This document shows positions 1 to 64,000 of a DNA stretch of 64,000 nucleotides, piece after piece. The stretch comes from Pirellulaceae bacterium. Its GTDB lineage: Bacteria > Planctomycetota > Planctomycetia > Pirellulales > Pirellulaceae. The position numbers were made by a program, and so were the translations under genes. Location of the stretch: contig JAKVCA010000015.1 of assembly GCA_022448315.1 (NCBI GenBank), positions 118,837 through 182,836 of the forward strand. Direction: 5' to 3'. The first letter of the stretch is position 1. Each line of letters starts with the position of its first letter. Below the pieces are notes generated by a model. It did no database searches. It had not been told where the DNA came from and saw only the letters and a list, made by a program, of their open reading frames with translations.

Positions 1-66
1 CTAACGCTTTCCGCGGCAATTTTCCCTTCGCCAAACTCTCGCCTTAGGGCTGATGCCAAGCATGTC

Positions 67-115
67 AGGCCAAGGATACGTATTCGATCAAAACGAGGTC
101 GGGCTTCTTCCTTCG
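67..115 (+). repeat. 49-bp exact inverted repeat, left copy
   Basis: Bases 67-115 are the exact reverse complement of 1011-1059. The identity stops sharply at both ends (C66 against T, and T116 against A, in aligned orientation), with weaker similarity continuing for about 15 bases beyond 115. The two copies are about 0.9 kb apart and could pair, invert the DNA between them, or be the product of gene conversion. Confidence 0.95.
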
Positions 116-178
116 TGCAACCTTTTCGAAATATTGGACTTTGGCACAGTATGGAAGATCTTGTTCGTTGGGATTTTA
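67..178 (-). pseudogene. Glycosyltransferase gene remnant (short internal fragment)
   Basis: On the minus strand about 32 codons between two stop codons encode a stretch similar to residues about 113-138 of the intact glycosyltransferase at 645-1865. Seen directly: the fragment contains YFEKVARRKKPDLVLIEYV, against RFQKVVRRKKPDLVLIEYV in the intact gene. The last 49 bases (67-115) are identical to 1011-1059 in inverted orientation, whereas the bases just upstream in reading direction differ by substitutions that keep the amino acids similar. A TGA stop follows directly after the identical block and a TAA precedes the fragment, so it cannot make a working enzyme. It is either the relic of a paralogous glycosyltransferase or a copied patch. 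Confidence 0.5.
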
Positions 179-333
179 CTTTCGACAAAGCAACTGATTT
201 TCGGATTCGGGTTCATTATGCGTGTCATTCATCCTCAGCGGGCAATCGGATGGTGCTGGCAGTTGGCGAGCATCTCGCGGAACGGAGGTTCCTTCAACCG
301 GGGGTTGGGATCAATATTGAATACTTGAACTGA
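115..333 (+). pseudogene. Fragment resembling the C-terminal domain of a planctomycete sulfatase
   Basis: An open frame of 72 codons contains VRWDFTFDKATDFRIRVHYA followed by CHSSSAGNRMVLAVGEHL. This matches the general pattern (W-x-hydrophobic, charged turn, RVxVxYAC, GxRxxLxVG) of the small beta-sandwich at the C-terminus of many planctomycete sulfatases and fucosidase-like enzymes, as I remember them. There is no catalytic domain upstream: the frame begins within the glycosyltransferase remnant on the other strand and ends at TGA 331-333. I read it as a leftover of a degraded gene. It could instead be a small real protein from GTG 115, but no ribosome-binding site is evident. Confidence 0.3.
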
Positions 334-644
334 GGAAGGTTTAACTCCCTGCAGGGGCCCATCAACTATCGCTTTTTGCTCAAGGTGCCTTTCGGGGCGC
401 CTTGCTCGATTTAAAGTCGATTGAACTGATGTCTGTGACCGAAAACTGAGAATGAGGTTGTCGGGGCGTCACCAAGCGTTGAGAAGCTGAACGCCAGAAA
501 GTGATGGTTTCGTCCGGCTCAGGACGGGGGCAGCGTTTGACCGTGGAGTGATTGTCAAGCAAAGACTCGACAGAAGAAGGTCCGGCAAGAACAGGGTTCC
601 TCCACCTCGCAGGTTGAGGATGACGGTGACGGAGAGACGAACCG
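334..644. other. Intergenic, no gene seen
   Basis: No convincing coding frame or RNA gene. The last 20 bases carry GGAGAGACG, a likely ribosome-binding site for the GTG start at 645. Confidence 0.6.
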
Positions 645-1865
645 GTGGAAGCGACGCCTAAAAAAGTACTCATGGCGACTGACGTTCCATTCTGGGAACT
701 TCGAAACGGTTCTCATTGGCGCATCCACTCGCTCCTCCTGGCAATGCGACGGCATGGATATGAGGTTTCCCTCTTTCACCTGGCGGCTGCAGGAGTTCGG
801 GAACGCAGGCAGGTCCGCTCCGACTATCCGGATTTGCATTTTCACTTCATGACGATCCCAATTCTGGATGACCTCGGGAATCGCTGGAACGTTTTCGATC
901 GCCAAGCCCGGCAGAATCTGCAATCGACATGGCCGACCTATTTGTCGGAGGGCCAAAGTCTGGAAGAGTTCGCCGAGCCGACAATCGCGAGTCGATTTCA
1001 AAAGGTGGTTCGAAGGAAGAAGCCCGACCTCGTTTTGATCGAATACGTATCCTTGGCCTATCTTGCGAAGACTGTGCATGCTCTACCCGAGCGTCCCCGC
1101 GTGATGATTGATACCCACGATGTGCAGTCGTTGCGTTGCGAGTACTTTCAAAACCAGGGTTGGCCATGTTGGCTTCGTGTGAATTCCGAAGAAGAGCGCG
1201 AGGCATTGAGTCTTGCGGACGGCGTCATCGCGATTCAATCCGAAGACGCCCGTCTTTTTCAGTCATGGCTCCCAGAAACCCGTGTCCTTGTCGCAGGGCA
1301 CGCTTGGGCTGGCCCTATGAACGAGGTGAGCGAAGCCGACCGGGAATTCCCGACCGCGGGTCTGATCGCCTCCTCCGGGCGTTCGAATCTTGAGGGTGTA
1401 AGCTGGTTCTTTGAGAAAGTCTGGCCCCTGGTGGTCAGGCGATTTCCCAAGGCGAAATTCAAGCTTGCCGGGACGATTGGGGAGCTTCCTCAGGTCGAAG
1501 ATTGGCAGAAGGTTCCGGGGATTGAAGTACTTGGACGCATCGAAAGGCCGATCGATTTTTACCGCCAGATCGACGTCGCCATCAACCCAACCCACGTTCC
1601 CTCTGGCTTGAAAATCAAAAGCGTTGAGGCGATTGGAGCCGGCTGCTGCCTGGTCACCAACAGTGTTGGTGCGGCGGGCCTTGAGTCCTTGGTGGATCGA
1701 TCGATTCGCGTTGCGGACGACGCGAACGGGTTTGCGAACCATCTCAAGACCTGGTTTTCTGACCCGGCGTCGAGAGTGCAGGCGGCTCAGTACGCCCTGG
1801 AATATGCCAGAGAGTTTCTCGCAGAGCAGCGAGTTTACCGCGAGCTCTTTGATTGGATGGGTTAA
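645..1865 (+). CDS. Glycosyltransferase, GT4-like (GT-B fold)
   Basis: Predicted cytoplasmic sugar transferase acting on a cell-surface glycan or lipid acceptor; donor and acceptor cannot be read from the sequence. The N-terminal Rossmann half starts with KVLMATDVPFWELRNGS. The C-terminal half contains PSGLKIKSVEAIGAG (about residues 319-333), the donor-binding loop with E328 at the position of the conserved glutamate of retaining GT-B enzymes. The length of 406 residues is typical of a full enzyme. GTG 645 was chosen because GGAGAGACG lies just upstream; ATG 672 (MATDVPFWE) is an alternative. A GT2-like gene follows after 185 bases, so the two may serve one glycan pathway. Residues 123-139 are encoded by the right copy of the 49-base inverted repeat. 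Confidence 0.85.
   Translation: MEATPKKVLMATDVPFWELRNGSHWRIHSLLLAMRRHGYEVSLFHLAAAGVRERRQVRSDYPDLHFHFMTIPILDDLGNRWNVFDRQARQNLQSTWPTYLSEGQSLEEFAEPTIASRFQKVVRRKKPDLVLIEYVSLAYLAKTVHALPERPRVMIDTHDVQSLRCEYFQNQGWPCWLRVNSEEEREALSLADGVIAIQSEDARLFQSWLPETRVLVAGHAWAGPMNEVSEADREFPTAGLIASSGRSNLEGVSWFFEKVWPLVVRRFPKAKFKLAGTIGELPQVEDWQKVPGIEVLGRIERPIDFYRQIDVAINPTHVPSGLKIKSVEAIGAGCCLVTNSVGAAGLESLVDRSIRVADDANGFANHLKTWFSDPASRVQAAQYALEYAREFLAEQRVYRELFDWMG
1011..1059 (+). repeat. 49-bp exact inverted repeat, right copy (inside glycosyltransferase gene)
   Basis: The reverse complement of 67-115. It encodes RRKKPDLVLIEYVSLA and part of the next codon, a functional segment of the intact glycosyltransferase. This copy is therefore probably the ancestral or constrained one, and the left copy the derived or relic one. 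Confidence 0.95.
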
Positions 1866-2050
1866 TTTGGGAGGCATGGGTTGTTGGGGTGTTTTTTGCA
1901 GAAGGGGCTCGTCTTGAAGTCTCCCAATTCCTGCAAAAAGGCATCAACTTCTTTTCAGGCCTTGTCCGAAAAGTTCTTTGATGGTTCTCGCCTGAAGAAC
2001 GGTTCGCTTGCGGACTCCGCATGGCAAGCAGAGTATCAAGGACCTAGGAA

Positions 2051-2992
2051 ATGCCGCGTCTGTCGATCGTCGTTTTTTGCTTTCATGATTCCCAATTGCT
2101 CGAAGAAACTTTGGTCAGCGTCCTGCAAAACCGGCCTGACAACAGTGAAGTTCTGGTGATGCATGACGGGACTTATGAGGATCCCTACGATCTAGTTGAT
2201 GAGGTCCGATTTATTGAAGCGAGTGGCGTGCAGTCCATAACGCAAGCCGCTAATCTCGCCATGCAGAATTCACGCGGGCTAATCGTGCACTTCTTGGTTG
2301 GGGGAGTCGTACCCGAAGCAAACTGGAGTGAAGTCGCGCTCAAGCACTTCGACGAGGAGGACACTGTTGCGGTCATTCCCCTGCTTCTCCATGAAAAAGA
2401 TGAATCCGTCGCCTGCCTTGGAATTCGGCAAACCGGACTTCACAACCGAGCGTTGGTCGGGTTCGGTCGAAAACATGTGGACGTCGAGAGTCTCGAAAGC
2501 GATGGTCCGAATCTTGTTGCGGCGTTCTACCGCAAGTCGCAACTCCTGTCACTTGGTGGATTTCAAGAAGATCTGGGTGACGAGTATTCTGACCTGAATG
2601 CCGGTTTGCGACTCCAAGAAGTTGGTGATGTCGTCACTGCTGCGGATTGCGTCCTTCGGGTAGGTCGCTGCGATAAGCCGCGAAGAGTCTCGGCGTCCAA
2701 CCGTGGGCGGCTCCATCACCGATTCCTAACACGGCAACGCGATTCCATGGGGGCATTCAGGTACCATGCTTCCACGTGGTTGAATTCAATTTTGGAGATC
2801 ATGACTGCACCTCGTAGCCCAAGTCGACTGTTATCTGCCTGGTCGCGATTGAACGCTTGGCGCAAGCAGGACGAGATGGCGGAAGCGATTTTGGAAGCCG
2901 GAGCGATTTTTTCAATCGAGTCGGCACGGCGTCAGCATGAGTCACAAGAATCGGATGCGTCGGTGGATGAGACATCGCGGCGTGCTGCCTGA
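2051..2992 (+). CDS. Glycosyltransferase family 2-like protein
   Basis: A 313-residue protein beginning LSIVVFCFHDSQLLEETLVS, with EVLVMHDG near residue 39, the usual nucleotide-binding start of GT-A glycosyltransferases. The expected metal-binding DXD, after the strand LIVHFL, reads VGG (in FLVGGVVPEANW). The divalent-metal site therefore looks lost or rebuilt, and catalytic activity is uncertain. The C-terminal 90 residues are charged and helical and match no domain I recognise. The start is ATG 2051 with AGGAA directly upstream. It follows the GT4-like gene on the same strand by 185 bases, a loose pairing that suggests a shared glycan-related job. Confidence 0.7.
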   Translation: MPRLSIVVFCFHDSQLLEETLVSVLQNRPDNSEVLVMHDGTYEDPYDLVDEVRFIEASGVQSITQAANLAMQNSRGLIVHFLVGGVVPEANWSEVALKHFDEEDTVAVIPLLLHEKDESVACLGIRQTGLHNRALVGFGRKHVDVESLESDGPNLVAAFYRKSQLLSLGGFQEDLGDEYSDLNAGLRLQEVGDVVTAADCVLRVGRCDKPRRVSASNRGRLHHRFLTRQRDSMGAFRYHASTWLNSILEIMTAPRSPSRLLSAWSRLNAWRKQDEMAEAILEAGAIFSIESARRQHESQESDASVDETSRRAA

Positions 2993-3276
2993 TCTGCAAT
3001 TTCTCTTTTTCCACCATGCTTCAGTTTGATGAACTCAGGGCCTTTCGTTCTTGTTTTCAACGATTCCCAGGTCGGTTGTCCGACGTGTGTTGCTCAAGAG
3101 GCTTGAGTCCCGCTTGGCAACGAAGTGCTTTGTCCAAGGTTGGCGAGCGACTCGACGCGGTCGACTCTATGGTAGACTGTCGAAGCAAATTCACGTCCGT
3201 AATCGTGCGTGCGATTCCGGGACGCCCATTGCTCAGGGTCATGTTTGGTCGTTTACGTCATTGATGGTGTTTTTCA

Positions 3277-4413
3277 ATGGTTCAACCGCTTTTTGAAAAT
3301 ATCGAGGCCAACTCTCTGGTGGGTTTGGAGACCGTGGCGTCGCCCGCCCTGCTCGTGTTTGATGAACGGATTGAATCCAATTTGCAAGAGATGATTCGGA
3401 TCGCGGGGTCGGTGGACCGTCTAAGGCCTCACTGCAAGACGCATAAACTTGCGCCCATTATTGAGATGGAAATGGATTTGGGGATCCGCAAGCACAAATG
3501 CGCGACGCTTGCAGAAGCGGAGATGCTGGCGAGCTGTGGAGTGAAAGAAATCTTTTGGGCTTATCCTCCGGTGGGCCCCAACATTCGGCGGCTTCAAGAC
3601 TTTCAGGAGCGTTTTCCTGAGGTCTGTATTCAGGTAACGGCAGATGATTCCGTCCTGTTGAAGCAGTTGGATGAAGCCGCTGGTGAACGTGGACGGCCCA
3701 TCGAAGTATTATTGGACCTTGACCCCGGTTTGCATCGGACCGGCATTGCTGCGGGGCCAGAAGCAGAGCAGCTGTATCAGGATCTGGATCGTTTTCCCAA
3801 CCTGCTCGCGGGCGGATTGCATCTTTACGACGGCCACAATCGGCACACGGATTACGGGGAACGGTTGCAGGCGGTCAAGGCAGGCTTTGATGCCGCGGCT
3901 GAAATGGCGGATCGTTTGGAGCAGGCGGGATTGCCCGTGCCGCGGATTGTCGCTGGGGGCACAGGATCATTTCCTTGTTTCGCGGAGTTGGAAGATCCGC
4001 GTCTGGAGCTGAGCCCTGGGACGACCGTATTTCATGACGCCGGATACACTCGCGCTTTTCCCGAGATGCACTTTGAGCCAGCCGCGTGGCTTTTAACGCG
4101 TGTGATCAGTCGGCCTTCGCCAACACGAATGACTCTGGATTTGGGTCACAAAGCTTGTGCTGCTGATCCTCCCGCGGGAAAAAGATTGCACTTCCCGGGA
4201 TTGCCCGACGCGGCTGAGGTCATGCAAAACGAAGAGCACCTTGTTCTGGAGTATGAAGGTGCGGATCGTTTCCAGATTGGAGATATGTTGCTTTGTGTGC
4301 CTGCTCATATCTGTCCAACAACCGCGGTTCATCAGGAGGTGATCGTTGTACGCGACGGTCAAGTGGCGGAGCGTTGGCCGGTCAACTCGCGTGATCGACG
4401 AATCACGATTTGA
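3277..4413 (+). CDS. D-threonine aldolase / D-serine dehydratase-like PLP enzyme (alanine racemase fold)
   Basis: Fold-III pyridoxal-phosphate enzyme of the DSD1/D-threonine aldolase family, acting on D-3-hydroxyamino acids by C-C cleavage or by dehydration. The PLP lysine is K54 in RPHCKTHK. A C-terminal metal pair is visible as H344-x-C346 in PAHICPT; a His/Cys pair is the zinc-ligand arrangement of eukaryotic-type D-serine dehydratase, whereas D-threonine aldolases usually carry His/Asp. GGLHLYDGH and GGTGSFPCF are further family hallmarks. 378 residues is full length. The gene stands alone, and the minus-strand tgpA-like gene ends 20 bases past its stop. D-serine deaminase activity is my preferred guess; substrate choice remains inference. 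Confidence 0.85.
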   Translation: MVQPLFENIEANSLVGLETVASPALLVFDERIESNLQEMIRIAGSVDRLRPHCKTHKLAPIIEMEMDLGIRKHKCATLAEAEMLASCGVKEIFWAYPPVGPNIRRLQDFQERFPEVCIQVTADDSVLLKQLDEAAGERGRPIEVLLDLDPGLHRTGIAAGPEAEQLYQDLDRFPNLLAGGLHLYDGHNRHTDYGERLQAVKAGFDAAAEMADRLEQAGLPVPRIVAGGTGSFPCFAELEDPRLELSPGTTVFHDAGYTRAFPEMHFEPAAWLLTRVISRPSPTRMTLDLGHKACAADPPAGKRLHFPGLPDAAEVMQNEEHLVLEYEGADRFQIGDMLLCVPAHICPTTAVHQEVIVVRDGQVAERWPVNSRDRRITI

Positions 4414-4433
4414 ATTCGGTCTTTCGTCGAAAT

Positions 4434-6881
4434 TCAGCGTGCGGGTGGAACGATTGTCAGCAGATTTTCAAGTCCAGCAATCGCGGACATCACGTCGGAT
4501 TTTTCTCGATCCGAAAGTTCATGATCCGAGAAACGGGCTGCATAGAAACGATTGGCGATGACATCGAGGCAGCGGTTGATCTCCGGCTTTTCCGGATGGT
4601 TTCCCAGCGCCTGAGAAACGGATGCAAAAAACTCACGGGTGGTTTGGGGTTTTTCCCGCTGATAGCCCGACTGCTGGAGCAAGTTTTCGACACGCCGGTA
4701 AAACTCTATGACGATTGTTTCTTCACTCACCTCAGTTTGGCCAAAGAGACGGGCGAGACGCGGGGAAATTCGCTGCAGCCAGGTCCGCGGAGTCGATCGG
4801 TTTCGTCGGGTGGACGTCTTTTTTTGTCGACGAGGCGAGAAGTAGTAACCCACCATTGCAATCGCCAAGACAAACAATACGACCTGAACAGCCAGTTGAG
4901 GGTCGTTTTTGACCAGTGGAATCTTGGAGGCTGTCGCATTGAACGCGGTTTGCCAGTAGGTCCCCTCAAGAATTTTATCCATCGAGCCTTGGAATAACGC
5001 CTTTTGCTGTCGTTCTGCATTGAGCCCAACCACGAAATCGTCCCAGAGCATCTGGGCAAAGCCCAATGCATCATTGGCACGGGTCGCAACCGAAGGGTTG
5101 TTGTCGTTGATCTGGGAAATTTCGCTGTTCAGGGGCATTGGGTTGAGCCGGAGCCACGCGCCGGAAGGGCTGGCATCTCCCTTGTCAATCATCTCTTGGG
5201 TGATGTCCTGAGGACGCATATACGCTTCAACCCAGACATGAGCGTGCCGCATTTCAACCTGATAGAACTTTCCGATATCGTTGTATTCTGGCCCGTAGTA
5301 ACCGACGACAAGACGTGCTGGAATTCCGAGACTTCTAAGCATCATGACCAGGGCGCTGGAAAAATATTCGCAGTGACCCTGGCGATGATTCTTTAGGAAA
5401 TCGACTACGGGATCTAAAGTGAGATCCCTTTTAACATCTCGAAAATCCAGTGTGTATCGAAACCGGGTGTCCTCTTGAAAGCGACGCTCAAGGCCCAACG
5501 AAACAAGACGACGATCGTCGGGATCATTGGTTGCCGCCGCCCATTCCTCGGCGAGAGTCCGGATGTACTGGAGTGTTCCCCTGGATGTGCGTTCTGAGGG
5601 AAGACCAAGAAGTTCGCTCTCTTGCTGGGACAGCATGGGTTCCTGCCGCGAACTGAACGGGTTTTCGTAGGGATAGGATTTGGACTGCATTCGCTCCCTG
5701 ATGTTCATGACCGCCAGATCGTAGCGCAGTTCATCCCGGGTCTTCGGCTCTTCTTCAAGTTGCAACGAGTTTCGATAGGGATCGAATTCAAAACGGTTGC
5801 GATCTCGCAGATTGATCGCCAGGGCCGGAAATTGAGTGAAGAGAAAAGGTCGTTTTGTGGGTTCTAGCGAAATCTCCTGTTTCACGTAGTCCGTTCGGTC
5901 GTCGATGTTATTGAGTTCTCGGGAACGAACAAGCGACATCGTCAGACGCCGTCTCGTGGGTTTCCAGCCCATCACCCCATTCTCTCGGGTGTAGGAATGT
6001 AGCGTGGTGCCCCGCAAAAACAGTGGCCCCTCCATTTCAAATGGCTGATCGCTTCCATACTCAAACAGTCGAACTCGCATGACGGGGCGACTCGACTCGC
6101 TGATCACTCCTTCTTCACCCAAACGAATGGAGTCCGTGAATCCAACCATGCTGAAGTCCTGAACCTGACCTCCTTGCCACGTGTCCCCGGTACGCTGGAC
6201 CGAATAAAAGAGAAATGTGGCAAACGCGATCGCCATCAGGGTGAAAATCAAAGCTTGCTTGAGGTAGAACGCGAGATACTGTCTCGCCGAGTGCGTGCGC
6301 TTGAAGGATGCGAGCGGGGCGGCTCGGAGAATTCTTGCAGGGCTATTGCCCAGCAGCATGGCTTGAGCATCTTTCTGTGCATGGGCTGAAAGCACATTCG
6401 CCTGGAGTACCCGTTCTCGATCACGCTGCATCAGCATCAGGATCATGCCTGAAAAATCAAGCAGGATGTAGACGGCGAAGAGCAAGCCTCCGTGAAGATC
6501 CAATCGCAACGCTGCTGCAACCACAACCTGAAGGACGCTGAGGATAAATAATTGCCAGTAAATGCGGGAGGTCTTTTTTTCCAGCAGCAAAACGATCTGC
6601 AGGTGGATGAGTAGCCTTGCGATTGAGACAAGTTGCGCCTGATTGTCATTGTCGAAAAAGTTCAAGAGTGGAATTACGGCGACAATGAGCGCCAGGATGT
6701 TCGCGGCGAAACGATTGAGGACAAACCACCCCAACTTGTCCACAAAAATCAGAGAGAATAAAGCACTTCCTCCGGCGAGGATGGGGAGAAAGTATTGTCC
6801 ATTTCCCAAGGACAGCAGAAGTGCGCCCACCACCACGATGAGCGCGATGTTCCATTGCAAAACTCGCTCAATATTGATCAT
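4434..6881 (-). CDS. TgpA-like membrane transglutaminase (DUF3488 + transglutaminase-like + DUF4129)
   Basis: Integral membrane protein of 815 residues. About five to six hydrophobic helices fill residues 10-160, another lies near 205-230, and a single helix near 675-692 precedes a basic cytoplasmic tail of the DUF4129 type. The extracytoplasmic middle carries the transglutaminase-like core: C504 in GHCEYFSSA and H548 in RHAHVWVEAY. The third position, usually Asp in a WxxxDP motif, reads Asn: N580 in WLRLNPMP. Cys-His-Asn is the papain-type triad, so activity is possible. Family members are linked to cell-envelope proteins and to MoxR ATPases. It is the last gene of the moxR-DUF58-tgpA cluster, 43 bases after the DUF58 gene. 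The substrate is unknown. Confidence 0.88.
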   Translation of the reverse strand: MINIERVLQWNIALIVVVGALLLSLGNGQYFLPILAGGSALFSLIFVDKLGWFVLNRFAANILALIVAVIPLLNFFDNDNQAQLVSIARLLIHLQIVLLLEKKTSRIYWQLFILSVLQVVVAAALRLDLHGGLLFAVYILLDFSGMILMLMQRDRERVLQANVLSAHAQKDAQAMLLGNSPARILRAAPLASFKRTHSARQYLAFYLKQALIFTLMAIAFATFLFYSVQRTGDTWQGGQVQDFSMVGFTDSIRLGEEGVISESSRPVMRVRLFEYGSDQPFEMEGPLFLRGTTLHSYTRENGVMGWKPTRRRLTMSLVRSRELNNIDDRTDYVKQEISLEPTKRPFLFTQFPALAINLRDRNRFEFDPYRNSLQLEEEPKTRDELRYDLAVMNIRERMQSKSYPYENPFSSRQEPMLSQQESELLGLPSERTSRGTLQYIRTLAEEWAAATNDPDDRRLVSLGLERRFQEDTRFRYTLDFRDVKRDLTLDPVVDFLKNHRQGHCEYFSSALVMMLRSLGIPARLVVGYYGPEYNDIGKFYQVEMRHAHVWVEAYMRPQDITQEMIDKGDASPSGAWLRLNPMPLNSEISQINDNNPSVATRANDALGFAQMLWDDFVVGLNAERQQKALFQGSMDKILEGTYWQTAFNATASKIPLVKNDPQLAVQVVLFVLAIAMVGYYFSPRRQKKTSTRRNRSTPRTWLQRISPRLARLFGQTEVSEETIVIEFYRRVENLLQQSGYQREKPQTTREFFASVSQALGNHPEKPEINRCLDVIANRFYAARFSDHELSDREKSDVMSAIAGLENLLTIVPPAR

Positions 6882-6924
6882 CGTGAGGTTTTCCTCGCAA
6901 TATGGCAGGAACGAAATGAATTAA

Positions 6925-8274
6925 TCAGCCGACGGTTGCGGGTTTTTTCTGGGCGTTCGCTGAACCTTTGTCCTCCAGCGATTGCGTCACCATGGGATTG
7001 TTTGATATCGAGAACCAATGGGCAAATTCAGGGTCGAGGACAGAAATTCTATGGAGCCTGTCTGGAATGTTGGGGCCCGGTACTGTCGACGTCGATTCCG
7101 AACGAAGGATGGTCTCCAGTATTTCTGGCGGGCGAGTTGATACCAGGAGGAGAGTGGTTCCTTGCATCCCGAAGTTCGCTGCCTGAAACCCGTGTTTAAA
7201 CGGGTGGGAACGCGAGGAAGAACGGGCGGTTGCAAGGTGGTCGAGTAGCGTGTTGAGCAAGGGTTTGGATGCGGCACCGGTGTGGAAAAACGGCGTTTCA
7301 CCCGAGACTGAGAAAGTGAGTTTGCCGCTGTTGCCACGGCAAAGATCAACGGCCGCCGTTGCGGCAAAGCTTGCGGCCAATTCGACCGCGTCCAGATCTG
7401 CGGCCGTCAACTCTTCAGGTTCCCAAAGATCCACGAAGATGGCGACATGTTGATCGGTCGACTCATCGAATTGCTGGACCATCAGTTCGCCAAGTTTCGC
7501 ACTTGTCCTCCAGTGGATCCAACGTCGGCTATCCCCATTACGGTATTGGCGAAGGGAGTAAAAATCTCCATCGGTCGAGCCTTTTCGCTGACGTGAGGAT
7601 TGATCGCCTGAGCGTTGCTTATGGATCAACCGCCTCCAGTTTCTCTGGAGGAATCCCATCCGGGGAGAGACCAGCAGGTGCGACGTTATCTGCTTTTTTG
7701 ACCGAATCGAAATGAGGCCAAAAGGATAACTGCATCGAACTTGCGTGGGCCCGATATGGTAGCGGCCTCGTCGGTACAGTTGGCAACGATAAGACGTGCG
7801 AACATGACCACCGGCTGCGATTCCCGGAACAAGCACTTCGACTTCATGGGACCGGGATCGGGTTGTGCCTTGCCAGCGTACGTCATCGGTAATGCAGACC
7901 TGCCATGCATCCAAACGGGCCAGTTCATTGGTCAATTCGAGGTCAACGACCAGCGGTTCACCTGCGGCAATTCGGTGGGGAAGGCGACGGCTGAAATCGA
8001 TGTGCCTTAACGAGGCCATCGAAAATCGCCAGTTGAAGAGTATCGGCGCGATCATCAGACCCGCGAGGGCAAAAAGAGGGTTGATCTGACGCATGACGGC
8101 ACCACCGACGATGAACGCCAGAATGAAGAGGTAATACCACCCTTCCCTCGTCACCGAGACTCTTTGGCTCCGCCCCACGTTGTCTCTCCCCTTTTGATCA
8201 AAACGCACTCGATCACGATTCGTTTGTCGCCCCTCGTTGAAACTGAGTCTCGAGATGCGACGTTGTCTGATCAC
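6925..8274 (-). CDS. DUF58 domain protein (MoxR-associated, VWA-like)
   Basis: A protein of 449 residues with a basic N-terminus, two adjacent membrane helices at about residues 46-85 and a long soluble part. The DUF58 signature is clear at about residues 240-256: YRNGDSRRWIHWRTSAK, followed by GELMVQQFDE. Proteins of this family sit next to MoxR AAA+ ATPases and often have a VWA-like fold thought to coordinate metal and present client proteins. Its start lies 6 bases after the moxR stop, which implies co-transcription and probably coupled translation. The alternative MTREGWYY-type starts are less likely, because the upstream basic region is typical of the family. Confidence 0.88.
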   Translation of the reverse strand: MIRQRRISRLSFNEGRQTNRDRVRFDQKGRDNVGRSQRVSVTREGWYYLFILAFIVGGAVMRQINPLFALAGLMIAPILFNWRFSMASLRHIDFSRRLPHRIAAGEPLVVDLELTNELARLDAWQVCITDDVRWQGTTRSRSHEVEVLVPGIAAGGHVRTSYRCQLYRRGRYHIGPTQVRCSYPFGLISIRSKKQITSHLLVSPRMGFLQRNWRRLIHKQRSGDQSSRQRKGSTDGDFYSLRQYRNGDSRRWIHWRTSAKLGELMVQQFDESTDQHVAIFVDLWEPEELTAADLDAVELAASFAATAAVDLCRGNSGKLTFSVSGETPFFHTGAASKPLLNTLLDHLATARSSSRSHPFKHGFQAANFGMQGTTLLLVSTRPPEILETILRSESTSTVPGPNIPDRLHRISVLDPEFAHWFSISNNPMVTQSLEDKGSANAQKKPATVG

Positions 8275-8280
8275 CCGTGC

Positions 8281-9222
8281 TCAACTGGGAACCGGTGCCT
8301 CTGAGACCAGTCGATCAATGATCCCTTCAACAACCTCCCGCTGGCTGCCTTGGACGAGCCCCCGGGCAAGAACACGATGGCTGAGCACAGGAATCGCTAA
8401 TCGCTTGATGTCGTCTGGAACGACGTAGTCGCGACTCGATGCGAAGGCATAACTCTGGGCGGCCCGGTACCAGAGTAAGGCGCCTCGTGTACTCACGCCC
8501 ACGCTCAGGTCGGGACACTCCCGTGTTCGATGAACCACGTCAAGCATGTAATCGCTGAGTGATGCTTCAACTTTGACTTGGCGGACCTGTTGTTGCAGTT
8601 GGATCACATCATCGGTGGAGAGTACGGGCGTCAACTGATCGACCGGTTCACCATCGCGGTGCGATTTAAGAACGTCACGTTCAAAATCGAGGTCCGGATA
8701 TCCCATGGAAACACGGAGCAAGAATCGGTCGAGTTGGCTTTCGGGAAGGACGTAGGTCCCCTCGTATTCAAAAGGGTTTTGGGTAGCCACAACAAGGAAG
8801 GGGCGAGGCAGGTCGTACGTCTTACCGTCGATGCTGCACTGATGATCTCCCATGGCCTCAAGTAGTGCCGCTTGAGTCCGTGGCGGTGCACGGTTGATCT
8901 CGTCGGCAAGAACGATGTTGTTGAAGACCGGGCCTTGATGAAAAACGAACTGACTTTCGGTCGAATTGAATACGTTGCTCCCGGTAATGTCACTCGGCAG
9001 GAGATCCGGTGTGAATTGCAGTCGCGCAAACTTTCCCGCAATGCTTTTGGCAATGGCCTTGCCCGCCAGAGTTTTGCCCACGCCTGGAACATCTTCCAGA
9101 AGGATGTGTTCTCCTGAAAGCAAGGCGACAACGCAGTAGCGTATGACTTCAGGTTTGCCAAAAATAACCTTCCCCATGTTCGCTTCCAGGGCGGCTACTT
9201 GATCCGAGAATGCCGTTGCCAA
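8281..9222 (-). CDS. moxR: MoxR family AAA+ ATPase
   Basis: A 313-residue AAA+ ATPase with Walker A GVGKT (residues 47-51), Walker B with D107-E108 in VLADEINRAPPRTQAALLEAMGD-like context, and the MoxR lid domain at the C-terminus (WYRAAQSYAFASSR, VPDDIKRLAIPVLSHR). MoxR ATPases act in the cytoplasm as chaperone-like remodelers for metal insertion or complex assembly, together with DUF58/VWA partners. This is the first gene of a three-gene minus-strand unit (moxR, DUF58, tgpA-like). About 700 bases separate it from the divergently transcribed toroid protein at 9926. Confidence 0.93.
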   Translation of the reverse strand: MATAFSDQVAALEANMGKVIFGKPEVIRYCVVALLSGEHILLEDVPGVGKTLAGKAIAKSIAGKFARLQFTPDLLPSDITGSNVFNSTESQFVFHQGPVFNNIVLADEINRAPPRTQAALLEAMGDHQCSIDGKTYDLPRPFLVVATQNPFEYEGTYVLPESQLDRFLLRVSMGYPDLDFERDVLKSHRDGEPVDQLTPVLSTDDVIQLQQQVRQVKVEASLSDYMLDVVHRTRECPDLSVGVSTRGALLWYRAAQSYAFASSRDYVVPDDIKRLAIPVLSHRVLARGLVQGSQREVVEGIIDRLVSEAPVPS

Positions 9223-9925
9223 AGTTGTGACTTCCTACTCAAGGTTCAGAGACAAAAGGGAACGGGACGGTGGTCGCTTCGAGTCCGTATCCGGATTGAC
9301 GACGAAAATAGCCAGAAACCACTTTGGCGGCCCACGCAAAGCACCTTCTTCTGGAGCGGTCAGTTCGTATGCAAAGGTGTCAATAGTAGCCAAGGCGATA
9401 AAAATCTTTTTCGGTGGAACTCGAGCGATTCTCACCGGTTTAATCAATCTGAGGAAAATTGGTCAACGCCTCGGCTTCCGTTCATCAATTTTTCGGAAAT
9501 GGATAAATTTGCAGAGGGAATCTCTGAAGAACGGAGGCGTCCACCGACAGGGCCATGATAGTCGTCATGACCTTCATGCGGGTAGGTATCCTCGGAAAAA
9601 CTTATGCAGGAAATTGCAATTCAGTAGTAAATCACAAGGCTTCATTCGCTTCGTGAGTCGATGTGGCTGGAAATGTGGATTGCCCACATTTCCAAATGAC
9701 TTGCAATTCTGTCGACTCCCGGAATACGATCGAGGAGGTGGGTTACCGAATCGGGTTCGAGTGGCGGGTCATTTTTCGTTGTCGACGGAAATCCAAATTA
9801 GCCCGACGCTGACGGAATCGAACCCGGAACGGTGACTTTGTCTGGGGTGGAGATGGATGAGAACGGTCCCGGTTATTGCATCTGATTGTTGTTGCATCTG
9901 AATATCGACAAGTAAGAAATCCAAA
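9223..9925. other. 703-base intergenic region between divergent genes
   Basis: No coding frame here has a recognisable protein signature. It must contain the promoters for the moxR cluster (minus) and the toroid protein (plus), but I could not pick a convincing -35/-10 pair. The only clear structure is a 10-bp hairpin at 9669-9693. Confidence 0.5.
9669..9693. repeat. Perfect 10-bp inverted repeat with 5-base loop
   Basis: GGAAATGTGG and CCACATTTCC flank ATTGC. No T-run follows on either strand, so it is not a typical intrinsic terminator. It could be an operator or an RNA hairpin in a leader of the downstream toroid gene. Confidence 0.7.
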
Positions 9926-11938
9926 ATGGCCGATCGAACCCGCGATAAGAATTCTTCTCAAAGAGATTCAAGCGGCGATCCTCTCTTCTTGCGTTTGGAT
10001 TCCTCTGACCCATTGCCGACGCTCGGAGCGACGGGGTTGCCTCGGCTATCGCTGCGGGCAACGACCGAAGAGAAATTTCGATTCGGGGGAGCCAAGGAGA
10101 GTTCGGATGGTTCTCAGTTTGATGCGTATTGCATCGAGACGGCAACGGGGAAAATCTGGGTTCAAGGCGAGAGCATTCTCAGCCCCTGTCCCGATTGCCA
10201 TGCTCCCATGTCCGTCCGATATTGGCTGATGATTGTTGACTGTTGGCAATGTGGGACCAGCGTCGAGTTGACCCAGGAGCAGCAGCAGGCGGTCAAGAGG
10301 TTGATGCGTGAGCGTGATTTGTCGGGCCGCGGTTCAACCCCATCTCAACCACGGAGTTTGCCGCCACAGAATCACGCGCAGGGCTCCACGACCTCAAGCT
10401 ATTCGGGGCGCGAATCCCGCTGGCAACCCGAACCGAAAACCGCCGGGTCTTCCAACGCAAGGTCGGCAACGACGGTGAGTGCCCGCAAGGCCGCACGGGT
10501 TTCAAGACCAAAGAAAATCAAACGATTTCAGCTGGGGCCAGCCTGGGTGGTCAGTTTGCTTCTCCACTTATTGGTCCTGCTGTTGCTCGCTCTGATTACT
10601 TTCACTCCGAGAGAGGATTGGGAGTCCATCACGCTGAGTACATTCGTCAGTACTGATGATGAGAAAGGTGGAGATCCCCGTGAAGTTGAATTGAAGCAGG
10701 AGCAACAGGACGATTTGCCTCGTCCCTCCATGCAAGATTTCGAGGATCAGGAAATTCAGGAACGACTGGCTCGCGCAGATCAAGATGCTCGTGAGTTGCA
10801 ACTGGACCCCATACCAGTGGTCGCGCCACCTGATCTCAATCAAGTCAAAAAACAGATTGCCGGAGAGCCGGGCAGTCGTCCAATTTTTGCGGCCCGGGAT
10901 CCGCGATTGCGATCCGAGTTGGTGAAAAAAGAAGGGGGAACCCTACTGACCGAAGCAGCGGTTGCACGCGGCTTGCGTTGGTTAGCTCAGAATCAAAATC
11001 AGGATGGGAGTTGGAGTCTCTCCAATTATCAACGCTCCGATCGTCCAGATAATCAAGGCGATACGGCAGGGACCGCCCTGGCGCTGTTGCCGTTTCTTGG
11101 TGCAGGGCAGACGCACGAATATGGTATGTACAAAGAAAACGTCGCCCAAGGTCTGCGTTGGCTTATCGAACGGCAAGCCATTGATGGCGATTTGCGAGCC
11201 GGTTTGAATAACGTTCAGGGAATGTACGCACACGGGCAGGCCACCATTGTGCTCGTGGAAGCTCTTGCGATGACTGGCGATGAAAGGTTTCGTCAACCGG
11301 CTCAGCTTGCCGTCGATTTCATTGTAGCGGCTCAACACGATGAGGGCGGTTGGCGATACCGGCCAGGAGAAGCCGGGGATACGAGCGTGTTGGGTTGGCA
11401 GTTGATGGCGTTGCAAAGTGCTCGCTCGCCGGGAACAGGCCTTCGAGTCCCCGATACCTCTTTGAAACTTGCAAGTTATTATCTTGATCTTGCCTCTGCG
11501 CAAGAAGGCTCCCTCTACCGGTACCAACCCAAGCAAGGTCAAAAACCAACGCCCAGCATGACTGCGGAAGCACTGTTGTGTCGCGTCTACTTGGGGTGGA
11601 CCCGAGACGATCCACGTTTGAGAAAGGGGATGAACTGGTTGCGCGAGAATCATCCTCCCCAAGAGACATCAGACAGTTTGTACTACTGGTATTACGGCAC
11701 CCAGTTGTTTCATCATCTGGGCGGGGAGGCATGGGATCAGTGGAATACCGAAATGCGGGACCTGTTGGTGAATATTCAGGAAAAACGAGGCACCCAAGCC
11801 GGTAGCTGGTCTCCGGACAAGTTCAAGTATGGTCGACAAGGAGGCCGGATCTACACAACGGCTCTGTCAGTCTGCATTCTTGAGGTTTACTATCGTCACC
11901 TCCCTCTTTTTAAACAGCTTGACATCGACGGATCCTGA
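9926..11938 (+). CDS. Zinc-ribbon / transmembrane / alpha-alpha toroid protein (prenyltransferase-squalene oxidase repeats)
   Basis: A 670-residue membrane protein with an unusual three-part layout. A cytoplasmic zinc-ribbon-like N-terminus has C88-x2-C91 and C106-x2-C109. A basic serine-rich linker follows, then one membrane helix at about residues 206-227. The large C-terminal part has repeats of the squalene cyclase/prenyltransferase toroid type: GLRWLAQNQNQDGSWSL near 345 and WLIERQ and GGWRYRPGEAGDTSVLGWQL further on. The aspartate-rich cyclase motif DxDD was not seen, so a binding or enzyme role other than terpene cyclisation is likely. It faces the moxR-DUF58-tgpA cluster head to head and is followed by a YfhO-like gene after 207 bases. 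Such toroid proteins are common in planctomycetes; their function is unknown. Confidence 0.8.
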   Translation: MADRTRDKNSSQRDSSGDPLFLRLDSSDPLPTLGATGLPRLSLRATTEEKFRFGGAKESSDGSQFDAYCIETATGKIWVQGESILSPCPDCHAPMSVRYWLMIVDCWQCGTSVELTQEQQQAVKRLMRERDLSGRGSTPSQPRSLPPQNHAQGSTTSSYSGRESRWQPEPKTAGSSNARSATTVSARKAARVSRPKKIKRFQLGPAWVVSLLLHLLVLLLLALITFTPREDWESITLSTFVSTDDEKGGDPREVELKQEQQDDLPRPSMQDFEDQEIQERLARADQDARELQLDPIPVVAPPDLNQVKKQIAGEPGSRPIFAARDPRLRSELVKKEGGTLLTEAAVARGLRWLAQNQNQDGSWSLSNYQRSDRPDNQGDTAGTALALLPFLGAGQTHEYGMYKENVAQGLRWLIERQAIDGDLRAGLNNVQGMYAHGQATIVLVEALAMTGDERFRQPAQLAVDFIVAAQHDEGGWRYRPGEAGDTSVLGWQLMALQSARSPGTGLRVPDTSLKLASYYLDLASAQEGSLYRYQPKQGQKPTPSMTAEALLCRVYLGWTRDDPRLRKGMNWLRENHPPQETSDSLYYWYYGTQLFHHLGGEAWDQWNTEMRDLLVNIQEKRGTQAGSWSPDKFKYGRQGGRIYTTALSVCILEVYYRHLPLFKQLDIDGS

Positions 11939-12145
11939 AGCACCATCAGAAACTGGGTAGGTGATTCGATCGGAGCGAGTTTCAAAGCGAGGTCCTTCAA
12001 TAAGAAGGTTAATCCCCGACGTTCAGCCGTCATGCTGCCGATAAAACCATGGAAGGTGTTGAGGTTTATCTGCGGCGGGACCACGCCTCCTGTCTCTGTG
12101 CGGGGCTCGCACGCCGAATCTGGGTTTAGCATAGGAAAATGAGCT

Positions 12146-14983
12146 TTGAGCCACTCGTCAAAAACCTCGTATCAATATGCCGCAGTTTGTTGGCTCGGGG
12201 TGATTGCCGGCATTCTGTTTCTCGTCTGGCCGCTGGTCAGTTCCGAACAAACACTGGCGTTTCGTGATGCGGGCCATTTCTATTACCGACTCTTTGAGTT
12301 TCAGCAGGAGCAGGTTCAAAAGCATGGTCTCTCGGTGGATGTACTGTGGTGGAATGCTCGAGAAAATCTTGGTCAAAGTGCCCACGGCGATGCCACCGCA
12401 AGCCTGTACTATCCGCCAAAGTTATGGTTGTGGGCGGGGTGGCCTGAGGAGTTTACATTCCGGTGGAATCTCTACCTTATCGGGCACCTTTGCTGGGCCC
12501 TGTTGGGTGCGGGTTGGCTGGCTCGAACCCTGAAGTTTCAAGGGGTCGCTGCGGCGTGGCTCGCCCTTTCCTATGTGGCAAGCGGCGTGGTTTTGATTCA
12601 ACTCTGCAATGTCATCTATCTGGTTGGCGCGAGTTGGTTACCGTGGGCAGTTGGTTTCGGCCTCCGCGCGATACAACTGCCTCGATGGCGGTGGGTGATC
12701 GGTGGAGGTGTGAGCCTTGGCATGATGGTTCTCGGTGGAGATCCTCAAACCGCGTTTCATGCCGTGTTGATTCTGGTCTTACGAATCTGGTTGGACCGTC
12801 GATTTCTTCCCTCCCGACAGGACGCTCCCGAATTCAAGCGCGAACTCGCGTCACAGAAAATTGCAGGATCTCGCTATCTCGGCAGGAATCCTGAAGAGAT
12901 TGTCAGGCAGTGGGTTGGGGCTTTCATTCGACAACGTGGCTATTGGGGCGCTTTGATGGCCATGGCCGTGCTCGGGGGGTGGTTGTCCTGGATCCAAATC
13001 AGTGGGTCCATGGGAGTGATCAACCAGAGCGAAAGAAACCTCTGGGATCTTCCGCGTTCGCTCTGGGAAATTCCGGACTTTGCAAACCGAAAGGATTCGC
13101 TGGCACCCCAGCAGATTGCGGCAGCCAGTTTTGAGGGAATGGTGCAGAAACCGCGTGAGGGGACTCATCACGATTTTGCGTTTCAATTCAGCTTGCCGCC
13201 GTGGCAAGTGGCCGAGTGGCTTTGGCCTTATGTAAGCGGCCAGTTGTTTCCTAAAAACCAACGCTGGACACAGCAGTTGCCTGCAGCCGATCGTGTTTGG
13301 TATCCGTCGATTTACGCCGGGTGTCTGACCTGTGTCCTGGTCACGTTGGTGTTCTTCCGACGAGGGGGCAACGATTCGAATTTCAGATGGGCGCGGTCCG
13401 CCTTGCTTTTCGCACTGCTGGCATCCATGGGATGGTATGGACTGGGGTGGGTTGCCAAGGAATTATGGTTCGTGGTCGGCGGTCGACCCGACGAGGTTGC
13501 CTTGGGAAGTCAGGTGGGTGGACTTTACTGGTGGATGACCGTCCTGCTGCCTGGCTACATCCAATTTCGCTACCCAGCCAAACTGATGATCGTGGCCGCT
13601 CTGATGTTTTCCTGTCTCGCCGGATATGCCTGGAAGTGCATTGAGTCCGGGAATTCGCTCCGACCTGATCGTTGGTTTGCCATCTTCGCAGGATTCACAG
13701 TGCTGGTGCTCGTCGGATCTTGGGTGGCCTATCCAGAGTGGAGGCAATGGGTTGAGACGGCGCCTCCGGATGCCGTTTTCGGCCCTTTGCTGATTGATGC
13801 GGCGTGGGTCGATGTCCAAAGCAGTCTGTGGCAGGTTATTGTCATGCTGATGATGGGGTGGGCAATTCTGCGGTGGAGTCGGCGTGGTGGTAAAGAGAGG
13901 TATGCTTTCGGGGGGACCGTATTGCTTCTACTCTGCGTGGTGGACCTGGCGATGGCCCATCGCTTCCTTTTGCCGGTCGCGCCAATCGACGCGTGGGAAA
14001 ATCCATCGACGATTGCTGAGGTCCTGGCGAAGACGGATACCGATCGCTTGACCCCCATCTACCGTGGCGAGATGGAAGGTTGGATTCCCCAGGCTTGGTG
14101 GCAGCAAACCACCTCCAGTCGATTGTCTGAAATTGTCCGCTGGGATACTGCGACTTTATTTCCAAAACACCATTTGCGTTACCCTCTCGCATCGGTGCAG
14201 GTCCCGGCGGCGAGTGTGTCTTCGTATCATTGGATTCTGCTGCAGCGGTCTCGCCAGCTTGGACCCAAACGAGAAGACGGTCAACGAGAACCTCACCTGG
14301 AGTGGCTATCTGCTCTCGGGAGTCGGTACCTCATCGTGCCATCGTGGAGTGGAGCTCAGTGGGCTGAACATGCCGATCAGCTGAAGGCGCTTCCTGCAAG
14401 GGCCGGTTGGCCCAAGGATGTGCTTGTCCTCGAAAACGAAGCGGCTCTGCCCGCGTGTTGGACGATTCAGCAAGTTCGGTATGTTCCATTTTCGTTCGGA
14501 AATGACTTGATGAAGGCATGGGAGGAGTCGAAGGACGTCCTGTTGGATCGAGAGTCCGGAAAGCCCCGCGACTTTGCCAAAGAGGTCCTCGTCCATGACG
14601 CTCGCCTTGTTACTGATTTCACCGCCCCGCAGGAGCAGGAACGTGAACAACCGAATTTCATTCCAGGGGTCATTCTTGAGGATGCTCCCACTCGCCGTGT
14701 GATTCAGGCCATGCTCAACCGTGCTGGCTGGCTGGTGATCCCAATGAGTTACGATCCCGGTTGGACCGCCGTGGTTCGTGACCTTAGGGACGGGAAGGTT
14801 GTGCGTCCAAAGTTGCATCGCGTCAATGGCCTTATGACCGGTTTGCCATTGCCTTCCGGAAAGTTCGAAATTGAACTGCGATATCGCCCTGAATGGTGGG
14901 GCCTCCATTGCTTTCTCTGGTTGCTGGGATGGGGGATCGTGGGTCTTGGCGTGCTTTTCATGCTGTATCGAGGTCGACCTTGA
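12146..14983 (+). CDS. YfhO-like polytopic membrane protein
   Basis: A 945-residue protein dominated by hydrophobic helices over roughly the first 600 residues, an extracytoplasmic soluble stretch rich in Trp/Pro, and a final helix pair near the C-terminus (HCFLWLLGWGIVGLGVLFM). The N-terminal pattern, with a helix, then FRDAGHFYYRLFEF and a further soluble loop with YYPPKLWLW, matches the bacterial YfhO/GT-C-like membrane protein family, which is thought to glycosylate or modify cell-wall polymers using lipid-linked sugars. The start is TTG 12146; an in-frame TGA sits only two codons upstream and no other start is near, and AGGAAAATGAG provides a ribosome-binding site. It follows the toroid gene on the same strand. 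Confidence 0.75.
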   Translation: MSHSSKTSYQYAAVCWLGVIAGILFLVWPLVSSEQTLAFRDAGHFYYRLFEFQQEQVQKHGLSVDVLWWNARENLGQSAHGDATASLYYPPKLWLWAGWPEEFTFRWNLYLIGHLCWALLGAGWLARTLKFQGVAAAWLALSYVASGVVLIQLCNVIYLVGASWLPWAVGFGLRAIQLPRWRWVIGGGVSLGMMVLGGDPQTAFHAVLILVLRIWLDRRFLPSRQDAPEFKRELASQKIAGSRYLGRNPEEIVRQWVGAFIRQRGYWGALMAMAVLGGWLSWIQISGSMGVINQSERNLWDLPRSLWEIPDFANRKDSLAPQQIAAASFEGMVQKPREGTHHDFAFQFSLPPWQVAEWLWPYVSGQLFPKNQRWTQQLPAADRVWYPSIYAGCLTCVLVTLVFFRRGGNDSNFRWARSALLFALLASMGWYGLGWVAKELWFVVGGRPDEVALGSQVGGLYWWMTVLLPGYIQFRYPAKLMIVAALMFSCLAGYAWKCIESGNSLRPDRWFAIFAGFTVLVLVGSWVAYPEWRQWVETAPPDAVFGPLLIDAAWVDVQSSLWQVIVMLMMGWAILRWSRRGGKERYAFGGTVLLLLCVVDLAMAHRFLLPVAPIDAWENPSTIAEVLAKTDTDRLTPIYRGEMEGWIPQAWWQQTTSSRLSEIVRWDTATLFPKHHLRYPLASVQVPAASVSSYHWILLQRSRQLGPKREDGQREPHLEWLSALGSRYLIVPSWSGAQWAEHADQLKALPARAGWPKDVLVLENEAALPACWTIQQVRYVPFSFGNDLMKAWEESKDVLLDRESGKPRDFAKEVLVHDARLVTDFTAPQEQEREQPNFIPGVILEDAPTRRVIQAMLNRAGWLVIPMSYDPGWTAVVRDLRDGKVVRPKLHRVNGLMTGLPLPSGKFEIELRYRPEWWGLHCFLWLLGWGIVGLGVLFMLYRGRP

Positions 14984-15132
14984 ATCGATCCTCAGGCAAC
15001 GTCTAGAAAAGCTAGCAGGCTGAACGAGACGATTGATCTGGTCGTTCCGTATCGAATTCGTTAGCCTGCCCCCGGCCAAGGACCCCCAAGATGGGATGTC
15101 CTGATTTTTCTGTCCGGTCAATTGATGACGGG

Positions 15133-15146
15133 CAACCTCGAGGTTG
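15133..15146. promoter_or_regulatory. 14-bp perfect palindrome upstream of OmpH/Skp-like lipoprotein gene
   Basis: CAACCTCGAGGTTG is a perfect palindrome about 80 bases before the ATG at 15227. The CAAC-N6-GTTG form is the type of site bound by cyanobacterial SufR; whether that is meaningful here is unknown. A transcription factor operator is the simplest reading. Confidence 0.4.
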
Positions 15147-15226
15147 AGATGTCAGATCGCTCTTCGACTTCGAGGAAAACAGGCGTTCAGCCTTTTTAAA
15201 CCCACTTGTTTGCAGGGAAGCAAACC

Positions 15227-15931
15227 ATGCGATTCGCACCCGACTGTCGTTCCTCGTTCATCTGTCTGGTTTCCCTCGCCGTAAGCATTGGGTGCCAGCC
15301 AGCCACCGTTCCCGTCAGTTTTGCTGAAGCCGAATCCTCCGAAGTTCAATCGACGAAACAAAACGTCAGTACCTCTGTGGAAACACTCAGCGAAGATCGA
15401 GGAAACGGAGGGATCGCCGTCATCAATCTGAATGAGATAGCGCGACAGCTGGGCGAAAGAGAGCGTTGGCAGTCCGACATGGCTGACCGCGAGGCGGAAT
15501 TGAATGAGCGACTTGAGGTGATGAAGATGAGTTTTGAAAAAGAGCTTGAAGAAACCAAAGCTTCATTGGGCGAGGATCTGACCGAGGAACAAAATAAGAG
15601 CATCAAAGCCATGACCGCCCGATATAATGCGAGTATTCTTCAGGAGAGAGAGCACGCACGCGGTGAGTATGCTCAGTTTCAGGTGGGGCTCGAAAGTGAG
15701 TTTCGTACAAAGGTGAAGTCGGTGGCACTGGATGTTGCTCGCTCCCTCGGTTACTCCGTCGTATTGCAACACAATACCGTCTTTGATTACGACGCCTCTA
15801 CCGAGATCACTGTGCGGGTGATCGAGAAGCTCCAAGGGGCGAATGAGTTTGCGGATTCACCCAGGCAACGTCGAGAGAATGTTTCTCAGAGACTTCCCGG
15901 TGGAGGTCAGTTTCGCCCCGTTCAGGAATGA
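15227..15931 (+). CDS. OmpH/Skp-like periplasmic lipoprotein
   Basis: A predicted lipoprotein of 234 residues: a hydrophobic signal (FICLVSLAVSIGC) ends in the lipobox cysteine of SIGCQ. The mature protein starts with a short linker, then IAVINLNEIARQLGERERWQ, the first strand and helix of OmpH/Skp-type chaperones. A long charged coiled-coil follows (about residues 90-165), then a second strand region (YSVVLQHNTVF) and a C-terminal tail. Skp proteins hold outer-membrane proteins in the periplasm. The lipid anchor is unusual for Skp but not unknown in related families. ATG 15227 was chosen over TTG 15206 because the signal peptide then begins properly, with AGGGAAG upstream. Confidence 0.75.
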   Translation: MRFAPDCRSSFICLVSLAVSIGCQPATVPVSFAEAESSEVQSTKQNVSTSVETLSEDRGNGGIAVINLNEIARQLGERERWQSDMADREAELNERLEVMKMSFEKELEETKASLGEDLTEEQNKSIKAMTARYNASILQEREHARGEYAQFQVGLESEFRTKVKSVALDVARSLGYSVVLQHNTVFDYDASTEITVRVIEKLQGANEFADSPRQRRENVSQRLPGGGQFRPVQE

Positions 15932-15985
15932 CATTCGTCCAGGAACGCGCGTTGTAATTGGGCCATATGCTCGCACGAAGGACGT

Positions 15986-16960
15986 CTACAGCCGAAATCT
16001 TTGAATTCGATGGTTGTATGAATCCAGAACATAGAGCCTGCCCTCAGAGTCCTGCGCGAGTCCCCATGGTTGATAGAGTTGGCCAGGCTCTTTGCCATTG
16101 GTTCCCCAGGTCCCCAAGACTTCGCCGTCTCGCGTGAACTTCTGAACTCGGTGGTTCCCGTACTCCGCAATATAGACGGAACCATCTTGGCCCAGCACGA
16201 GGTCATACGGGTAACTCAACTGTCCCGGCTCAGTCCCGTAACTCCCCCAGCTCTTGAGTAACTTGGCTTCATCTCCTTTTGCATCAAACACCTGGACGCG
16301 GTGATTGCACGCGTCGACAACCCAAAGGTGATCATTCTGGTCAATGGCCAGATTGTTGGGTCGTTCGAACTGTCCCAGTTCGGTGCCGGAGCCACCCCAC
16401 TGGAAGAGAAACTCGCCCTCGGCAGAAAACTTCTGGATTCGATCGAGTTCACCATACTCGGAAATGTAGCGATTCCCTTTGGAGTCGATCACGATGTCGG
16501 TGACCAAGCCAAACTTTCCGGGTTCAAGACCATAGGTTCCACCCAGGGTCTGGTCCTCAAGAGGCGTTCCATCCGGTCGGTAGTACAGAATTCGATGGTA
16601 GTGGGTATCCGCCACCATCAGGTTACCCTCGGGTGAAATGGTCAGCCCCGTGGGCTTCCCTTGGTAAATCTCAGGTGTGCGCCATAACGCGAGAGACTCG
16701 CCGTCAAGAGTCATGACCTGAATTCGCCCCGTCATGTCGACGACGAAGAGCCGGTCTTCGTCGTCGATCGCAATGGCGCGAGGCTTCTGAAATCGCCCCT
16801 CGCCGATCCCTCGAGAGCCTATGATGTGGTCCGGTTGGCCGGGGTGGCCCTGCGGAACACATCCCATTCCATTAAGCGCTCCCAAAAGGAGGCCCCAAAC
16901 GAGCACGATCGCACTGGAGGGGCGAATATGGCGTTTAGGTTGGGGACATCGGTTCAGCAT
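15986..16960 (-). CDS. NHL-repeat beta-propeller protein, secreted or lipoprotein
   Basis: A protein of 324 residues with a hydrophobic N-terminus (AIVLVWGLLLGALNGMGC) that may be a lipoprotein signal, although GMGC is a weak lipobox. The rest is a run of NHL repeats, each with the pattern F-x-x-P-x-x-hydrophobic-A-x-D and a valine/aspartate-rich strand, for example FQKPRAIAIDDEDRLFVVD, LSYPYDLVLGQDGSVYIAEY and LYQPWGLAQDSEGRLYVLDS. About six repeats fill the length, enough for a closed propeller. NHL propellers bind proteins, peptides or polymers. It is convergent with the Skp-like gene, the two stops being 54 bases apart. Confidence 0.85.
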   Translation of the reverse strand: MLNRCPQPKRHIRPSSAIVLVWGLLLGALNGMGCVPQGHPGQPDHIIGSRGIGEGRFQKPRAIAIDDEDRLFVVDMTGRIQVMTLDGESLALWRTPEIYQGKPTGLTISPEGNLMVADTHYHRILYYRPDGTPLEDQTLGGTYGLEPGKFGLVTDIVIDSKGNRYISEYGELDRIQKFSAEGEFLFQWGGSGTELGQFERPNNLAIDQNDHLWVVDACNHRVQVFDAKGDEAKLLKSWGSYGTEPGQLSYPYDLVLGQDGSVYIAEYGNHRVQKFTRDGEVLGTWGTNGKEPGQLYQPWGLAQDSEGRLYVLDSYNHRIQRFRL

Positions 16961-17032
16961 GGCGGCTCATCTATCTGACATGTTGCCGTCAGTGCGAGCT
17001 TTTGCCCGCGTTGACGACCCGTGGTTAGGCCC

Positions 17033-17075
17033 TTGACCTTGAGACGTAAATCCAAGTATCTTAACATATTACGTC
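17033..17075 (+). promoter_or_regulatory. Putative promoter with overlapping inverted repeat, upstream of the YrdC-phosphatase gene
   Basis: TTGACC (17033-17038) and TATCTT (17057-17062) are separated by 18 bases. GACGTAA (17043-17049) and TTACGTC (17069-17075) form a 7-bp inverted repeat with a 19-base spacer that straddles the -10 box, a placement suiting repression. It lies in the 146-base gap between divergent genes, so it may control both. Confidence 0.4.
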
Positions 17076-17106
17076 GATTGCCCGTCGCCACAACCCGCAA
17101 TCTCAT

Positions 17107-18246
17107 ATGACAGCAGCTGTTATTGATCTTACAAAAGCCGAAGATCCTCGGGACGTGGTTCACCGAACGGTTCAAGCGTTGGCCGAAGGAAAATTGGTTG
17201 TCTTTCCAACCGAGACACTTTACGGTGTGGTGGCGAGTGCGTTGAATACGGGCTCCATCCTTCGGCTCAAGGCGTTATGTGCTGCGAATGGCAAGCTTTC
17301 CGATCCGGAATTAGTGATCAAAAGTGGCGAAGATGCATTGGATTATGTTCCCGATTTGCGTGGAGCAGGTCGAAGGCTCTGTCGAAGGTGCTGGCCAGGT
17401 CCTTTGACCTTTCGGATGGGCGTGGAGCATCCGGAAAGCGTTTTTCGTAGAATCTCTGCGGAAGTGCGTGATTTTGTGGCCCCAGAGGGGGTCGCCAGAT
17501 TGAGAGTTCCTTTTCACGAAATGATCTTGTCCGTTCTTCGATTGACGATCGGCCCTTTGGTCATTTCGGATATTTTACCATCGGGTCAAAATGGGGGGGT
17601 ATGCGACGGCGACGTTTTGGAGTGGATGCAGGAAAGTACAGATCTGGTCCTGAATGCGGGATCGTGCAAGTACGGCCAACCGTCAACGGTTGTTGACGTC
17701 AGCAATGAAGGTTGGACAATTTCCCGTCCGGGTGTCGTCGGTGAGCAGGCCTTGAAACGGTTATCTTCGATGATGATCTTATTGGTATGCACAGGAAACA
17801 CGTGCCGCAGTCCAATGGCGGAAGTGTTGATGAAAAAGCAGATCGCGGATCGCCTCGGCTGCAACGTTGAGGAGGTCGATCAGCACGGGGTGATCGTCGC
17901 TAGCGCAGGGGTTGCGGCAATGCCCGGTGGAAGGCCCTCGAGTGAAGCGGTTCAGGTGATGAGCGGCCGAGGGTTGGATTTAAGTCAACACTTGAGCCAG
18001 CCCATGACCGATCAAATCGCGACACAGGCGGATTTGATTTTGACCATGACGGAACTCCACCGTCGAACGCTCCTCGCACAGTGGCCGGCTTTGGCACCCC
18101 GGACCCACGTGATCCGTCGTGATCAGGGAGACATTTCCGATCCTATCGGCGGTCCCGTTTCAATCTATGAGAAATGTGCCAGTCAAATTAATGACCAACT
18201 GAGTGTCTGGGTGCAAGAACTCGAACTCAAGTCGTCATCGGAGTAG
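17107..18246 (+). CDS. Fusion: YrdC/TsaC-like (Sua5) domain + low-molecular-weight protein phosphatase
   Basis: A 379-residue two-domain protein. Residues 1 to about 215 are YrdC/TsaC-like: KLVVFPTETLYGVVASALN and, later, the domain-ending SRPGVVGEQAL. TsaC makes threonylcarbamoyl-AMP for tRNA t6A. However, the K-x-R that normally follows the first helix was not found (the region reads CAANGKLSDPE), so catalysis may be altered. From residue about 222 comes a low-molecular-weight phosphatase: P-loop C228-T-G-N-T-C-R234-S and the acid loop SDPIGG near 350. The P-loop TGNTCRSPMAE matches YwlE-type protein-arginine phosphatases, where Thr replaces the Ile/Leu of tyrosine phosphatases. rpiB follows 8 bases after the stop. 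In Bacillus subtilis ywlC (Sua5), ywlE and ywlF (rpiB) are separate close neighbours, so this fusion preserves that neighbourhood. Confidence 0.88.
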   Translation: MTAAVIDLTKAEDPRDVVHRTVQALAEGKLVVFPTETLYGVVASALNTGSILRLKALCAANGKLSDPELVIKSGEDALDYVPDLRGAGRRLCRRCWPGPLTFRMGVEHPESVFRRISAEVRDFVAPEGVARLRVPFHEMILSVLRLTIGPLVISDILPSGQNGGVCDGDVLEWMQESTDLVLNAGSCKYGQPSTVVDVSNEGWTISRPGVVGEQALKRLSSMMILLVCTGNTCRSPMAEVLMKKQIADRLGCNVEEVDQHGVIVASAGVAAMPGGRPSSEAVQVMSGRGLDLSQHLSQPMTDQIATQADLILTMTELHRRTLLAQWPALAPRTHVIRRDQGDISDPIGGPVSIYEKCASQINDQLSVWVQELELKSSSE

Positions 18247-18254
18247 GAAAGAAA

Positions 18255-18731
18255 ATGCGGATATCGATCGGTAACGACCATCGTGGAGTTCAATTCAAGC
18301 TGAAGCTTGCTGACTTGCTGAAGCGACTCGGTCACGAGGTTGTCGATGCGGGAACCAATGAATCATCTGCGATTGATTACCCAGATGTTGCCGCGATCGT
18401 TGCGAAACAGGTCGCAGGCCAAGATTCCGACCGAGGTATTTTGATCTGTGGGACTGGCATTGGGATGGCGATTGCCGCGAATAAAGTGCCTGGAATTCGT
18501 GCGACCACCTGCCATGACGAAGTGACGGCTGAAATCTGTCGTCGCCATAACAACGTCAATGTGCTGTGTCTCTCTGCGGATCTGGTTGGCGAGCAGCTGA
18601 TCCAACGACTGGTTGAAGTTTGGCTCAACACCGGCTTCGACGGTGGACGCCACGAACGCCGGATCAAAAAGATCGAAACACTCGAGTCGAATGGTTGCGG
18701 AGAGTCCACCGATTGTCCCCCTTGCGGTTAA
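18255..18731 (+). CDS. rpiB: Ribose-5-phosphate isomerase B
   Basis: Converts ribulose-5-phosphate and ribose-5-phosphate in the pentose-phosphate pathway (or related sugar phosphates). The 158-residue protein starts MRISIGNDHRGVQFK, giving the phosphate-binding NDHRG motif. It holds ILICGTGIGMAIAANK with the catalytic cysteine of the RpiB/LacAB family, and NNVNVLCLSADL. Length matches the family, with about 10 extra residues at the C-terminus (SNGCGESTDCPPCG) ending in a Cys-rich tail that is unusual. It sits 8 bases after the fused YrdC-phosphatase gene and before the mogA-like gene, so it is probably co-transcribed with both. Confidence 0.95.
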   Translation: MRISIGNDHRGVQFKLKLADLLKRLGHEVVDAGTNESSAIDYPDVAAIVAKQVAGQDSDRGILICGTGIGMAIAANKVPGIRATTCHDEVTAEICRRHNNVNVLCLSADLVGEQLIQRLVEVWLNTGFDGGRHERRIKKIETLESNGCGESTDCPPCG

Positions 18732-18848
18732 GCGGGAGGCAGAACACCAAGTTTTCCAGTGACCGATTGGACTCTTCATGAGTTGACTTTGAGTACTGGA
18801 AACCCAACTTCTGGCAACTTGGTTTCTGAAGAAGGAATCTGGAGAGTC

Positions 18849-19385
18849 ATGGAAAAACCGGCACGCATTGGTATCGTCACGGTTTCGGATCGCGCCAGTC
18901 GAGGAGAGTATGAGGATCGGGGTGGCCCGGCAATTCTCGAGTATCTTCAGGAGGTACTCACCTGTTCCTGGGAACCGGTGGCGAGAGTCATCCCTGATGA
19001 AATCGAAGTGGTTTCTTCGACGCTGATCGATCTCTGTGACCGCGAGCACTGTTCGCTGATCGTAACTACCGGAGGGACGGGGCCTGCCATTCGCGACATG
19101 ACGCCGGAGGCCACCGAGGTGGTTTGCACCAAGATGATGCCGGGTTTCGGAGAGTTGATGCGGCAGATTTCCCTGCAATATGTCCCGACTGCCATTCTTT
19201 CACGGCAGACCGCCGGGATCCGCGGCAGTTCCCTGATTGTCAACCTCCCTGGGCAACCCAAGGCGATTGCTCAATGTCTCGATGCCGTCTTCCCAGCGAT
19301 TCCCTACTGCATTGACCTGCTTGAGGGACCTTACTTGACGACCGACGAAAAACGACTTGTGGCCTTTAGGCCAAAGAAGAAATAG
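18849..19385 (+). CDS. mog: MogA/MoaB-like molybdopterin adenylyltransferase
   Basis: A 178-residue cytoplasmic enzyme of molybdenum cofactor synthesis, expected to adenylate molybdopterin before metal insertion. The start RIGIVTVSDRASRGEYEDRG aligns with the first residues of MogA. TTGGTGPAIRDMTPEAT is the conserved loop of the MoCF fold, and GSSLIVNLPGQPKAIAQCL is its C-terminal motif. GTG 18759 would add 30 unconserved residues; ATG 18849, with GGAGAG just upstream, fits the family. No other molybdopterin genes are nearby. Confidence 0.9.
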   Translation: MEKPARIGIVTVSDRASRGEYEDRGGPAILEYLQEVLTCSWEPVARVIPDEIEVVSSTLIDLCDREHCSLIVTTGGTGPAIRDMTPEATEVVCTKMMPGFGELMRQISLQYVPTAILSRQTAGIRGSSLIVNLPGQPKAIAQCLDAVFPAIPYCIDLLEGPYLTTDEKRLVAFRPKKK

Positions 19386-19424
19386 GGACCTTGTCTCATT
19401 GAATCGTGGTGCATGGAGTTTATT

Positions 19425-21317
19425 TCATGAACCGTTTTCGCCCGATGGTGAATGTTGTTGAATGAAGGCTTCGAACTTTGCCGCTGCCTCTTCAAAAGAC
19501 ATCGACTTGGTATCCGCAATGATCTGTTGCCCGTGAATTAACGCGATCGACGCGTTCATGTCGACGGGACCTTGGAATCCATCCTGATTTCCAACCCGAT
19601 CGTAGCTCTCGCGAGCCATCGCGATCGCCTCCTCGGTCGAGCGGTTGACCCGATCTGCCATCGGCTGAGCGTTCAGTCTTTCTCCGGTCATGCGCTGAAG
19701 GTAGTCGTGAAGTCCATACCGATTACCAGGCTTCCAATAACTTTCACACAAGGTCGGTGCAAGCTTGGGATTGTCCGTCAGAAAGCCATCTCGATTCAGG
19801 ATGAATTGTCGCGTCTGCTCGACGCCCATCTCGGCAAGCACATAGCCGTGATAGTACGCGCTGGCTTCTCCCGAGAGCAAATGGGGAACACTCAAAACGG
19901 GTCGAAAGCTCCCTTGCTCCAAGCCGAGCAGGCGTTGTTCCACATCTCGGCAAACTTCGAGAATGCGTTCTGCGGAGAGCTCGTCCTCAGGAAGTTCATA
20001 GATCGCTTTTTCTGCGTAAGGGACAACCAGCATGGCTCGGGTCATCCACGCCGCGAAGGGTTGTTTGGCAACAATCGATTTCTCGATCAGTTCGAATGGA
20101 ATACTGTCGCCCTCCAGAGTACGAGCGTAGAGACGCAGCCAATCCGCATCTCCGATCAGACTGTCCATGATCATGCTCTGGATTTCTGCGTAAGCCACCG
20201 AAGTCGGAGCAAATTCTTGGGCGAAGCAGGGTGACGGCATATCGATGTTTGCGAAGTGGATCGCGTGTCCACCTTCGTGGAAGAATGTCTCGAGACCACG
20301 CTGGCCGGATCCAATCATGTGAGGGATGGCGTTGGCCGTGAAGTGAATTCTCGCGGATTGAAACCCTGACTTTTTCCGCCATGCAGGCACAGGGCCGTGC
20401 ATGAAACCATTTTCATATTTGCCTTTGCGATCAAGTAGGTCCAGAACAAGCCGAGCGTTACGAAAATCGGCACCCAGCGCTGTGAAGGACCTTCCCCAAA
20501 CATCGAAAGACGCAGCGAATGGAAAATAAGGATCGATTTCCTGCGTCACATCGCCCGCAATCAGGTACTGCACATTCCACGGTGTGACCTCCCCTCCTAG
20601 TTTCTTGGTCAGGCCTGCGACCGCTTCATTCGCGGCTGAACGCGTTTTGAGTTCCAGTTCATCCAGAAGTTCAAAGATTTCAGACTTGGGCATTCCTTCG
20701 ACTCGACGGGTTTGCCAGTCGTAGTAATCTTCGCCACCGAGCATCTTCCCGAGCTGATTTCTCCGCTTGACAATTTCTATGAACCCATACTCAAGCACAA
20801 AATTTTCGATGGATCGAAGGCCCTGCCATGCTGCTCGTCGACGGGATTCATCTGGGTCGCTGCGTAACATGGTTCCCAATTCAACACTGCTCGCTCGAGT
20901 CACTGCTTGATCAGGAAGTTGGTATCCCAATGGCATCTTTGCACGCGCGCCCGCGAGAGCCGTCTCAAGTTCGACGACCTCCTCGGACAATGCCCGAGCT
21001 TCGGGACTTTCAATCGCGTGCGCCTGCAGCGTGTGTTGCCAACCCCATAGACTCAGTTCAGCGTCATTCGCCGGTTCCCTCTGGTCAAGGCCGAGTGCTT
21101 CGATGCGATCGCGGATCTCAATCAACCGATCTGGATCCTGCAGCCAGCGATTCTGCTTGATCTCGGCATCGCTTAAGGTTTGCCGAGCTTCATCTGGATT
21201 GTCGGATAACCCCATGTAACTGGCCCAGAACGCATCTTCTTTTTCGGTATGAAGCGTTTCGTAATCACGATTCAGTTGATCGATCAGATCAACGGTATCT
21301 TGAGGCGTTTCCGTCAT
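19425..21317 (-). CDS. M3-like zinc metallopeptidase (oligopeptidase family)
   Basis: A cytoplasmic zinc peptidase of 630 residues with the metal-binding motif H347-E-G-G-H351 in FHEGGHAIHF. It is followed by EFAPTSVAYAEIQSM, where the glutamate of AEIQSM is the likely third ligand. A long all-helical N-terminus precedes it, as in M3/oligoendopeptidase F-type enzymes, and an active-site tyrosine region (SAYYHGYVLAEMG) lies near residue 490. The family degrades short peptides. The start ATG lies 3 bases after the stop of the upstream M50 protease gene, indicating co-transcription of two metallopeptidases. Confidence 0.85.
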   Translation of the reverse strand: MTETPQDTVDLIDQLNRDYETLHTEKEDAFWASYMGLSDNPDEARQTLSDAEIKQNRWLQDPDRLIEIRDRIEALGLDQREPANDAELSLWGWQHTLQAHAIESPEARALSEEVVELETALAGARAKMPLGYQLPDQAVTRASSVELGTMLRSDPDESRRRAAWQGLRSIENFVLEYGFIEIVKRRNQLGKMLGGEDYYDWQTRRVEGMPKSEIFELLDELELKTRSAANEAVAGLTKKLGGEVTPWNVQYLIAGDVTQEIDPYFPFAASFDVWGRSFTALGADFRNARLVLDLLDRKGKYENGFMHGPVPAWRKKSGFQSARIHFTANAIPHMIGSGQRGLETFFHEGGHAIHFANIDMPSPCFAQEFAPTSVAYAEIQSMIMDSLIGDADWLRLYARTLEGDSIPFELIEKSIVAKQPFAAWMTRAMLVVPYAEKAIYELPEDELSAERILEVCRDVEQRLLGLEQGSFRPVLSVPHLLSGEASAYYHGYVLAEMGVEQTRQFILNRDGFLTDNPKLAPTLCESYWKPGNRYGLHDYLQRMTGERLNAQPMADRVNRSTEEAIAMARESYDRVGNQDGFQGPVDMNASIALIHGQQIIADTKSMSFEEAAAKFEAFIQQHSPSGENGS

Positions 21318-21320
21318 CGG

Positions 21321-22496
21321 TTAGATCATCCGGAGAATAAAGGGTGGGAAACAAAAGAAGGGAATGCTGAGCGAGAGCCAACCAAGGGCAATCCGAAACC
21401 CGCCCAAAGGCACGCGATCGTTTCGGGTGGGTGGATGGTCGGTTCCAACCAATAGCAGGAGGATCGTCATCAAAACGAGGCTGGGCGCGAGGTAATAAAC
21501 CATGAATGCAATCGCAGTAACGATCGTGATCCGTGCAACCCAATGAGCCTTCTTGCCAATCAACGAATAGATGACATGCCCGCCGTCGAGTTGGCTGATG
21601 GGCATCATATTCAATCCGGTAATTAAAAAGCCCACCCAGCCAGCGACGAAATAAGGATTCAGATGACTCAGCCACAGGTAACCGTTTTGAGGATCGATAT
21701 CCGGTCGCAGCCACTGAATCAGCCACAACGTGCCAAGTGGGCAATTGATCTGAATGTCTCCGGATCCTGGCGTGGAGACATCAAGTGTCAAAATACCCAT
21801 CACCATCACTGGAACAGCAATGACAAGACCGGCGAGGGGGCCAGCGAGTCCAATGTCATAGATCTGCCGTCGATCGGCCTGCATGCCATGCATCCCAATG
21901 ACCGCCCCAAAGGTGCCGATAGGATTGAAAGGGAATGGGAGAAAGATGGGAAAACTCGCAGGGACCCGGTAGAGCAAGGTGACAAAGAAATGCCCGAGTT
22001 CGTGACAGAGGAGAATGGCCATGACACAAGCCATGTAGATCACCCCCTGCTCGCCATAGCTGAGTATCAGGCGACGGATCGGAACCAAGTCCATGCCACC
22101 GGCCGTGGCGAGCGATTCCAAGGTCAGGACAGGTTGCCAGTGTGTGACCCCAACCCAGAATGTGGACAGGCAGGTGGCGAAGAAGAGTATCAGTGGAAGG
22201 ACCGTCCGTCGTTTGATCCTGTGGGGTGTTGGGCTTGTGGAGGTCACCGGCGAGGTCCGCAGCGCATCTCCAATGGTCGAATCGAAGTGCTGTCCAGTTG
22301 AAGGACGCGTTTCCACCTCTTGAGGTGAGCTTCCGTCGTCCGCGTTCGCCGATTCGTCCGCCTGCGAAAAAAACGACGCGAAAACAAAGGGTCCCAAGCG
22401 TTCGAGTGACCTTGAATTGGAAATGGAATTTGACAGGTGGGATGGCATGGACCAAGACCGCGAATGCGAACGAAAAAGGGAAGGCCGAAACGTCAA
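21321..22496 (-). CDS. Site-2 protease-like membrane metallopeptidase (M50)
   Basis: An intramembrane zinc protease of the M50 family. It has about six hydrophobic helices, the zinc motif H165-E-L-G-H in ILLCHELGHFF (numbered from 22496), and the second motif LDGGH with D304. Proteases of this type cut single-pass membrane proteins, often anti-sigma factors. The first 100 residues before the first helix are polar and low in complexity, and the true start may be an internal Met (MPSHLSNS), so the N-terminus is uncertain. The stop is 3 bases before the M3-like gene start. Confidence 0.88.
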   Translation of the reverse strand: MTFRPSLFRSHSRSWSMPSHLSNSISNSRSLERLGPFVFASFFSQADESANADDGSSPQEVETRPSTGQHFDSTIGDALRTSPVTSTSPTPHRIKRRTVLPLILFFATCLSTFWVGVTHWQPVLTLESLATAGGMDLVPIRRLILSYGEQGVIYMACVMAILLCHELGHFFVTLLYRVPASFPIFLPFPFNPIGTFGAVIGMHGMQADRRQIYDIGLAGPLAGLVIAVPVMVMGILTLDVSTPGSGDIQINCPLGTLWLIQWLRPDIDPQNGYLWLSHLNPYFVAGWVGFLITGLNMMPISQLDGGHVIYSLIGKKAHWVARITIVTAIAFMVYYLAPSLVLMTILLLLVGTDHPPTRNDRVPLGGFRIALGWLSLSIPFFCFPPFILRMI

Positions 22497-22726
22497 GAAG
22501 AAACAGCGACTCCTCCAGGACGCGGCGGGGCAGAACAGCGTTCAAATGAATTTGCCCGGCAAGTCACCATTCTCTACGAGATGCCGAGGTATGCAACCTG
22601 ACGTTGCCGTGACCTCGCGGAACGAACTCTTGCCGCTTGATTGACTTGTCGCTTTCCACCGCAGGAGCTCAGGGATCGCCAAACGTCCTTTGACGCCCCC
22701 AGTTGGATCGTGACCAGAACAAAGCG

Positions 22727-24358
22727 TTAGATGCTGATGCTCTTGATGGTGTCTCCGCCGGAAAGCTGAGCTCCGGAAAGGCACCTTTCCGCCCGCTCCA
22801 GAAGAATGGTCGCGTCAAAGTTGAGCGTCGCGACTGGGAGCCAAGCAACGCCAAAGCTGACCGTGGCCGCCCCAAGATCTTGTTGCGTTCGATTTCTGGC
22901 CCAAAGTCGAATCGATTCGATTCTCGCTCGGCATTCGCGTATGGCATCACTTCGATCGATATCTTCCATGACGATCGCCCAACGACTCGGTCCAATTTGC
23001 CAGATCAGATCCGCTGCGTAGCGAAATCGAGCGTGTTGCTCAGAAAGGCTTTGAATCATCGACTCAAACTCGGCCGGTTCAATCCGAGCCTGAATGACCT
23101 CGACTTTATCAATCTCCACACAGGCTAATGCCATGGAGCCGCGAATCTGCCGACAGCGGTTGATCGTGTTTTTAAGGAGTGTGAGGAACTTGGAGTTGGT
23201 GGTAATGGGGCTACTGTTCGCTCCAGGAACCCATCGATTTTCGCCCTCGGTATTGTGTTTCGTTGCCTGGTGGGGAATGGATCTTTCCAGATTTTCCCCC
23301 TCACAAGCAGCCAACAAAGGCGATACAGAATCCATCTCGGCGAGAGCGTCTGCACTGGTGCGAAACGGAATGTGCTCCTGCAGGTTATTGCTGAATTCGA
23401 TCTGGGGCTCGGCCTGCTGAACCAGCTTTGACAGGTCCGTTTCCTCTTGCCAGTCAAATTGGAAAACGTTGGACAGCGTTTCCACCTCGTCATCGAGCTT
23501 GTTGAGCAAAGACGAGAGGGTTTCCAGTGAAAGCTTGAAGAATTGTCGGCCCGTTTCGGACAGGCGAGAGAGGGAGAGTTCATCTCGATCATCCATCACA
23601 CGGGCCAGTTGATCGGCGAGATAAAGTCGCTTTGCCAAGCCGGCGGTTGGTTCGTCAGGTGGGTCGATACCGATCGGATTGGACGAATGTTTCACAGCTA
23701 GAAAAACGTTCGGCGCAAGGCCCCAGCTCTCAAGTAACGTTGCACTGATCGTCTGATGATTAAACCCAAGTGAGGCATTTTCCAGATGCGAGAGATCGCT
23801 TTTTTCCCGCCAGACCTGACGCAGGAAATCTAGGTATGGCGGGCCAAGCTGTTGGATCAAAACCAAGATGCCAATGTGTTGCAGAACCGCACATGCGAAC
23901 GCCTGATCAGGAAATCTTTGGCGTGTATGGAGTGTCAACGCTCGAGCCGCAAGTGCCTTGCAAATCGTGTGTCGCCAGAATCTTTCTAAAACATCCTCGT
24001 CGATGTCTTTCAATAAACTTCCCGGTAAACACACCGTCAGAGCAAGCCAGCCGAGAGAATTGGCTCCGAGGCGATCCACCGCGTCTTCGATGCGTTCAAA
24101 CGGTTTGCCTTCGCAGAAGACCGGGCTGTTTGCGATCTGCAGGGTTCGTGCGGCGAACGTCCTGTGCGTCCGGTAAAATTCCAAAGTTGCTTTGCGATTC
24201 AATAGCCCAGAAGTCAATTGCTGCACCAAACCGTTCAATGACGATGGCAGCGTGTGCGCACTGCGAGCCTGCTCGATAAGCATGGCGAGATGAAAGGCAT
24301 CGTTTGAAGGATCAGGCATCGCTACTTCTGGGGGCAAATAATGCAGCCCGTCAATCAT
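22727..24358 (-). CDS. HDOD domain + degenerate GGDEF-like domain regulator
   Basis: A 543-residue predicted signalling protein. Residues about 30-235 form an HDOD domain: RTLQIANSPVFCEGKPFERI and AVDRLGANSLGWLAL, then ACAVLQHIGILVL and GLAPNVFLAVKHS. HDOD is related to HD phosphohydrolases but usually lacks the catalytic HD. A low-complexity linker follows. The last 150 residues have the fold pattern of a GGDEF domain (ALACVEIDKVEVIQARI, VSFGVAWL) but the GGDEF motif itself is not visible at its expected place, so it is probably a non-catalytic sensor or adaptor. About 400 bases of empty upstream sequence separate it from the DASS transporter gene. Confidence 0.8.
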   Translation of the reverse strand: MIDGLHYLPPEVAMPDPSNDAFHLAMLIEQARSAHTLPSSLNGLVQQLTSGLLNRKATLEFYRTHRTFAARTLQIANSPVFCEGKPFERIEDAVDRLGANSLGWLALTVCLPGSLLKDIDEDVLERFWRHTICKALAARALTLHTRQRFPDQAFACAVLQHIGILVLIQQLGPPYLDFLRQVWREKSDLSHLENASLGFNHQTISATLLESWGLAPNVFLAVKHSSNPIGIDPPDEPTAGLAKRLYLADQLARVMDDRDELSLSRLSETGRQFFKLSLETLSSLLNKLDDEVETLSNVFQFDWQEETDLSKLVQQAEPQIEFSNNLQEHIPFRTSADALAEMDSVSPLLAACEGENLERSIPHQATKHNTEGENRWVPGANSSPITTNSKFLTLLKNTINRCRQIRGSMALACVEIDKVEVIQARIEPAEFESMIQSLSEQHARFRYAADLIWQIGPSRWAIVMEDIDRSDAIRECRARIESIRLWARNRTQQDLGAATVSFGVAWLPVATLNFDATILLERAERCLSGAQLSGGDTIKSISI

Positions 24359-24765
24359 GGTTGCCTCAATTCCGAGCTTGCATTTCTCGGAATTGAAAAT
24401 CGATGGGAGTGAAGTCGCCGGTACTTCGATCGATCCAGTCTGGGCAATTCCACCATGGATTTCCCCGTAGATAGCGGCTCCGAGCGGAATCGCCGAATGC
24501 GGCGCAAATCAGATGGATATCACGTGAACGAGAATGAAACACCGCTTGCGGTCGGCGTGGATGTCGCCGCGTCTCGACTCGAAAGACCTGAGACGAACGA
24601 CCATTCGTCGGTTTGACAGGTTTCAAGAAGGTGCACGCGGCACCACGCGACCCCGAATTTAACGATATTTACCCCGATTTGTCACCTCTTAAAGGTGTCT
24701 CGCGACCTTGAAAACATCATAATCGGTCAGCAACTGAGCCACTTTATAGAGAATCTTTCACAGGA
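24359..24765. other. Intergenic region between divergent genes
   Basis: About 400 bases between the HDOD gene (minus) and the DASS transporter gene (plus). A small 5-bp hairpin, CACCT-CTTAA-AGGTG, lies at 24683-24697. An 86-codon minus-strand frame (24366-24626) has no start signal and no family signature, and I do not accept it as a gene. Confidence 0.5.
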
Positions 24766-26490
24766 ATGGGCTTTTGCATGGAGACTCCGCACGGCGGCAG
24801 AGTGTGGCCGCGGATGCTTGCGTTGGTTGCCGGTCCCATCTGCGGATGGCTGATTTTCACTGGAATGTCGGTTTGGAGTGAAGCGACTCACGCCGCTTGT
24901 GTCACTGGAGGGATCGCCGTTTGGATGGCCGTATGGTGGATGACGGAAGCGATCCCGCTTGCCGCCACGGCCTTGATTCCCATCATCAGCTTTCCGTTCG
25001 CAGCGGTTTACCAAAGCGATTGGTCACCGGGCTTGCAGGTGATGGTTCACTCGACGCCAGCTGCCGTAAACGCCGTTGAGAGCGAGAAGGGAATATGGCT
25101 CGGTCAATTGAGTGAGAAGACGGCCGAAGGTTGGCTGGTCAAGGGGCAGAATGACGAAGCAGTGCCTGTCGCTGCTGGACAGATACGCCCGCTCAAACCT
25201 CAGTTGAAGCCGGCCATCCTTCCCTATGCGGATAAGTTTGTTTTTCTATTTCTCGGCGGGTTTTTGATTGCTCAGGCCATCCAAAGGTGGGGCCTTCATC
25301 GCAGGATGGCCTTGAATATTTTGCTTCGGGTGGGAAGCTCCCCCGCGCGATTGGTCGGCGGATTCATGCTCTCCACCGCGCTCATGAGCATGTGGTTGAG
25401 CAACACGGCGACGACCATCGTGATGATGCCGGTGGCCGGGAGTCTGATCAGTCAATTCCGCCAGCAGCGGAGCGAGAAGCGTGACCGAAATGAGGTCTCC
25501 AATGATCGCTCTGATACGTTCGCAATCTGCCTCATGTTGTCCATTGCTTATGCCGCCACGATCGGAGGCATCAGCACGTTGATTGGCACCCCTCCCAATG
25601 CCCTGCTTGCAAATCAGATGGAAGAACTTGGAACACCCATCTCATTCTCGACTTGGATACTCGCAGCGTTGCCACTGTCGATTGTCATGTTGGGCGTCAC
25701 CTGGTTTCTACTGGTCAAGTTTCTTTTTCCACTGCAAACCGTCGAGGTGGAATCCAGCCGAGACTACCTCGTCAAGCAACTGAAACAATTGGGACGAATC
25801 TCCTACGCAGAGTTGGGAACCTGCCTGGTGTTCTTTTCTGTCGCAGCCTTATGGATTTTTCGAAAGCCTCTCGCCGAGTGGGATTGGCTTATCCAGCGAT
25901 GGCCTGCAGCAGCGAGGCTCGATGATTCAATGATTGCGATTGCAGGAGCATTGATACTGTTTGCATTGCCTGTGAATTTCAGACCTTTAGAGTTCGCCCT
26001 CGATTGGGAACATGCAAAGAAAATTCCATGGGAGATCCTGCTGCTGTTTGGTGGCGGTCTGAGTCTTTCGAAAGCGATCAATAGCAGCGGACTGGGAGCA
26101 TGGCTAGGAGAAAGTGTGGCAGGGTTTGGTGGTGGCTCACAAATACTGTTCATCCTGATCGTAGTATTGACTGTCATTTTTCTAACAGAGTTTTCCAGTA
26201 ATCTGGCGACAGCCGCCCTCTTTCTTCCACTACTGGCCTCCCTCGCTCCCCAGATCATTCTGGCTGATGGGAACCCGCTCAATCCAGCGGCACTCATGAT
26301 CCCTACAGCGCTTGCTGCCAGTTGTGCGTTCATGTTGCCCGTTGCAACACCACCGAATGCTATTGTCTTTGGTAGCGGTTACCTTGAGATTCGATCGATG
26401 GTCAAAGCTGGGATCTGGCTGAACCTTATCGGCGCCGTTCTGATCACCATTTGGACCGTGACTTACGGGCGGTTTGTGCTTAATTTTTAA
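24766..26490 (+). CDS. DASS family (SLC13-like) anion/Na+ symporter
   Basis: A 574-residue polytopic inner-membrane transporter, expected to import a dicarboxylate, sulfate or phosphate with Na+. The two helix-hairpin motifs of the family are plain: SNTATTIVMMPV (about residues 208-219) and the second, VATPPNAIVFGSG, near the C-terminus. IGTPPNALLANQM also matches. An extra soluble stretch of about 60 residues (80-145) interrupts the N-terminal helices between ISFPFAAVYQSDWS and KFVFLFLGGFLIAQ; I do not recall this from typical members. Start ATG 24766 or ATG 24778; an AGGA lies too close to the first, so the second is possible. Confidence 0.85.
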   Translation: MGFCMETPHGGRVWPRMLALVAGPICGWLIFTGMSVWSEATHAACVTGGIAVWMAVWWMTEAIPLAATALIPIISFPFAAVYQSDWSPGLQVMVHSTPAAVNAVESEKGIWLGQLSEKTAEGWLVKGQNDEAVPVAAGQIRPLKPQLKPAILPYADKFVFLFLGGFLIAQAIQRWGLHRRMALNILLRVGSSPARLVGGFMLSTALMSMWLSNTATTIVMMPVAGSLISQFRQQRSEKRDRNEVSNDRSDTFAICLMLSIAYAATIGGISTLIGTPPNALLANQMEELGTPISFSTWILAALPLSIVMLGVTWFLLVKFLFPLQTVEVESSRDYLVKQLKQLGRISYAELGTCLVFFSVAALWIFRKPLAEWDWLIQRWPAAARLDDSMIAIAGALILFALPVNFRPLEFALDWEHAKKIPWEILLLFGGGLSLSKAINSSGLGAWLGESVAGFGGGSQILFILIVVLTVIFLTEFSSNLATAALFLPLLASLAPQIILADGNPLNPAALMIPTALAASCAFMLPVATPPNAIVFGSGYLEIRSMVKAGIWLNLIGAVLITIWTVTYGRFVLNF

Positions 26491-26621
26491 GGACCAATTT
26501 TTCATTGGCAATGCTGTCAGGTGTGCCGGCAAGCTGTTACTCTGTCACTTCGGCATGCGATTCCAACTCGAGGATCGGGCATCCTTGTCTACCCCATGGG
26601 CGGATGTGGGCGTGTCGACAG

Positions 26622-26653
26622 ACACAATGTTCACCGAACACAATGTTCACCGG
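26622..26653 (+). repeat. Tandem direct repeat of 16 bp
   Basis: ACACAATGTTCACCGA and ACACAATGTTCACCGG stand head to tail, differing only in the last base, 56-87 bases upstream of the secreted-protein start at 26709. The spacing is one and a half helical turns. It is a candidate regulator-binding site. Confidence 0.85.
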
Positions 26654-26708
26654 AAGTTTGCCGTTTTTTTAAGAATCTCAATCAGACCCTTTATGGAGCA
26701 TCGATTTC

Positions 26709-27821
26709 ATGACACTCAGGCGAACACTTGCTTTCGTGGCGCTCGCTCTCGTCGCGTATGCCGGCATGAACAGACCGTTGGTTGCAAAGGATGGTTTTGG
26801 CCTCGAAGCAGGCGCGGTTACCTTGAAGTCTGCTGGACCTTTGGCATTCGGGCCTCCGGGTATTCTCTTTGTGGCCGATCCTCTCGCTGCGACCGTCTAC
26901 GCGATTGACACCGGGGATCGAAAGGGCGAACCGGACGCTGTCGCAATGGACATTGATAACATTGATGCCAAGTTGGCGGGCATGTTGGGCATTAAAAAGT
27001 CCGAGGTCAATATTGTGGACCTTGCGGTGAATCCGGCATCTGGCGCCACCTACCTTTCGGTCAGTCGAGGCCGGGGCCCTCAGGCCGAAGCCGTTTTGAC
27101 ACAAATTCTCCCAACCGGTGAAGTCGAAGTTTTAGATCTCGAAAACGTGACGATGGCAAAGTCTCAAATTCCAAATCCTCCTGACGCGACGGCCAAAGAT
27201 CGGCGTGGTGCACCCCTGCGGACCATGAGCGTCACGGATCTGGCCTTTTTGAACAGTCAGGTTGTGGTTGCGGGATTATCGAACGAAGAGTTTGCATCGA
27301 ATCTGCGTTCGATTCCTTTTCCTTTTGAAAAGTCGGCAGCTGGAACCAGTGTTGAAATTTTTCATGGTGCCCATGGTCGTTATGAAACCAATTCACCCGT
27401 GCGAACGTTGGCGCCCATCACCATTCAAGGCGAAGCGTTTGTTGTGGCAGCTTACACCTGCACACCGTTGGTCAAGTTTCCTCTTTCTAAGCTCCAGTCG
27501 GGCGAAAAAGTTCGAGGGGTCACGGTTGCCGAACTGGGAAATCGAAACAGGCCGCTCGATATGGTGGTTTATGAGCGGGACGACAAGGAATTTATTCTGA
27601 TGGCGAACTCCGCGCGTGGGGTCATGAAGATTTCCACGGAAGATATTGAGAGGGCCGAGGGAATTGAAGAGCGAATCCAGGGCACTGCTGGGCAACCCTA
27701 CGAAACGGTTGACGGCTTGAACGGCGTTGTCCAACTAGACCGGTTGAATCAGGCATCGGCCGTGATTCTTATGCAATCGGAGGATGGAGCTCGCCACTTG
27801 AAGACCATCGCATTGCCGTAA
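26709..27821 (+). CDS. Secreted protein of unknown function (beta-propeller-like)
   Basis: A 370-residue protein with an N-terminal signal peptide (LRRTLAFVALALVAYAGM) and a soluble rest with repeated strand-turn units such as GPPGILFVADPLAATVYAID and NIVDLAVNPASGATYLSVS. These resemble a beta-propeller but match no family I recognise. The predicted location is periplasmic. No enzyme motif is visible. A tandem 16-bp repeat lies upstream and a hairpin lies downstream. I assign no function. Confidence 0.7.
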   Translation: MTLRRTLAFVALALVAYAGMNRPLVAKDGFGLEAGAVTLKSAGPLAFGPPGILFVADPLAATVYAIDTGDRKGEPDAVAMDIDNIDAKLAGMLGIKKSEVNIVDLAVNPASGATYLSVSRGRGPQAEAVLTQILPTGEVEVLDLENVTMAKSQIPNPPDATAKDRRGAPLRTMSVTDLAFLNSQVVVAGLSNEEFASNLRSIPFPFEKSAAGTSVEIFHGAHGRYETNSPVRTLAPITIQGEAFVVAAYTCTPLVKFPLSKLQSGEKVRGVTVAELGNRNRPLDMVVYERDDKEFILMANSARGVMKISTEDIERAEGIEERIQGTAGQPYETVDGLNGVVQLDRLNQASAVILMQSEDGARHLKTIALP

Positions 27822-27848
27822 GCACCATTCGAAATTCAGATCAACCAC

Positions 27849-27878
27849 GAGCCGCTGGTCCCACCGGGCGAGCGGCTC
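27849..27878 (+). terminator. Possible terminator hairpin after the secreted-protein gene
   Basis: GAGCCGCT and AGCGGCTC form an 8-bp perfect stem with a 14-base loop, 28 bases after the stop codon at 27819-27821. It is followed by CTCTTC rather than a clean T-run, so it is a weak intrinsic terminator or an RNA-end hairpin. Confidence 0.45.
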
Positions 27879-27959
27879 TCTTCATAAGATTCGACATGCA
27901 AGTGATCGGACGTGTGTGGGCGATGCATCGTCCGGGAACGGCTTGCTCTCGAGAATGTG

Positions 27960-29435
27960 TCAGGCGAGCAGTTCGTTGACCACTCTGCCATGGACGTCTG
28001 TCAGGCGGAAATCTCGACCCTGGAAAAAGTAGGTCAGTTTTTCATGATCGAACCCCAGTAGATGCATCATCGTTGCTTGAAGATCATGGACATGTACTGG
28101 ATTCTCCGCAACCGAGAAGCCGAGTTCATCACCTGAACCGTAAGTGACGCCACCTTTGACGCCTCCTCCTGCCATAAACAGGGTGTAACAGTCGGGGTAG
28201 TGATCCCGCCCCAGGATTTCGCCCTTCGAAGTCCGACCTTCACGAAATGGCGTCCGACCAAATTCGCCTGACCAGACAATCAAGGTGTCTTCAAACAGTC
28301 CCCGCTCCTTCAAGTCCTTAATCAAGGCGGAGACACCACGATCCATGGGCTGGCAACGCTTGGTGAGTCCGTCGCGGATGTCCTCTCCGGGGTTGGTGCC
28401 ATGAAAATCCCACCCCCAATCGAACAATTGGACATACCGAACTCCCTGTTCTACAAGGCGTCGAGCAAGCAGACAGTTGTTTCCAAAACTGGCGTCTCCC
28501 GGTTTAGCGCCGTACATCTCAAGTGTTTGCTGTGACTCCCGGGTAATGTCCATGACTTCAGGGACGCTCATCTGCATCCGGTACGCAAGTTCGTACTGGG
28601 AAATACGAGTCTGTGTCTCCGGATGCTTCATTTTTTCATATTGGAGCTGGTTCAGTGACTGAATGGCGTCGAGGCTCAATCGTCGCATGGATCGATCCAT
28701 GCCGGCCGGGTCAGACGCGTAGAGGACAGGATCTCCCTTGGATCTGCACTGGACTCCTTGAAAGATGCTGGGCAAGAAACCGCTTCCCCAAGCGCTTTTG
28801 CCTGCACTCGGATTGGTCCCACCTGAGATGAGGACGACAAAGCCGGGGAGGTCTTGGTTTTCACTCCCCAATCCGTACGTGACCCACGAGCCGATTGAAG
28901 GTCGCCCCATGCGTGGTGAGCCGGTATACAAAAGCATTTGTGCGGGCGCATGGTTGAATTGCTCGGTGTACATCGATTTGACAAAGCAAAGGTCGTCGGC
29001 GTGTTCCGATAGCATCGGGACCGCATCTGAAAACCAAGCTCCGCTTTCTCCATGCTGTTGGAATTTGTGGGGGGTACCCAACAAGGTCGGTCGATTGCTG
29101 GTAAACGCGAATTGCTTGCCCTCATAGAATTCCGCGGGACAATCTTCACCAGTTCGAGATTCCAGCGTGGGCTTGTAATCGAAGAGATCCAGATGAGGAG
29201 GAGAGCCCGCCATATGCAGGTAAATCACGTTCTTTGCTTTACCCGGAAAGTGTGGCGTTTTGGGTACTAGCGGGCCGGGTGCTTCCTTGGTCTCGCCGGC
29301 TGACGCACGTCCGAGTCCCAGATCTGCCAGGGCAAGGCTTCCCAATCCCAACGTGCCGCTCTGAAGGAATTGGCGGCGTGTTGCCATCGCTAGAGGATGT
29401 CGATCAAATTGATTTTGTATGCGTTTTTCAGTCAT
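27960..29435 (-). CDS. DUF1501 secreted protein (sulfatase-like fold)
   Basis: A 491-residue protein with a twin-arginine-like signal (TRRQFLQSGTLGLGSLALADLGLG), consistent with Tat export. The alkaline phosphatase/sulfatase-type core of DUF1501 is recognisable: AKNVIYLHMAGSPPHLDLFDY near residue 70, IVWSGEFGRTPFREGRTSKG near 385, and GRDHYPDCYTLFMAGGG. The protein is common and often multicopy in planctomycetes, where it neighbours a DUF1553 cytochrome-like protein. That partner is upstream here (127 bases apart), so the two probably form one operon. Family function is not established; it is thought to act in the periplasm on a complex substrate. Confidence 0.92.
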   Translation of the reverse strand: MTEKRIQNQFDRHPLAMATRRQFLQSGTLGLGSLALADLGLGRASAGETKEAPGPLVPKTPHFPGKAKNVIYLHMAGSPPHLDLFDYKPTLESRTGEDCPAEFYEGKQFAFTSNRPTLLGTPHKFQQHGESGAWFSDAVPMLSEHADDLCFVKSMYTEQFNHAPAQMLLYTGSPRMGRPSIGSWVTYGLGSENQDLPGFVVLISGGTNPSAGKSAWGSGFLPSIFQGVQCRSKGDPVLYASDPAGMDRSMRRLSLDAIQSLNQLQYEKMKHPETQTRISQYELAYRMQMSVPEVMDITRESQQTLEMYGAKPGDASFGNNCLLARRLVEQGVRYVQLFDWGWDFHGTNPGEDIRDGLTKRCQPMDRGVSALIKDLKERGLFEDTLIVWSGEFGRTPFREGRTSKGEILGRDHYPDCYTLFMAGGGVKGGVTYGSGDELGFSVAENPVHVHDLQATMMHLLGFDHEKLTYFFQGRDFRLTDVHGRVVNELLA

Positions 29436-29562
29436 GACTCGGGTCCATGTCTGTTGGGGGTGTCCAGGTTGTGGGAGGCATCGACGTTTGTTCGAGTTGC
29501 AGCTTCACACTGATCGTACAACGCGTTTAACATCAATTTTAAAGTCCAAACTCGGTTTTGGA

Positions 29563-32469
29563 TCAGGGTCTCGACAACGTCTCGTCCAGATTCAAAACCA
29601 CATTGGCGAGCACGGTCCACGCCGCGTATTGAGTTTGATCCGCTTCGGCGTTCAATGGCCCAAGTGGTGTTTCCGCAAGTTGTCGAGCATCTTCAGGTGA
29701 GGCACTCAAGGCATCTTTTGCTTCAGCAAGGGTGTTCATCAAAACGGTGACTTCGTTGCCCTCCGGTTCGCGAGACAGGACAAGCCAGAAAAGTTTTCGA
29801 AGTGCAGTATTTTCGTCACCGTCAGAATCACGCAAGACTTTTCGAGCGAGCCCCTGCGAGGCCTCAATAAAAACTGGGTCATTCAAAGTGACAAGCGCTT
29901 GCAGCGGAGTGTTGGTGCGAATGCGGCGAATTGTGCAGACCTCTCGACTGGTCGCGTCGAAGGTCGTCATCGAAGGGTAGGGTGCTGTACGACGCCACGA
30001 GGTATAGAGGCCTCGCCGAAAACGATCCTGTCCAGGACTGGGTTGCCAGTCCGTGGAACCACCGAAGGCAGCGCGAATGCCGAGGTTCGGGCGAGGAGGC
30101 TTGACCGATGGGCCGTGCATCTTTTGACTCAGTAGCCCCGCCGTGGCCAAAGCTTGATCGCGAATGGTCTCTGCCGACAAGCGGAATCGCGGACCCCGAC
30201 CCAGCAGTTGGTTATAGGGGTCCTGCTCCAGTTTGGCCTGCGTAACGTGAGAGGATTGCTGATAAGTTGCGCTCAAAACCATATCGCGCAACAAGGATTT
30301 CACGCCCCACTCGCGATTGGAGAAGTCCGAAGCGATGAGGTCAAGCAATCGTTGGTTTGAAGGCCCGGAACCCTGAGTCCCAAAATCTTCGCTGGTTTCG
30401 ACAATCCCAACCCCGAAGAGGTTTTCCCAAAATCGATTCGCAATGACGCGAGCCGTGAGGGGGTTGCCCGGTGCAACGAGCCATTTCGCAAGGTCAAGAC
30501 GATTGAGTGCGGTTGTCTTCGGGGCGTCATGGAAAGCCGAGGGGAGACCCGGCGATACGGCGTCACCTCGCGTTCGAAAGTTGCCACGAAGATGAATAAA
30601 GGTGTCTCTTTGTTTTTCCTCCGGCAATTGACGCATGATGGGAGTCGTAATGTCTTCTCTAAGATTTTTGAACTTTTCCTGCAGTTGTGCCAGACGTTGC
30701 GCATCGCCTGAGGGATTTGCGTCTGGACTTAACAGGTAAGCCTCAATCTCTTTGAGCGAGGCGTCCGTCCGTTCGCTCCAAGTTGCTGGAAGTGAAATTG
30801 CCAACGAGGGTTTGGGTGCTTCCTCAAAGCGACCTGCCCACAGGGGCTGCCGTTCGTTATCGAGAAGTAAAACCCGGAACGGCTTCAGTCTTGCACCGAT
30901 GTCTGGTGTGTCGTTTCGGTTCCAGATCATGATCCGATCAATCGCGTGCTCGCTCCCCAGATCGACCTCCCACCAAGGGTTGTTTTCCCGGTCGGTATGC
31001 GTCGTCGACTTCGCCTCGGAATAGTGCCCATTCGTATTCCCATCGATTGCGAGTGAAGCGGGGCCCTCATAGGCTGTCGTTGACTGGTTGGCTTTGCCCT
31101 TCAAGGCAACATTCGCATCCCCTGCAAAGGCCTGAACTTCAGCCAAAGATAAAAATGTCTGATTGGCCAGAAGCTGGATTCGGATGTAGCGGCTTAAAAG
31201 CTTTTCATCTGCGGGTCTGGTGGGGATCTCGGGCATTGGCATCGGGTCCGCAGCCAGTTTCTGCTCCAGTGCTTTGATCTGCTGTTGAGCCTGTTGTCTC
31301 TCCTGAAGCCGACGGTTACTGAAGCTTGAATAGACAGGAATTTCTTGGGGATGGTCGCGGTCCTCGGTCTGGTTCAGGATTGCAAAGAAGCGATAGTACT
31401 CTTCCTGCGTGATCGGGTCGTATTTGTGGGTGTGGCATTGAGCACATCCCATGGTCATCCCCATCCAGACCTGCATGGTGGTGTTGACCCGATCGACAAC
31501 GGCCGCGACACGAAACTCCTCATCGTCTGTGCCGCCTTCGCTGTTCGTCATGGTATTGCGATGAAATGCCGTGGCGATCAACTGGTTCTCGGTGGGGTCA
31601 TTCAGCATGTCTCCCGCAATCTGTTGAACCGTGAATTCATCGAAAGGCATGTCCGAGTTCAAGGCTTCGATCACCCAGTCACGATATCGCCAGATGGTTC
31701 TCGGCGAATCTTGCGCATAACCCTGACTGTCGGCATACCTTGCGAGATCCAGCCAGACTGCGGCCCAGCGTTCACCAAACGCCGGTGACGCAAGGATCTC
31801 GTCAACGTACCGCTGTAAAGCGTCCGGTCTTGGATCGCTGACCAGCTCCTGGACTCGATCGGGGTTGGGGGGAATCCCGATCAGATCTAGAGAAATTCTT
31901 CGCGCCAACGTCGCAAGTTTCGCTCGAGGATTGGGGGCAAGTTCCGCTTTGTGAAGCGACTCCAATACGAGGCGATCCAAGCTCTTGGTTGACCATTGCT
32001 GAGGATCTTCAGTCGGAATGGCCGGTCGCTTCGGTGGGACAAACGACCAGTGGGTGTCGTAAACCGCTCCAGCATCAATCCATGCCCGGAGGAGTGAAAT
32101 CTCCTCTTCAGAAAGGGGTTCACCTGCGTCTTCAGGAGGCATCCGGTAACCGGTTTCGCGGCTCTGAACTCGATGCAGAATTTCGCTTTCTTTTGAATTT
32201 CCCGCAATGATGGCGTGGTCTCCGCTCTCCAAGAGCGCGAGGGCGCCCGTTTGAGTATCGAGCCGCAGTCCCGCTTCGCGTGTTTCCGGATCAGGGCCGT
32301 GGCAATTGAAGCATCGCGATGCCAGTAGTGGACGGATTCGCCCTGAAAAATCCAAGTCGCCCTCGAGGGCCACCGCCCCTATGGGGCTCATGCAGACGAG
32401 CATGAACGCAATGGCGATCGACATTCGTTCGAGTTGGGGACGGGGTGGGGGTGAGGTTTTCGGCATCAA
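29563..32469 (-). CDS. PSCyt1/DUF1549/DUF1553 cytochrome-like protein with F5/8 type C domain
   Basis: A 968-residue secreted protein of the planctomycete PSCyt1-DUF1549-DUF1553 type. A signal peptide is followed by the haem-type motif C-F-N-C-H (in SRCFNCHGPDP, near residue 53). DUF1549 follows, with CAQCHTHKYDP near residue 340 as a second CxxCH motif. A discoidin-like (F5/8 type C) stretch (residues about 430-570: IRIQLLANQTFLSLAEVQAF and WWEVDLGSEHAIDRIMIWNR) is inserted before DUF1553 (ANRFWENLFGVGIVETSEDF). The inserted domain may bind carbohydrate. The protein sits 127 bases upstream of the DUF1501 gene. Role: probably electron transfer or oxidative sugar/protein processing at the cell surface; not proven. 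Confidence 0.9.
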   Translation of the reverse strand: MMPKTSPPPRPQLERMSIAIAFMLVCMSPIGAVALEGDLDFSGRIRPLLASRCFNCHGPDPETREAGLRLDTQTGALALLESGDHAIIAGNSKESEILHRVQSRETGYRMPPEDAGEPLSEEEISLLRAWIDAGAVYDTHWSFVPPKRPAIPTEDPQQWSTKSLDRLVLESLHKAELAPNPRAKLATLARRISLDLIGIPPNPDRVQELVSDPRPDALQRYVDEILASPAFGERWAAVWLDLARYADSQGYAQDSPRTIWRYRDWVIEALNSDMPFDEFTVQQIAGDMLNDPTENQLIATAFHRNTMTNSEGGTDDEEFRVAAVVDRVNTTMQVWMGMTMGCAQCHTHKYDPITQEEYYRFFAILNQTEDRDHPQEIPVYSSFSNRRLQERQQAQQQIKALEQKLAADPMPMPEIPTRPADEKLLSRYIRIQLLANQTFLSLAEVQAFAGDANVALKGKANQSTTAYEGPASLAIDGNTNGHYSEAKSTTHTDRENNPWWEVDLGSEHAIDRIMIWNRNDTPDIGARLKPFRVLLLDNERQPLWAGRFEEAPKPSLAISLPATWSERTDASLKEIEAYLLSPDANPSGDAQRLAQLQEKFKNLREDITTPIMRQLPEEKQRDTFIHLRGNFRTRGDAVSPGLPSAFHDAPKTTALNRLDLAKWLVAPGNPLTARVIANRFWENLFGVGIVETSEDFGTQGSGPSNQRLLDLIASDFSNREWGVKSLLRDMVLSATYQQSSHVTQAKLEQDPYNQLLGRGPRFRLSAETIRDQALATAGLLSQKMHGPSVKPPRPNLGIRAAFGGSTDWQPSPGQDRFRRGLYTSWRRTAPYPSMTTFDATSREVCTIRRIRTNTPLQALVTLNDPVFIEASQGLARKVLRDSDGDENTALRKLFWLVLSREPEGNEVTVLMNTLAEAKDALSASPEDARQLAETPLGPLNAEADQTQYAAWTVLANVVLNLDETLSRP

Positions 32470-32806
32470 GGAGAACCTTCTTCAAAATTCCAAGGCTGCG
32501 GCGAGGCGAGGTCACAAGCATGAAGACCGACATGATCAGCGACCATACAGTATAGCCGCTTCGGTTTCGTCGAAAAAACAAACGGCAACAAATTGAAAAC
32601 CAATTTTGAAATCGACGCGCTGCGGATTGAGAACCGCATTTTGATCAGGGCGATCAACCCTTCATCGAGGAGGGACGGAGGTCACGTCTCGAGACGGACA
32701 GAAAATACGGGGAAAGCCGACCGAAAGGGCTGCGGCCAACGAAGCTTGGCCCCATGATTATTGGGTGGAACCCAAACCGTGTTTCGAGGCGGTCGAAGGC
32801 TCCGGA
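32470..32806. other. Intergenic region, 337 bases
   Basis: No gene is seen. A 6-bp hairpin, GGCCAA-CGAAGC-TTGGCC, lies at 32734-32751, 55 bases downstream (in minus direction) of the GT9 gene. There is no T-run, so it is only a weak terminator candidate. Confidence 0.5.
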
Positions 32807-33865
32807 TTAGGCGGCTCGGAAAGTGTCGCTTCGGCTTAGAAGCTGATCCGCGGCTTTGGTAACCAATTCTGGTCTGAGGGCCAGCATGGCATCATTGTTG
32901 GCACGGCGTCGTTGCTTGGCCGATCCCTCCTGATAGGCGGCTTGGAGATTCACGCAATGGTCTCCGTAAGCGCCGCACAAGTCGGGCTGAGTCGCTCCAT
33001 AGAGACCGATGCAAGCTGCTCCGGTTGCTGCCGCAATGTGTAAAGGGCCCGTATCTCCACTGATGAATAAACGGCTCTCTGAGGCCAGGGCAGCCAATTG
33101 CTGCAGGTTCGTTGGAGGCGCCATCAGAATATCTTGCGAAGCCTGATCGACGATCGCCGCTGCCGCACGTCGTTCCTCATCGCCTGCCCAGAGGATCAAG
33201 GATGGGATTCCATGCCGCGCTGAGAGGTGGTCAGCAACTTTGGCAAACCGCTCAAGGTCCCATTGTTTGGAATTCCAGGTCGCACCGGGGTTTACCAGAG
33301 CATAGTTGCCTTGAAGACCGTGCTCGTTAACAAAAGATCTTGAGGCTTCAAATGCTTCCTCTGCGATGGGCAGTCGGAACTCCACCCTCGGATTTCGGAT
33401 ACCAAAACCGCGCAGAAGTTCTAACGAACGGAGAGTGATGTGTTTTGACTGCGGATGAACTTTTTCATTGTTCAATAGGAGGGCCAGTTCGCGGCCCCAC
33501 GGTTTCGCAAACCCGATTCTTCGCTTCGAACCCGATAGCCAACCCAGCGCGCTACTTTTTGTGAGGCTTTGCGGGTCGATGACCAAGTCGAAACAATACT
33601 CTCTAAGTTGACGCCTCATTTCTTTGATGAGGCCTGGTGATTTTACCCAGCCTTTGGGGATTCGAATCGTTTCGTCCAGCGCATCGTGGTCGTCCAATAG
33701 CTGGTGCGAAGGCGATTCAACTGCCCAGCAGATGTGAGCTTGGGGGAATGCTCGACGCAGCTCGCACAGGACCGGAAGCGTAAACACGCAATCACCGATA
33801 TGACTCAGTCGTGTGATGAGAATTCTCGGAGATGCGGGGTCGGATTTCTGTTTCGGTAGCGACAT
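32807..33865 (-). CDS. GT9 family glycosyltransferase (heptosyltransferase-like)
   Basis: A 352-residue protein of the ADP-heptose:LPS heptosyltransferase (GT9) family, which adds heptose or a related sugar to lipid A-core or an envelope glycan in the cytoplasm. The family start is clear: RILITRLSHIGDCVFTLPVL. Helices with the sequence LVIDPQSLTKSSALGWLSGS follow, and the C-terminal donor half has FISGDTGPLHIAAATGAACIGLYG, which is diagnostic. The length is typical. It stands between the DUF1553 gene and csrA with wide gaps, so the acceptor cannot be inferred from context. Confidence 0.9.
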   Translation of the reverse strand: MSLPKQKSDPASPRILITRLSHIGDCVFTLPVLCELRRAFPQAHICWAVESPSHQLLDDHDALDETIRIPKGWVKSPGLIKEMRRQLREYCFDLVIDPQSLTKSSALGWLSGSKRRIGFAKPWGRELALLLNNEKVHPQSKHITLRSLELLRGFGIRNPRVEFRLPIAEEAFEASRSFVNEHGLQGNYALVNPGATWNSKQWDLERFAKVADHLSARHGIPSLILWAGDEERRAAAAIVDQASQDILMAPPTNLQQLAALASESRLFISGDTGPLHIAAATGAACIGLYGATQPDLCGAYGDHCVNLQAAYQEGSAKQRRRANNDAMLALRPELVTKAADQLLSRSDTFRAA

Positions 33866-34450
33866 CCTTGTCTTCCTGTTTCCTGAATGCGGTGGCTTGA
33901 TCGACTTGATTGGCTTGATGGCTGACCGGGATCGAGCCGCGGCATGTGAGGCAAGGAATCAAAAGTAACCCAAGTGGCCCTGGCTTGAACGGAAGTCGAC
34001 TTCACCCCCGTGCTAGCAAAGAGAGGGTGCTCGACAAGTCCCCTTAGAATCTGCCCAGACGTGTTCTTAGCTCATGTCCAACGTTGGATTCAATACCACT
34101 CTCGGAATCGTTTGCCAGTCGCAGTACCGGTCGCAGTACCGGTCGCAGTGATAGCCGCAGTGATGGCCGCCTCAAGTCTCCAGTCATGCTCTCGCTTGCG
34201 TCGGGAATATGGCTGTCGAAATCGCGGGGCGATCCCGACAGCCGTGGGCCTTCCCGCTCACCACTCAATAAATGTTTTCCAAGGTCATTTTTGAGTCATC
34301 TGGAGAGTCCTCAGACACATGATTTCAGTGCCTAAAGGAGTGGAAAAGTCTTGAGCGTGAAACCGCTTTGCTACCCTCTGGGGGCCATGCGCTACGCGAT
34401 CGTTTGATTTGTGCCAGTGACTTTTCTTTCGCCGAAGAAGTCGTTCCTTT
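33866..34450. other. Intergenic region with short tandem repeats
   Basis: Upstream (in minus direction) of the GT9 gene and downstream of csrA. No gene is recognisable. A block of 12-bp tandem repeats lies at 34115-34174, and a CTTGAT-rich patch (GCTTGATCGACTTGAT followed by TGGCTTGATGG) lies near 33897. Confidence 0.5.
34115..34174. repeat. 12-bp tandem repeat, about 4.5 degenerating units
   Basis: Units read CCAGTCGCAGTA, CCGGTCGCAGTA, CCGGTCGCAGTG, ATAGCCGCAGTG and ATGGCCGC. Successive units differ by one to four bases, as expected for an expanding and decaying minisatellite. The block lies downstream of csrA in its reading direction. No protein is assigned to it. Confidence 0.85.
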
Positions 34451-34801
34451 TCAGCGGATCTTCCATCGATTCGAACTGGGGGTAAATCTGGGGTGATCAG
34501 GCAGTGGAGGTACCGATTTCCCCAACCGAAAGTCCGTTCTTGAATGCAAGGGTCCCGAGTCCGAAGCTTCCGTCTCTGTGCAATCATCAAACGACAATCG
34601 TTGCTGTTCCTGCGGAGGATGGGTGGGGTACTCCTCCGTTCCAGCGATGCCATACGGCTTGAGTTCACCTCGCATGATGGAGACATCGGGGGGTGCGGTG
34701 ATGCCGAGTCGGATCCCGTTACCTCTTACTTGGAGGATCTCGACGAGGATGCGCCCGTCAATCACGATGGAGTCGTTTTTTTTTCGAGTCAGAACAAGCA
34801 T
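34451..34801 (-). CDS. csrA: CsrA-like global RNA-binding regulator with C-terminal extension
   Basis: Post-transcriptional regulator that binds GGA motifs in mRNA leaders and blocks or promotes translation. Residues 1-50 match the CsrA core (MLVLTRKKNDSIVIDGRILV, then VRGNGIRLGITAPPDVSIMRGEL); R6 and the GxxIRLGI strand are conserved. CsrA is normally about 60-75 residues, while here about 65 polar residues follow (from EEYPTHPPQEQQRLSFDD onward), with no recognisable domain. The tail could be a disordered partner-binding region. The start ATG at 34801 has GGAGATG just upstream. Confidence 0.85.
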   Translation of the reverse strand: MLVLTRKKNDSIVIDGRILVEILQVRGNGIRLGITAPPDVSIMRGELKPYGIAGTEEYPTHPPQEQQRLSFDDCTETEASDSGPLHSRTDFRLGKSVPPLPDHPRFTPSSNRWKIR

Positions 34802-35622
34802 GGTTTCATCTCCGTGGATTATTCGTGGGTATTTAAAGTCTTTATGAGTTTGAGCTCATCAAGGTTCGAAAGTTTGATCGGCAGCTAAAGCTGGCAATTA
34901 CCGTACTACGACCCCGCTGGTTTTGATGGATCCCGTTGGTTTTGCTGATGTCATCCAAAGGCATGAAACCCAAGGGGCGACTGTCAAATTAAGTACCTTT
35001 CTTTGGCGATTAGCATTTCCTGTGTCATCCCGTGGAAACAATCGCGAACTACCCCGAAGGACACCTCGGGCAATTCAAGAACTCTCGCTTCCTTGAGCTT
35101 CCATCCAACTTTCAGGACCTCCTATCCTCGGGGCCGCGATCTGGCTGTTTGACCGGGCAGCTGTTTGATCGGGCCACTTTGTGACCGGGTGATCATTGAT
35201 CGACGTCTCGAACCACAGGTTTGATTTTGGCGAGGGGAGTGACACCTTTGGTCAAGCCGAGGGAACCGCTTCGGAGAATTTCCAAGTGCTAGCGTTTAAA
35301 GGCGTGAGTTAAGGCGCCTTCGACGGGTCAATTTGATGAGGTGACGTCAGGCTGGGGTAATTGCGAAGAGACTGAGGGTCCTGTCAGGAAGTGCTATCAG
35401 CTAAACCCGTTTGATTCTCCGAATTAGTCGTGATTTGGGCAATTTGCCGATTGGATAGGGTCGAAAAGAAATTGGGGAACTTCCAACGTCGGTGGTGTTG
35501 ATGGCGCCGGCTGGATTTCCAACGGCCGGTATTCGGTGTGCTTGTCTCCCGATTCCGAACTCCGGGCTAGGCCCCGCGGGGTGCCAATGGCTTAAGGAAG
35601 AATGATAGAAGAGGTTGGTCAT
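34802..35622. other. Long intergenic region (about 820 bases) between csrA and the DUF11-like gene
   Basis: No protein or RNA gene is seen. It holds the csrA promoter (minus) and the DUF11-like gene promoter (plus). Near-repeats occur: GCTGTTTGACCGGGCA (35144-35159) followed directly by GCTGTTTGATCGGGCC, and TGGTTTTGATGGATCCCGT followed by TGGTTTTGCTGATG near 34917. Confidence 0.5.
35144..35195. repeat. Degenerate 16-bp near-repeat, about three units
   Basis: GCTGTTTGACCGGGCA, GCTGTTTGATCGGGCC and a shortened ACTTTGTGACCGGGTG occur in tandem, each with GACCGGG or GATCGGG. This fits a decayed repeat or a multi-site regulator target. Confidence 0.5.
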
Positions 35623-37266
35623 ATGCGTTGCACGGTCAAACTAAGTTGCCTCATTGGAAGTCTCGCCTTGATGCCAATGGCATGGAGCCTCGCGAACGAC
35701 GTTCCGATTGTCTCCGGTCCAAAGAGTACTCCGATTAAAAATGTCGGTTCTAAGTCTTTGGTGCCGCCCGTGATCGTTGGGGCAAGTCCTACGGTTTCCA
35801 GTCGACCAGAATCCAAGGGACCGGCCGGAGTGATCCAGCTGATTCAACGACCCGGCACACGAACTTCCCAATACAGCAAACAGCCGCCCAAATATACCGA
35901 AGGCCGTCAGATTCCTGTTCCGAAGGTTGAAATGCGAGCCTCGAAATCGCCCGGTCAAAGCAAGGCGATCAAGGCGATTCAAACACCTTTGGTTGTGAGA
36001 CGAACGCCCGAACTGAAGGTCCAGATTGAGGCAGAGAAAACGGCGAATTTGACCCATCGCGTTGTTGTGAAGGTCAACAACGAGAGCCGTTATGCGGCAG
36101 GGCGAGCGACATTGGCTGTAACCGTGCCCCAAGAGCTTCAGGTCGGTCAATTGAAGCCAGAGCCGATGCTCAAAGAACAGCAAGGTGAGGCGACCCTTCT
36201 GCTGTACTCGCTCGAAGGCCTTGCGGCCTCGGAAGAAAATGAGGTCGGCTTCTCCATTTCGGGGAGCGAAGATTGTCGCGGACTGGTCTGTGCCGTGGTC
36301 AATACCGAAGCTGAATCCTCTCAACTCATCAGCATGAAAGAGCGGGAGGAAGCCTCGAACACCGATATCGAGTTAACAGGCAAGATTGAAAATGACGAAG
36401 TCGCGCAGCCTGACTTTGGCGCTGAACCCGATGTTGCAGATGACGCGGCTGAGTTGCAAGCAGACGAAACGGCTGCATCGGAAGCTGTCGAGGCCGTTAC
36501 GGAAGAAGCCGACGTCGAACTGGAACCAAAAAAGATGGAGGTGCGACCCATTCGATCTCTGGGCGTGGATTTGCCCTTGGTGGTTGGAGGACCTACCCGC
36601 GCGAAAAAAGGATCGACTCTGCTGTATTCCGTTTCTCTGGAAAATTTGAGCGAATACGACTTGGGAGATATTAAAATCAAGGCGATCGTCCCCGACGGCG
36701 TTTATCTGGAAGGTCGCCCCGAGCTCGCACTCACGGACCGTCTGCCCTCCGGGCAACAGCGTTCCATGGATATTGCCATTCGAACGCAGCGCTCGGGTGA
36801 GTTTCAGTTGCAGTTCGAAGCATGGCACGAAGGAACTCGACTTGCCAAGAAGACCCACGATGTCAGTGTTGTCGCAAGTGACCTGAGAGTGGGAATGGGT
36901 GGGCCACAAAGCTGGTCACTGAATCAAGAGGCCACGTTCGAAATAGATCTGGCCTGCGATGGAGACGAGCCCATCAAGGATATCGTTGTGACGTTGCAGC
37001 TTCCGGAAAATGTGCGGGTGACCACTGTCGAACATCAGGCCGGAATTGACGAGGAGCGACGTCTGATGGCTTGGAAAGTCGTCGAACTGAAACCCGGTTC
37101 TTCCGTCAAACTGCGTTATAAGGCGGTAGGCTCAGACGTCGGTCAGGCGGTTCAAACCATCCATGTAAAAACCCCGGATCTCAGTTCCGCACTCAATACC
37201 TCGTTGATGAGCGAGGTGAAGCGGACTGTGGGGTTGCGGCTCAATACGGACTTCCTGTACCGCTAG
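35623..37266 (+). CDS. Secreted DUF11/CARDB-like repeat protein
   Basis: A predicted extracellular or periplasmic protein of 547 residues. ATG 35623 was chosen because the signal peptide then starts at MRCTVKLSCLIGSLALMPM, with GAGGTTGG upstream. It contains three Ig-like beta-sandwich segments of the DUF11/conserved-repeat type: HRVVVKVNNESRYAAGRATL near 155, LLYSVSLENLSEYDLGDIKI near 345 and IKDIVVTLQLPENVRVTTVE near 455. Between the first two lies an acidic, alanine/glutamate-rich linker (residues about 250-310). It has no enzyme motif. Such proteins are frequent in planctomycetes and probably form surface or matrix structures. Confidence 0.75.
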   Translation: MRCTVKLSCLIGSLALMPMAWSLANDVPIVSGPKSTPIKNVGSKSLVPPVIVGASPTVSSRPESKGPAGVIQLIQRPGTRTSQYSKQPPKYTEGRQIPVPKVEMRASKSPGQSKAIKAIQTPLVVRRTPELKVQIEAEKTANLTHRVVVKVNNESRYAAGRATLAVTVPQELQVGQLKPEPMLKEQQGEATLLLYSLEGLAASEENEVGFSISGSEDCRGLVCAVVNTEAESSQLISMKEREEASNTDIELTGKIENDEVAQPDFGAEPDVADDAAELQADETAASEAVEAVTEEADVELEPKKMEVRPIRSLGVDLPLVVGGPTRAKKGSTLLYSVSLENLSEYDLGDIKIKAIVPDGVYLEGRPELALTDRLPSGQQRSMDIAIRTQRSGEFQLQFEAWHEGTRLAKKTHDVSVVASDLRVGMGGPQSWSLNQEATFEIDLACDGDEPIKDIVVTLQLPENVRVTTVEHQAGIDEERRLMAWKVVELKPGSSVKLRYKAVGSDVGQAVQTIHVKTPDLSSALNTSLMSEVKRTVGLRLNTDFLYR

Positions 37267-37448
37267 CACCTTTGGTATTCGCCCCCGGTTCATTGCCGAG
37301 TAGGTGGGATGTCACGCGAATCGCGTTGACGCGGAATGCTAATTTTCGTAATCGTCAGATTCCCGTGGATGGGTGCGGCATGGAGAGAAGCATCTGTTCG
37401 TGGATCGAATTGGAGCGTTTTTCAGTCCTGGCAAAGGGAGTTGCCCAG

Positions 37449-37670
37449 ATGCAATTCAATTTCTTCCAGTGGATTCGTGAAGGCGTCAGGCAATCGGTTT
37501 TGCTTGGAGTTTCGGATGCCATGAACCAAATTGGGACACCCGAGCAGGGTGGCGAGTTGCATGAAGAGTTGCAACGCTCACTGGGTACGATCAAATCACC
37601 CTCACGGCCAACAGGCCGTAAGAGGTTGGGAAAGTCCCTTAAGGAACTCGAAGCGAAAGCGGTCAAGTAA
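37449..37670 (+). CDS. Small basic protein, conserved-looking, function unknown
   Basis: A 73-residue protein from ATG 37449: MQFNFFQWIREGVRQSVLLG, then a helix and a Lys/Arg-rich C-terminus (RPTGRKRLGKSLKELEAKAV). The Trp-Ile-Arg-x-Gly-Val start looks like a small family I associate with planctomycetes, but I cannot confirm it. It lies after the DUF11-like gene, and starting further upstream (37272) would add a less protein-like leader. No function is assigned. Confidence 0.5.
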   Translation: MQFNFFQWIREGVRQSVLLGVSDAMNQIGTPEQGGELHEELQRSLGTIKSPSRPTGRKRLGKSLKELEAKAVK

Positions 37671-37797
37671 AGAACGAGTGTGTTGCCCTACTTGCGGACA
37701 GTTTTCGCCGCCGCGAACCTCTTCTTACCTTCGCATCGAGCTTCCCGCAGCCAAGCGACAGAAGTTTTTTACCGAAAGTCTCTTTCCAAAGTGGGGC

Positions 37798-38643
37798 TCA
37801 AGAGCCGAACCACTTTTTGATCGAATATACCGTGACCGCACGGCCGGCGCGAGCAATCGAAGTGGTTAGCGGAATGCCTTTCGGGCAGACCGAGACGCAA
37901 TTCTGAGCGTTGCCACAGGCGTGCACCCCTCCAGGTCCTTTCAGAGCTTCGAGTCGCTCGTCGGCATTCATTTTTCCGGTCGGATTGCGATTGAAGAGAA
38001 CGGCTTGACTGATCGCCGCGGGACCCAGAAACGAGTTGTCGTAAGCTTCGTTTTTCCGAGCTTCGAACGCCTCGTCAGACTCACCCGCTTCGCGGATGAC
38101 TTCTACTTTCTGATACTGAGGACAGGCTTCCACGCAGCACCCGCAAGACATGCATTGTGCCAATGGGTAAGACTCCTCCTGTTCCCCCATGCTTTGCTTT
38201 TGGCCTGCTCCCATGTCGTTGTAACCGTCAACAGGGACCCAAGCTTTCACGCGTTGTAACGCTCGAAATTTCCGCGAACGATCCACGCAGAGATCACGAA
38301 CTACAGGAAACTTGGTCATGGGACGCAATTCGATTTCCCCCGGCTTATCCTCAAGGAGGCGGTCGACCAGAGCGGAACACGCCTGGCGGACGCGACCATT
38401 GATCACCATGGTGCAGGAGCCACAAACTTCTTCGAGGCAGCTGCAATCCCATGCTACAGGGGACGAAGCTCTGCCATCTATCGTCTGGCCTTTCGCAGCG
38501 ACGCGTTGAAGCACGCTGATGACGTTCATATCCGGTTCATGATCAATCTTATAGACTTCCCAGCGATTCTCCTGACCCGGTCCATCTTGTCTGAGGACAC
38601 GCACCTGAAACTGCTTCGCCGAAGTGTGTTGACTTGAGATCAT
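37798..38643 (-). CDS. sdhB: Succinate dehydrogenase iron-sulfur subunit
   Basis: Electron-transfer subunit of complex II. The 281-residue protein has the [2Fe-2S] motif C-S-C-L-E-E-V-C-G-S-C near residue 70-80, the [4Fe-4S] motif CMSCGCCVEACPQYQ near 165, and the [3Fe-4S] motif CGNAQNCVSVCPKG near 245. All ligands are present. It takes electrons from SdhA's FAD and passes them to the membrane anchor. Last gene of sdhC-sdhA-sdhB, 110 bases after sdhA. Confidence 0.95.
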   Translation of the reverse strand: MISSQHTSAKQFQVRVLRQDGPGQENRWEVYKIDHEPDMNVISVLQRVAAKGQTIDGRASSPVAWDCSCLEEVCGSCTMVINGRVRQACSALVDRLLEDKPGEIELRPMTKFPVVRDLCVDRSRKFRALQRVKAWVPVDGYNDMGAGQKQSMGEQEESYPLAQCMSCGCCVEACPQYQKVEVIREAGESDEAFEARKNEAYDNSFLGPAAISQAVLFNRNPTGKMNADERLEALKGPGGVHACGNAQNCVSVCPKGIPLTTSIARAGRAVTVYSIKKWFGS

Positions 38644-38753
38644 GAAGGTTCACCTATGAAATTGCTGATAATGTCTATGTTTTTATGTGATTTGGGCATC
38701 TCGCGATGCTCACGCTGTGTCATGCGGCACAATCGGGAAGCGTCGCGTCGGCA

Positions 38754-40751
38754 TCACGCCGATCCCGCAACCGCTTCAGGCTGAGCCGCTTCAGGCTGAG
38801 TCGCTTGTTTCTGGCGGAGTCTCTCTGTCCAGACTTCGTCAATGACTTCGGCACCAACAAGTCCATAAAGACGTGGCCGCGGAGGGATGGATGATGTGTC
38901 GATGTCTTCGTAAGTGATGTCGGGTTCGTTGTCTTTAAGGCTAACGACCGTGGATTTGAGCCACTTGTCCGTGTTTGCTGCAAAACGGTCGCACCAGCCC
39001 TCAGCTTCCTCGCGCCGCCCCGCATCGTCTGTTGATTTCAAAGACGGCATGGCGAAGTCGGGTTTGAAGTGAGCCCCTCGACACTCGTCCCTCTGCAGAG
39101 CTCCTTTGACGATGGACTTCGCGATCGGGAACATGTCGATCAACGCTTTGGTGAAGACGACGTTCTGATTGGTCCAGTTGCCCGTGTCGCTGAGCGAACA
39201 CTTCTGAGCTCGTGCTTCGAGGTCACTGACTTGCTGATAGGCTTCGGCCAACTGGTCATTTCGACGAACGACCGTGGCGGCTCGGGTCATAACGTTGCCG
39301 AGTTCCTGATGAATCAGATAGGGGTTTTCCGAGCCTCCCGTTCGGCCGAGAAGGAGATCATGTCTCTCTTGATGCTGTTTGACGGCTCCCTCAAAAAGCG
39401 AACTTGGAAGTTCAGACGCGGCCTGCTTATGACTGCTCAGCAAGTTCCGGATACCGGGTGCCACGAACAGCCCTGAGAAGATGCAACTGAGCAGCGAATT
39501 GGCCCCAAGGCGGTTGGCACCGTGATACTGGTAATCGCATTCGCCGATTGCATAGAGGTTTGGAATGTTCGTCAGTTGGTTGTCGGGTGATCCGCTCACA
39601 AGGCCGCCGTCGGCGGACCGCTCATAACCTGCCCAAAGGCCGCCCATGGAGTAATGGACCGCCGGGAAAATCTTCATCGGGGTATCGCGAGGATCAACAC
39701 CCTGAAACTTCTCGTAGATTTCTAGGATACCCGACAGCTTCCGGTCCAGTTCTTCTCGCGGAATGTGAGTCAAATCGAGGTAGACGCACATTCGATCGTT
39801 TTCCACGCTCAAGCCTTCATTGACGCAGATGTCAAAAATTTCTCTAGTGGCGATGTCGCGCGGTACGAGATTGCCGTATTCCGGATAGCGTTCTTCGAGG
39901 AAGTAGTACCGCTCGGAATCTGGAATGTCCTGTGGGGCTCGCGTATCCTGCGGTGTGCGAGGCACCCAAACTCGACCTCCTTCTCCGCGTGCGGACTCGC
40001 TCATAAGCCGAAGCTTGTCCGCGCCTGGGATGGCTGTGGGATGGACTTGGATGAACTCTGGGTTTCCGTACTTGGCACCCGCTTGGAAGCAACGACTTGC
40101 CGCACTTCCAGTGCAAACCATCGACATCGTCGATCGCCCATAAATCAATCCCGGGCCACCGGAGGCGACCACAACCGCATCGGCGGGGAAGGAACGGATT
40201 TCCATGGTGAGGAGGCTTTGCGCTACGACGCCTCGGCAAACACCCTCATCATCGAGGATGGGGCCAAGGAAGTCCCACGCTTCGAATTTCCGAATCGCTC
40301 CCTCTGCTTCGCGGCGTCTTACCTGTTCGTCGAGTGCGTATAAAAGTTGCTGGCCCGTGGTCGCTCCAGAAAACGCAGTACGCTTGTAGAGCGTGCCGCC
40401 AAATCTGCGGCGATCCAGGAAGCCCTCCTGCGTTCGGTTGAACGTTACTCCGACTCGATCCATCAAATCAATCACGCGAGGTGCCCAGTAGGCCATCTCT
40501 TTGACAGGCGGTTGGTGGTTAAGGAAATCGCCGCCGTAAATCGTGTCATCAAAGTGTTTCCATTCGCTATCGCCCAGTTGTCGCGTCTGGTCATTGCAGC
40601 TGTTGATTCCACCCTGAGCGCACACGCTATGCGATCGCTTCACCGGAACAAGGCTGATCATATCGACGGCTACGCCGAGTTCGGCCAACTTCATTGACGC
40701 TGAAAGGCCGGCCAAACCGCCGCCAACCACAACCACTTTTTGCTGAGCCAT
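38754..40751 (-). CDS. sdhA: Succinate dehydrogenase flavoprotein subunit
   Basis: Catalytic subunit of complex II, oxidising succinate to fumarate at the cytoplasmic face of the membrane. FAD binding is seen in KVVVVGGGLAGLSASMKL. The histidine that carries covalent FAD lies in RSHSVCAQGGINS; GGLWAGYERSADGGLV and GANSLLSCIFSGLFV are further family motifs. The C-terminal Pro-Glu-Ala repeat (TQPEAAQPEAV) is a short low-complexity tail. ATG 40751 was chosen because a start at 40838 would overlap sdhC by one base and add 29 residues before the FAD motif. It lies 86 bases after sdhC. Confidence 0.95.
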   Translation of the reverse strand: MAQQKVVVVGGGLAGLSASMKLAELGVAVDMISLVPVKRSHSVCAQGGINSCNDQTRQLGDSEWKHFDDTIYGGDFLNHQPPVKEMAYWAPRVIDLMDRVGVTFNRTQEGFLDRRRFGGTLYKRTAFSGATTGQQLLYALDEQVRRREAEGAIRKFEAWDFLGPILDDEGVCRGVVAQSLLTMEIRSFPADAVVVASGGPGLIYGRSTMSMVCTGSAASRCFQAGAKYGNPEFIQVHPTAIPGADKLRLMSESARGEGGRVWVPRTPQDTRAPQDIPDSERYYFLEERYPEYGNLVPRDIATREIFDICVNEGLSVENDRMCVYLDLTHIPREELDRKLSGILEIYEKFQGVDPRDTPMKIFPAVHYSMGGLWAGYERSADGGLVSGSPDNQLTNIPNLYAIGECDYQYHGANRLGANSLLSCIFSGLFVAPGIRNLLSSHKQAASELPSSLFEGAVKQHQERHDLLLGRTGGSENPYLIHQELGNVMTRAATVVRRNDQLAEAYQQVSDLEARAQKCSLSDTGNWTNQNVVFTKALIDMFPIAKSIVKGALQRDECRGAHFKPDFAMPSLKSTDDAGRREEAEGWCDRFAANTDKWLKSTVVSLKDNEPDITYEDIDTSSIPPRPRLYGLVGAEVIDEVWTERLRQKQATQPEAAQPEAVAGSA

Positions 40752-40837
40752 AATGGTCTCGCCTTTACTTTCTTTTAATTTTACGGATCCTGATTGTCCG
40801 AGTACTCTTTGGGTGAGCGATCTAACCAGGAAAGTCA

Positions 40838-41680
40838 CTAATAACGGGCTTCAATCGCACCTTCCGCATCGACAACCTCTTTCGTGGACCCATGTCCGCT
40901 AAGCTTTTCCGGGTTAGGCAAAACTGAGCCGTCTTTTGTTCTTTCCTCGTACATCCGATTCTCGACTTGACGTGCTTCGTTCACGTCGGTCGTTTCGACA
41001 CCAACAATGGCCCCGAGTCCCACCACGAACAATCCAACGCCCAATCCGCTACAAAGGGCTCCCGCCCTCGATTGTGCCTTCGGTGATATCCAAACACCCC
41101 AAGTGATTCCCATGGTCCAAAGGCCGTTCGCGAAGTGAAACACGCAAGCAGCAACTCCAGTAACGTAGAGAATGGGAATTAACCAGCTGACCTGAAAGGC
41201 CTGAGCGAGAGTTGAGTTAGCGTTGTAAGGTTTGAACTGAGCGCCGCCCAGAGGTTCGGCCACGTACTTCAACCAAGGTTCAACGTGGAACCAGCCATGG
41301 AGATGGAAGACGTGGGCGAAAATGAAAATCAAAGCGACCATCCCGGACGCCCGCTGCATGGCGTATCGCCAGTTTGCCGAGTACCCGTAGTGTTTAACAT
41401 TGCTTCGACCCGATCGAATAATCACTACCCCAAGTATGCCGTGGAACAGGATCGGAAGGAAGATGAATCCCCATTCGATAAGTGGTAGGACAGGACCGAG
41501 GCTGTGGATTTGGTAGACCGCGTTTTGGAAGGGCTCCACGCCCCAGCCGGTGAGCGAATTTGTCAGCAAGTGGACGCACATGTAAGCTCCCACCGGAATT
41601 AACCCTGAGAGTGAGTGAACTCGCCGAATGAGGAACTCATGCTGTTGGAAAAAGTTGGTCGGGGCCGTGGTGTCCATCAA
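40838..41680 (-). CDS. sdhC: Succinate dehydrogenase cytochrome b558 membrane subunit
   Basis: Single membrane anchor subunit of the type found in Bacillus and many anaerobes. It binds haem b and passes electrons to quinone. The 280-residue protein has five hydrophobic helices and conserved histidines in HSLSGLIPVGAYMCVHLLTN, FAHVFHLHGWFH and ACVFHFANGLWTM. The C-terminal 50 residues form an unusual soluble tail (EARQVENRMYEERTKDGSVL...). Order C-A-B on the minus strand shows the usual operon for b558-type complexes. Confidence 0.93.
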   Translation of the reverse strand: MMDTTAPTNFFQQHEFLIRRVHSLSGLIPVGAYMCVHLLTNSLTGWGVEPFQNAVYQIHSLGPVLPLIEWGFIFLPILFHGILGVVIIRSGRSNVKHYGYSANWRYAMQRASGMVALIFIFAHVFHLHGWFHVEPWLKYVAEPLGGAQFKPYNANSTLAQAFQVSWLIPILYVTGVAACVFHFANGLWTMGITWGVWISPKAQSRAGALCSGLGVGLFVVGLGAIVGVETTDVNEARQVENRMYEERTKDGSVLPNPEKLSGHGSTKEVVDAEGAIEARY

Positions 41681-42211
41681 ATTCAGCTTGCCTCGTGAAG
41701 GGGAGAAAATGGTTGGGAATAACCCTTACCCATGTTAGTTGGACCGAATAAGAAGCACCCAATTTAACGGGCTTAAAAATGCCCCGAGTGCGAAAATTAT
41801 CGATCGCTGCGGCTTGCTTACCGGGCGTCCTTCCTTAATGTGCACGACCGGAATTCCAGTATAGGCCTCGGTGGAAATGTGAGGCAACCATAGGCGGAGG
41901 GCGATCTTGGGGAATTGGGAGGACTTTGCGGTCGAAAACGGGGTGGGGCAGACTGGCAGAGCATCAGCATTTTCGCGAAGTGCTTGGCATCTGCGACTCG
42001 GTAACAGCTTTCTGGGCCGAATTGCCATGATTTCCTCGTTGAATACCGTCGGATGGTGGCACTCTTCGGGCTTCTATCTCTTCGTCATGAAGTTGCTCAA
42101 CGCGGCCTGCGGAGTTATTTTGACGTGAGAGCCTCAGTTGGCAACGGACGAGACGAGATTCTGTCCTCCTCTGATGGCCCTGTTTTTGCTCCCATGCGTC
42201 GAGGTTCACCT
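41681..42211. other. Divergent intergenic region between sdhC and lipoprotein gene
   Basis: About 530 bases. It holds the promoters for the sdh operon (minus) and the lipoprotein (plus); I could not fix either. A candidate 36-residue single-helix peptide is described separately at 41735-41845. Confidence 0.5.
41735..41845 (-). CDS. Candidate small single-helix membrane peptide upstream of sdhC
   Basis: A 36-codon frame from GTG 41845: MHIKEGRPVSKPQRSIIFAL followed by GAFLSPLNWVLLIRSN. It has a basic head and a single predicted helix, like small membrane proteins. It ends 54 bases before the sdhC start on the same strand. A longer frame extends upstream to 42028 but its first 60 residues look non-coding. 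The ribosome-binding site (GGAATTCC) is poor, so this is only a candidate. Confidence 0.3.
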   Translation of the reverse strand: MHIKEGRPVSKPQRSIIFALGAFLSPLNWVLLIRSN

Positions 42212-42940
42212 GTGAAAAATTACAAGCCCGCTTTTCCAGCACACACGATGTTGTTGGTGCTCCTTGGTCTTTTGCTTTCCCAGGGGGCGGGATGCGATTT
42301 GGGTGTTTACGGGAATCGCTATCGAGAGCGGCTTGCCAAACTGAATGAGCGTACCGAAGCGAGTCGATTGCTCATCCCAACCTATGAGGGTCTTTCCGGG
42401 CTGGGGCTCGAGATTCGCCTGCCCACTGCGATGGAGGGGGCGTCAGTGCTGCCAGCCAATAACGTGGAGTTGATGCCGAACCGGGCCCAACCGCCAGGGA
42501 TTACCATTCCTGGACTGCAGTTTGCTAGGGAGCAATTTGTCAATGAGCCAAGCGGTTCCCGCCTGTCGGTCTACTTTTACGCGGCGAAAGTTGCGGAGGC
42601 GGCCGATATGGAGGTGTTGAAAACCCAGATTGCAGATTTGGTGAGTGGGCGAATTTCCGATGTCCCCCGTTGGAGCAACGTCGCGTTGGAAAATCTGAAG
42701 GGGCAGGTTTCGACATGGGAGACGGTCACCTACTCCGCGGCCCAGCCATTTGAGACCTTGCCGCCCGGTGCGACGGGACCTGACGGATTTCAGTTGCAAA
42801 CTCTCGAAGGCAAGCTCACCTATTACTTGAAGCAGTCCGAGGGTGGAGCGGTGATTCTCGTGTGGCGTTATCCGAGTCAAATTGCCGATCAGATCGGATT
42901 TCCCGCGGCGATCGAGGCGAGTGTGGGTTCCAGCAGGTAA
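42212..42940 (+). CDS. Predicted lipoprotein of unknown function
   Basis: A 242-residue protein from GTG 42212 (with GAGG 9 bases upstream) and a signal peptide ending in GAGC: MLLVLLGLLLSQGAGCD, so C28 would be lipidated. The mature part has two beta-rich segments (GLSGLGLEIRLPTAME near 60 and SRLSVYFYAAKVAEAADMEV near 125) and a YYLKQSEGGAVILVWRYPSQ C-terminal strand. I recognise no family. ATG 42194 is an alternative start. It is probably located in the periplasm. Confidence 0.6.
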   Translation: MKNYKPAFPAHTMLLVLLGLLLSQGAGCDLGVYGNRYRERLAKLNERTEASRLLIPTYEGLSGLGLEIRLPTAMEGASVLPANNVELMPNRAQPPGITIPGLQFAREQFVNEPSGSRLSVYFYAAKVAEAADMEVLKTQIADLVSGRISDVPRWSNVALENLKGQVSTWETVTYSAAQPFETLPPGATGPDGFQLQTLEGKLTYYLKQSEGGAVILVWRYPSQIADQIGFPAAIEASVGSSR

Positions 42941-43390
42941 TTGAGGCAGTTTTTCGTGTTCTTGAGGATCGTGAGGCATGCGGGGGCCCCTGCCCCGTCA
43001 ACGAGCGAACTTGCAGAGAATTCCCTAGCAAAATGGGTGAAATGCCTCTAGACTTACTGGTTGCCTCGGAAGCGGTCTCGAGGCATTTAATGAGGATTTT
43101 GCATCCGCAGTATTGCCGCCACCGGTGATGTCGCCGTCCTAAATACGGACGGTGGTTAAAATCGTGTCGTTTCTGTGGGTGGCGGTGAGGCATTTTCCGG
43201 TCTTTGCCGTTGTGAGTCCAGATGGATCGACCGCGGTCGCAAAAACAATCAGGGCATGCATCCCAGTGGTGACGTCGTCTTCGCTATGGCGGCTGATCAA
43301 TCCGAATACGAGTTGCACGGCAACTTGAACTTTCCCGGGGTGCATGGGCCTTGGCAATTCAGCCAGACACTTTTCGAATTGAGGTGAGCA
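42941..43390. other. Intergenic region with one hairpin
   Basis: 450 bases without a recognisable gene. CCGTCC-TAAATAC-GGACGG at 43134-43152 is a perfect 6-bp stem with a 7-base loop. It has no T-run, so it is of uncertain role; it may be a leader structure for the repeat lipoprotein gene. Confidence 0.5.
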
Positions 43391-45661
43391 ATGCGTCGGT
43401 GGTTTGTTTTGACGCTGGTCGGTGGCGTGTTTCTGACGTTGTCAGGGTGCGGTGGTGAAGTTGCAACCGAAACGGCAGATAGCGGTGGGGCTGCTCAGCC
43501 CACAACGACGACACCTGCAGCCACGAATTCAGGGGCAAGCGGTGGAGACCCGATGGCCGCGCAGATGGGCGGTGGTCCCTCGGGCGGTGGTCCCTCGGGC
43601 GTTGGTCCCTCAAGCGGTCCGGGTGGTCAAACCGGTGGTCGTAGGCCGGTGCAGCTACCGGGCGATCCCTTTGCTGCAACCATGGGTGATGGCGGTGAGG
43701 AAAGTGGTGGGGGCGGTGACTCTGGCAACCCCATGGGATCGGGCTATGATCCGGCAAACCCCATGGGAGGTGGTTACCCCGGACAGAATCCCTATGGCGG
43801 CGGTGCGGGCGCTCAAAATCCTTACGCACAGGGGGGGGATCCCGAAAATCCGATGGGCTCAGGCTATGATCCGGCAAATCCCATGGGAGGTGGTTACCCC
43901 GGACAGAATCCCTACGCCGGCGGTGCGGGCGCTCAAAATCCTTACGCCCAAGGGGGTGATCCCGAAAATCCGATGGGTTCGGGCTTTGATCCGGCAAATC
44001 CCATGGGAGGTGGTTACCCCGGACAGAATCCCTACGCTGGCGGTGCGGGCACGCAAAATCCTTACGCTCAAGGTGGGAACCCCGCGAATCCCATGGGTGG
44101 CGGCTATCCTGGACAAAACCCCTACGGCTCGGGTGGGCCTCCTCCCGCAGGAAATGGCGGTAGTGGAGCCGGTGAAGGTGCTGTGGACATCACGGTTCCC
44201 GGAGCTGCCTTTGGTGGTGGTCGACCAACAGGACCACCAACAGGACCTCCAGCACCGACGGGCCAGCCAGGGTATGGGAACCCAGGCGCCGCTCGTCAAC
44301 CCGTTGTCCCGAAAACACTGAAAGAAAAAGCGATGGCTGCTTTCCGCGAAGGAAAGGACGACGAAGCCACTCAGTACATGTATGCCTACATGGTTGCGGA
44401 TCCGGGCGCTGAATTTGACTTCGGTCTATTGCCCGCCATCAACGAACCTCGAGCCGCCGTTCGTTGGGGGATTGCTGTCGACTACTCGGCTCCAGGTAAT
44501 TTCACCAAGGCCCCACCGACCATTGGTGCCCAGCCCAACGTCATTCCCCAAATTGGCGGAAATCGAGGAGGAGGCCGAGGTGGTTTTGGCGGCGGCGCGC
44601 CTTCCGTGGGTGAGCCTAGTGCCGGCGGTGGACCGGGAAGCTTCGGCGGCGGCGCCGCTCAGGGACCTCCGAGTGGTGGGCAGGCACAGCTGAATTACTA
44701 CACGGGGGAACTCGGGAAGAAGATTGTCGAAAGGCTCAATATGCGACGACTTGAGGGTGGTGGCTTCTACGGTCAGTTCCTCAAAGACGTTGCATTCCAG
44801 TACAACCCTGAAGCCGGCGGTGGCGGCGGTGGCGGTGGTTACGGCGGCTACTCTCCAATGGGAGGAGCCGGTTTTGATCCCTCGGGTGCAGGTGTTGGCT
44901 CGGGTGGTGGAGCAGGCTTCGATCCGATGGGCGCAGGCGTTGGCTCCGGTGGAGGTGGCGGCGACTATGGTGCTCCTGGTTCCGGGAATCCCTATGGAGG
45001 CCAGGGCGGTAATCCAAGTGCTCAGCGAAGCGCCGATACGAATCAGCTAATCCCTGGAGTGGTTTGGCTAGGACGAGGCCGCCGAACGGAAATGCTTGAA
45101 ACTGCAAGAGCTCGCGGTTTGGATGGCCTGATCTTGATTGAAACCAAGATCAGTGTGATTCCCAAGAACGGCCTCGAGAGCAACATCACGAAGATCTACT
45201 TGATGAATGTTCACGCGACCGAAGCGAAAGAGCAGATGAAATATCAAACCCGTAGTTCACTGAAGAATGTGCCGGTTTGGCAGGCGATTCAGCAAGGAAA
45301 GCAAAATCCGATCGAAACAGAATTGGATCGCATCTTTCCTGAGGTTGCAGATGTTGAGTTTAAACTGGGTGCCTTGCCAAGCCTTCAGCCTGATCAGGCC
45401 AAGGCAAGAGTCAGTAAGGTTGCAACATCCACTCCAGTCAACGTGCTTCCTGTTCTCGCTGAGGTGAAGTACTTCCATAAGGTGGATCTCATCAATGATG
45501 CGGATTTGATGAGTGCCTACGAAAACTTGCTAGGCGATGCCGAAGCGGCGAAGGCGCTCGCTTCTGGGCAGGCTCAGGAGCGGGAGCAAGCGATCAACGC
45601 GTGGTTGCCAGGAAACTGGTCCCCCCCTTCATCAGAATCTGGCGGTGGTCGATTCCGTTAA
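43391..45661 (+). CDS. Gly/Pro/Asn-rich lipoprotein with 40-residue tandem repeats
   Basis: A 756-residue lipoprotein: MRRWFVLTLVGGVFLTLSGC ends in a clear lipobox, C20 being the lipidated residue. Residues about 113-245 are repeats of 40 residues rich in Gly, Asn, Pro and Tyr (3 near-identical units plus part of a fourth), with signatures such as NPMGSGYDPANPMGGGY and PGQNPYAGGAGAQNPYAQGG. A second glycine-rich segment (390-550) includes short GAGVGSGGG units. Between and after them lie ordered segments, for example AMAAFREGKDDEATQYMYAY near 315 and TRSSLKNVPVWQAIQQGKQN near 625. The function is unknown; low-complexity repeats suggest a surface matrix or adhesive. A strong terminator follows. 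Confidence 0.8.
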   Translation: MRRWFVLTLVGGVFLTLSGCGGEVATETADSGGAAQPTTTTPAATNSGASGGDPMAAQMGGGPSGGGPSGVGPSSGPGGQTGGRRPVQLPGDPFAATMGDGGEESGGGGDSGNPMGSGYDPANPMGGGYPGQNPYGGGAGAQNPYAQGGDPENPMGSGYDPANPMGGGYPGQNPYAGGAGAQNPYAQGGDPENPMGSGFDPANPMGGGYPGQNPYAGGAGTQNPYAQGGNPANPMGGGYPGQNPYGSGGPPPAGNGGSGAGEGAVDITVPGAAFGGGRPTGPPTGPPAPTGQPGYGNPGAARQPVVPKTLKEKAMAAFREGKDDEATQYMYAYMVADPGAEFDFGLLPAINEPRAAVRWGIAVDYSAPGNFTKAPPTIGAQPNVIPQIGGNRGGGRGGFGGGAPSVGEPSAGGGPGSFGGGAAQGPPSGGQAQLNYYTGELGKKIVERLNMRRLEGGGFYGQFLKDVAFQYNPEAGGGGGGGGYGGYSPMGGAGFDPSGAGVGSGGGAGFDPMGAGVGSGGGGGDYGAPGSGNPYGGQGGNPSAQRSADTNQLIPGVVWLGRGRRTEMLETARARGLDGLILIETKISVIPKNGLESNITKIYLMNVHATEAKEQMKYQTRSSLKNVPVWQAIQQGKQNPIETELDRIFPEVADVEFKLGALPSLQPDQAKARVSKVATSTPVNVLPVLAEVKYFHKVDLINDADLMSAYENLLGDAEAAKALASGQAQEREQAINAWLPGNWSPPSSESGGGRFR
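43727..44086 (+). repeat. 120-bp tandem repeat, three units plus a partial one (coding)
   Basis: Units start at 43727, 43847 and 43967, with a shortened fourth from 44087 that lacks the YDPANPM part. Neighbouring units differ by few bases, showing recent expansion or homogenisation by recombination. Each encodes 40 residues of the lipoprotein, and the unit length is a multiple of three, so copy-number change keeps the frame. Confidence 0.93.
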
Positions 45662-45692
45662 TTGTGCGTTTAGCGACGCATTCTGCGAATAA

Positions 45693-45721
45693 AAGCTCCG
45701 ATCGTCATCGGGGCTTTTTTT
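45693..45721 (+). terminator. Intrinsic (Rho-independent) terminator
   Basis: AAGCTCCGAT and ATCGGGGCTT form a 10-bp stem (one G-T pair) closed by CGTC, followed by TTTTT. It lies 31 bases after the stop of the repeat lipoprotein gene, on its strand. Confidence 0.93.
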
Positions 45722-46081
45722 ATGGAAATTTAGGTCCGCGAGGTCTGGTGAAAGCTCGCTTACGATGCGGCTGATCAAAGTGTCCTGTTCCATCAGCATA
45801 CGCATGCGGCATGCGGGGGTGTTTCAGCCGAAAGCATATGCCGATTCAGCGATTCAAAGACACGGATTGTCGGATTCTGAGCCGTGTTGACTCTGTGAGT
45901 TCATGGTCCAGATGCTGATTGCCGACCATCACTTCGCCATGGTTCCATTTCGATTTCACCCACTGGAATCGAGGGGGGGTTCCTGTCAAGATAAGGATCT
46001 TTTCCAAAGCCTTACGCTAGAATCTGATGCGACCCCTCGAGCATTAGAGACGATTCCGGATACGGAAAACGAAAGCATTCA
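45722..46081. other. Intergenic region upstream of the glmU-like gene
   Basis: About 360 bases with no gene signature. It should hold the promoter for the glmU-like/prs pair, which I could not define with confidence. Confidence 0.5.
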
Positions 46082-46831
46082 ATGATGGCACAACCCATTG
46101 CGGTGGTCCTTGCAGCTGGCAAGGGGACTCGGATGAAGTCTGATCTTCCCAAGGTCTTGTGTGAAGCGAACGGGCGCCCACTGATTGATTGGGTGCTGGA
46201 CGCTCTTGAAGCGGCAGGTGTCCAGCAATTCCTTGTCGTCGTCGGTTACGAAGCCGATCGGGTAAAAAAAGCGTTGCAGGATCGGGACGGTGTCAAATTC
46301 GTTCTTCAAGATCAGCAACTCGGGACCGGTCATGCTGTGAAAGTCTGCGAAGATCATCTGCAGGGGCATGACGGCCCTGTTTTGATCGTCGCAGGCGACT
46401 CGCCCATGATTCAACCGGAGTCCATTCGCAGTTTGCTTGATGGCTTTGAGACCGAAGCTTTGGATTGTCTTCTCGGGACGCTTCTCAAAGACAATCCCCA
46501 AGGATTAGGCCGAATCGTTCGAGATAAAGCGGGTCGTTTTGAGGGGATCGTCGAAGAGAAGGATGCCACCGATGAGCAACGGGCGATCAACGAAGTCAAC
46601 ATGAGCACTTATCTCTTTCGCCCTGAGCATCTCCTTTGGGCCCTGGGGCAGTTGAAAAACAATAATCGCCAAGGCGAGTTTTACCTGACGGACTGCCCTG
46701 CCATCCTTCTCGGGGCTGGACGTAAAATCGACGCTTTGCCGGTGTTGAAGCCGTGTGAGGCGCTGAGCGTGAATACCGTGGACGAACTTGCTGAAGTTGA
46801 AATTGCACTCCAAAAGCTTGCCGAGTCATGA
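46082..46831 (+). CDS. glmU: GlmU N-terminal-like uridylyltransferase (single-domain)
   Basis: Predicted N-acetylglucosamine-1-phosphate uridylyltransferase, producing UDP-GlcNAc for envelope polymers. The start MAQPIAVVLAAGKGTRMKSD carries the pyrophosphorylase nucleotide loop; VLQDQQLGTGHAV, VLIVAGDSPMI and GIVEEKDATDEQRAINEVN are family motifs. It is only 249 residues: the left-handed beta-helix acetyltransferase half of bifunctional GlmU is absent, so acetylation must be done by another protein. A 4-base overlap (ATGA) with prs shows coupled translation. Confidence 0.9.
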   Translation: MMAQPIAVVLAAGKGTRMKSDLPKVLCEANGRPLIDWVLDALEAAGVQQFLVVVGYEADRVKKALQDRDGVKFVLQDQQLGTGHAVKVCEDHLQGHDGPVLIVAGDSPMIQPESIRSLLDGFETEALDCLLGTLLKDNPQGLGRIVRDKAGRFEGIVEEKDATDEQRAINEVNMSTYLFRPEHLLWALGQLKNNNRQGEFYLTDCPAILLGAGRKIDALPVLKPCEALSVNTVDELAEVEIALQKLAES

Positions 46832-47778
46832 AAGAACTTAAGATCTTTAGCGGCAGGGCGAACGAACCGTTGGCCCGTCGAATATGTGAGTTTCTCAACC
46901 TGAACCTCGGTGACTGCAAATGCGTCACATTCCCTGACGGTGAATTTCACTGCAAGATTGAGGACGTTCGGGGACGAGATGTCTTCTTGATCCAGCCTAC
47001 ATGTCCGCCGGTGAACGACAGTCTGCTCGAATTGCTGATCATGATCGACACTTGCAAGCGGGCCAGTGCAGCCCGGATTACGGCCGTGATTCCTTACTAT
47101 GGATACGCGCGCCAAGACCGCAAAGATGAAGGGCGGGTGCCCATTACTGCGAAGCTGGTTGCGAACCTGATTACTCGCGCTGGGGCAGATCGAGTGTTAG
47201 CCATGGATCTGCATGCCGCTCAGATTCAGGGTTTCTTTGACGTTCCCGTGGATCATCTTTATGCTTCAAGGGTGCTGACAAACTACTTCATGCGACAGGG
47301 TTGGGACAACGAAGATCTCGTCGTTGTGAGTCCTGACGAGGGCAGCATCAAACGGGCGGTTGGGCACGCCAAAAGGATTGGTGGCTCGATTGCGATCATT
47401 GATAAGCGTCGCGAGAGTGCGACCTCGGTCAGGCAAGAAACCATTATCGGGGGGCCTGTCGAGGGTAAGATTGCACTGATGTTTGATGACATGATCAGTA
47501 CCGGGGGATCCATCTGTGGCGCGGCGGAACTCGTGAAACGCTACGGAGCACAGGAGATTCACGTGGCGGCGACGCATGGGGTATTTGCAGGGCATGCAAC
47601 CGAATTGTTGAAGAAAGCGCCGATCGACTCGGTGGTTATTACCGATACGATTCCGCTCAAGCCTGAGAATCGGCTCGACAAGATCAAGGTGTTGACCGTT
47701 TCGACGCTGCTTGGCGAAGCAATCAAGCGTATTCACCACGATCAATCGATTAGTTCGATCTTTAACACGGGCAATTGA
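46828..47778 (+). CDS. prs: Ribose-phosphate pyrophosphokinase
   Basis: Makes PRPP from ribose-5-phosphate and ATP, feeding nucleotide, histidine and tryptophan synthesis. The 316-residue protein has the usual KELKIFSGRANEPLARRICEFL start, VITRAGADRVLAMDLHAAQI, and the PRPP loop MFDDMISTGGSICGAAELV. It follows the glmU-like gene with an ATGA overlap, an arrangement also known in other bacteria (gcaD/glmU-prs), which keeps sugar-nucleotide and PRPP supply together. Length and motifs are complete. Confidence 0.95.
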   Translation: MKELKIFSGRANEPLARRICEFLNLNLGDCKCVTFPDGEFHCKIEDVRGRDVFLIQPTCPPVNDSLLELLIMIDTCKRASAARITAVIPYYGYARQDRKDEGRVPITAKLVANLITRAGADRVLAMDLHAAQIQGFFDVPVDHLYASRVLTNYFMRQGWDNEDLVVVSPDEGSIKRAVGHAKRIGGSIAIIDKRRESATSVRQETIIGGPVEGKIALMFDDMISTGGSICGAAELVKRYGAQEIHVAATHGVFAGHATELLKKAPIDSVVITDTIPLKPENRLDKIKVLTVSTLLGEAIKRIHHDQSISSIFNTGN

Positions 47779-47818
47779 TTTGGCCGCTGTTGTATCGTTA
47801 AGACGCATTGAGCGTCCC

Positions 47819-48439
47819 CTAGGATCGCTCGCTTGAGGAACAAGTGAAGTCACTGCGATCGATTTTATCGTTGCCGCGGCCGACCGTCGTTATCGGCCGA
47901 TATTGACCGATTTCAAGCAGGTCGTCAGCGGTGTCAAAATTCTGATCGGGGCCGGCGGAGCGAACGGCGAAACCATCATTCCGTTCATCAAATCGAAGCT
48001 CGTTTCCCCATGCGTCACGATATTGGACCGTCACGGCGTTGCCTTGGAATCCATCAATGTTTTTGGAGGGAATCGTTTGCTGGGAATGCTCGATTTCGAT
48101 AACGGCGTTCCGGATTGCATTGCGGGTGACTTGCTGATTCGCTTCGTCAGCTCGAGCCATCTGGTGGTGGCGATGGGCGACGAAGGGTAAAGCGGTGACC
48201 GTGCCGATGAAGCTGACTCCCACAAGGCTCATGGCAAAACCTGCCGCGGCAAATCCTTTTGGCTTTTTGAAAAGCCCAATGAAGCTAAGTATGAGGCCGA
48301 TGGGAGAAAGCAGGCCGAAGGTAAACAGGCCAAGAATGCCGACCGTGAAACCTGCGACGCCGAAGCCATTGGTGGGAGCCTTCGGGGGGTCCAAAATATA
48401 AATCACTTCTCGTCCCGAGAATGGCGCGGTTTGAGTCAT
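47819..48439 (-). CDS. DUF4190-like membrane protein
   Basis: A 206-residue protein starting at ATG 48439, with AAGGGG upstream. Two helices (FGVAGFTVGILGLFTFGLLS, and GFAMSLVGVSFIGTVTALPF) are followed by a soluble C-terminus of about 110 residues. The latter has a pilin/type II secretion G-like character (ITPSKNIDGF-like and DAWGNELRFDERNDGFAVRS, with SAGPDQNFDTADDL). This pairing of DUF4190 helices and a pseudopilin-like tail occurs in planctomycetes as I recall it. Function unknown. It is convergent with prs, 40 bases away. Confidence 0.7.
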   Translation of the reverse strand: MTQTAPFSGREVIYILDPPKAPTNGFGVAGFTVGILGLFTFGLLSPIGLILSFIGLFKKPKGFAAAGFAMSLVGVSFIGTVTALPFVAHRHHQMARADEANQQVTRNAIRNAVIEIEHSQQTIPSKNIDGFQGNAVTVQYRDAWGNELRFDERNDGFAVRSAGPDQNFDTADDLLEIGQYRPITTVGRGNDKIDRSDFTCSSSERS

Positions 48440-48523
48440 GGTGCACCCCTTGGTATGGGCAGGCGTTGGAGCGGTTTGCTTGGTTGACACGTGGTATTCG
48501 CGTTGGGGGCGGGGCATCTTGGA

Positions 48524-48566
48524 TAAAAAAAGGCGTATGTGGCCAATTTTTCAGCCAGCATACGCC
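48524..48566 (-). terminator. Intrinsic terminator of the AGCS symporter gene
   Basis: On the minus strand GGCGTATGCTGGC pairs with GCCACATACGCC (12 pairs with one bulged C), closed by a 10-base loop, followed by TTTTTTTA. It lies just downstream of the symporter stop at 48601. Confidence 0.93.
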
Positions 48567-48600
48567 CATAAATTCTCAGAGATTTGGAACGGTTGCCCTG

Positions 48601-50505
48601 CTATTTGTGGGGCTTGATTTTGCCCGACTTCAGTTTCTCCATGTACTCATCGAGGTTTCCGCGAACCTTACCGCTCAGAATGTAGAGTCCCAGGATGTTC
48701 GGAAGGGACATGCCGAGAATCATGATGTCTGAAAAGTCGAGAATATTTTTCGCAGAGACTACCGAGCCCAGCACCGTGAATACAAGGAAGATCACCTTAT
48801 AAATGATCGACGAATTCATTCCGAACAGACTGGTGAAGCACCTCTCGCCGTAATAAGACCAAGAGATGATGGTTGAGAACGCGAATAGAACGACGGCCGC
48901 GTAGAGGATCCACTTGAACCAAGGGAGCCCCTTGTTGGCAACCGCGGTTCGAGTCAGCGCGGCACCAGCATTTCCGGAAACGTGCTTTTCATATTCCTGA
49001 TTCGACCATTTCCCGAGGGGGAGTCCTGCGATGTCGTCGGCTTCGGCAACCTTGGCTTCACCGTCAATCATGATGGTGTCACCGACTTTCGTCGTGAGTT
49101 CGGGGTTCGGAGTCCATTCACCTCCGGCGATAATGATCACCAGTCCTGTCATGGTGCAGACCAGTACCGTGTCGATAAATGGCTCAAGCAACGCCACAAT
49201 TCCTTCGCTTACGGGCTCATCGGTCTTCGCTGCCGAGTGGGCGATGGCTGCTGATCCTGCGCCTGCTTCATTACTGAAGACAGCTCTCTGAATTCCGACG
49301 ACCATCACTCCCAGCAGACCTCCCAGGCCAGCCTCGAAGGTGAATGCGTTCGAGATGATCGTGCCAAAGGCGGCAGGAATCTGCGAGGCGTTAGTTCCGA
49401 GAATGTAAAGAGCCATTGAAACATAGGCGGCACACATGAATGGCACGATAATTGAAGCGACGCGTCCGATCGACCGAATCCCGCCGATGATCACCAGAGC
49501 GACCACCACGGTCAGGCCAACGCCGTAGAGAAGCGGGTAGTCCTCCAGAATCGGGATGTCTCCCTTGATCGTCGCGAGAGACTGCCCCACCTGAAACGAA
49601 TTGCCGCCACCAAAAGAGCCACCAATGCAGAGCAATGCGAAGAACACGGCAAGTACGCTCCCAAGTGCCTTACCTACTCCTCCCAGAACGTCCGTCAGCC
49701 CATCTTTGAGGTAAAGCATGGGGCCACCCGAAACGGTTCCATCTGAATTTACTTTTCGATACATCTGGCCCAGAGTGCACTCGGTAAATTTGCTGGTCAT
49801 GCCGAGCAGGCCGATCAGGACCATCCAGAAAATAGCACCTGGTCCTCCGGAGCCCACTGCAATGGCGACGCCCGCAATGTTGCCGAGGCCCACTGTGGCA
49901 GAAAGCGCCGAGGACAGGGCTTGGAAGTGCGACACTTCGCCCGGTTCATTGGGGTCGTCATAATCCCCCTTGGTCAGTCGAATCGCGTGCCAAAACGCAC
50001 GGAGGTTGATGAAACCCATGCGGATCGTCAGAAATGATGCCCCGACTAGTAGCCAGAGAACAACGAAAGGGATCTTGCGGCCAAAGAGATATTCTGTGCC
50101 AAGGCTATTGAAGAGAACGCTCGCACATGGACCGGTGATGTACTTGCCGAACCATTCGTCGATCTTGGCTTCAAGCCCTGGTTCTTCCTTATCTTGCCCT
50201 CCGCCATCACCATTTTCGACGACGGCATCGGTGTCCGCTGCTGTCGGTGATTCGTTGGATTCTGCGTCAGAGTCGCCATCGGAGGCTTCGATGGTAGGCT
50301 CCGCGGGGGTTTCACTCTCGGTTGTCCCTTCATCCTGCGTCGTCTCGATTTCTGCCGCGGCTTCTTCTTGGATAGGCGGTAGGAGCGGTGCTGCAGAGAG
50401 AGGTGTCTCGAAAGAGAGGGTTAAAATAAATCCGACGAAGAGGTATGGAATTGCTCTCACTAAGAACTGGATTTGCTCAGCACGAGCGGTCATCACATGC
50501 GTCAT
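48601..50505 (-). CDS. Alanine/glycine:Na+ symporter (AGCS family) with acidic N-terminal extension
   Basis: A 634-residue inner-membrane symporter importing alanine or glycine with Na+. The AGCS core runs from about residue 150 (LWLLVGASFLTIRMGFINLR) and includes SATVGLGNIAGVAIAVGSGG and the motif GIQRAVFSNEAGAGSAAIAH; it holds about ten helices. Before it, a hydrophobic signal-like helix (residues 13-38) and an acidic Ser/Glu/Asp-rich stretch (43-108) replace the usual short N-terminus. The loop before the last three helices (TPNPELTTKVGDTIM region) is also longer than usual. A strong terminator follows. The 62-codon frame upstream overlaps its start by ATGA. Confidence 0.92.
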   Translation of the reverse strand: MTHVMTARAEQIQFLVRAIPYLFVGFILTLSFETPLSAAPLLPPIQEEAAAEIETTQDEGTTESETPAEPTIEASDGDSDAESNESPTAADTDAVVENGDGGGQDKEEPGLEAKIDEWFGKYITGPCASVLFNSLGTEYLFGRKIPFVVLWLLVGASFLTIRMGFINLRAFWHAIRLTKGDYDDPNEPGEVSHFQALSSALSATVGLGNIAGVAIAVGSGGPGAIFWMVLIGLLGMTSKFTECTLGQMYRKVNSDGTVSGGPMLYLKDGLTDVLGGVGKALGSVLAVFFALLCIGGSFGGGNSFQVGQSLATIKGDIPILEDYPLLYGVGLTVVVALVIIGGIRSIGRVASIIVPFMCAAYVSMALYILGTNASQIPAAFGTIISNAFTFEAGLGGLLGVMVVGIQRAVFSNEAGAGSAAIAHSAAKTDEPVSEGIVALLEPFIDTVLVCTMTGLVIIIAGGEWTPNPELTTKVGDTIMIDGEAKVAEADDIAGLPLGKWSNQEYEKHVSGNAGAALTRTAVANKGLPWFKWILYAAVVLFAFSTIISWSYYGERCFTSLFGMNSSIIYKVIFLVFTVLGSVVSAKNILDFSDIMILGMSLPNILGLYILSGKVRGNLDEYMEKLKSGKIKPHK

Positions 50506-50690
50506 ATCAAAAGAGGCTCGCTAATTAAGGAGGCATCTTCGGGGAGATGCAGGGAGGCATTGTCGAATCGACTCGGGCCTCGGAGATCCGGCAGATCGCC
50601 GGCCGCTCGACAGTAGACGTCGCGGAGGGCATCCAACTGGGTCGCTTCTGCGGCGGGAAGGCGGGGTATTGGATGGGAATCTCGCTGCAT
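50502..50690 (-). CDS. Candidate small protein coupled to the AGCS symporter gene
   Basis: A 62-codon frame ending in TGA that overlaps the symporter ATG by ATGA. The third codon positions are strongly G/C, as in real genes here, and the product is acidic and leucine/proline-rich (LDALRDVYCRAAGDLPDLRG in the middle). No ribosome-binding site was found before ATG 50690 and no family was recognised. It could be a leader peptide that couples translation, or chance. Confidence 0.35.
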   Translation of the reverse strand: MQRDSHPIPRLPAAEATQLDALRDVYCRAAGDLPDLRGPSRFDNASLHLPEDASLISEPLLI

Positions 50691-51214
50691 CGTGTTTTAG
50701 TGTAATGGCCGGCAGAAGTCAACTTCCGGGAGGCTCTTCACTGAGCCCGCTTGCCCGTCCAAGCTCCTGCTTTAGCAGCGCGGTTTCGTATGGTGGTTTC
50801 TCGTCTTAACAGAACGAAAATTCCTGAGCTGCATGGGCGATTTGTGCCCTTTTCTCAGCAGCTTTTACCTCCCCCAGAGCAGGCTCTGGATCCGTGCGAG
50901 GCGGCAGAATCTCGGGTTTGAAGCTGCCTCAGCTTGCCGGAGACCACGTCTTTTTCAGGCCCCGCCCGTGAAGGTGGGGTTGTGATTCTGGATCTTTGGG
51001 TGGAATGGGGGTCTTGCGATAAATGCGTTGCTTGGGTGCTTTTGTCCCTCGGCATTTGTGGTGTTCGCCCCTGATAACGCGAAGTTTTTTGAAAATTGGG
51101 GCGATAAAGGTTGGGTTGGCGGCGGTTTTCCAGTTTGCCTTTTAGAAAGAGCGAGTTGTGTAAAAAGCTCTGGGACCCTATAAATAGGGATGCTATTTCT
51201 CCTCCTGAGGCGAT
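50691..51214. other. Intergenic region upstream of sufR
   Basis: About 520 bases without a gene signature. It holds a 16-bp perfect palindrome, CCAGAGCAGGCTCTGG, at 50874-50889 and the sufR promoter described separately. I looked for a glycine riboswitch in front of the symporter and saw none. Confidence 0.5.
51156..51189 (+). promoter_or_regulatory. sufR promoter with palindrome over the -10 box
   Basis: TTGTGT (51156-51161) and TATAAA (51179-51184) are 17 bases apart. The -10 box lies inside a 14-base perfect inverted repeat, CCCTATAAATAGGG (51176-51189). The placement suits autorepression by SufR. It lies 26 bases before the sufR ATG. Confidence 0.65.
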
Positions 51215-51871
51215 ATGATGAGTGAAAGCTTCAGTTCCTCGGATCTTGCCATTATCGATTTGCTCCGCCAGCACGGGGAGCGGACCGTGGGTGAATTGTC
51301 CGAATTGCTGGGTGTCACGCTCACCGCGGTCCGTCAGCGTTTAAGTCGCTTGATGGAAAACGGTTATGTGCATCGGGAGAAGAGAATTCAACCCCGAGGG
51401 CGTCCGACTCACGGCTACACGCTGACTGCTGAGGGACGTCGGCGGGCAGGGGAAAATTTTGCCGACCTTGCAACGGCATTGTGGGAGGAGGTCATCGCTC
51501 TCCCTGAATCTGAGGCCCGCAATCAGTTGATTGAGGGCCTCGCAAGGCGGCTCGCTAAAACCTACCAGACTCAGGTGGTAGGAGAGTCGCTGGTAGAGCG
51601 TTTGAGATCGATTGCCACACTTTTCCAGTTGCGGCATATCCCAATGATGGTGGAAGAGTCTCCTGGAAACGCAACACCGACGCTGAAGGTCATGGCGTGT
51701 CCTTACCCCGACCTGGCGAACGAGGACCCCACAATATGTCAGATGGAAACAACGTTGCTGAGTGAATTGACCGGCCAACCATTGCGGTTGGACGGTTGTA
51801 CCCACGAAGGCGGCACCTGTTGTAAGTTTGTATCCACACTCGAACCGAATGTGTCGACCTTTGAAACCTGA
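51215..51871 (+). CDS. sufR: SufR-like Fe-S repressor of the suf operon
   Basis: Winged-helix transcriptional repressor that senses Fe-S cluster status. The 218-residue protein has an N-terminal DNA-binding helix-turn-helix (ERTVGELSELLGVTLTAVRQ, residues about 21-40) and C-terminal cysteines in the SufR pattern: C162, C175, C195 and C202/C203, in CPYPDLANEDPTICQME and DGCTHEGGTCCKF. These would bind an iron-sulfur cluster; loss of the cluster would release DNA. It precedes sufC-sufB-sufD on the same strand (35 bases to sufC). A palindrome overlaps its own -10 box. Confidence 0.88.
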   Translation: MMSESFSSSDLAIIDLLRQHGERTVGELSELLGVTLTAVRQRLSRLMENGYVHREKRIQPRGRPTHGYTLTAEGRRRAGENFADLATALWEEVIALPESEARNQLIEGLARRLAKTYQTQVVGESLVERLRSIATLFQLRHIPMMVEESPGNATPTLKVMACPYPDLANEDPTICQMETTLLSELTGQPLRLDGCTHEGGTCCKFVSTLEPNVSTFET

Positions 51872-51906
51872 TTCCACCCTCTACCTATGAGGCATGTTCA
51901 ATACCC

Positions 51907-52734
51907 ATGACAGATGTTTTAGAAATTCAGGACCTGCACGTATCGGTTGAAGGCAAGCCGATCCTTCGAGGGGTTAACCTGTTGATTCGCCGCGGCGAGA
52001 CGCATGCCTTGATGGGGCCCAATGGTTCGGGCAAGAGTACGTTGGGACTCGTGATTATGGGACATCCCAATTACGAGGTAACTTCGGGTTCAATCAAACT
52101 GAACGGGCAGGAGTTACTTGAGGCGGGTCCCGATGAGCGGGCTCGCCAGGGTCTCTTCATGGCATTCCAGCGGCCGGTAGCCATCCCCGGAGTCAAGTTG
52201 GCGGACTTCATGCGGCATGCCACAACCAATGTTCGGAATCCTGACCGGAAAGAAGGAGAAGAGTTGATCGCCATGCGAGAGTTTCGCAAGGAACTGAGGA
52301 GCAACATGGATCAACTGAAGATGGATCACGAGTTCGCTCGACGCTACGTGAATGACGGTTTCTCAGGCGGTGAAATGAAGCGTGCCGAGATTTTGCAGAT
52401 GGCCATGCTTCAGCCCAAGTTCGCGATTCTCGATGAGACGGACAGCGGATTGGATGCCGACGCGGTTCGCTTGGCGAGTCAAAGCATTGCCGAAATTGGG
52501 CGCGACAAGATGGGATTACTTATCATTACTCACCACGACAAACTACTCGAGCATAACCCGCCGGAATACACCCACGTCATTCTCGGTGGGAGGATCGTTG
52601 AATCGGGAGGGGTGGAGCTCGCGAATGAGCTTTACTCAAAGGGTTATGAACGAATTCGCCAACAGTATCCCGACGCTAACGCGGTCAACCAGTCAATGGA
52701 AGAAGAGGATGCAAGCCAGGTGCTGGGCACCTGA
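51907..52734 (+). CDS. sufC: Fe-S assembly ATPase SufC
   Basis: ABC-type ATPase that binds SufB and SufD and drives their rearrangement during cluster assembly on the SufBCD scaffold. The 275-residue protein has Walker A GPNGSGKST (residues 37-45), signature FSGGEMKRAEILQ and Walker B FAILDETDSGLDADAV, where D-E-T-D is the SufC-specific form of the Walker B region. Slightly longer than usual at the C-terminus. It is placed between sufR and sufB, an order (R-C-B-D) different from the more familiar B-C-D or B-D-C. Confidence 0.96.
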   Translation: MTDVLEIQDLHVSVEGKPILRGVNLLIRRGETHALMGPNGSGKSTLGLVIMGHPNYEVTSGSIKLNGQELLEAGPDERARQGLFMAFQRPVAIPGVKLADFMRHATTNVRNPDRKEGEELIAMREFRKELRSNMDQLKMDHEFARRYVNDGFSGGEMKRAEILQMAMLQPKFAILDETDSGLDADAVRLASQSIAEIGRDKMGLLIITHHDKLLEHNPPEYTHVILGGRIVESGGVELANELYSKGYERIRQQYPDANAVNQSMEEEDASQVLGT

Positions 52735-52857
52735 TGCTCCACGGTTGAGGTGGGTAGGTTCAAATTTTTGAAGTTAATTTGTTGAAAAACAGTGTGTTTG
52801 AACGTGATCCTGTTATTCGGTGATCGCGACTGCAATATTTCAAGGGAAACGATTGTT

Positions 52858-54276
52858 ATGGCGACGGATGTGACTCCAGCGGATAATTCTTCCGATGAGA
52901 TTGGCTCCATCAACAAGTACAATTTCCGGACTGAAACTCAGGGCGTGTTCAAGGCGAAAAAAGGCCTGTCTGCCGATGTCGTTCATCAGATCTCGGATAT
53001 CAAGGGCGAGCCGGATTGGATGCGGGAGTTTCGGCTGCGTTCGCTCGAGATTTTTGAGTCGAAGCCTATGCCCTCTTGGGGCGGAGACATCGATCTCGAC
53101 TTCCAAGACATTTACTATTATCTGAAACCGACCGATCATCAGGGGAAAACTTGGGAAGACGTCCCTCAGGAGATCAAGGACACTTTCGATAAACTCGGGA
53201 TACCTGAGGCGGAACGCAAGTATTTGGCGGGTGTTAAAGCGCAGTTCGAAAGCGAAGTCGTGTACGGCTCGTTGAAGGAGGATCTCGTCAAGTTGGGCGT
53301 GATCTTTACCGACACGGACACTGCAATTCGGGAGTACCCTGAGTTGGTCGAGGAGTACTTCGCGACCGTGATTCCCCCGGAAGACAACAAGTTTGCCGCG
53401 TTGAATTCGGCCGTCTGGTCTGGTGGTTCATTCATTTACATTCCACCGGGGGTCAAAATCGACTTTCCTCTCCAGGCGTACTTTCGAATCAATGAAGAAA
53501 GTATGGGCCAGTTTGAGAGGACGCTCATCATCGTCGACGAAGGGGCGCAGGTGCATTACGTCGAAGGTTGTACGGCTCCCATGTACACCTCTGAGAGTTT
53601 GCACTCAGCCGTGGTTGAGGTGGTGGTGAAGAAAAATGCACGATGCCGGTATACGACCATCCAAAATTGGGCGAACAATATCTTTAATCTGGTGACCAAG
53701 CGAGCTCTCGCCTACCAAGACGCTGTGATGGAGTGGGTGGATGGCAACTTGGGCAGTCATTTGACGATGAAATACCCCGCGGTCCATATGATGGAGCCGG
53801 GTGCACGAGGCGAGATCTTGTCAATCGCATTTGCCGGTCCGAACCAACATCAAGACGCTGGGGCGAAGCTTGTGCATTGTGCTCCGGACACCACCGGTCA
53901 AATCGTTTCGAAATCCATTTCAAAAGATGGTGGTCGGAGCAGTTACCGGGGGTTGGCGAGAGTTGAAAAAGGGGCCCATAACGCCCGATGTAATGTCGTT
54001 TGCGATGCTTTGATCCTTGATCCTGAAAGTCGAAGCGATACTTACCCCTACATCGAGATCCTTGAGCAGGACGTATCGATTGGGCATGAAGCGAGTGTGT
54101 CTCGAATTGGTGAAGAACAGTTGTTCTACCTCATGAGTCGTGGGTTGTCGGAGTCGGAAGCCAGTACGATGATTGTGAATGGATTCATCGAGCCATTGGT
54201 CAAGGAATTGCCCATGGAGTACGCCGTTGAGCTGAATCGTCTGATCCAGCTGCAGATGGAAGGCTCTGTCGGGTAA
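52858..54276 (+). CDS. sufB: Fe-S cluster assembly scaffold SufB
   Basis: Scaffold subunit of SufBCD on which [4Fe-4S] clusters are built. 472 residues from ATG 52858, chosen over 52792 because AAGGGA precedes it and the longer leader is not family-like. Conserved features: [38 protein letters not shown], and the C-terminal cysteine-containing region [20 protein letters not shown]. It has the usual beta-helix repeats and is in line with sufC and sufD, probably co-transcribed. Confidence 0.97.
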
Positions 54277-54397
54277 GTCCCGCTCGAGAACTCGTCTTGC
54301 AGAACCGTAAACGGATTCAAGCCAAAATTGTTGCGCGCTGATCGTGTGTTACCCCCCCGTCTTTTGACCTGTTTTCTCAAAAAGAAACGACGCGGAT

Positions 54398-55705
54398 ATG
54401 CCAGAAGTTGAGTCAGCACTCCCATTCACCTTGGACGGATTTCAGCAGCTGTTGGATCGCCGAGGTGATCCTGACTGGGTAGTCGAGGCGAGGCGGGAAG
54501 CCTGGGCCGCCTTTGAAGCGATGGAATGGCCGTCGAGGAGCAGTGAAGAGTGGATGCGGACCGATCTTCGTCTTTTCCATCTGGATCGATTCCATTTGGT
54601 CGTGAACGAGGAACCACCCGAGACGCCCCTGAGTGTTTTGAATCAGGGTGTGGATGTGGGCGGCCGAGCCGTCTCTTGGAATGGGGCGACGCATTCGGAG
54701 TGGGTCTCTGAAGATCTTGCGGCTAAGGGGGTCGTTTTCTGCTCGTTGAATCGGGCAGTTCAAGAGCACTCAGAATTGGTTCGGCCTTACCTGATGAATC
54801 GTGCCTTTGAGTCGCGGTACGACCGGTTTGCCGCATTGCACGCGGCATGGTGGAACAGCGGTTCGTTTCTCTATGTTCCCCGCGGAGTTGTCGTTGAGCA
54901 GCCATTGCATCTGGTAAGTGGTCTTTCGGGTGGCGCCGATCTGGGGCATACGCTGGTGGTCCTTGATGAGGGGGCTGAGGCGACGGTCCTCAGCGAGTCA
55001 CTAAGCCCTGAACCGAAAGCGACGGGGCTGCATTGTGGGGGAGTCGAACTTCTGGTTGGGCAGGGGGCGAACCTGAGGTTCGTCAACTTGCAAGACTGGG
55101 GAACGGGTGTCTGGCACTTTGCTCAGCAAAAGGCGCTTGTCGATCGCGACGCCAATCTCCAGTGGACGGTTGGCGCTCTCGGAGCCAAACTCGCCAAGGT
55201 GAACCAGCATGTTGAGCTGTTGGGGCGACGCGCAGAGTGTCAGGTGAATGGGGTCATGTTCACGGAAGGGCGTCAGCACCTGGCTTACCACACATTGCAG
55301 CACCATGTCTCACCAGATTGCCACTCCGATTTTCTCTACAAGGGAGCTTTGCAAGATCAGTCGCGGATTGTTTGGAGAGGGATGATCAAGGTTGATCCGA
55401 AGGCTCAAAAGACGGACGGCTACCAGCGAAACGACAACCTGCTTCTCTCGGACGTGGCCCGTTCAGATTCAATTCCGGGCCTTGAGATTGAGGCGGATGA
55501 TGTGCGATGTACCCATGGTTCAACTAGTGGTCGTGTCGACGAGGAATTGATCTTTTATGCTCGATGTCGAGGGTACACACGCAAGGAAGCGATTCGGATG
55601 ATTGTCGCCGGCTTCTTCCAGCAGGTCTTCGACCGGATTCCGATCGAAAGCGTTCGAGAAGCATTGGGCGAATCGATTGCTCGACGGGTTCGGGATTACG
55701 AGTAG
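54398..55705 (+). CDS. sufD: Fe-S cluster assembly protein SufD
   Basis: Partner of SufB in the SufBC2D complex, needed for iron acquisition to the scaffold. The 435-residue protein has NSGSFLYVPRGVVVEQPL, VVLDEGAEATVLSE and the C-terminal CTHGSTSGRVDEELIFYARC, the latter with the histidine that SufD uses at the cluster-building interface. Last gene of the sufR-C-B-D unit. A SufS desulfurase and SufU/E do not follow, so sulfur supply must be encoded elsewhere. Confidence 0.96.
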   Translation: MPEVESALPFTLDGFQQLLDRRGDPDWVVEARREAWAAFEAMEWPSRSSEEWMRTDLRLFHLDRFHLVVNEEPPETPLSVLNQGVDVGGRAVSWNGATHSEWVSEDLAAKGVVFCSLNRAVQEHSELVRPYLMNRAFESRYDRFAALHAAWWNSGSFLYVPRGVVVEQPLHLVSGLSGGADLGHTLVVLDEGAEATVLSESLSPEPKATGLHCGGVELLVGQGANLRFVNLQDWGTGVWHFAQQKALVDRDANLQWTVGALGAKLAKVNQHVELLGRRAECQVNGVMFTEGRQHLAYHTLQHHVSPDCHSDFLYKGALQDQSRIVWRGMIKVDPKAQKTDGYQRNDNLLLSDVARSDSIPGLEIEADDVRCTHGSTSGRVDEELIFYARCRGYTRKEAIRMIVAGFFQQVFDRIPIESVREALGESIARRVRDYE

Positions 55706-56192
55706 AATCCGTGTCGCGAAATTTCGTGGGTCATCGACTAGAGTGAATTGCGTCCATTGCTCTGTAGTCAGACCTGAACCTGGGGTCATTCCGCGGAATT
55801 CTTTTGCCTCACGCGTATCGGTGGCTCTGATTTTCTGAAAAGCGATGGGGGCTCAGACGGCCGAGTCCGATCGAGGTATGGCCTGCGTATCTTTTCACTC
55901 GGTCCCACTGTTGATTTCGTCTTTTTTCGAATCGCCTTCTTTTGTATCTTTACCCCTCCACTTTAGGGGTCGGTCGTTGACATTAATTCCTGTTCGCGAT
56001 ATTCTTACGCTCCACTTTACATTCTAAGCTTCTGGCTAGTCTGGCTTTGCGCGAATCCCGCCTGTTTTGGGCGACGGGTTTGATCCGAGGCCGGCGAACC
56101 CGGGAGCGAGTCGTGGGTGATGTGAGAAAACGGACGGGCATCCCAGTCTCGGAGGCGCGGTTCGGAAAACGAGATGTTTCCCGGAGGTCTCA
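55706..56192. other. Intergenic region with the ABC-nusA promoter
   Basis: About 490 bases between sufD and the ABC ATPase gene. A hairpin, ACCCCT-CCACTTT-AGGGGT (55952-55970), may end sufD transcription or mark a leader. A near-consensus promoter and a direct repeat are given separately. A 60-codon frame at 55845-56027 has no gene signature. Confidence 0.6.
55956..56019 (+). promoter_or_regulatory. Strong sigma70-type promoter flanked by a 10-bp direct repeat
   Basis: TTGACA (55977-55982) and TATTCT (56000-56005) are 17 bases apart, a near-consensus pair. CTCCACTTTA occurs at 55956-55965 and again at 56010-56019, one copy on each side. It is likely the promoter of the ABC ATPase-nusA-infB-rbfA unit, and the repeats may be a regulator target. 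Confidence 0.75.
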
Positions 56193-57446
56193 GTGACTGC
56201 GATTCGTTTAGACAACGTGTCCAGACGGTACTCGCAAGGTCATCAGGCTCTGCATTCGATAAGCTTGGAAGTTCGATCGGGAGAACTTTTTGTACTCTTG
56301 GGGCCAAGTGGCAGCGGCAAGACAACGCTGTTGCGTTTGATTGCGGGTCTGGATTCTCCATGTCACGGGAGGATTGGTCTCGGTGGTCAGTGGGTTGAGA
56401 CGTGGTCGGCGAGTCGACGACGAATCGCCATGGTCTTTCAAGAGTCGACGCTCTACCCGCATAGAACGGTAAAGGAGTTATTGTTGCCACCTTCCGGAGG
56501 GAATCCTTCGGACTCGGTGACAATGGTAACTCGTTGGTTTGGTATCGATTGGATCAAGCGGTGGTCCTCCGCCCGACGAGAGGTTGTTGGGGAGTTGGCC
56601 CGATCCTTGCTCGATACGCTGGGTTTGCAGCCCTTGCTCAATCGGAAGCCTCATCAGCTGTCCGGCGGAGAACGTCAACGTGTGGCCTTGGGCCGTGCGA
56701 TTGTACGGAATCCGGCGGCATTTTTGTTTGATGAGCCCTTTTCGAGCTTGGATGTTTCGACGCGATGGGCATTGCGGAGCGACTTGCTGAATATCCAGAA
56801 GAAACTGGGTTCGACCATGTTGTTCGTGACGCACGATCAGTCCGAAGCCTTTGCCTTGGCTGATCGCGTGGGTGTGCTGGTTGACGGTGTACTACGGCAG
56901 GTTGGAACTCCAGACGAGGTTTACAGTCAGCCGAGCCACGTTGAAGTCGCTCGTGCGACTGGGGATCCGCCTATGAATGTTTGGCCTGCCACTGCTGTTC
57001 CGACGGAAACAGGTTGGCGAGTTCAAAGTTCATGGTGGAACGGTGACTTGAAAATGGCTGAGTCGAGTCAGGTAAGATCGACCCAGCAGACGATAAAGGT
57101 TTGGTTGGGCGTCCGTCCGGAAGTGCTAGGGGTGGAGCCGACCACGGAAAGTGGAGCCCACCGCCAGCCACTGGTGGGTGGCAACCTGGGGGTGGTCAAG
57201 GAGTCTCGCTTCCTTGGGAATCGCTGGGGGGTTGAGATTAGTCCGATGCCGGATGCTTCGGCGAGTTCGCAAAAAGCAAGCGAGCCGAGTGTCTTAGTGA
57301 CAAGGGCGTCAGGTATCGAACGACGTCGCCTTGAACCGGGGCAATTTGAACCGGGACGAGTGGTGCGGCTGAATTGCGACACCAAGGACATGCATATGTT
57401 CGATGGCGAATCGGGCAGAAGAATTAGGAAAGCAGGCCGATCATGA
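56193..57446 (+). CDS. ABC transporter ATPase (MalK/PotA-like) overlapping nusA
   Basis: Importer-type ATPase: Walker A GPSGSGKT (37-44), signature LSGGERQ (156-162), Walker B AAFLFDEPFSSLD and FVTHDQSEAFALADRV. After the nucleotide-binding domain (to about 235) a C-terminal part with TOBE/MalK-like strands follows, with low-complexity insertions. It also has an extra loop of about 25 residues (around 95-125) before the signature motif. No permease or binding protein is next to it. The GTG start has GGAGG upstream. The stop overlaps nusA by ATGA, implying coupled translation of a transporter ATPase with an essential transcription factor, an odd pairing. Confidence 0.85.
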   Translation: MTAIRLDNVSRRYSQGHQALHSISLEVRSGELFVLLGPSGSGKTTLLRLIAGLDSPCHGRIGLGGQWVETWSASRRRIAMVFQESTLYPHRTVKELLLPPSGGNPSDSVTMVTRWFGIDWIKRWSSARREVVGELARSLLDTLGLQPLLNRKPHQLSGGERQRVALGRAIVRNPAAFLFDEPFSSLDVSTRWALRSDLLNIQKKLGSTMLFVTHDQSEAFALADRVGVLVDGVLRQVGTPDEVYSQPSHVEVARATGDPPMNVWPATAVPTETGWRVQSSWWNGDLKMAESSQVRSTQQTIKVWLGVRPEVLGVEPTTESGAHRQPLVGGNLGVVKESRFLGNRWGVEISPMPDASASSQKASEPSVLVTRASGIERRRLEPGQFEPGRVVRLNCDTKDMHMFDGESGRRIRKAGRS

Positions 57447-58783
57447 ATGCGAATGACTTGTTGCGAATCGTTGATTCACTGCATCGCGAGAAGAGCATTG
57501 ACAAAGAGTTGGTGTTTCGGGCGATTGAATCGGCTTTGGTGACGGCAGCCAAAAAGCATTATGGCGAAGAGGCCGAGGTTGATTTTGTGATCGACCGCGA
57601 AAAAGGTGGGATCATTGGCGGAGTCGATGGTCAACCGCTCGACTACGAGGAAGTCATTGGTCGGATCGGGGCTCAGACGGCCAAGCAGGTGATCATCCAA
57701 AAAGTTCGAGAAGCTGAGCGAGACGTGCTGGTGGAAGAATACGCGAGCATGCAAGATGATTTGATTTCGGGCATGGTGCGACAGCACGAAGGCGGGGCGA
57801 CGATTGTCAATCTTGGCCGATTGGACGCCATTCTTCCCCGGAGCGAGCAGATTCCCGGCGAGTCGCACCACGCAAACGAACGTGTGCGGGCGATGATTAC
57901 CGAAGTCCGCACTCAGGGGAATCGGGTAAAAGTGGTTTTAAGCCGGACTCGCCCGCTTCTGGTTCAGCGACTTTTCGAACAGGAGATTCCGGAAATCGCG
58001 GATGGCGTCATCAACATCGACTCGATCTCTCGCGAACCGGGATACCGAAGCAAGGTCGCTGTGAGCAGCATTGACCAGCGAGTCGACTGCGTGGGCGCAT
58101 GCGTGGGAGTTCGGGGGAATCGAATCAAGAACATCGTTGATGAATTGGCGGGTGAGCGCATCGATATCGTGCGATTCGATGAGGATCCTCAGGTGTTGAT
58201 ACGAAATGCACTGCAGCCGGCTGAAGTCGACGAGGTGATCCTCTGTCAGATGATGGGGCGTGCGATCGTGCTGGTCCGCGAAGATCAGCTTTCTCTGGCA
58301 ATCGGTCGTCGAGGCCAGAATGTGCGACTTGCGAGCAAACTTTGCGGCTGGGACATCGAGATCATGACCCAGGAAGAACTTGAAGAACAGATTGAGGGAG
58401 CCGTCGCAGGTTACTGCAAGTTGGACGGCGTTGATGAAGAACTTGCGAACCGACTGGTCGGGGAGGGGTATTTGTCTTACGATGATCTGTCCGTGATCGA
58501 GCCTGATGATCTCATGGAGATGGGCGGGCTGAATGAGGAGCAAGTGGATCACATTGTGAATCAGGCGGAAGAAGAGGCCGCAAAGGCCGAAGCCATCGCC
58601 GAAGAAAAGAAACGCCTTCAGCGAGAACAGGCTCGCCTTGAGGCAGAGTCAGGCGTAGTTGCAACACCACCTGTGACGGAAACACCATCGGCGACTGAAG
58701 CCGAGGCGTCGGCGGGAACGAATGCTGAGGCCTCTCCGGATGCCGATGCTCCGACCGAAGCGGGAGGCGAAGAGCCTTCTTGA
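57443..58783 (+). CDS. nusA: Transcription termination/antitermination factor NusA
   Basis: RNA polymerase-binding factor that affects pausing, termination and antitermination. The 446-residue protein has the N-terminal domain (residues 1-125; ELVFRAIESALVTAAKKHYG), an S1 domain (ARQ-like IVNLGRLDAILP near 125), KH domains (GNRIKNIVDELAGERIDIVR, and LSLAIGRRGQNVRLASKL near 285) and a helix-hairpin-helix-like tail (VDEELANRLVGEGYLSYDDL near 335), then an acidic/alanine-rich C-terminus. It overlaps the ABC ATPase gene and is followed by infB (210 bases) and rbfA, the usual nusA-infB-rbfA neighbourhood. rimP, normally before nusA, is absent. Confidence 0.96.
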   Translation: MNANDLLRIVDSLHREKSIDKELVFRAIESALVTAAKKHYGEEAEVDFVIDREKGGIIGGVDGQPLDYEEVIGRIGAQTAKQVIIQKVREAERDVLVEEYASMQDDLISGMVRQHEGGATIVNLGRLDAILPRSEQIPGESHHANERVRAMITEVRTQGNRVKVVLSRTRPLLVQRLFEQEIPEIADGVINIDSISREPGYRSKVAVSSIDQRVDCVGACVGVRGNRIKNIVDELAGERIDIVRFDEDPQVLIRNALQPAEVDEVILCQMMGRAIVLVREDQLSLAIGRRGQNVRLASKLCGWDIEIMTQEELEEQIEGAVAGYCKLDGVDEELANRLVGEGYLSYDDLSVIEPDDLMEMGGLNEEQVDHIVNQAEEEAAKAEAIAEEKKRLQREQARLEAESGVVATPPVTETPSATEAEASAGTNAEASPDADAPTEAGGEEPS

Positions 58784-58993
58784 AATGAAATCAAGCGTAA
58801 CAGGAGCACTGGACGGTAGCCCGATCGTCTTTGCTCTCGGACTGAAGCGGGAAATGGTCAGACTCAATCCAATGCTCCAAAAGCATTGGGAGAGATAGTA
58901 ATTCTCAGACCAGGAGTCTGTTTATGTAACACCAGATGAACGAAAACCGTCGGGATGGCCGCCCGACCGTTGGTTTGCGAAGGAGGGCAATAA

Positions 58994-61651
58994 GTGCCCA
59001 TACGGATCTATTCTCTAGCTAAAGAACTCGGGATCGAAAATAAAGAACTCGTGGATGTGTGCGCGAAGGTTGGCATCCACGGGAAGGGTTCTGCATTGGC
59101 TAGTCTGACAGACGAAGAAGTTTCCCAAGTCAAAAGTCATCTCAGCGGGGAATCTGCTCCCGCCGCGCCCAAGAAGGCCACAGAGCCTATCAGGCCGGCG
59201 ACACCCCCCGTGCAAAGACCTGCGGTCAAACCGCCGGTGTCTGAAAAGCCCCCCGCAGCTCGAGCGGCAAAAGATGACATGTTCAGTCGTCATCGAGGCC
59301 CCCTTCGAGATCTGACAGCGAAGGCGAAGGCCCGTTCTGGAAGTGGAGATGATCAGGGTAAAGATCGCCCCTCGCAGAGTCGGCGCGATTCGGGAAGAGG
59401 CACAACGAGAGTTCGGGTAGCGGCGATGCCCGATGTGAAGCAACCCAAGCCGGCTCCGCGGAGGAACGAAGAAAAGGTTCAAAAGCCTGACATTGCTCTA
59501 CCACAGGATGCGATTCGCAAAGCGAAACAGGGAGGGGGTGTCGCTCCTCTTCAGCAATTCACGGACACCACAAAAACCGGCCAGGATAAAAAGAGGAAAG
59601 ATAAGGGCAAGGCAAGTGCGCCGGCGGAACCTCAGGATGGACGCCCCTTAAGCGGCCGTGGGCGGAAGAGTCGGGGTGATTCGAAAGCCCAGAAGGATGA
59701 TTCTCCGTTGGGGAATACTCGCGAAGCGCGTACGGCCAAGCGAACAAGGCGTCGCCCGGGTATGGACGATGTCGGTGGAAAGACGCCTTTCCGGTCGTCT
59801 TTCCGTTCAAACCGGCGGCAGCGGCGAGGCAAAGCGGCGAATACGGCTGCTCCACGGAAAGAGGCGGTCGTTTTGGAAGTGCCCTGCACGGTTCGAGAGT
59901 TTTCCGAGGCGGCGGGTGTTGGAGCTGGCCAAGTGCTTCGGTCCCTCATGGAAATGGGAACGATGTCCAACATCAATGGGATGCTGGATGATGAGACGGC
60001 CCAGTTTCTGGCTGCCCAACTGTCCCTTGAGATCGAATTCAAGCAACCGGTTTCTCTCGAGGAACAGATGCTGGCCGACTTTTCCGACGATGAAGTCGAT
60101 GAGGAGTCGCTGCAGTTGCGCCCTCCGATCGTCACCTTTCTCGGCCATGTTGACCACGGAAAAACGTCGCTTCTCGACAAAATCATCGACATTGACGTGG
60201 TGTCAGGCGAAGCGGGGGGAATTACCCAGCATATTCGGGCCTATGCCGTCGAGAAAGATGGGCGAAAAATCGCTTTCGTCGATACGCCGGGCCACGAAGC
60301 CTTTACCGAAATGCGTGCTCGAGGTGCCAACGTTACGGACATCGCTGTTTTGGTGGTTGCGGCCGACGATGGAGTCATGCCTCAGACGGAGGAAGCGATT
60401 TCCCATGCCAAGGCGGCGGAAGTGCCTATCGTGGTGGCCTTGAATAAATGCGATTTGCCGGGTGCCAACCCGGATAAGGTGTTGCAGGATCTTGCCGCTC
60501 ACGAACTCCTTCCCAGTGAATGGGGAGGAGACATCGAAGTGATTCGCACCAGCGCGATCACAGGAGAAGGCATTGACGATCTTCTTGAGATGTTGCTGGC
60601 CACCGCGGAACTCTACGAACTTAAGGCCAGTACTGACGCAGCAGCGACCGGAGTATGTCTCGAAGCGGAGCAGGAGTCTGACCGAGGTGTCATCGCGAAG
60701 ATCATGGTCCAGCGAGGAAATCTTGAGGTCGGTGATGTCGTCGTGTGTGGCAACGCACACGGCCGGGTCAAGGCGATGTACGACACGCTTCGTCCTCAGG
60801 TTCGCCTCGATGAGGCAGGGCCTTCGACCCCAGTGAACCTGACCGGTCTCGATCGGGCGCCAGGTGCAGGAGATCGTTTCTACGTCCTCGACGATATCGC
60901 AAAAGCGAGAGAAATTGCTGAGACTCGTGACTTCAGCAGTCGAGAGCAATCGCTGTCAGGGATTACGACCAAGGTTTCGCTGGAAGAATTTCAGGAGCGA
61001 TTGGAATCGGGAACCCTTGGGCATACCGAAGAAGTGGTGACATTGAATCTGATCATCCGGGCGGACACGCGAGGGTCGATTGAAGCGATCCAGAAAGAGC
61101 TCGGGAAAATCAGTCACCCCGAGGTTGAGGTCAAAATTCTGCAAGCCTCGGTCGGTGGCGTCAGTGTCGCTGATGTGACTTTGGCACAGGCCTCCTCTGC
61201 CGTCATCATTGCATTCAATGTTGTACCGGACGAAACGGCTCGAGCCCTTGCGGACGAGCGTCAGGTTGAAGTCCGTAGGTACGACATCATCTACAAGGTG
61301 ACCGACGACATTCGAGCGACGCTGGAAGGCAAGCTCAAACCTGAAGAACAGAAAGTCGATACCGGTACGGCAATGGTTCTGCGAACGTTTACGGTAAGTC
61401 GTACAGGGACGATTGCAGGTTGCCGGGTGATGCGAGGAGCGATTGAGCGAGATAATCGAATTCGCGTGATTCGTGAAAATCGTGTGATCGGTGACTATGC
61501 CATCGAGTCATTGCGACGAGAAAAAGATGACGTGAAGGAAGTCCGTCAGGGCATGGAGTGCGGTATCAAACTCGCCAACTACAACGACATCAAAGAGGCG
61601 GATACGCTTGAGTCGTACAAGGTGGAGCAGGTCGCCCGAAAACTCGAATAG
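58994..61651 (+). CDS. infB: Translation initiation factor IF-2
   Basis: GTPase that positions initiator tRNA on the 30S subunit. The 885-residue protein has an N-terminal IF2_N segment ([20 protein letters not shown]), a long low-complexity charged linker (about 60-290), a second IF2_N-like region, and the GTPase: G384-[20 protein letters not shown]-terminal domains follow ([28 protein letters not shown]). GTG 58994 with AGGAGGG at 58981-58987 is the start. The long linker is larger than in Bacillus. Confidence 0.97.
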
Positions 61652-61814
61652 GCTGGCCCGATCGGAGTGATTCGATGGAAATCAGGTCACAAAATGACGT
61701 TTGCGGGTGGCGAGTTGCTGTGGTTAAAAAATCGACGAGACTTGGCTGCCTCAGGTTCTGGGTTGATCGCGAATGTTTCTCCCGTCCTTATGTTGCAAGG
61801 ATACCGTTGACTTC

Positions 61815-62237
61815 ATGAGTTCAAGAAGAGTATTGAAGGTGGCAGAGGCCATCCGCGAGGTCGTCAGCATGGCGATCTTGGTCGAATTGCGAGATCCTCG
61901 GATCCAGCATGTGACCGTCACCTACGTCGAAGTATCCGGTGACCTGCGGCATGCCAAAGTTCATGTCTCGATTATGGGCGACGAGAAGAAAGAACAACTG
62001 GCGCTCCATGGATTGCAAAGTGCGATCGGGTTTTTGCAGAAAAAGGTGGGGGATCGACTCGATACCCGTTACATTCCTCGACTCAAGTTCGTTCTGGACA
62101 AGGGAGTCAAATCGTCTCTCGCCGTGGCTCGAATCCTGGAGGATGTTCTCCCCGAAGATCCCGAGCCAGAAACCCCATCTGCGGATGGGAGTTCCTCGAG
62201 TTTGCTCGGTTCCGATTATGAGGATTCAGAGGATTAG
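61815..62237 (+). CDS. rbfA: Ribosome-binding factor A
   Basis: Helps 16S rRNA maturation by binding the 30S platform. 140 residues from ATG 61815 (MSSRRVLKVAEAIREVVSMA). The KH-like core is RDPRIQHVTVTYVEVSGDLR, VHVSIMGDEKK and DTRYIPRLKFVLDKGV. The C-terminal 25 residues are acidic and serine-rich, beyond the core. ATG 61815 is preferred to 61773 because the core begins there. It follows infB after 163 bases. Confidence 0.92.
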   Translation: MSSRRVLKVAEAIREVVSMAILVELRDPRIQHVTVTYVEVSGDLRHAKVHVSIMGDEKKEQLALHGLQSAIGFLQKKVGDRLDTRYIPRLKFVLDKGVKSSLAVARILEDVLPEDPEPETPSADGSSSSLLGSDYEDSED

Positions 62238-62391
62238 TCCGTCGCCGGCTTCCGAGGTTTGCACTTCGGATCGTTAAAATACAAACGCCGAATGGATCGG
62301 CATGCTCATCTGATGGGCTCGCTGATTACAATGAAAATTTCACCGAAAGTCCGTCATTCATTGACGACACAAAATTGAAGGCCACCCACTC

Positions 62392-63519
62392 ATGTCTGCC
62401 GCGAACCGCGCCAACCTGATCGCTAAAGTACAGAAGGTCTGCAAGAAGCATTTTCAATCGGTGAAGCCGTCTGAAAGTCGCAACGTCTTTGAGACCATCA
62501 TTTTTGGATGTTGTCTGGAGGACGCGACCTTCGAGCAAGCGGAAGAAGGCTTTGCTCGTCTGCAGGAACTTTATTTTGATTGGAATGAAGTTCGTGTGAC
62601 CACGGCCAAGGAATTGTCGGAAGCCATGGTGGGTTATCACCAACCTTTGGTGGCAGCGACACGAGTGAAAAAGTGCCTCCAGTCGATTTTCGAAACGCAC
62701 TACACCTTCGATATCGACTTCTTAAAAAAAGAAAATCTGGGGAAAGCGGTCGACAAGATTAAGAACTATCGGGGAATGACAAGCTTTGTGGTTTCCTATG
62801 TGTCTCAGTCGGCTTTAGGTGGGCATTCTTTACCGCTGGGAGCGGCGGAAATGGCATTGATGCTCGCTGCCGGCGTCATCACGGAAAAAGAGAAGCAGAA
62901 AAGCTCGGTGCCAGGATTGGAACGTGCAATTCCCAAGAGCAAGGGTGTTGAGTTCTTTTCCACTATGCACCAGTTGGCGGTCCCATTTTTGGTCACGCCA
63001 AATTCAACCAAAGTCTGGAGCGTCATCAGCGAAATCGACTCAAAGGCGAAGAGCCGATTCAATCAACGCGTGAAAGAAGAGAAAGCTGCAATCAAGGCGG
63101 CTGAGGAGAAAAAGGAGGCCGCCAAAAAGAAAGCGGCTGAAAAACGTGCTGCCATTGAAGCCGCAGCTAAAAAGGCGTCTACGAAAAAGGCTGGCAGTGC
63201 AACTTCGCCTAAGAAAAAGCCAGCGGCTACCAAAAAGGCGTCTCCAGTGAAAAAGCCTGCTCCCACGAAGTCTGCGACTGCGAAAAAGGCGGCAGTGACG
63301 AAAAAGCCCGCCACCAAAAAAGCAGCCACCAAAAAAGCAGCCACCAAAAAAGCAGCCACGAAGAAGCCCGCCACCAAAAAAGCAGCCACGAAAAAAGCAG
63401 TCGCCAAGAAGCCCGCCACCAAGAAGTCCGCGGCGACCAAAAAATCGGCGAAAACCGCAAAAGCGAAGACCGCTTCTCGATCCACGACGAAACGGGTGGC
63501 CAAGAAGAAACCCCGGTAG
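62392..63519 (+). CDS. Endonuclease III-like (HhH-GPD-type, probably inactive) protein with histone H1-like tail
   Basis: A 375-residue protein. Residues 1 to about 225 have an HhH-GPD-like helical fold: NVFETIIFGCCLEDATFEQA at the start and GMTSFVVSYVSQSALGGHSL near 135. The catalytic lysine and aspartate of DNA glycosylases, and the C-terminal Cys cluster of endonuclease III, were not seen (the site reads LPLGAAEMALML). From about 235 a Lys/Ala-rich tail runs to the end: (A/T)KK repeats, including eight 15-bp units in 63310-63429 encoding ATKKA-type pentapeptides. The tail resembles histone H1 and bacterial HU-tail proteins and would bind DNA non-specifically, suggesting a nucleoid role rather than repair. 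Confidence 0.75.
   Translation: MSAANRANLIAKVQKVCKKHFQSVKPSESRNVFETIIFGCCLEDATFEQAEEGFARLQELYFDWNEVRVTTAKELSEAMVGYHQPLVAATRVKKCLQSIFETHYTFDIDFLKKENLGKAVDKIKNYRGMTSFVVSYVSQSALGGHSLPLGAAEMALMLAAGVITEKEKQKSSVPGLERAIPKSKGVEFFSTMHQLAVPFLVTPNSTKVWSVISEIDSKAKSRFNQRVKEEKAAIKAAEEKKEAAKKKAAEKRAAIEAAAKKASTKKAGSATSPKKKPAATKKASPVKKPAPTKSATAKKAAVTKKPATKKAATKKAATKKAATKKPATKKAATKKAVAKKPATKKSAATKKSAKTAKAKTASRSTTKRVAKKKPR
63310..63429 (+). repeat. 15-bp coding tandem repeat, eight units
   Basis: Units of the GCCACCAAAAAAGCA type start at 63310 and recur every 15 bases to 63429; five of the eight are identical or differ at one base. They encode the pentapeptide ATKKA or ATKKP in the H1-like tail. The length multiple of three keeps the frame on copy-number change. 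Confidence 0.9.
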
Positions 63520-63560
63520 ACATTGGCGTTTCACCACCGTATCGCTTCCGCAATGTCGAG

Positions 63561-64000
63561 CTAATTCACGTCTTTTAGGTCAGTGTCATGGAGGGCGTTG
63601 GGATTCGACTCCGTGGGATCGCTCGGTTGGCTTTCGCAATCTTGCCTCGCGTTGCGGTCTCGGCTCCATTCCAGATAACCTTGCAGAATGATTTGAGCGG
63701 CCAGTTGATCGATCTTCTTTTTCTTCTTTTTGCGACTCATGCCGGCGTGGCTGAGGGCCTCGCTGGCGAAGCTTGAAGAGTACCGCTCGTCAAAAAACAC
63801 CACGGGCAACTGGGTGATGCTTTGCAGCCATGCTCCAAATTCTCTTGCTTCCTGCGATTTCTGACTTTCGTCCCCGCTCATATGCAATGGGAGACCGATG
63901 ATCCAACCTTCGAGGCGTTCTTCGCGGGCGAGCTGTTGGAAATATGATTCGTCCAACGCGGTCGTCCTGCGTTGGTAGGTCTCATAGGGACTTGCCAGCA
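63561..64000 (-). CDS. ruvX: Holliday junction resolvase RuvX/YqgF, 3' part only
   Basis: Partial gene: the N-terminus (RNase H-like start with the first catalytic Asp) lies beyond 64000. The visible 146 codons begin LASPYETYQRR and continue EGWIIGLPLHMSGDESQKSQ, then FFDERYSSSFASEAL and IDQLAAQIILQGYL. These are the YqgF motifs, with the DER acidic residue. A six-lysine run follows the SHAGMSR loop. The 30-residue polar C-terminus is beyond the usual end. Function: processing of pre-16S rRNA and/or Holliday junctions. Confidence 0.93.
   Translation of the reverse strand, partial: LASPYETYQRRTTALDESYFQQLAREERLEGWIIGLPLHMSGDESQKSQEAREFGAWLQSITQLPVVFFDERYSSSFASEALSHAGMSRKKKKKKIDQLAAQIILQGYLEWSRDRNARQDCESQPSDPTESNPNALHDTDLKDVN

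Follow-up and report, generated by a model that had tools for sequence, protein, structure and literature searches.

The window, by which we mean the whole 64,000-nucleotide stretch of DNA analyzed, contains a gene encoding 379 amino acids (17107..18246, plus strand) that was identified from its open reading frame and profile matches as a fusion of a degenerate TsaC/YrdC domain and a YwlE-type phosphatase. The TsaC/YrdC domain (Sua5_yciO_yrdC) extends from residue 24 to residue 209 (17176..17733, plus strand), matches PF01300 with 77 bits (cut-off 25.1) and is non-catalytic as judged by its motifs. It is followed by a domain of the LMW-PTP/YwlE arginine-phosphatase type (LMWPc; residues 224-368, 17776..18210, plus strand), with 89 bits on PF01451 (cut-off 23.2). 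The gene for ribose-5-phosphate isomerase B, rpiB (18255..18731, plus strand), starts 8 bases 3′ of the stop codon of the fusion gene, and its product passes both NF004051 (181 bits, cut-off 135) and the NCBIfam model TIGR01120 (159, cut-off 139). With both Pfam domains and the RpiB models above their cut-offs, the original prediction of a YrdC/TsaC domain fused to a YwlE-type phosphatase just upstream of rpiB holds for this locus. In Bacillus, the separate Sua5/TsaC (ywlC) and ywlE genes presumably also adjoin rpiB (ywlF).

Directly after rpiB is a gene for a Mog-type molybdopterin adenylyltransferase (18759-19385, plus strand; NF006932, 280 bits, cut-off 158). On the other side, a gene for an NHL-repeat beta-propeller protein with a signal-like N-terminus (15986-16960, minus strand) is divergent from the fusion gene.

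In an alignment with 88 fusions and 24 Sua5 proteins, the TsaC tetrad of K, R, S and N (from the motifs KxR and SxN) reads C, A, D and L in the window fusion. The place of KxR (residues 58-60; 17278..17286, plus strand) is C-A-A, and that of SxN (residues 155-157; 17569..17577, plus strand) is D-I-L. We considered whether a KxR might be present in another register, and rejected this: a scan of the whole region from residue 1 to residue 215 found no K-x-R or S-x-N string, and one shifted alignment gives NxK. The original prediction was thus right that the YrdC part is missing its KxR, and SxN is lost as well. The motifs PTETLYG, RxP and STVV, which sit in conserved motif regions of the TsaC family, are kept. 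Against the TIGR00057 equivalog model the window domain scored 84.4 bits, under the cut-off of 123.2, whereas the four intact or near-intact fusions that we tested scored 150-170 bits.

The source genome (5.0 Mb, 97% complete) also encodes an intact stand-alone Sua5 at C34:70528-71064. This protein of 334 amino acids contains the motifs KGR and PSAN as well as a Sua5_C domain, and reaches 204 bits on TIGR00057. TsaD and a TsaB-like protein are encoded in the same genome. Because KxR and SxN are both lost, synthesis of threonylcarbamoyl-AMP (TC-AMP), with which formation of the universal tRNA modification t6A begins, has very likely stopped in the window domain. The earlier proposal that the fused domain no longer serves t6A synthesis is very likely correct in light of these losses and of the second, intact Sua5 gene.

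How widely the fusion occurs was a question raised by the original prediction. The window protein finds matches in 369 of the 392 Planctomycetota genomes and, because the matches listed almost all cover both domains, the fusion is present in at least about 150 of the 392. Full-length two-domain relatives in other planctomycetes share 30-50% identity with the window protein, and rpiB follows in the same orientation in 135 of the 160 fusion loci with enough flanking sequence; the fusion is therefore not a product of chance. We could also rule out chance or misassembly of two genes from its recurrence in well over a hundred genomes. Among the matches listed, the named relatives are planctomycetes (one is titled just “bacterium”), and the named carriers include Rhodopirellula rubra, Neorhodopirellula pilleata, a Rubripirellula MAG and many Phycisphaerae. 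One record (L141), titled Candidatus Kuenenia stuttgartiensis, has a degenerate fusion that resembles those of Planctomycetia, and is probably a mislabelled bin.

We compared the state of the tetrad with the presence of a stand-alone Sua5 in 89 genomes taken singly. Stand-alone Sua5 was defined as a PF01300 frame of about 320-660 amino acids other than the fusion, and PF01300 frames from about 740 amino acids upwards were excluded as HypF on the basis of their length. By this definition, 54 genomes were without stand-alone Sua5 (their other PF01300 matches were mostly long HypF-type frames) and 35 had it. All four tetrad residues were kept in 47 out of the 54 fusions from genomes without Sua5, and at least three were kept in 52. 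Of the 35 fusions that coexist with Sua5, 4 kept at least three residues, 31 kept two or fewer, and 24 kept none. The association between tetrad loss and Sua5 presence has a Fisher p of 3e-17 across the 89 genomes, with shared ancestry ignored.

Most of the genomes examined thus have KxR/SxN intact in the fused domain, with no other TsaC found. The loss of KxR therefore stands for the window fusion and fails as a general property of the fusion. Given that the tetrad is kept and that no other TsaC was found in those genomes, the intact fusions are presumably t6A enzymes, and hence bifunctional. The residue before SxN is Pro in 38 out of 94 intact fusions, although these have no SUA5 domain; Pro at this place has been called Sua5-typical (PMC10321239). 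Near relatives of the window protein have Thr or Ser there, as expected of TsaC.

We also built a tree from the phosphatase domain alone. Its best topology requires 9 changes between tetrad lost and tetrad kept, at least four of them on well-supported branches, and Sua5 presence changes 9 times as well. Only four independent pairs are on well-supported branches, which does not suffice for a sign test, and the association is not fully independent of shared ancestry.

Individual genomes sample different stages of this transition. Genome G353, the neighbour of the window in the tree (weak support), has a stand-alone Sua5 and a still intact fusion, and so is in an in-between state. G031 and G219 likewise keep both intact, and these three genomes depart from the association of tetrad loss with Sua5. 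In G361 a remnant of 346 amino acids has few legible TsaC motifs beyond WPG. G307 and G344 (loci L212 and L213) have a bare YwlE-type phosphatase of 173 and 196 amino acids, respectively, directly before rpiB, with Sua5 elsewhere in the genome; these represent the end state, in which the TsaC domain was deleted. From the in-between and end states, we infer the order of Sua5 gain, decay of the fused domain, and deletion.

There are exceptions to this pattern. The tetrad of the fusion in G274 (L030) is KQAA, and no stand-alone Sua5 was found in its assembly, which is rated 99% complete; the named relative L152 has the same KQAA tetrad. In G012, G062 and G313 (L111, L110 and L105), KxS replaces KxR in the sole TsaC/Sua5 found, and these fusions may be active tetrad variants. 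The KxS and KQAA cases may reflect some tolerance of the tetrad to change, or genes absent from the assemblies.

If some change to the tetrad is perhaps tolerated in these sole-TsaC fusions, the fused domain of the window could in principle still make TC-AMP through other catalytic residues, in which case the genome would have two TC-AMP synthases. We regard this as highly improbable, given that the window fusion has lost all four residues rather than some, scores below the TIGR00057 cut-off, which intact fusions exceed, and shares its genome with an intact Sua5.

Despite the loss of its catalytic residues, the YrdC part is maintained, as judged by its dN/dS of 0.04-0.09 in close degenerate pairs with unsaturated synonymous sites (L027/L028, 0.046; L017/L019, 0.039; L025/L026, 0.093; L099/L107, 0.091). 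For the genera in which close pairs exist, these values rule out neutral decay of the domain. When pairs are matched for phosphatase distance, divergence of the YrdC part in degenerate fusions is 1.5-1.6 times that of the phosphatase, and the corresponding ratio in intact fusions is about 0.8-1.0 (1.4 in the closest bin, which has few intact pairs). The degenerate domain is thus under purifying, though relaxed, selection, which could mean a function beyond maintenance of the fold.

Losses in the degenerate set fall mainly on active-site columns, namely K58, R60, T101, S155-A156-N157 and S193 (numbered as in the window protein, with the residue letters of the intact consensus). Those kept are P34, Y39, W96-P97-G98-P99, D183-x-G185 and G209. 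A charged pattern in the N-terminal helix (D13, R15, D16 and H19), together with D79, is common to degenerate fusions and their intact near relatives, and therefore predates the loss of the tetrad; it may help to maintain the fold or the interface to the phosphatase. AlphaFold2, run with 63 relatives, predicted the whole window protein with a pLDDT of 94.8 and a pTM of 0.90.

The original prediction had proposed that the fused domain may bind a nucleotide or RNA to steer the phosphatase. In an extended form of this idea, the degenerate domain is a regulatory module whose old cleft binds ATP, threonine or tRNA and so controls the phosphatase. The low dN/dS after catalytic loss, the retention of PTETLYG, RxP and STVV in the window protein, and the confident predicted fold of the full two-domain chain would all fit such a role. 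However, it is the columns of the old active site that were preferentially lost while the fold motifs WPGP, DxG and G209 stay, and the degenerate domain changes faster than the phosphatase, at a ratio above the value of about 1.0 seen for intact fusions at larger distances. Moreover, the two Sua5-bearing genomes without the TsaC domain (G307 and G344) keep the phosphatase and rpiB, and this deletion weighs against an indispensable role of the dead domain. We therefore consider a regulatory module unlikely, and favor a TsaC half that is mainly structural.

The phosphatase half has a complete catalytic set. The C(X)4CR(S/T) P-loop, read directly as CTGNTCRS (residues 228-235; 17788..17811, plus strand), has its Cys and Arg invariant in all 168 aligned fusions, and the Asp-Pro pair that includes the general acid (residues 345-346; 18139..18144, plus strand) is likewise invariant in 168 of 168. 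Residue 232, at the position known as PX5, is Thr, as in YwlE and PtpB, where Thr was shown to favor phosphoarginine over phosphotyrosine (PMC8001253). Thr occupies this position in 149 of the 168 aligned fusions and in all 61 degenerate ones. The best PDB match of the domain by sequence is YwlE (4.8e-24), and a Foldseek search matched it to 4etn with a TM score, normalized to the target, of 0.90.

The source genome encodes a McsB-type arginine kinase at C85:1245-1844 (239 bits), which passes the NCBIfam “protein arginine kinase” model NF002194 (432 against 385), with a McsA-like gene directly upstream. A McsB-like kinase, which the original prediction had singled out as a gene to look for, is thus present together with McsA, and gives the fused phosphatase a plausible partner in phosphoarginine metabolism. 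Two Clp ATPases with Clp_N repeats are also encoded. McsB-type kinases were detected in 371 of the 392 planctomycete genomes. Because McsB is nearly universal in the phylum, its presence provides no specific link to the fusion. Protein arginine phosphorylation itself, on the evidence of these kinase genes, looks nearly universal in Planctomycetota.

The Pfam and NCBIfam names for the phosphatase domain refer only to LMW tyrosine phosphatase or arsenate reductase families, and so a phosphotyrosine or other phosphoester substrate has to be weighed against phosphoarginine. We think such a substrate improbable. PX5 is Thr in the fused phosphatase, and the closest matches in both sequence and structure are YwlE arginine phosphatases. 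The source genome has its own tyrosine-type LMW-PTP, with Ile at PX5 (CMGNICRSP), and an ArsC-like protein of the LMW-PTP fold, in addition to McsA-McsB.

The protein can be compared with several known systems. With TsaC/Sua5 synthases (COG0009, PF01300, TIGR00057) the fusions share the fold and overall motifs, and intact fusions also share KxR/SxN and pass the equivalog cut-off. The window domain differs in missing the whole tetrad and in scoring under that cut-off, and unlike in Sua5, its C-terminal partner is a phosphatase and not a SUA5 domain. With YwlE and PtpB (LMW-PTP, PF01451) the window protein has in common the CTGNTCRS P-loop, the Thr at PX5, the Asp-Pro pair and the best PDB matches by sequence and fold, but Bacillus YwlE is a single domain, whereas in the window protein a TsaC domain of some 215 residues precedes the phosphatase. 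A YwlE-type LMW-PTP of Thermoanaerobacter tengcongensis (PDB 4egs) belongs to the same phosphatase subfamily, and the molecule name under which it was deposited, RpiB, may point to a link with RpiB in that organism too. In the window, however, the phosphatase is fused to TsaC, and RpiB is encoded by a separate downstream gene. HypF and TobZ also have a TsaC-like domain within a multidomain protein. In both, that domain is joined to a Kae1-like carbamoyl transferase, which uses what the TsaC-like domain produces, whereas the phosphatase in our fusion has no obvious substrate in common with TsaC.

The open-licence papers searched on TsaC/Sua5 evolution give HypF and TobZ as multidomain examples of TsaC, with no mention of a fusion to a phosphatase. 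In the same literature we found no relevant paper that combines TsaC and YwlE or treats McsB in planctomycetes. Both halves belong to known families, and domain databases may already list the TsaC-phosphatase architecture.

In combination, we consider it likely that the window protein descends from a bifunctional TsaC-YwlE ancestor, that its TsaC half was reduced to a folded but non-catalytic appendage once Sua5 had taken over, and that its phosphatase erases McsB marks. For the loss of TC-AMP synthesis, the order of events, the structural role and the phosphoarginine substrate, we infer the following course. The ancestor would have been a planctomycete protein in which a TsaC-type threonylcarbamoyl-AMP synthase was fused to a YwlE-type phosphoarginine phosphatase, encoded next to rpiB. 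In the lineage of the window, a stand-alone Sua5 would then have taken over TC-AMP synthesis for t6A, which is most likely why the fused half lost its catalytic residues: relieved of this duty, the domain could lose the KxR/SxN tetrad. It would no longer catalyze but would still fold together with the phosphatase, in a mainly structural role, and the phosphatase, with its full catalytic set, most likely strips phosphate from arginines marked by McsB.

We know of no common substrate of TsaC and YwlE, and fusion of operon neighbours suffices to explain the origin of the TsaC-YwlE protein. It has also to be asked whether, in planctomycetes, a single bifunctional enzyme couples t6A synthesis to arginine dephosphorylation in function, with the dead TsaC domain, after the Sua5 takeover, sensing ATP, threonine or tRNA and setting the activity of the phosphatase; we find this unlikely.

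If the descent from a bifunctional ancestor is correct, a bifunctional t6A/phosphoarginine enzyme would be widespread in a whole phylum, and arginine phosphorylation, which has been studied mainly in Gram-positives, would be nearly universal in Planctomycetota. The family would also provide a natural series toward a pseudoenzyme, from sole enzyme through redundant enzyme and dead domain to deleted domain, with steps that can each be tested.
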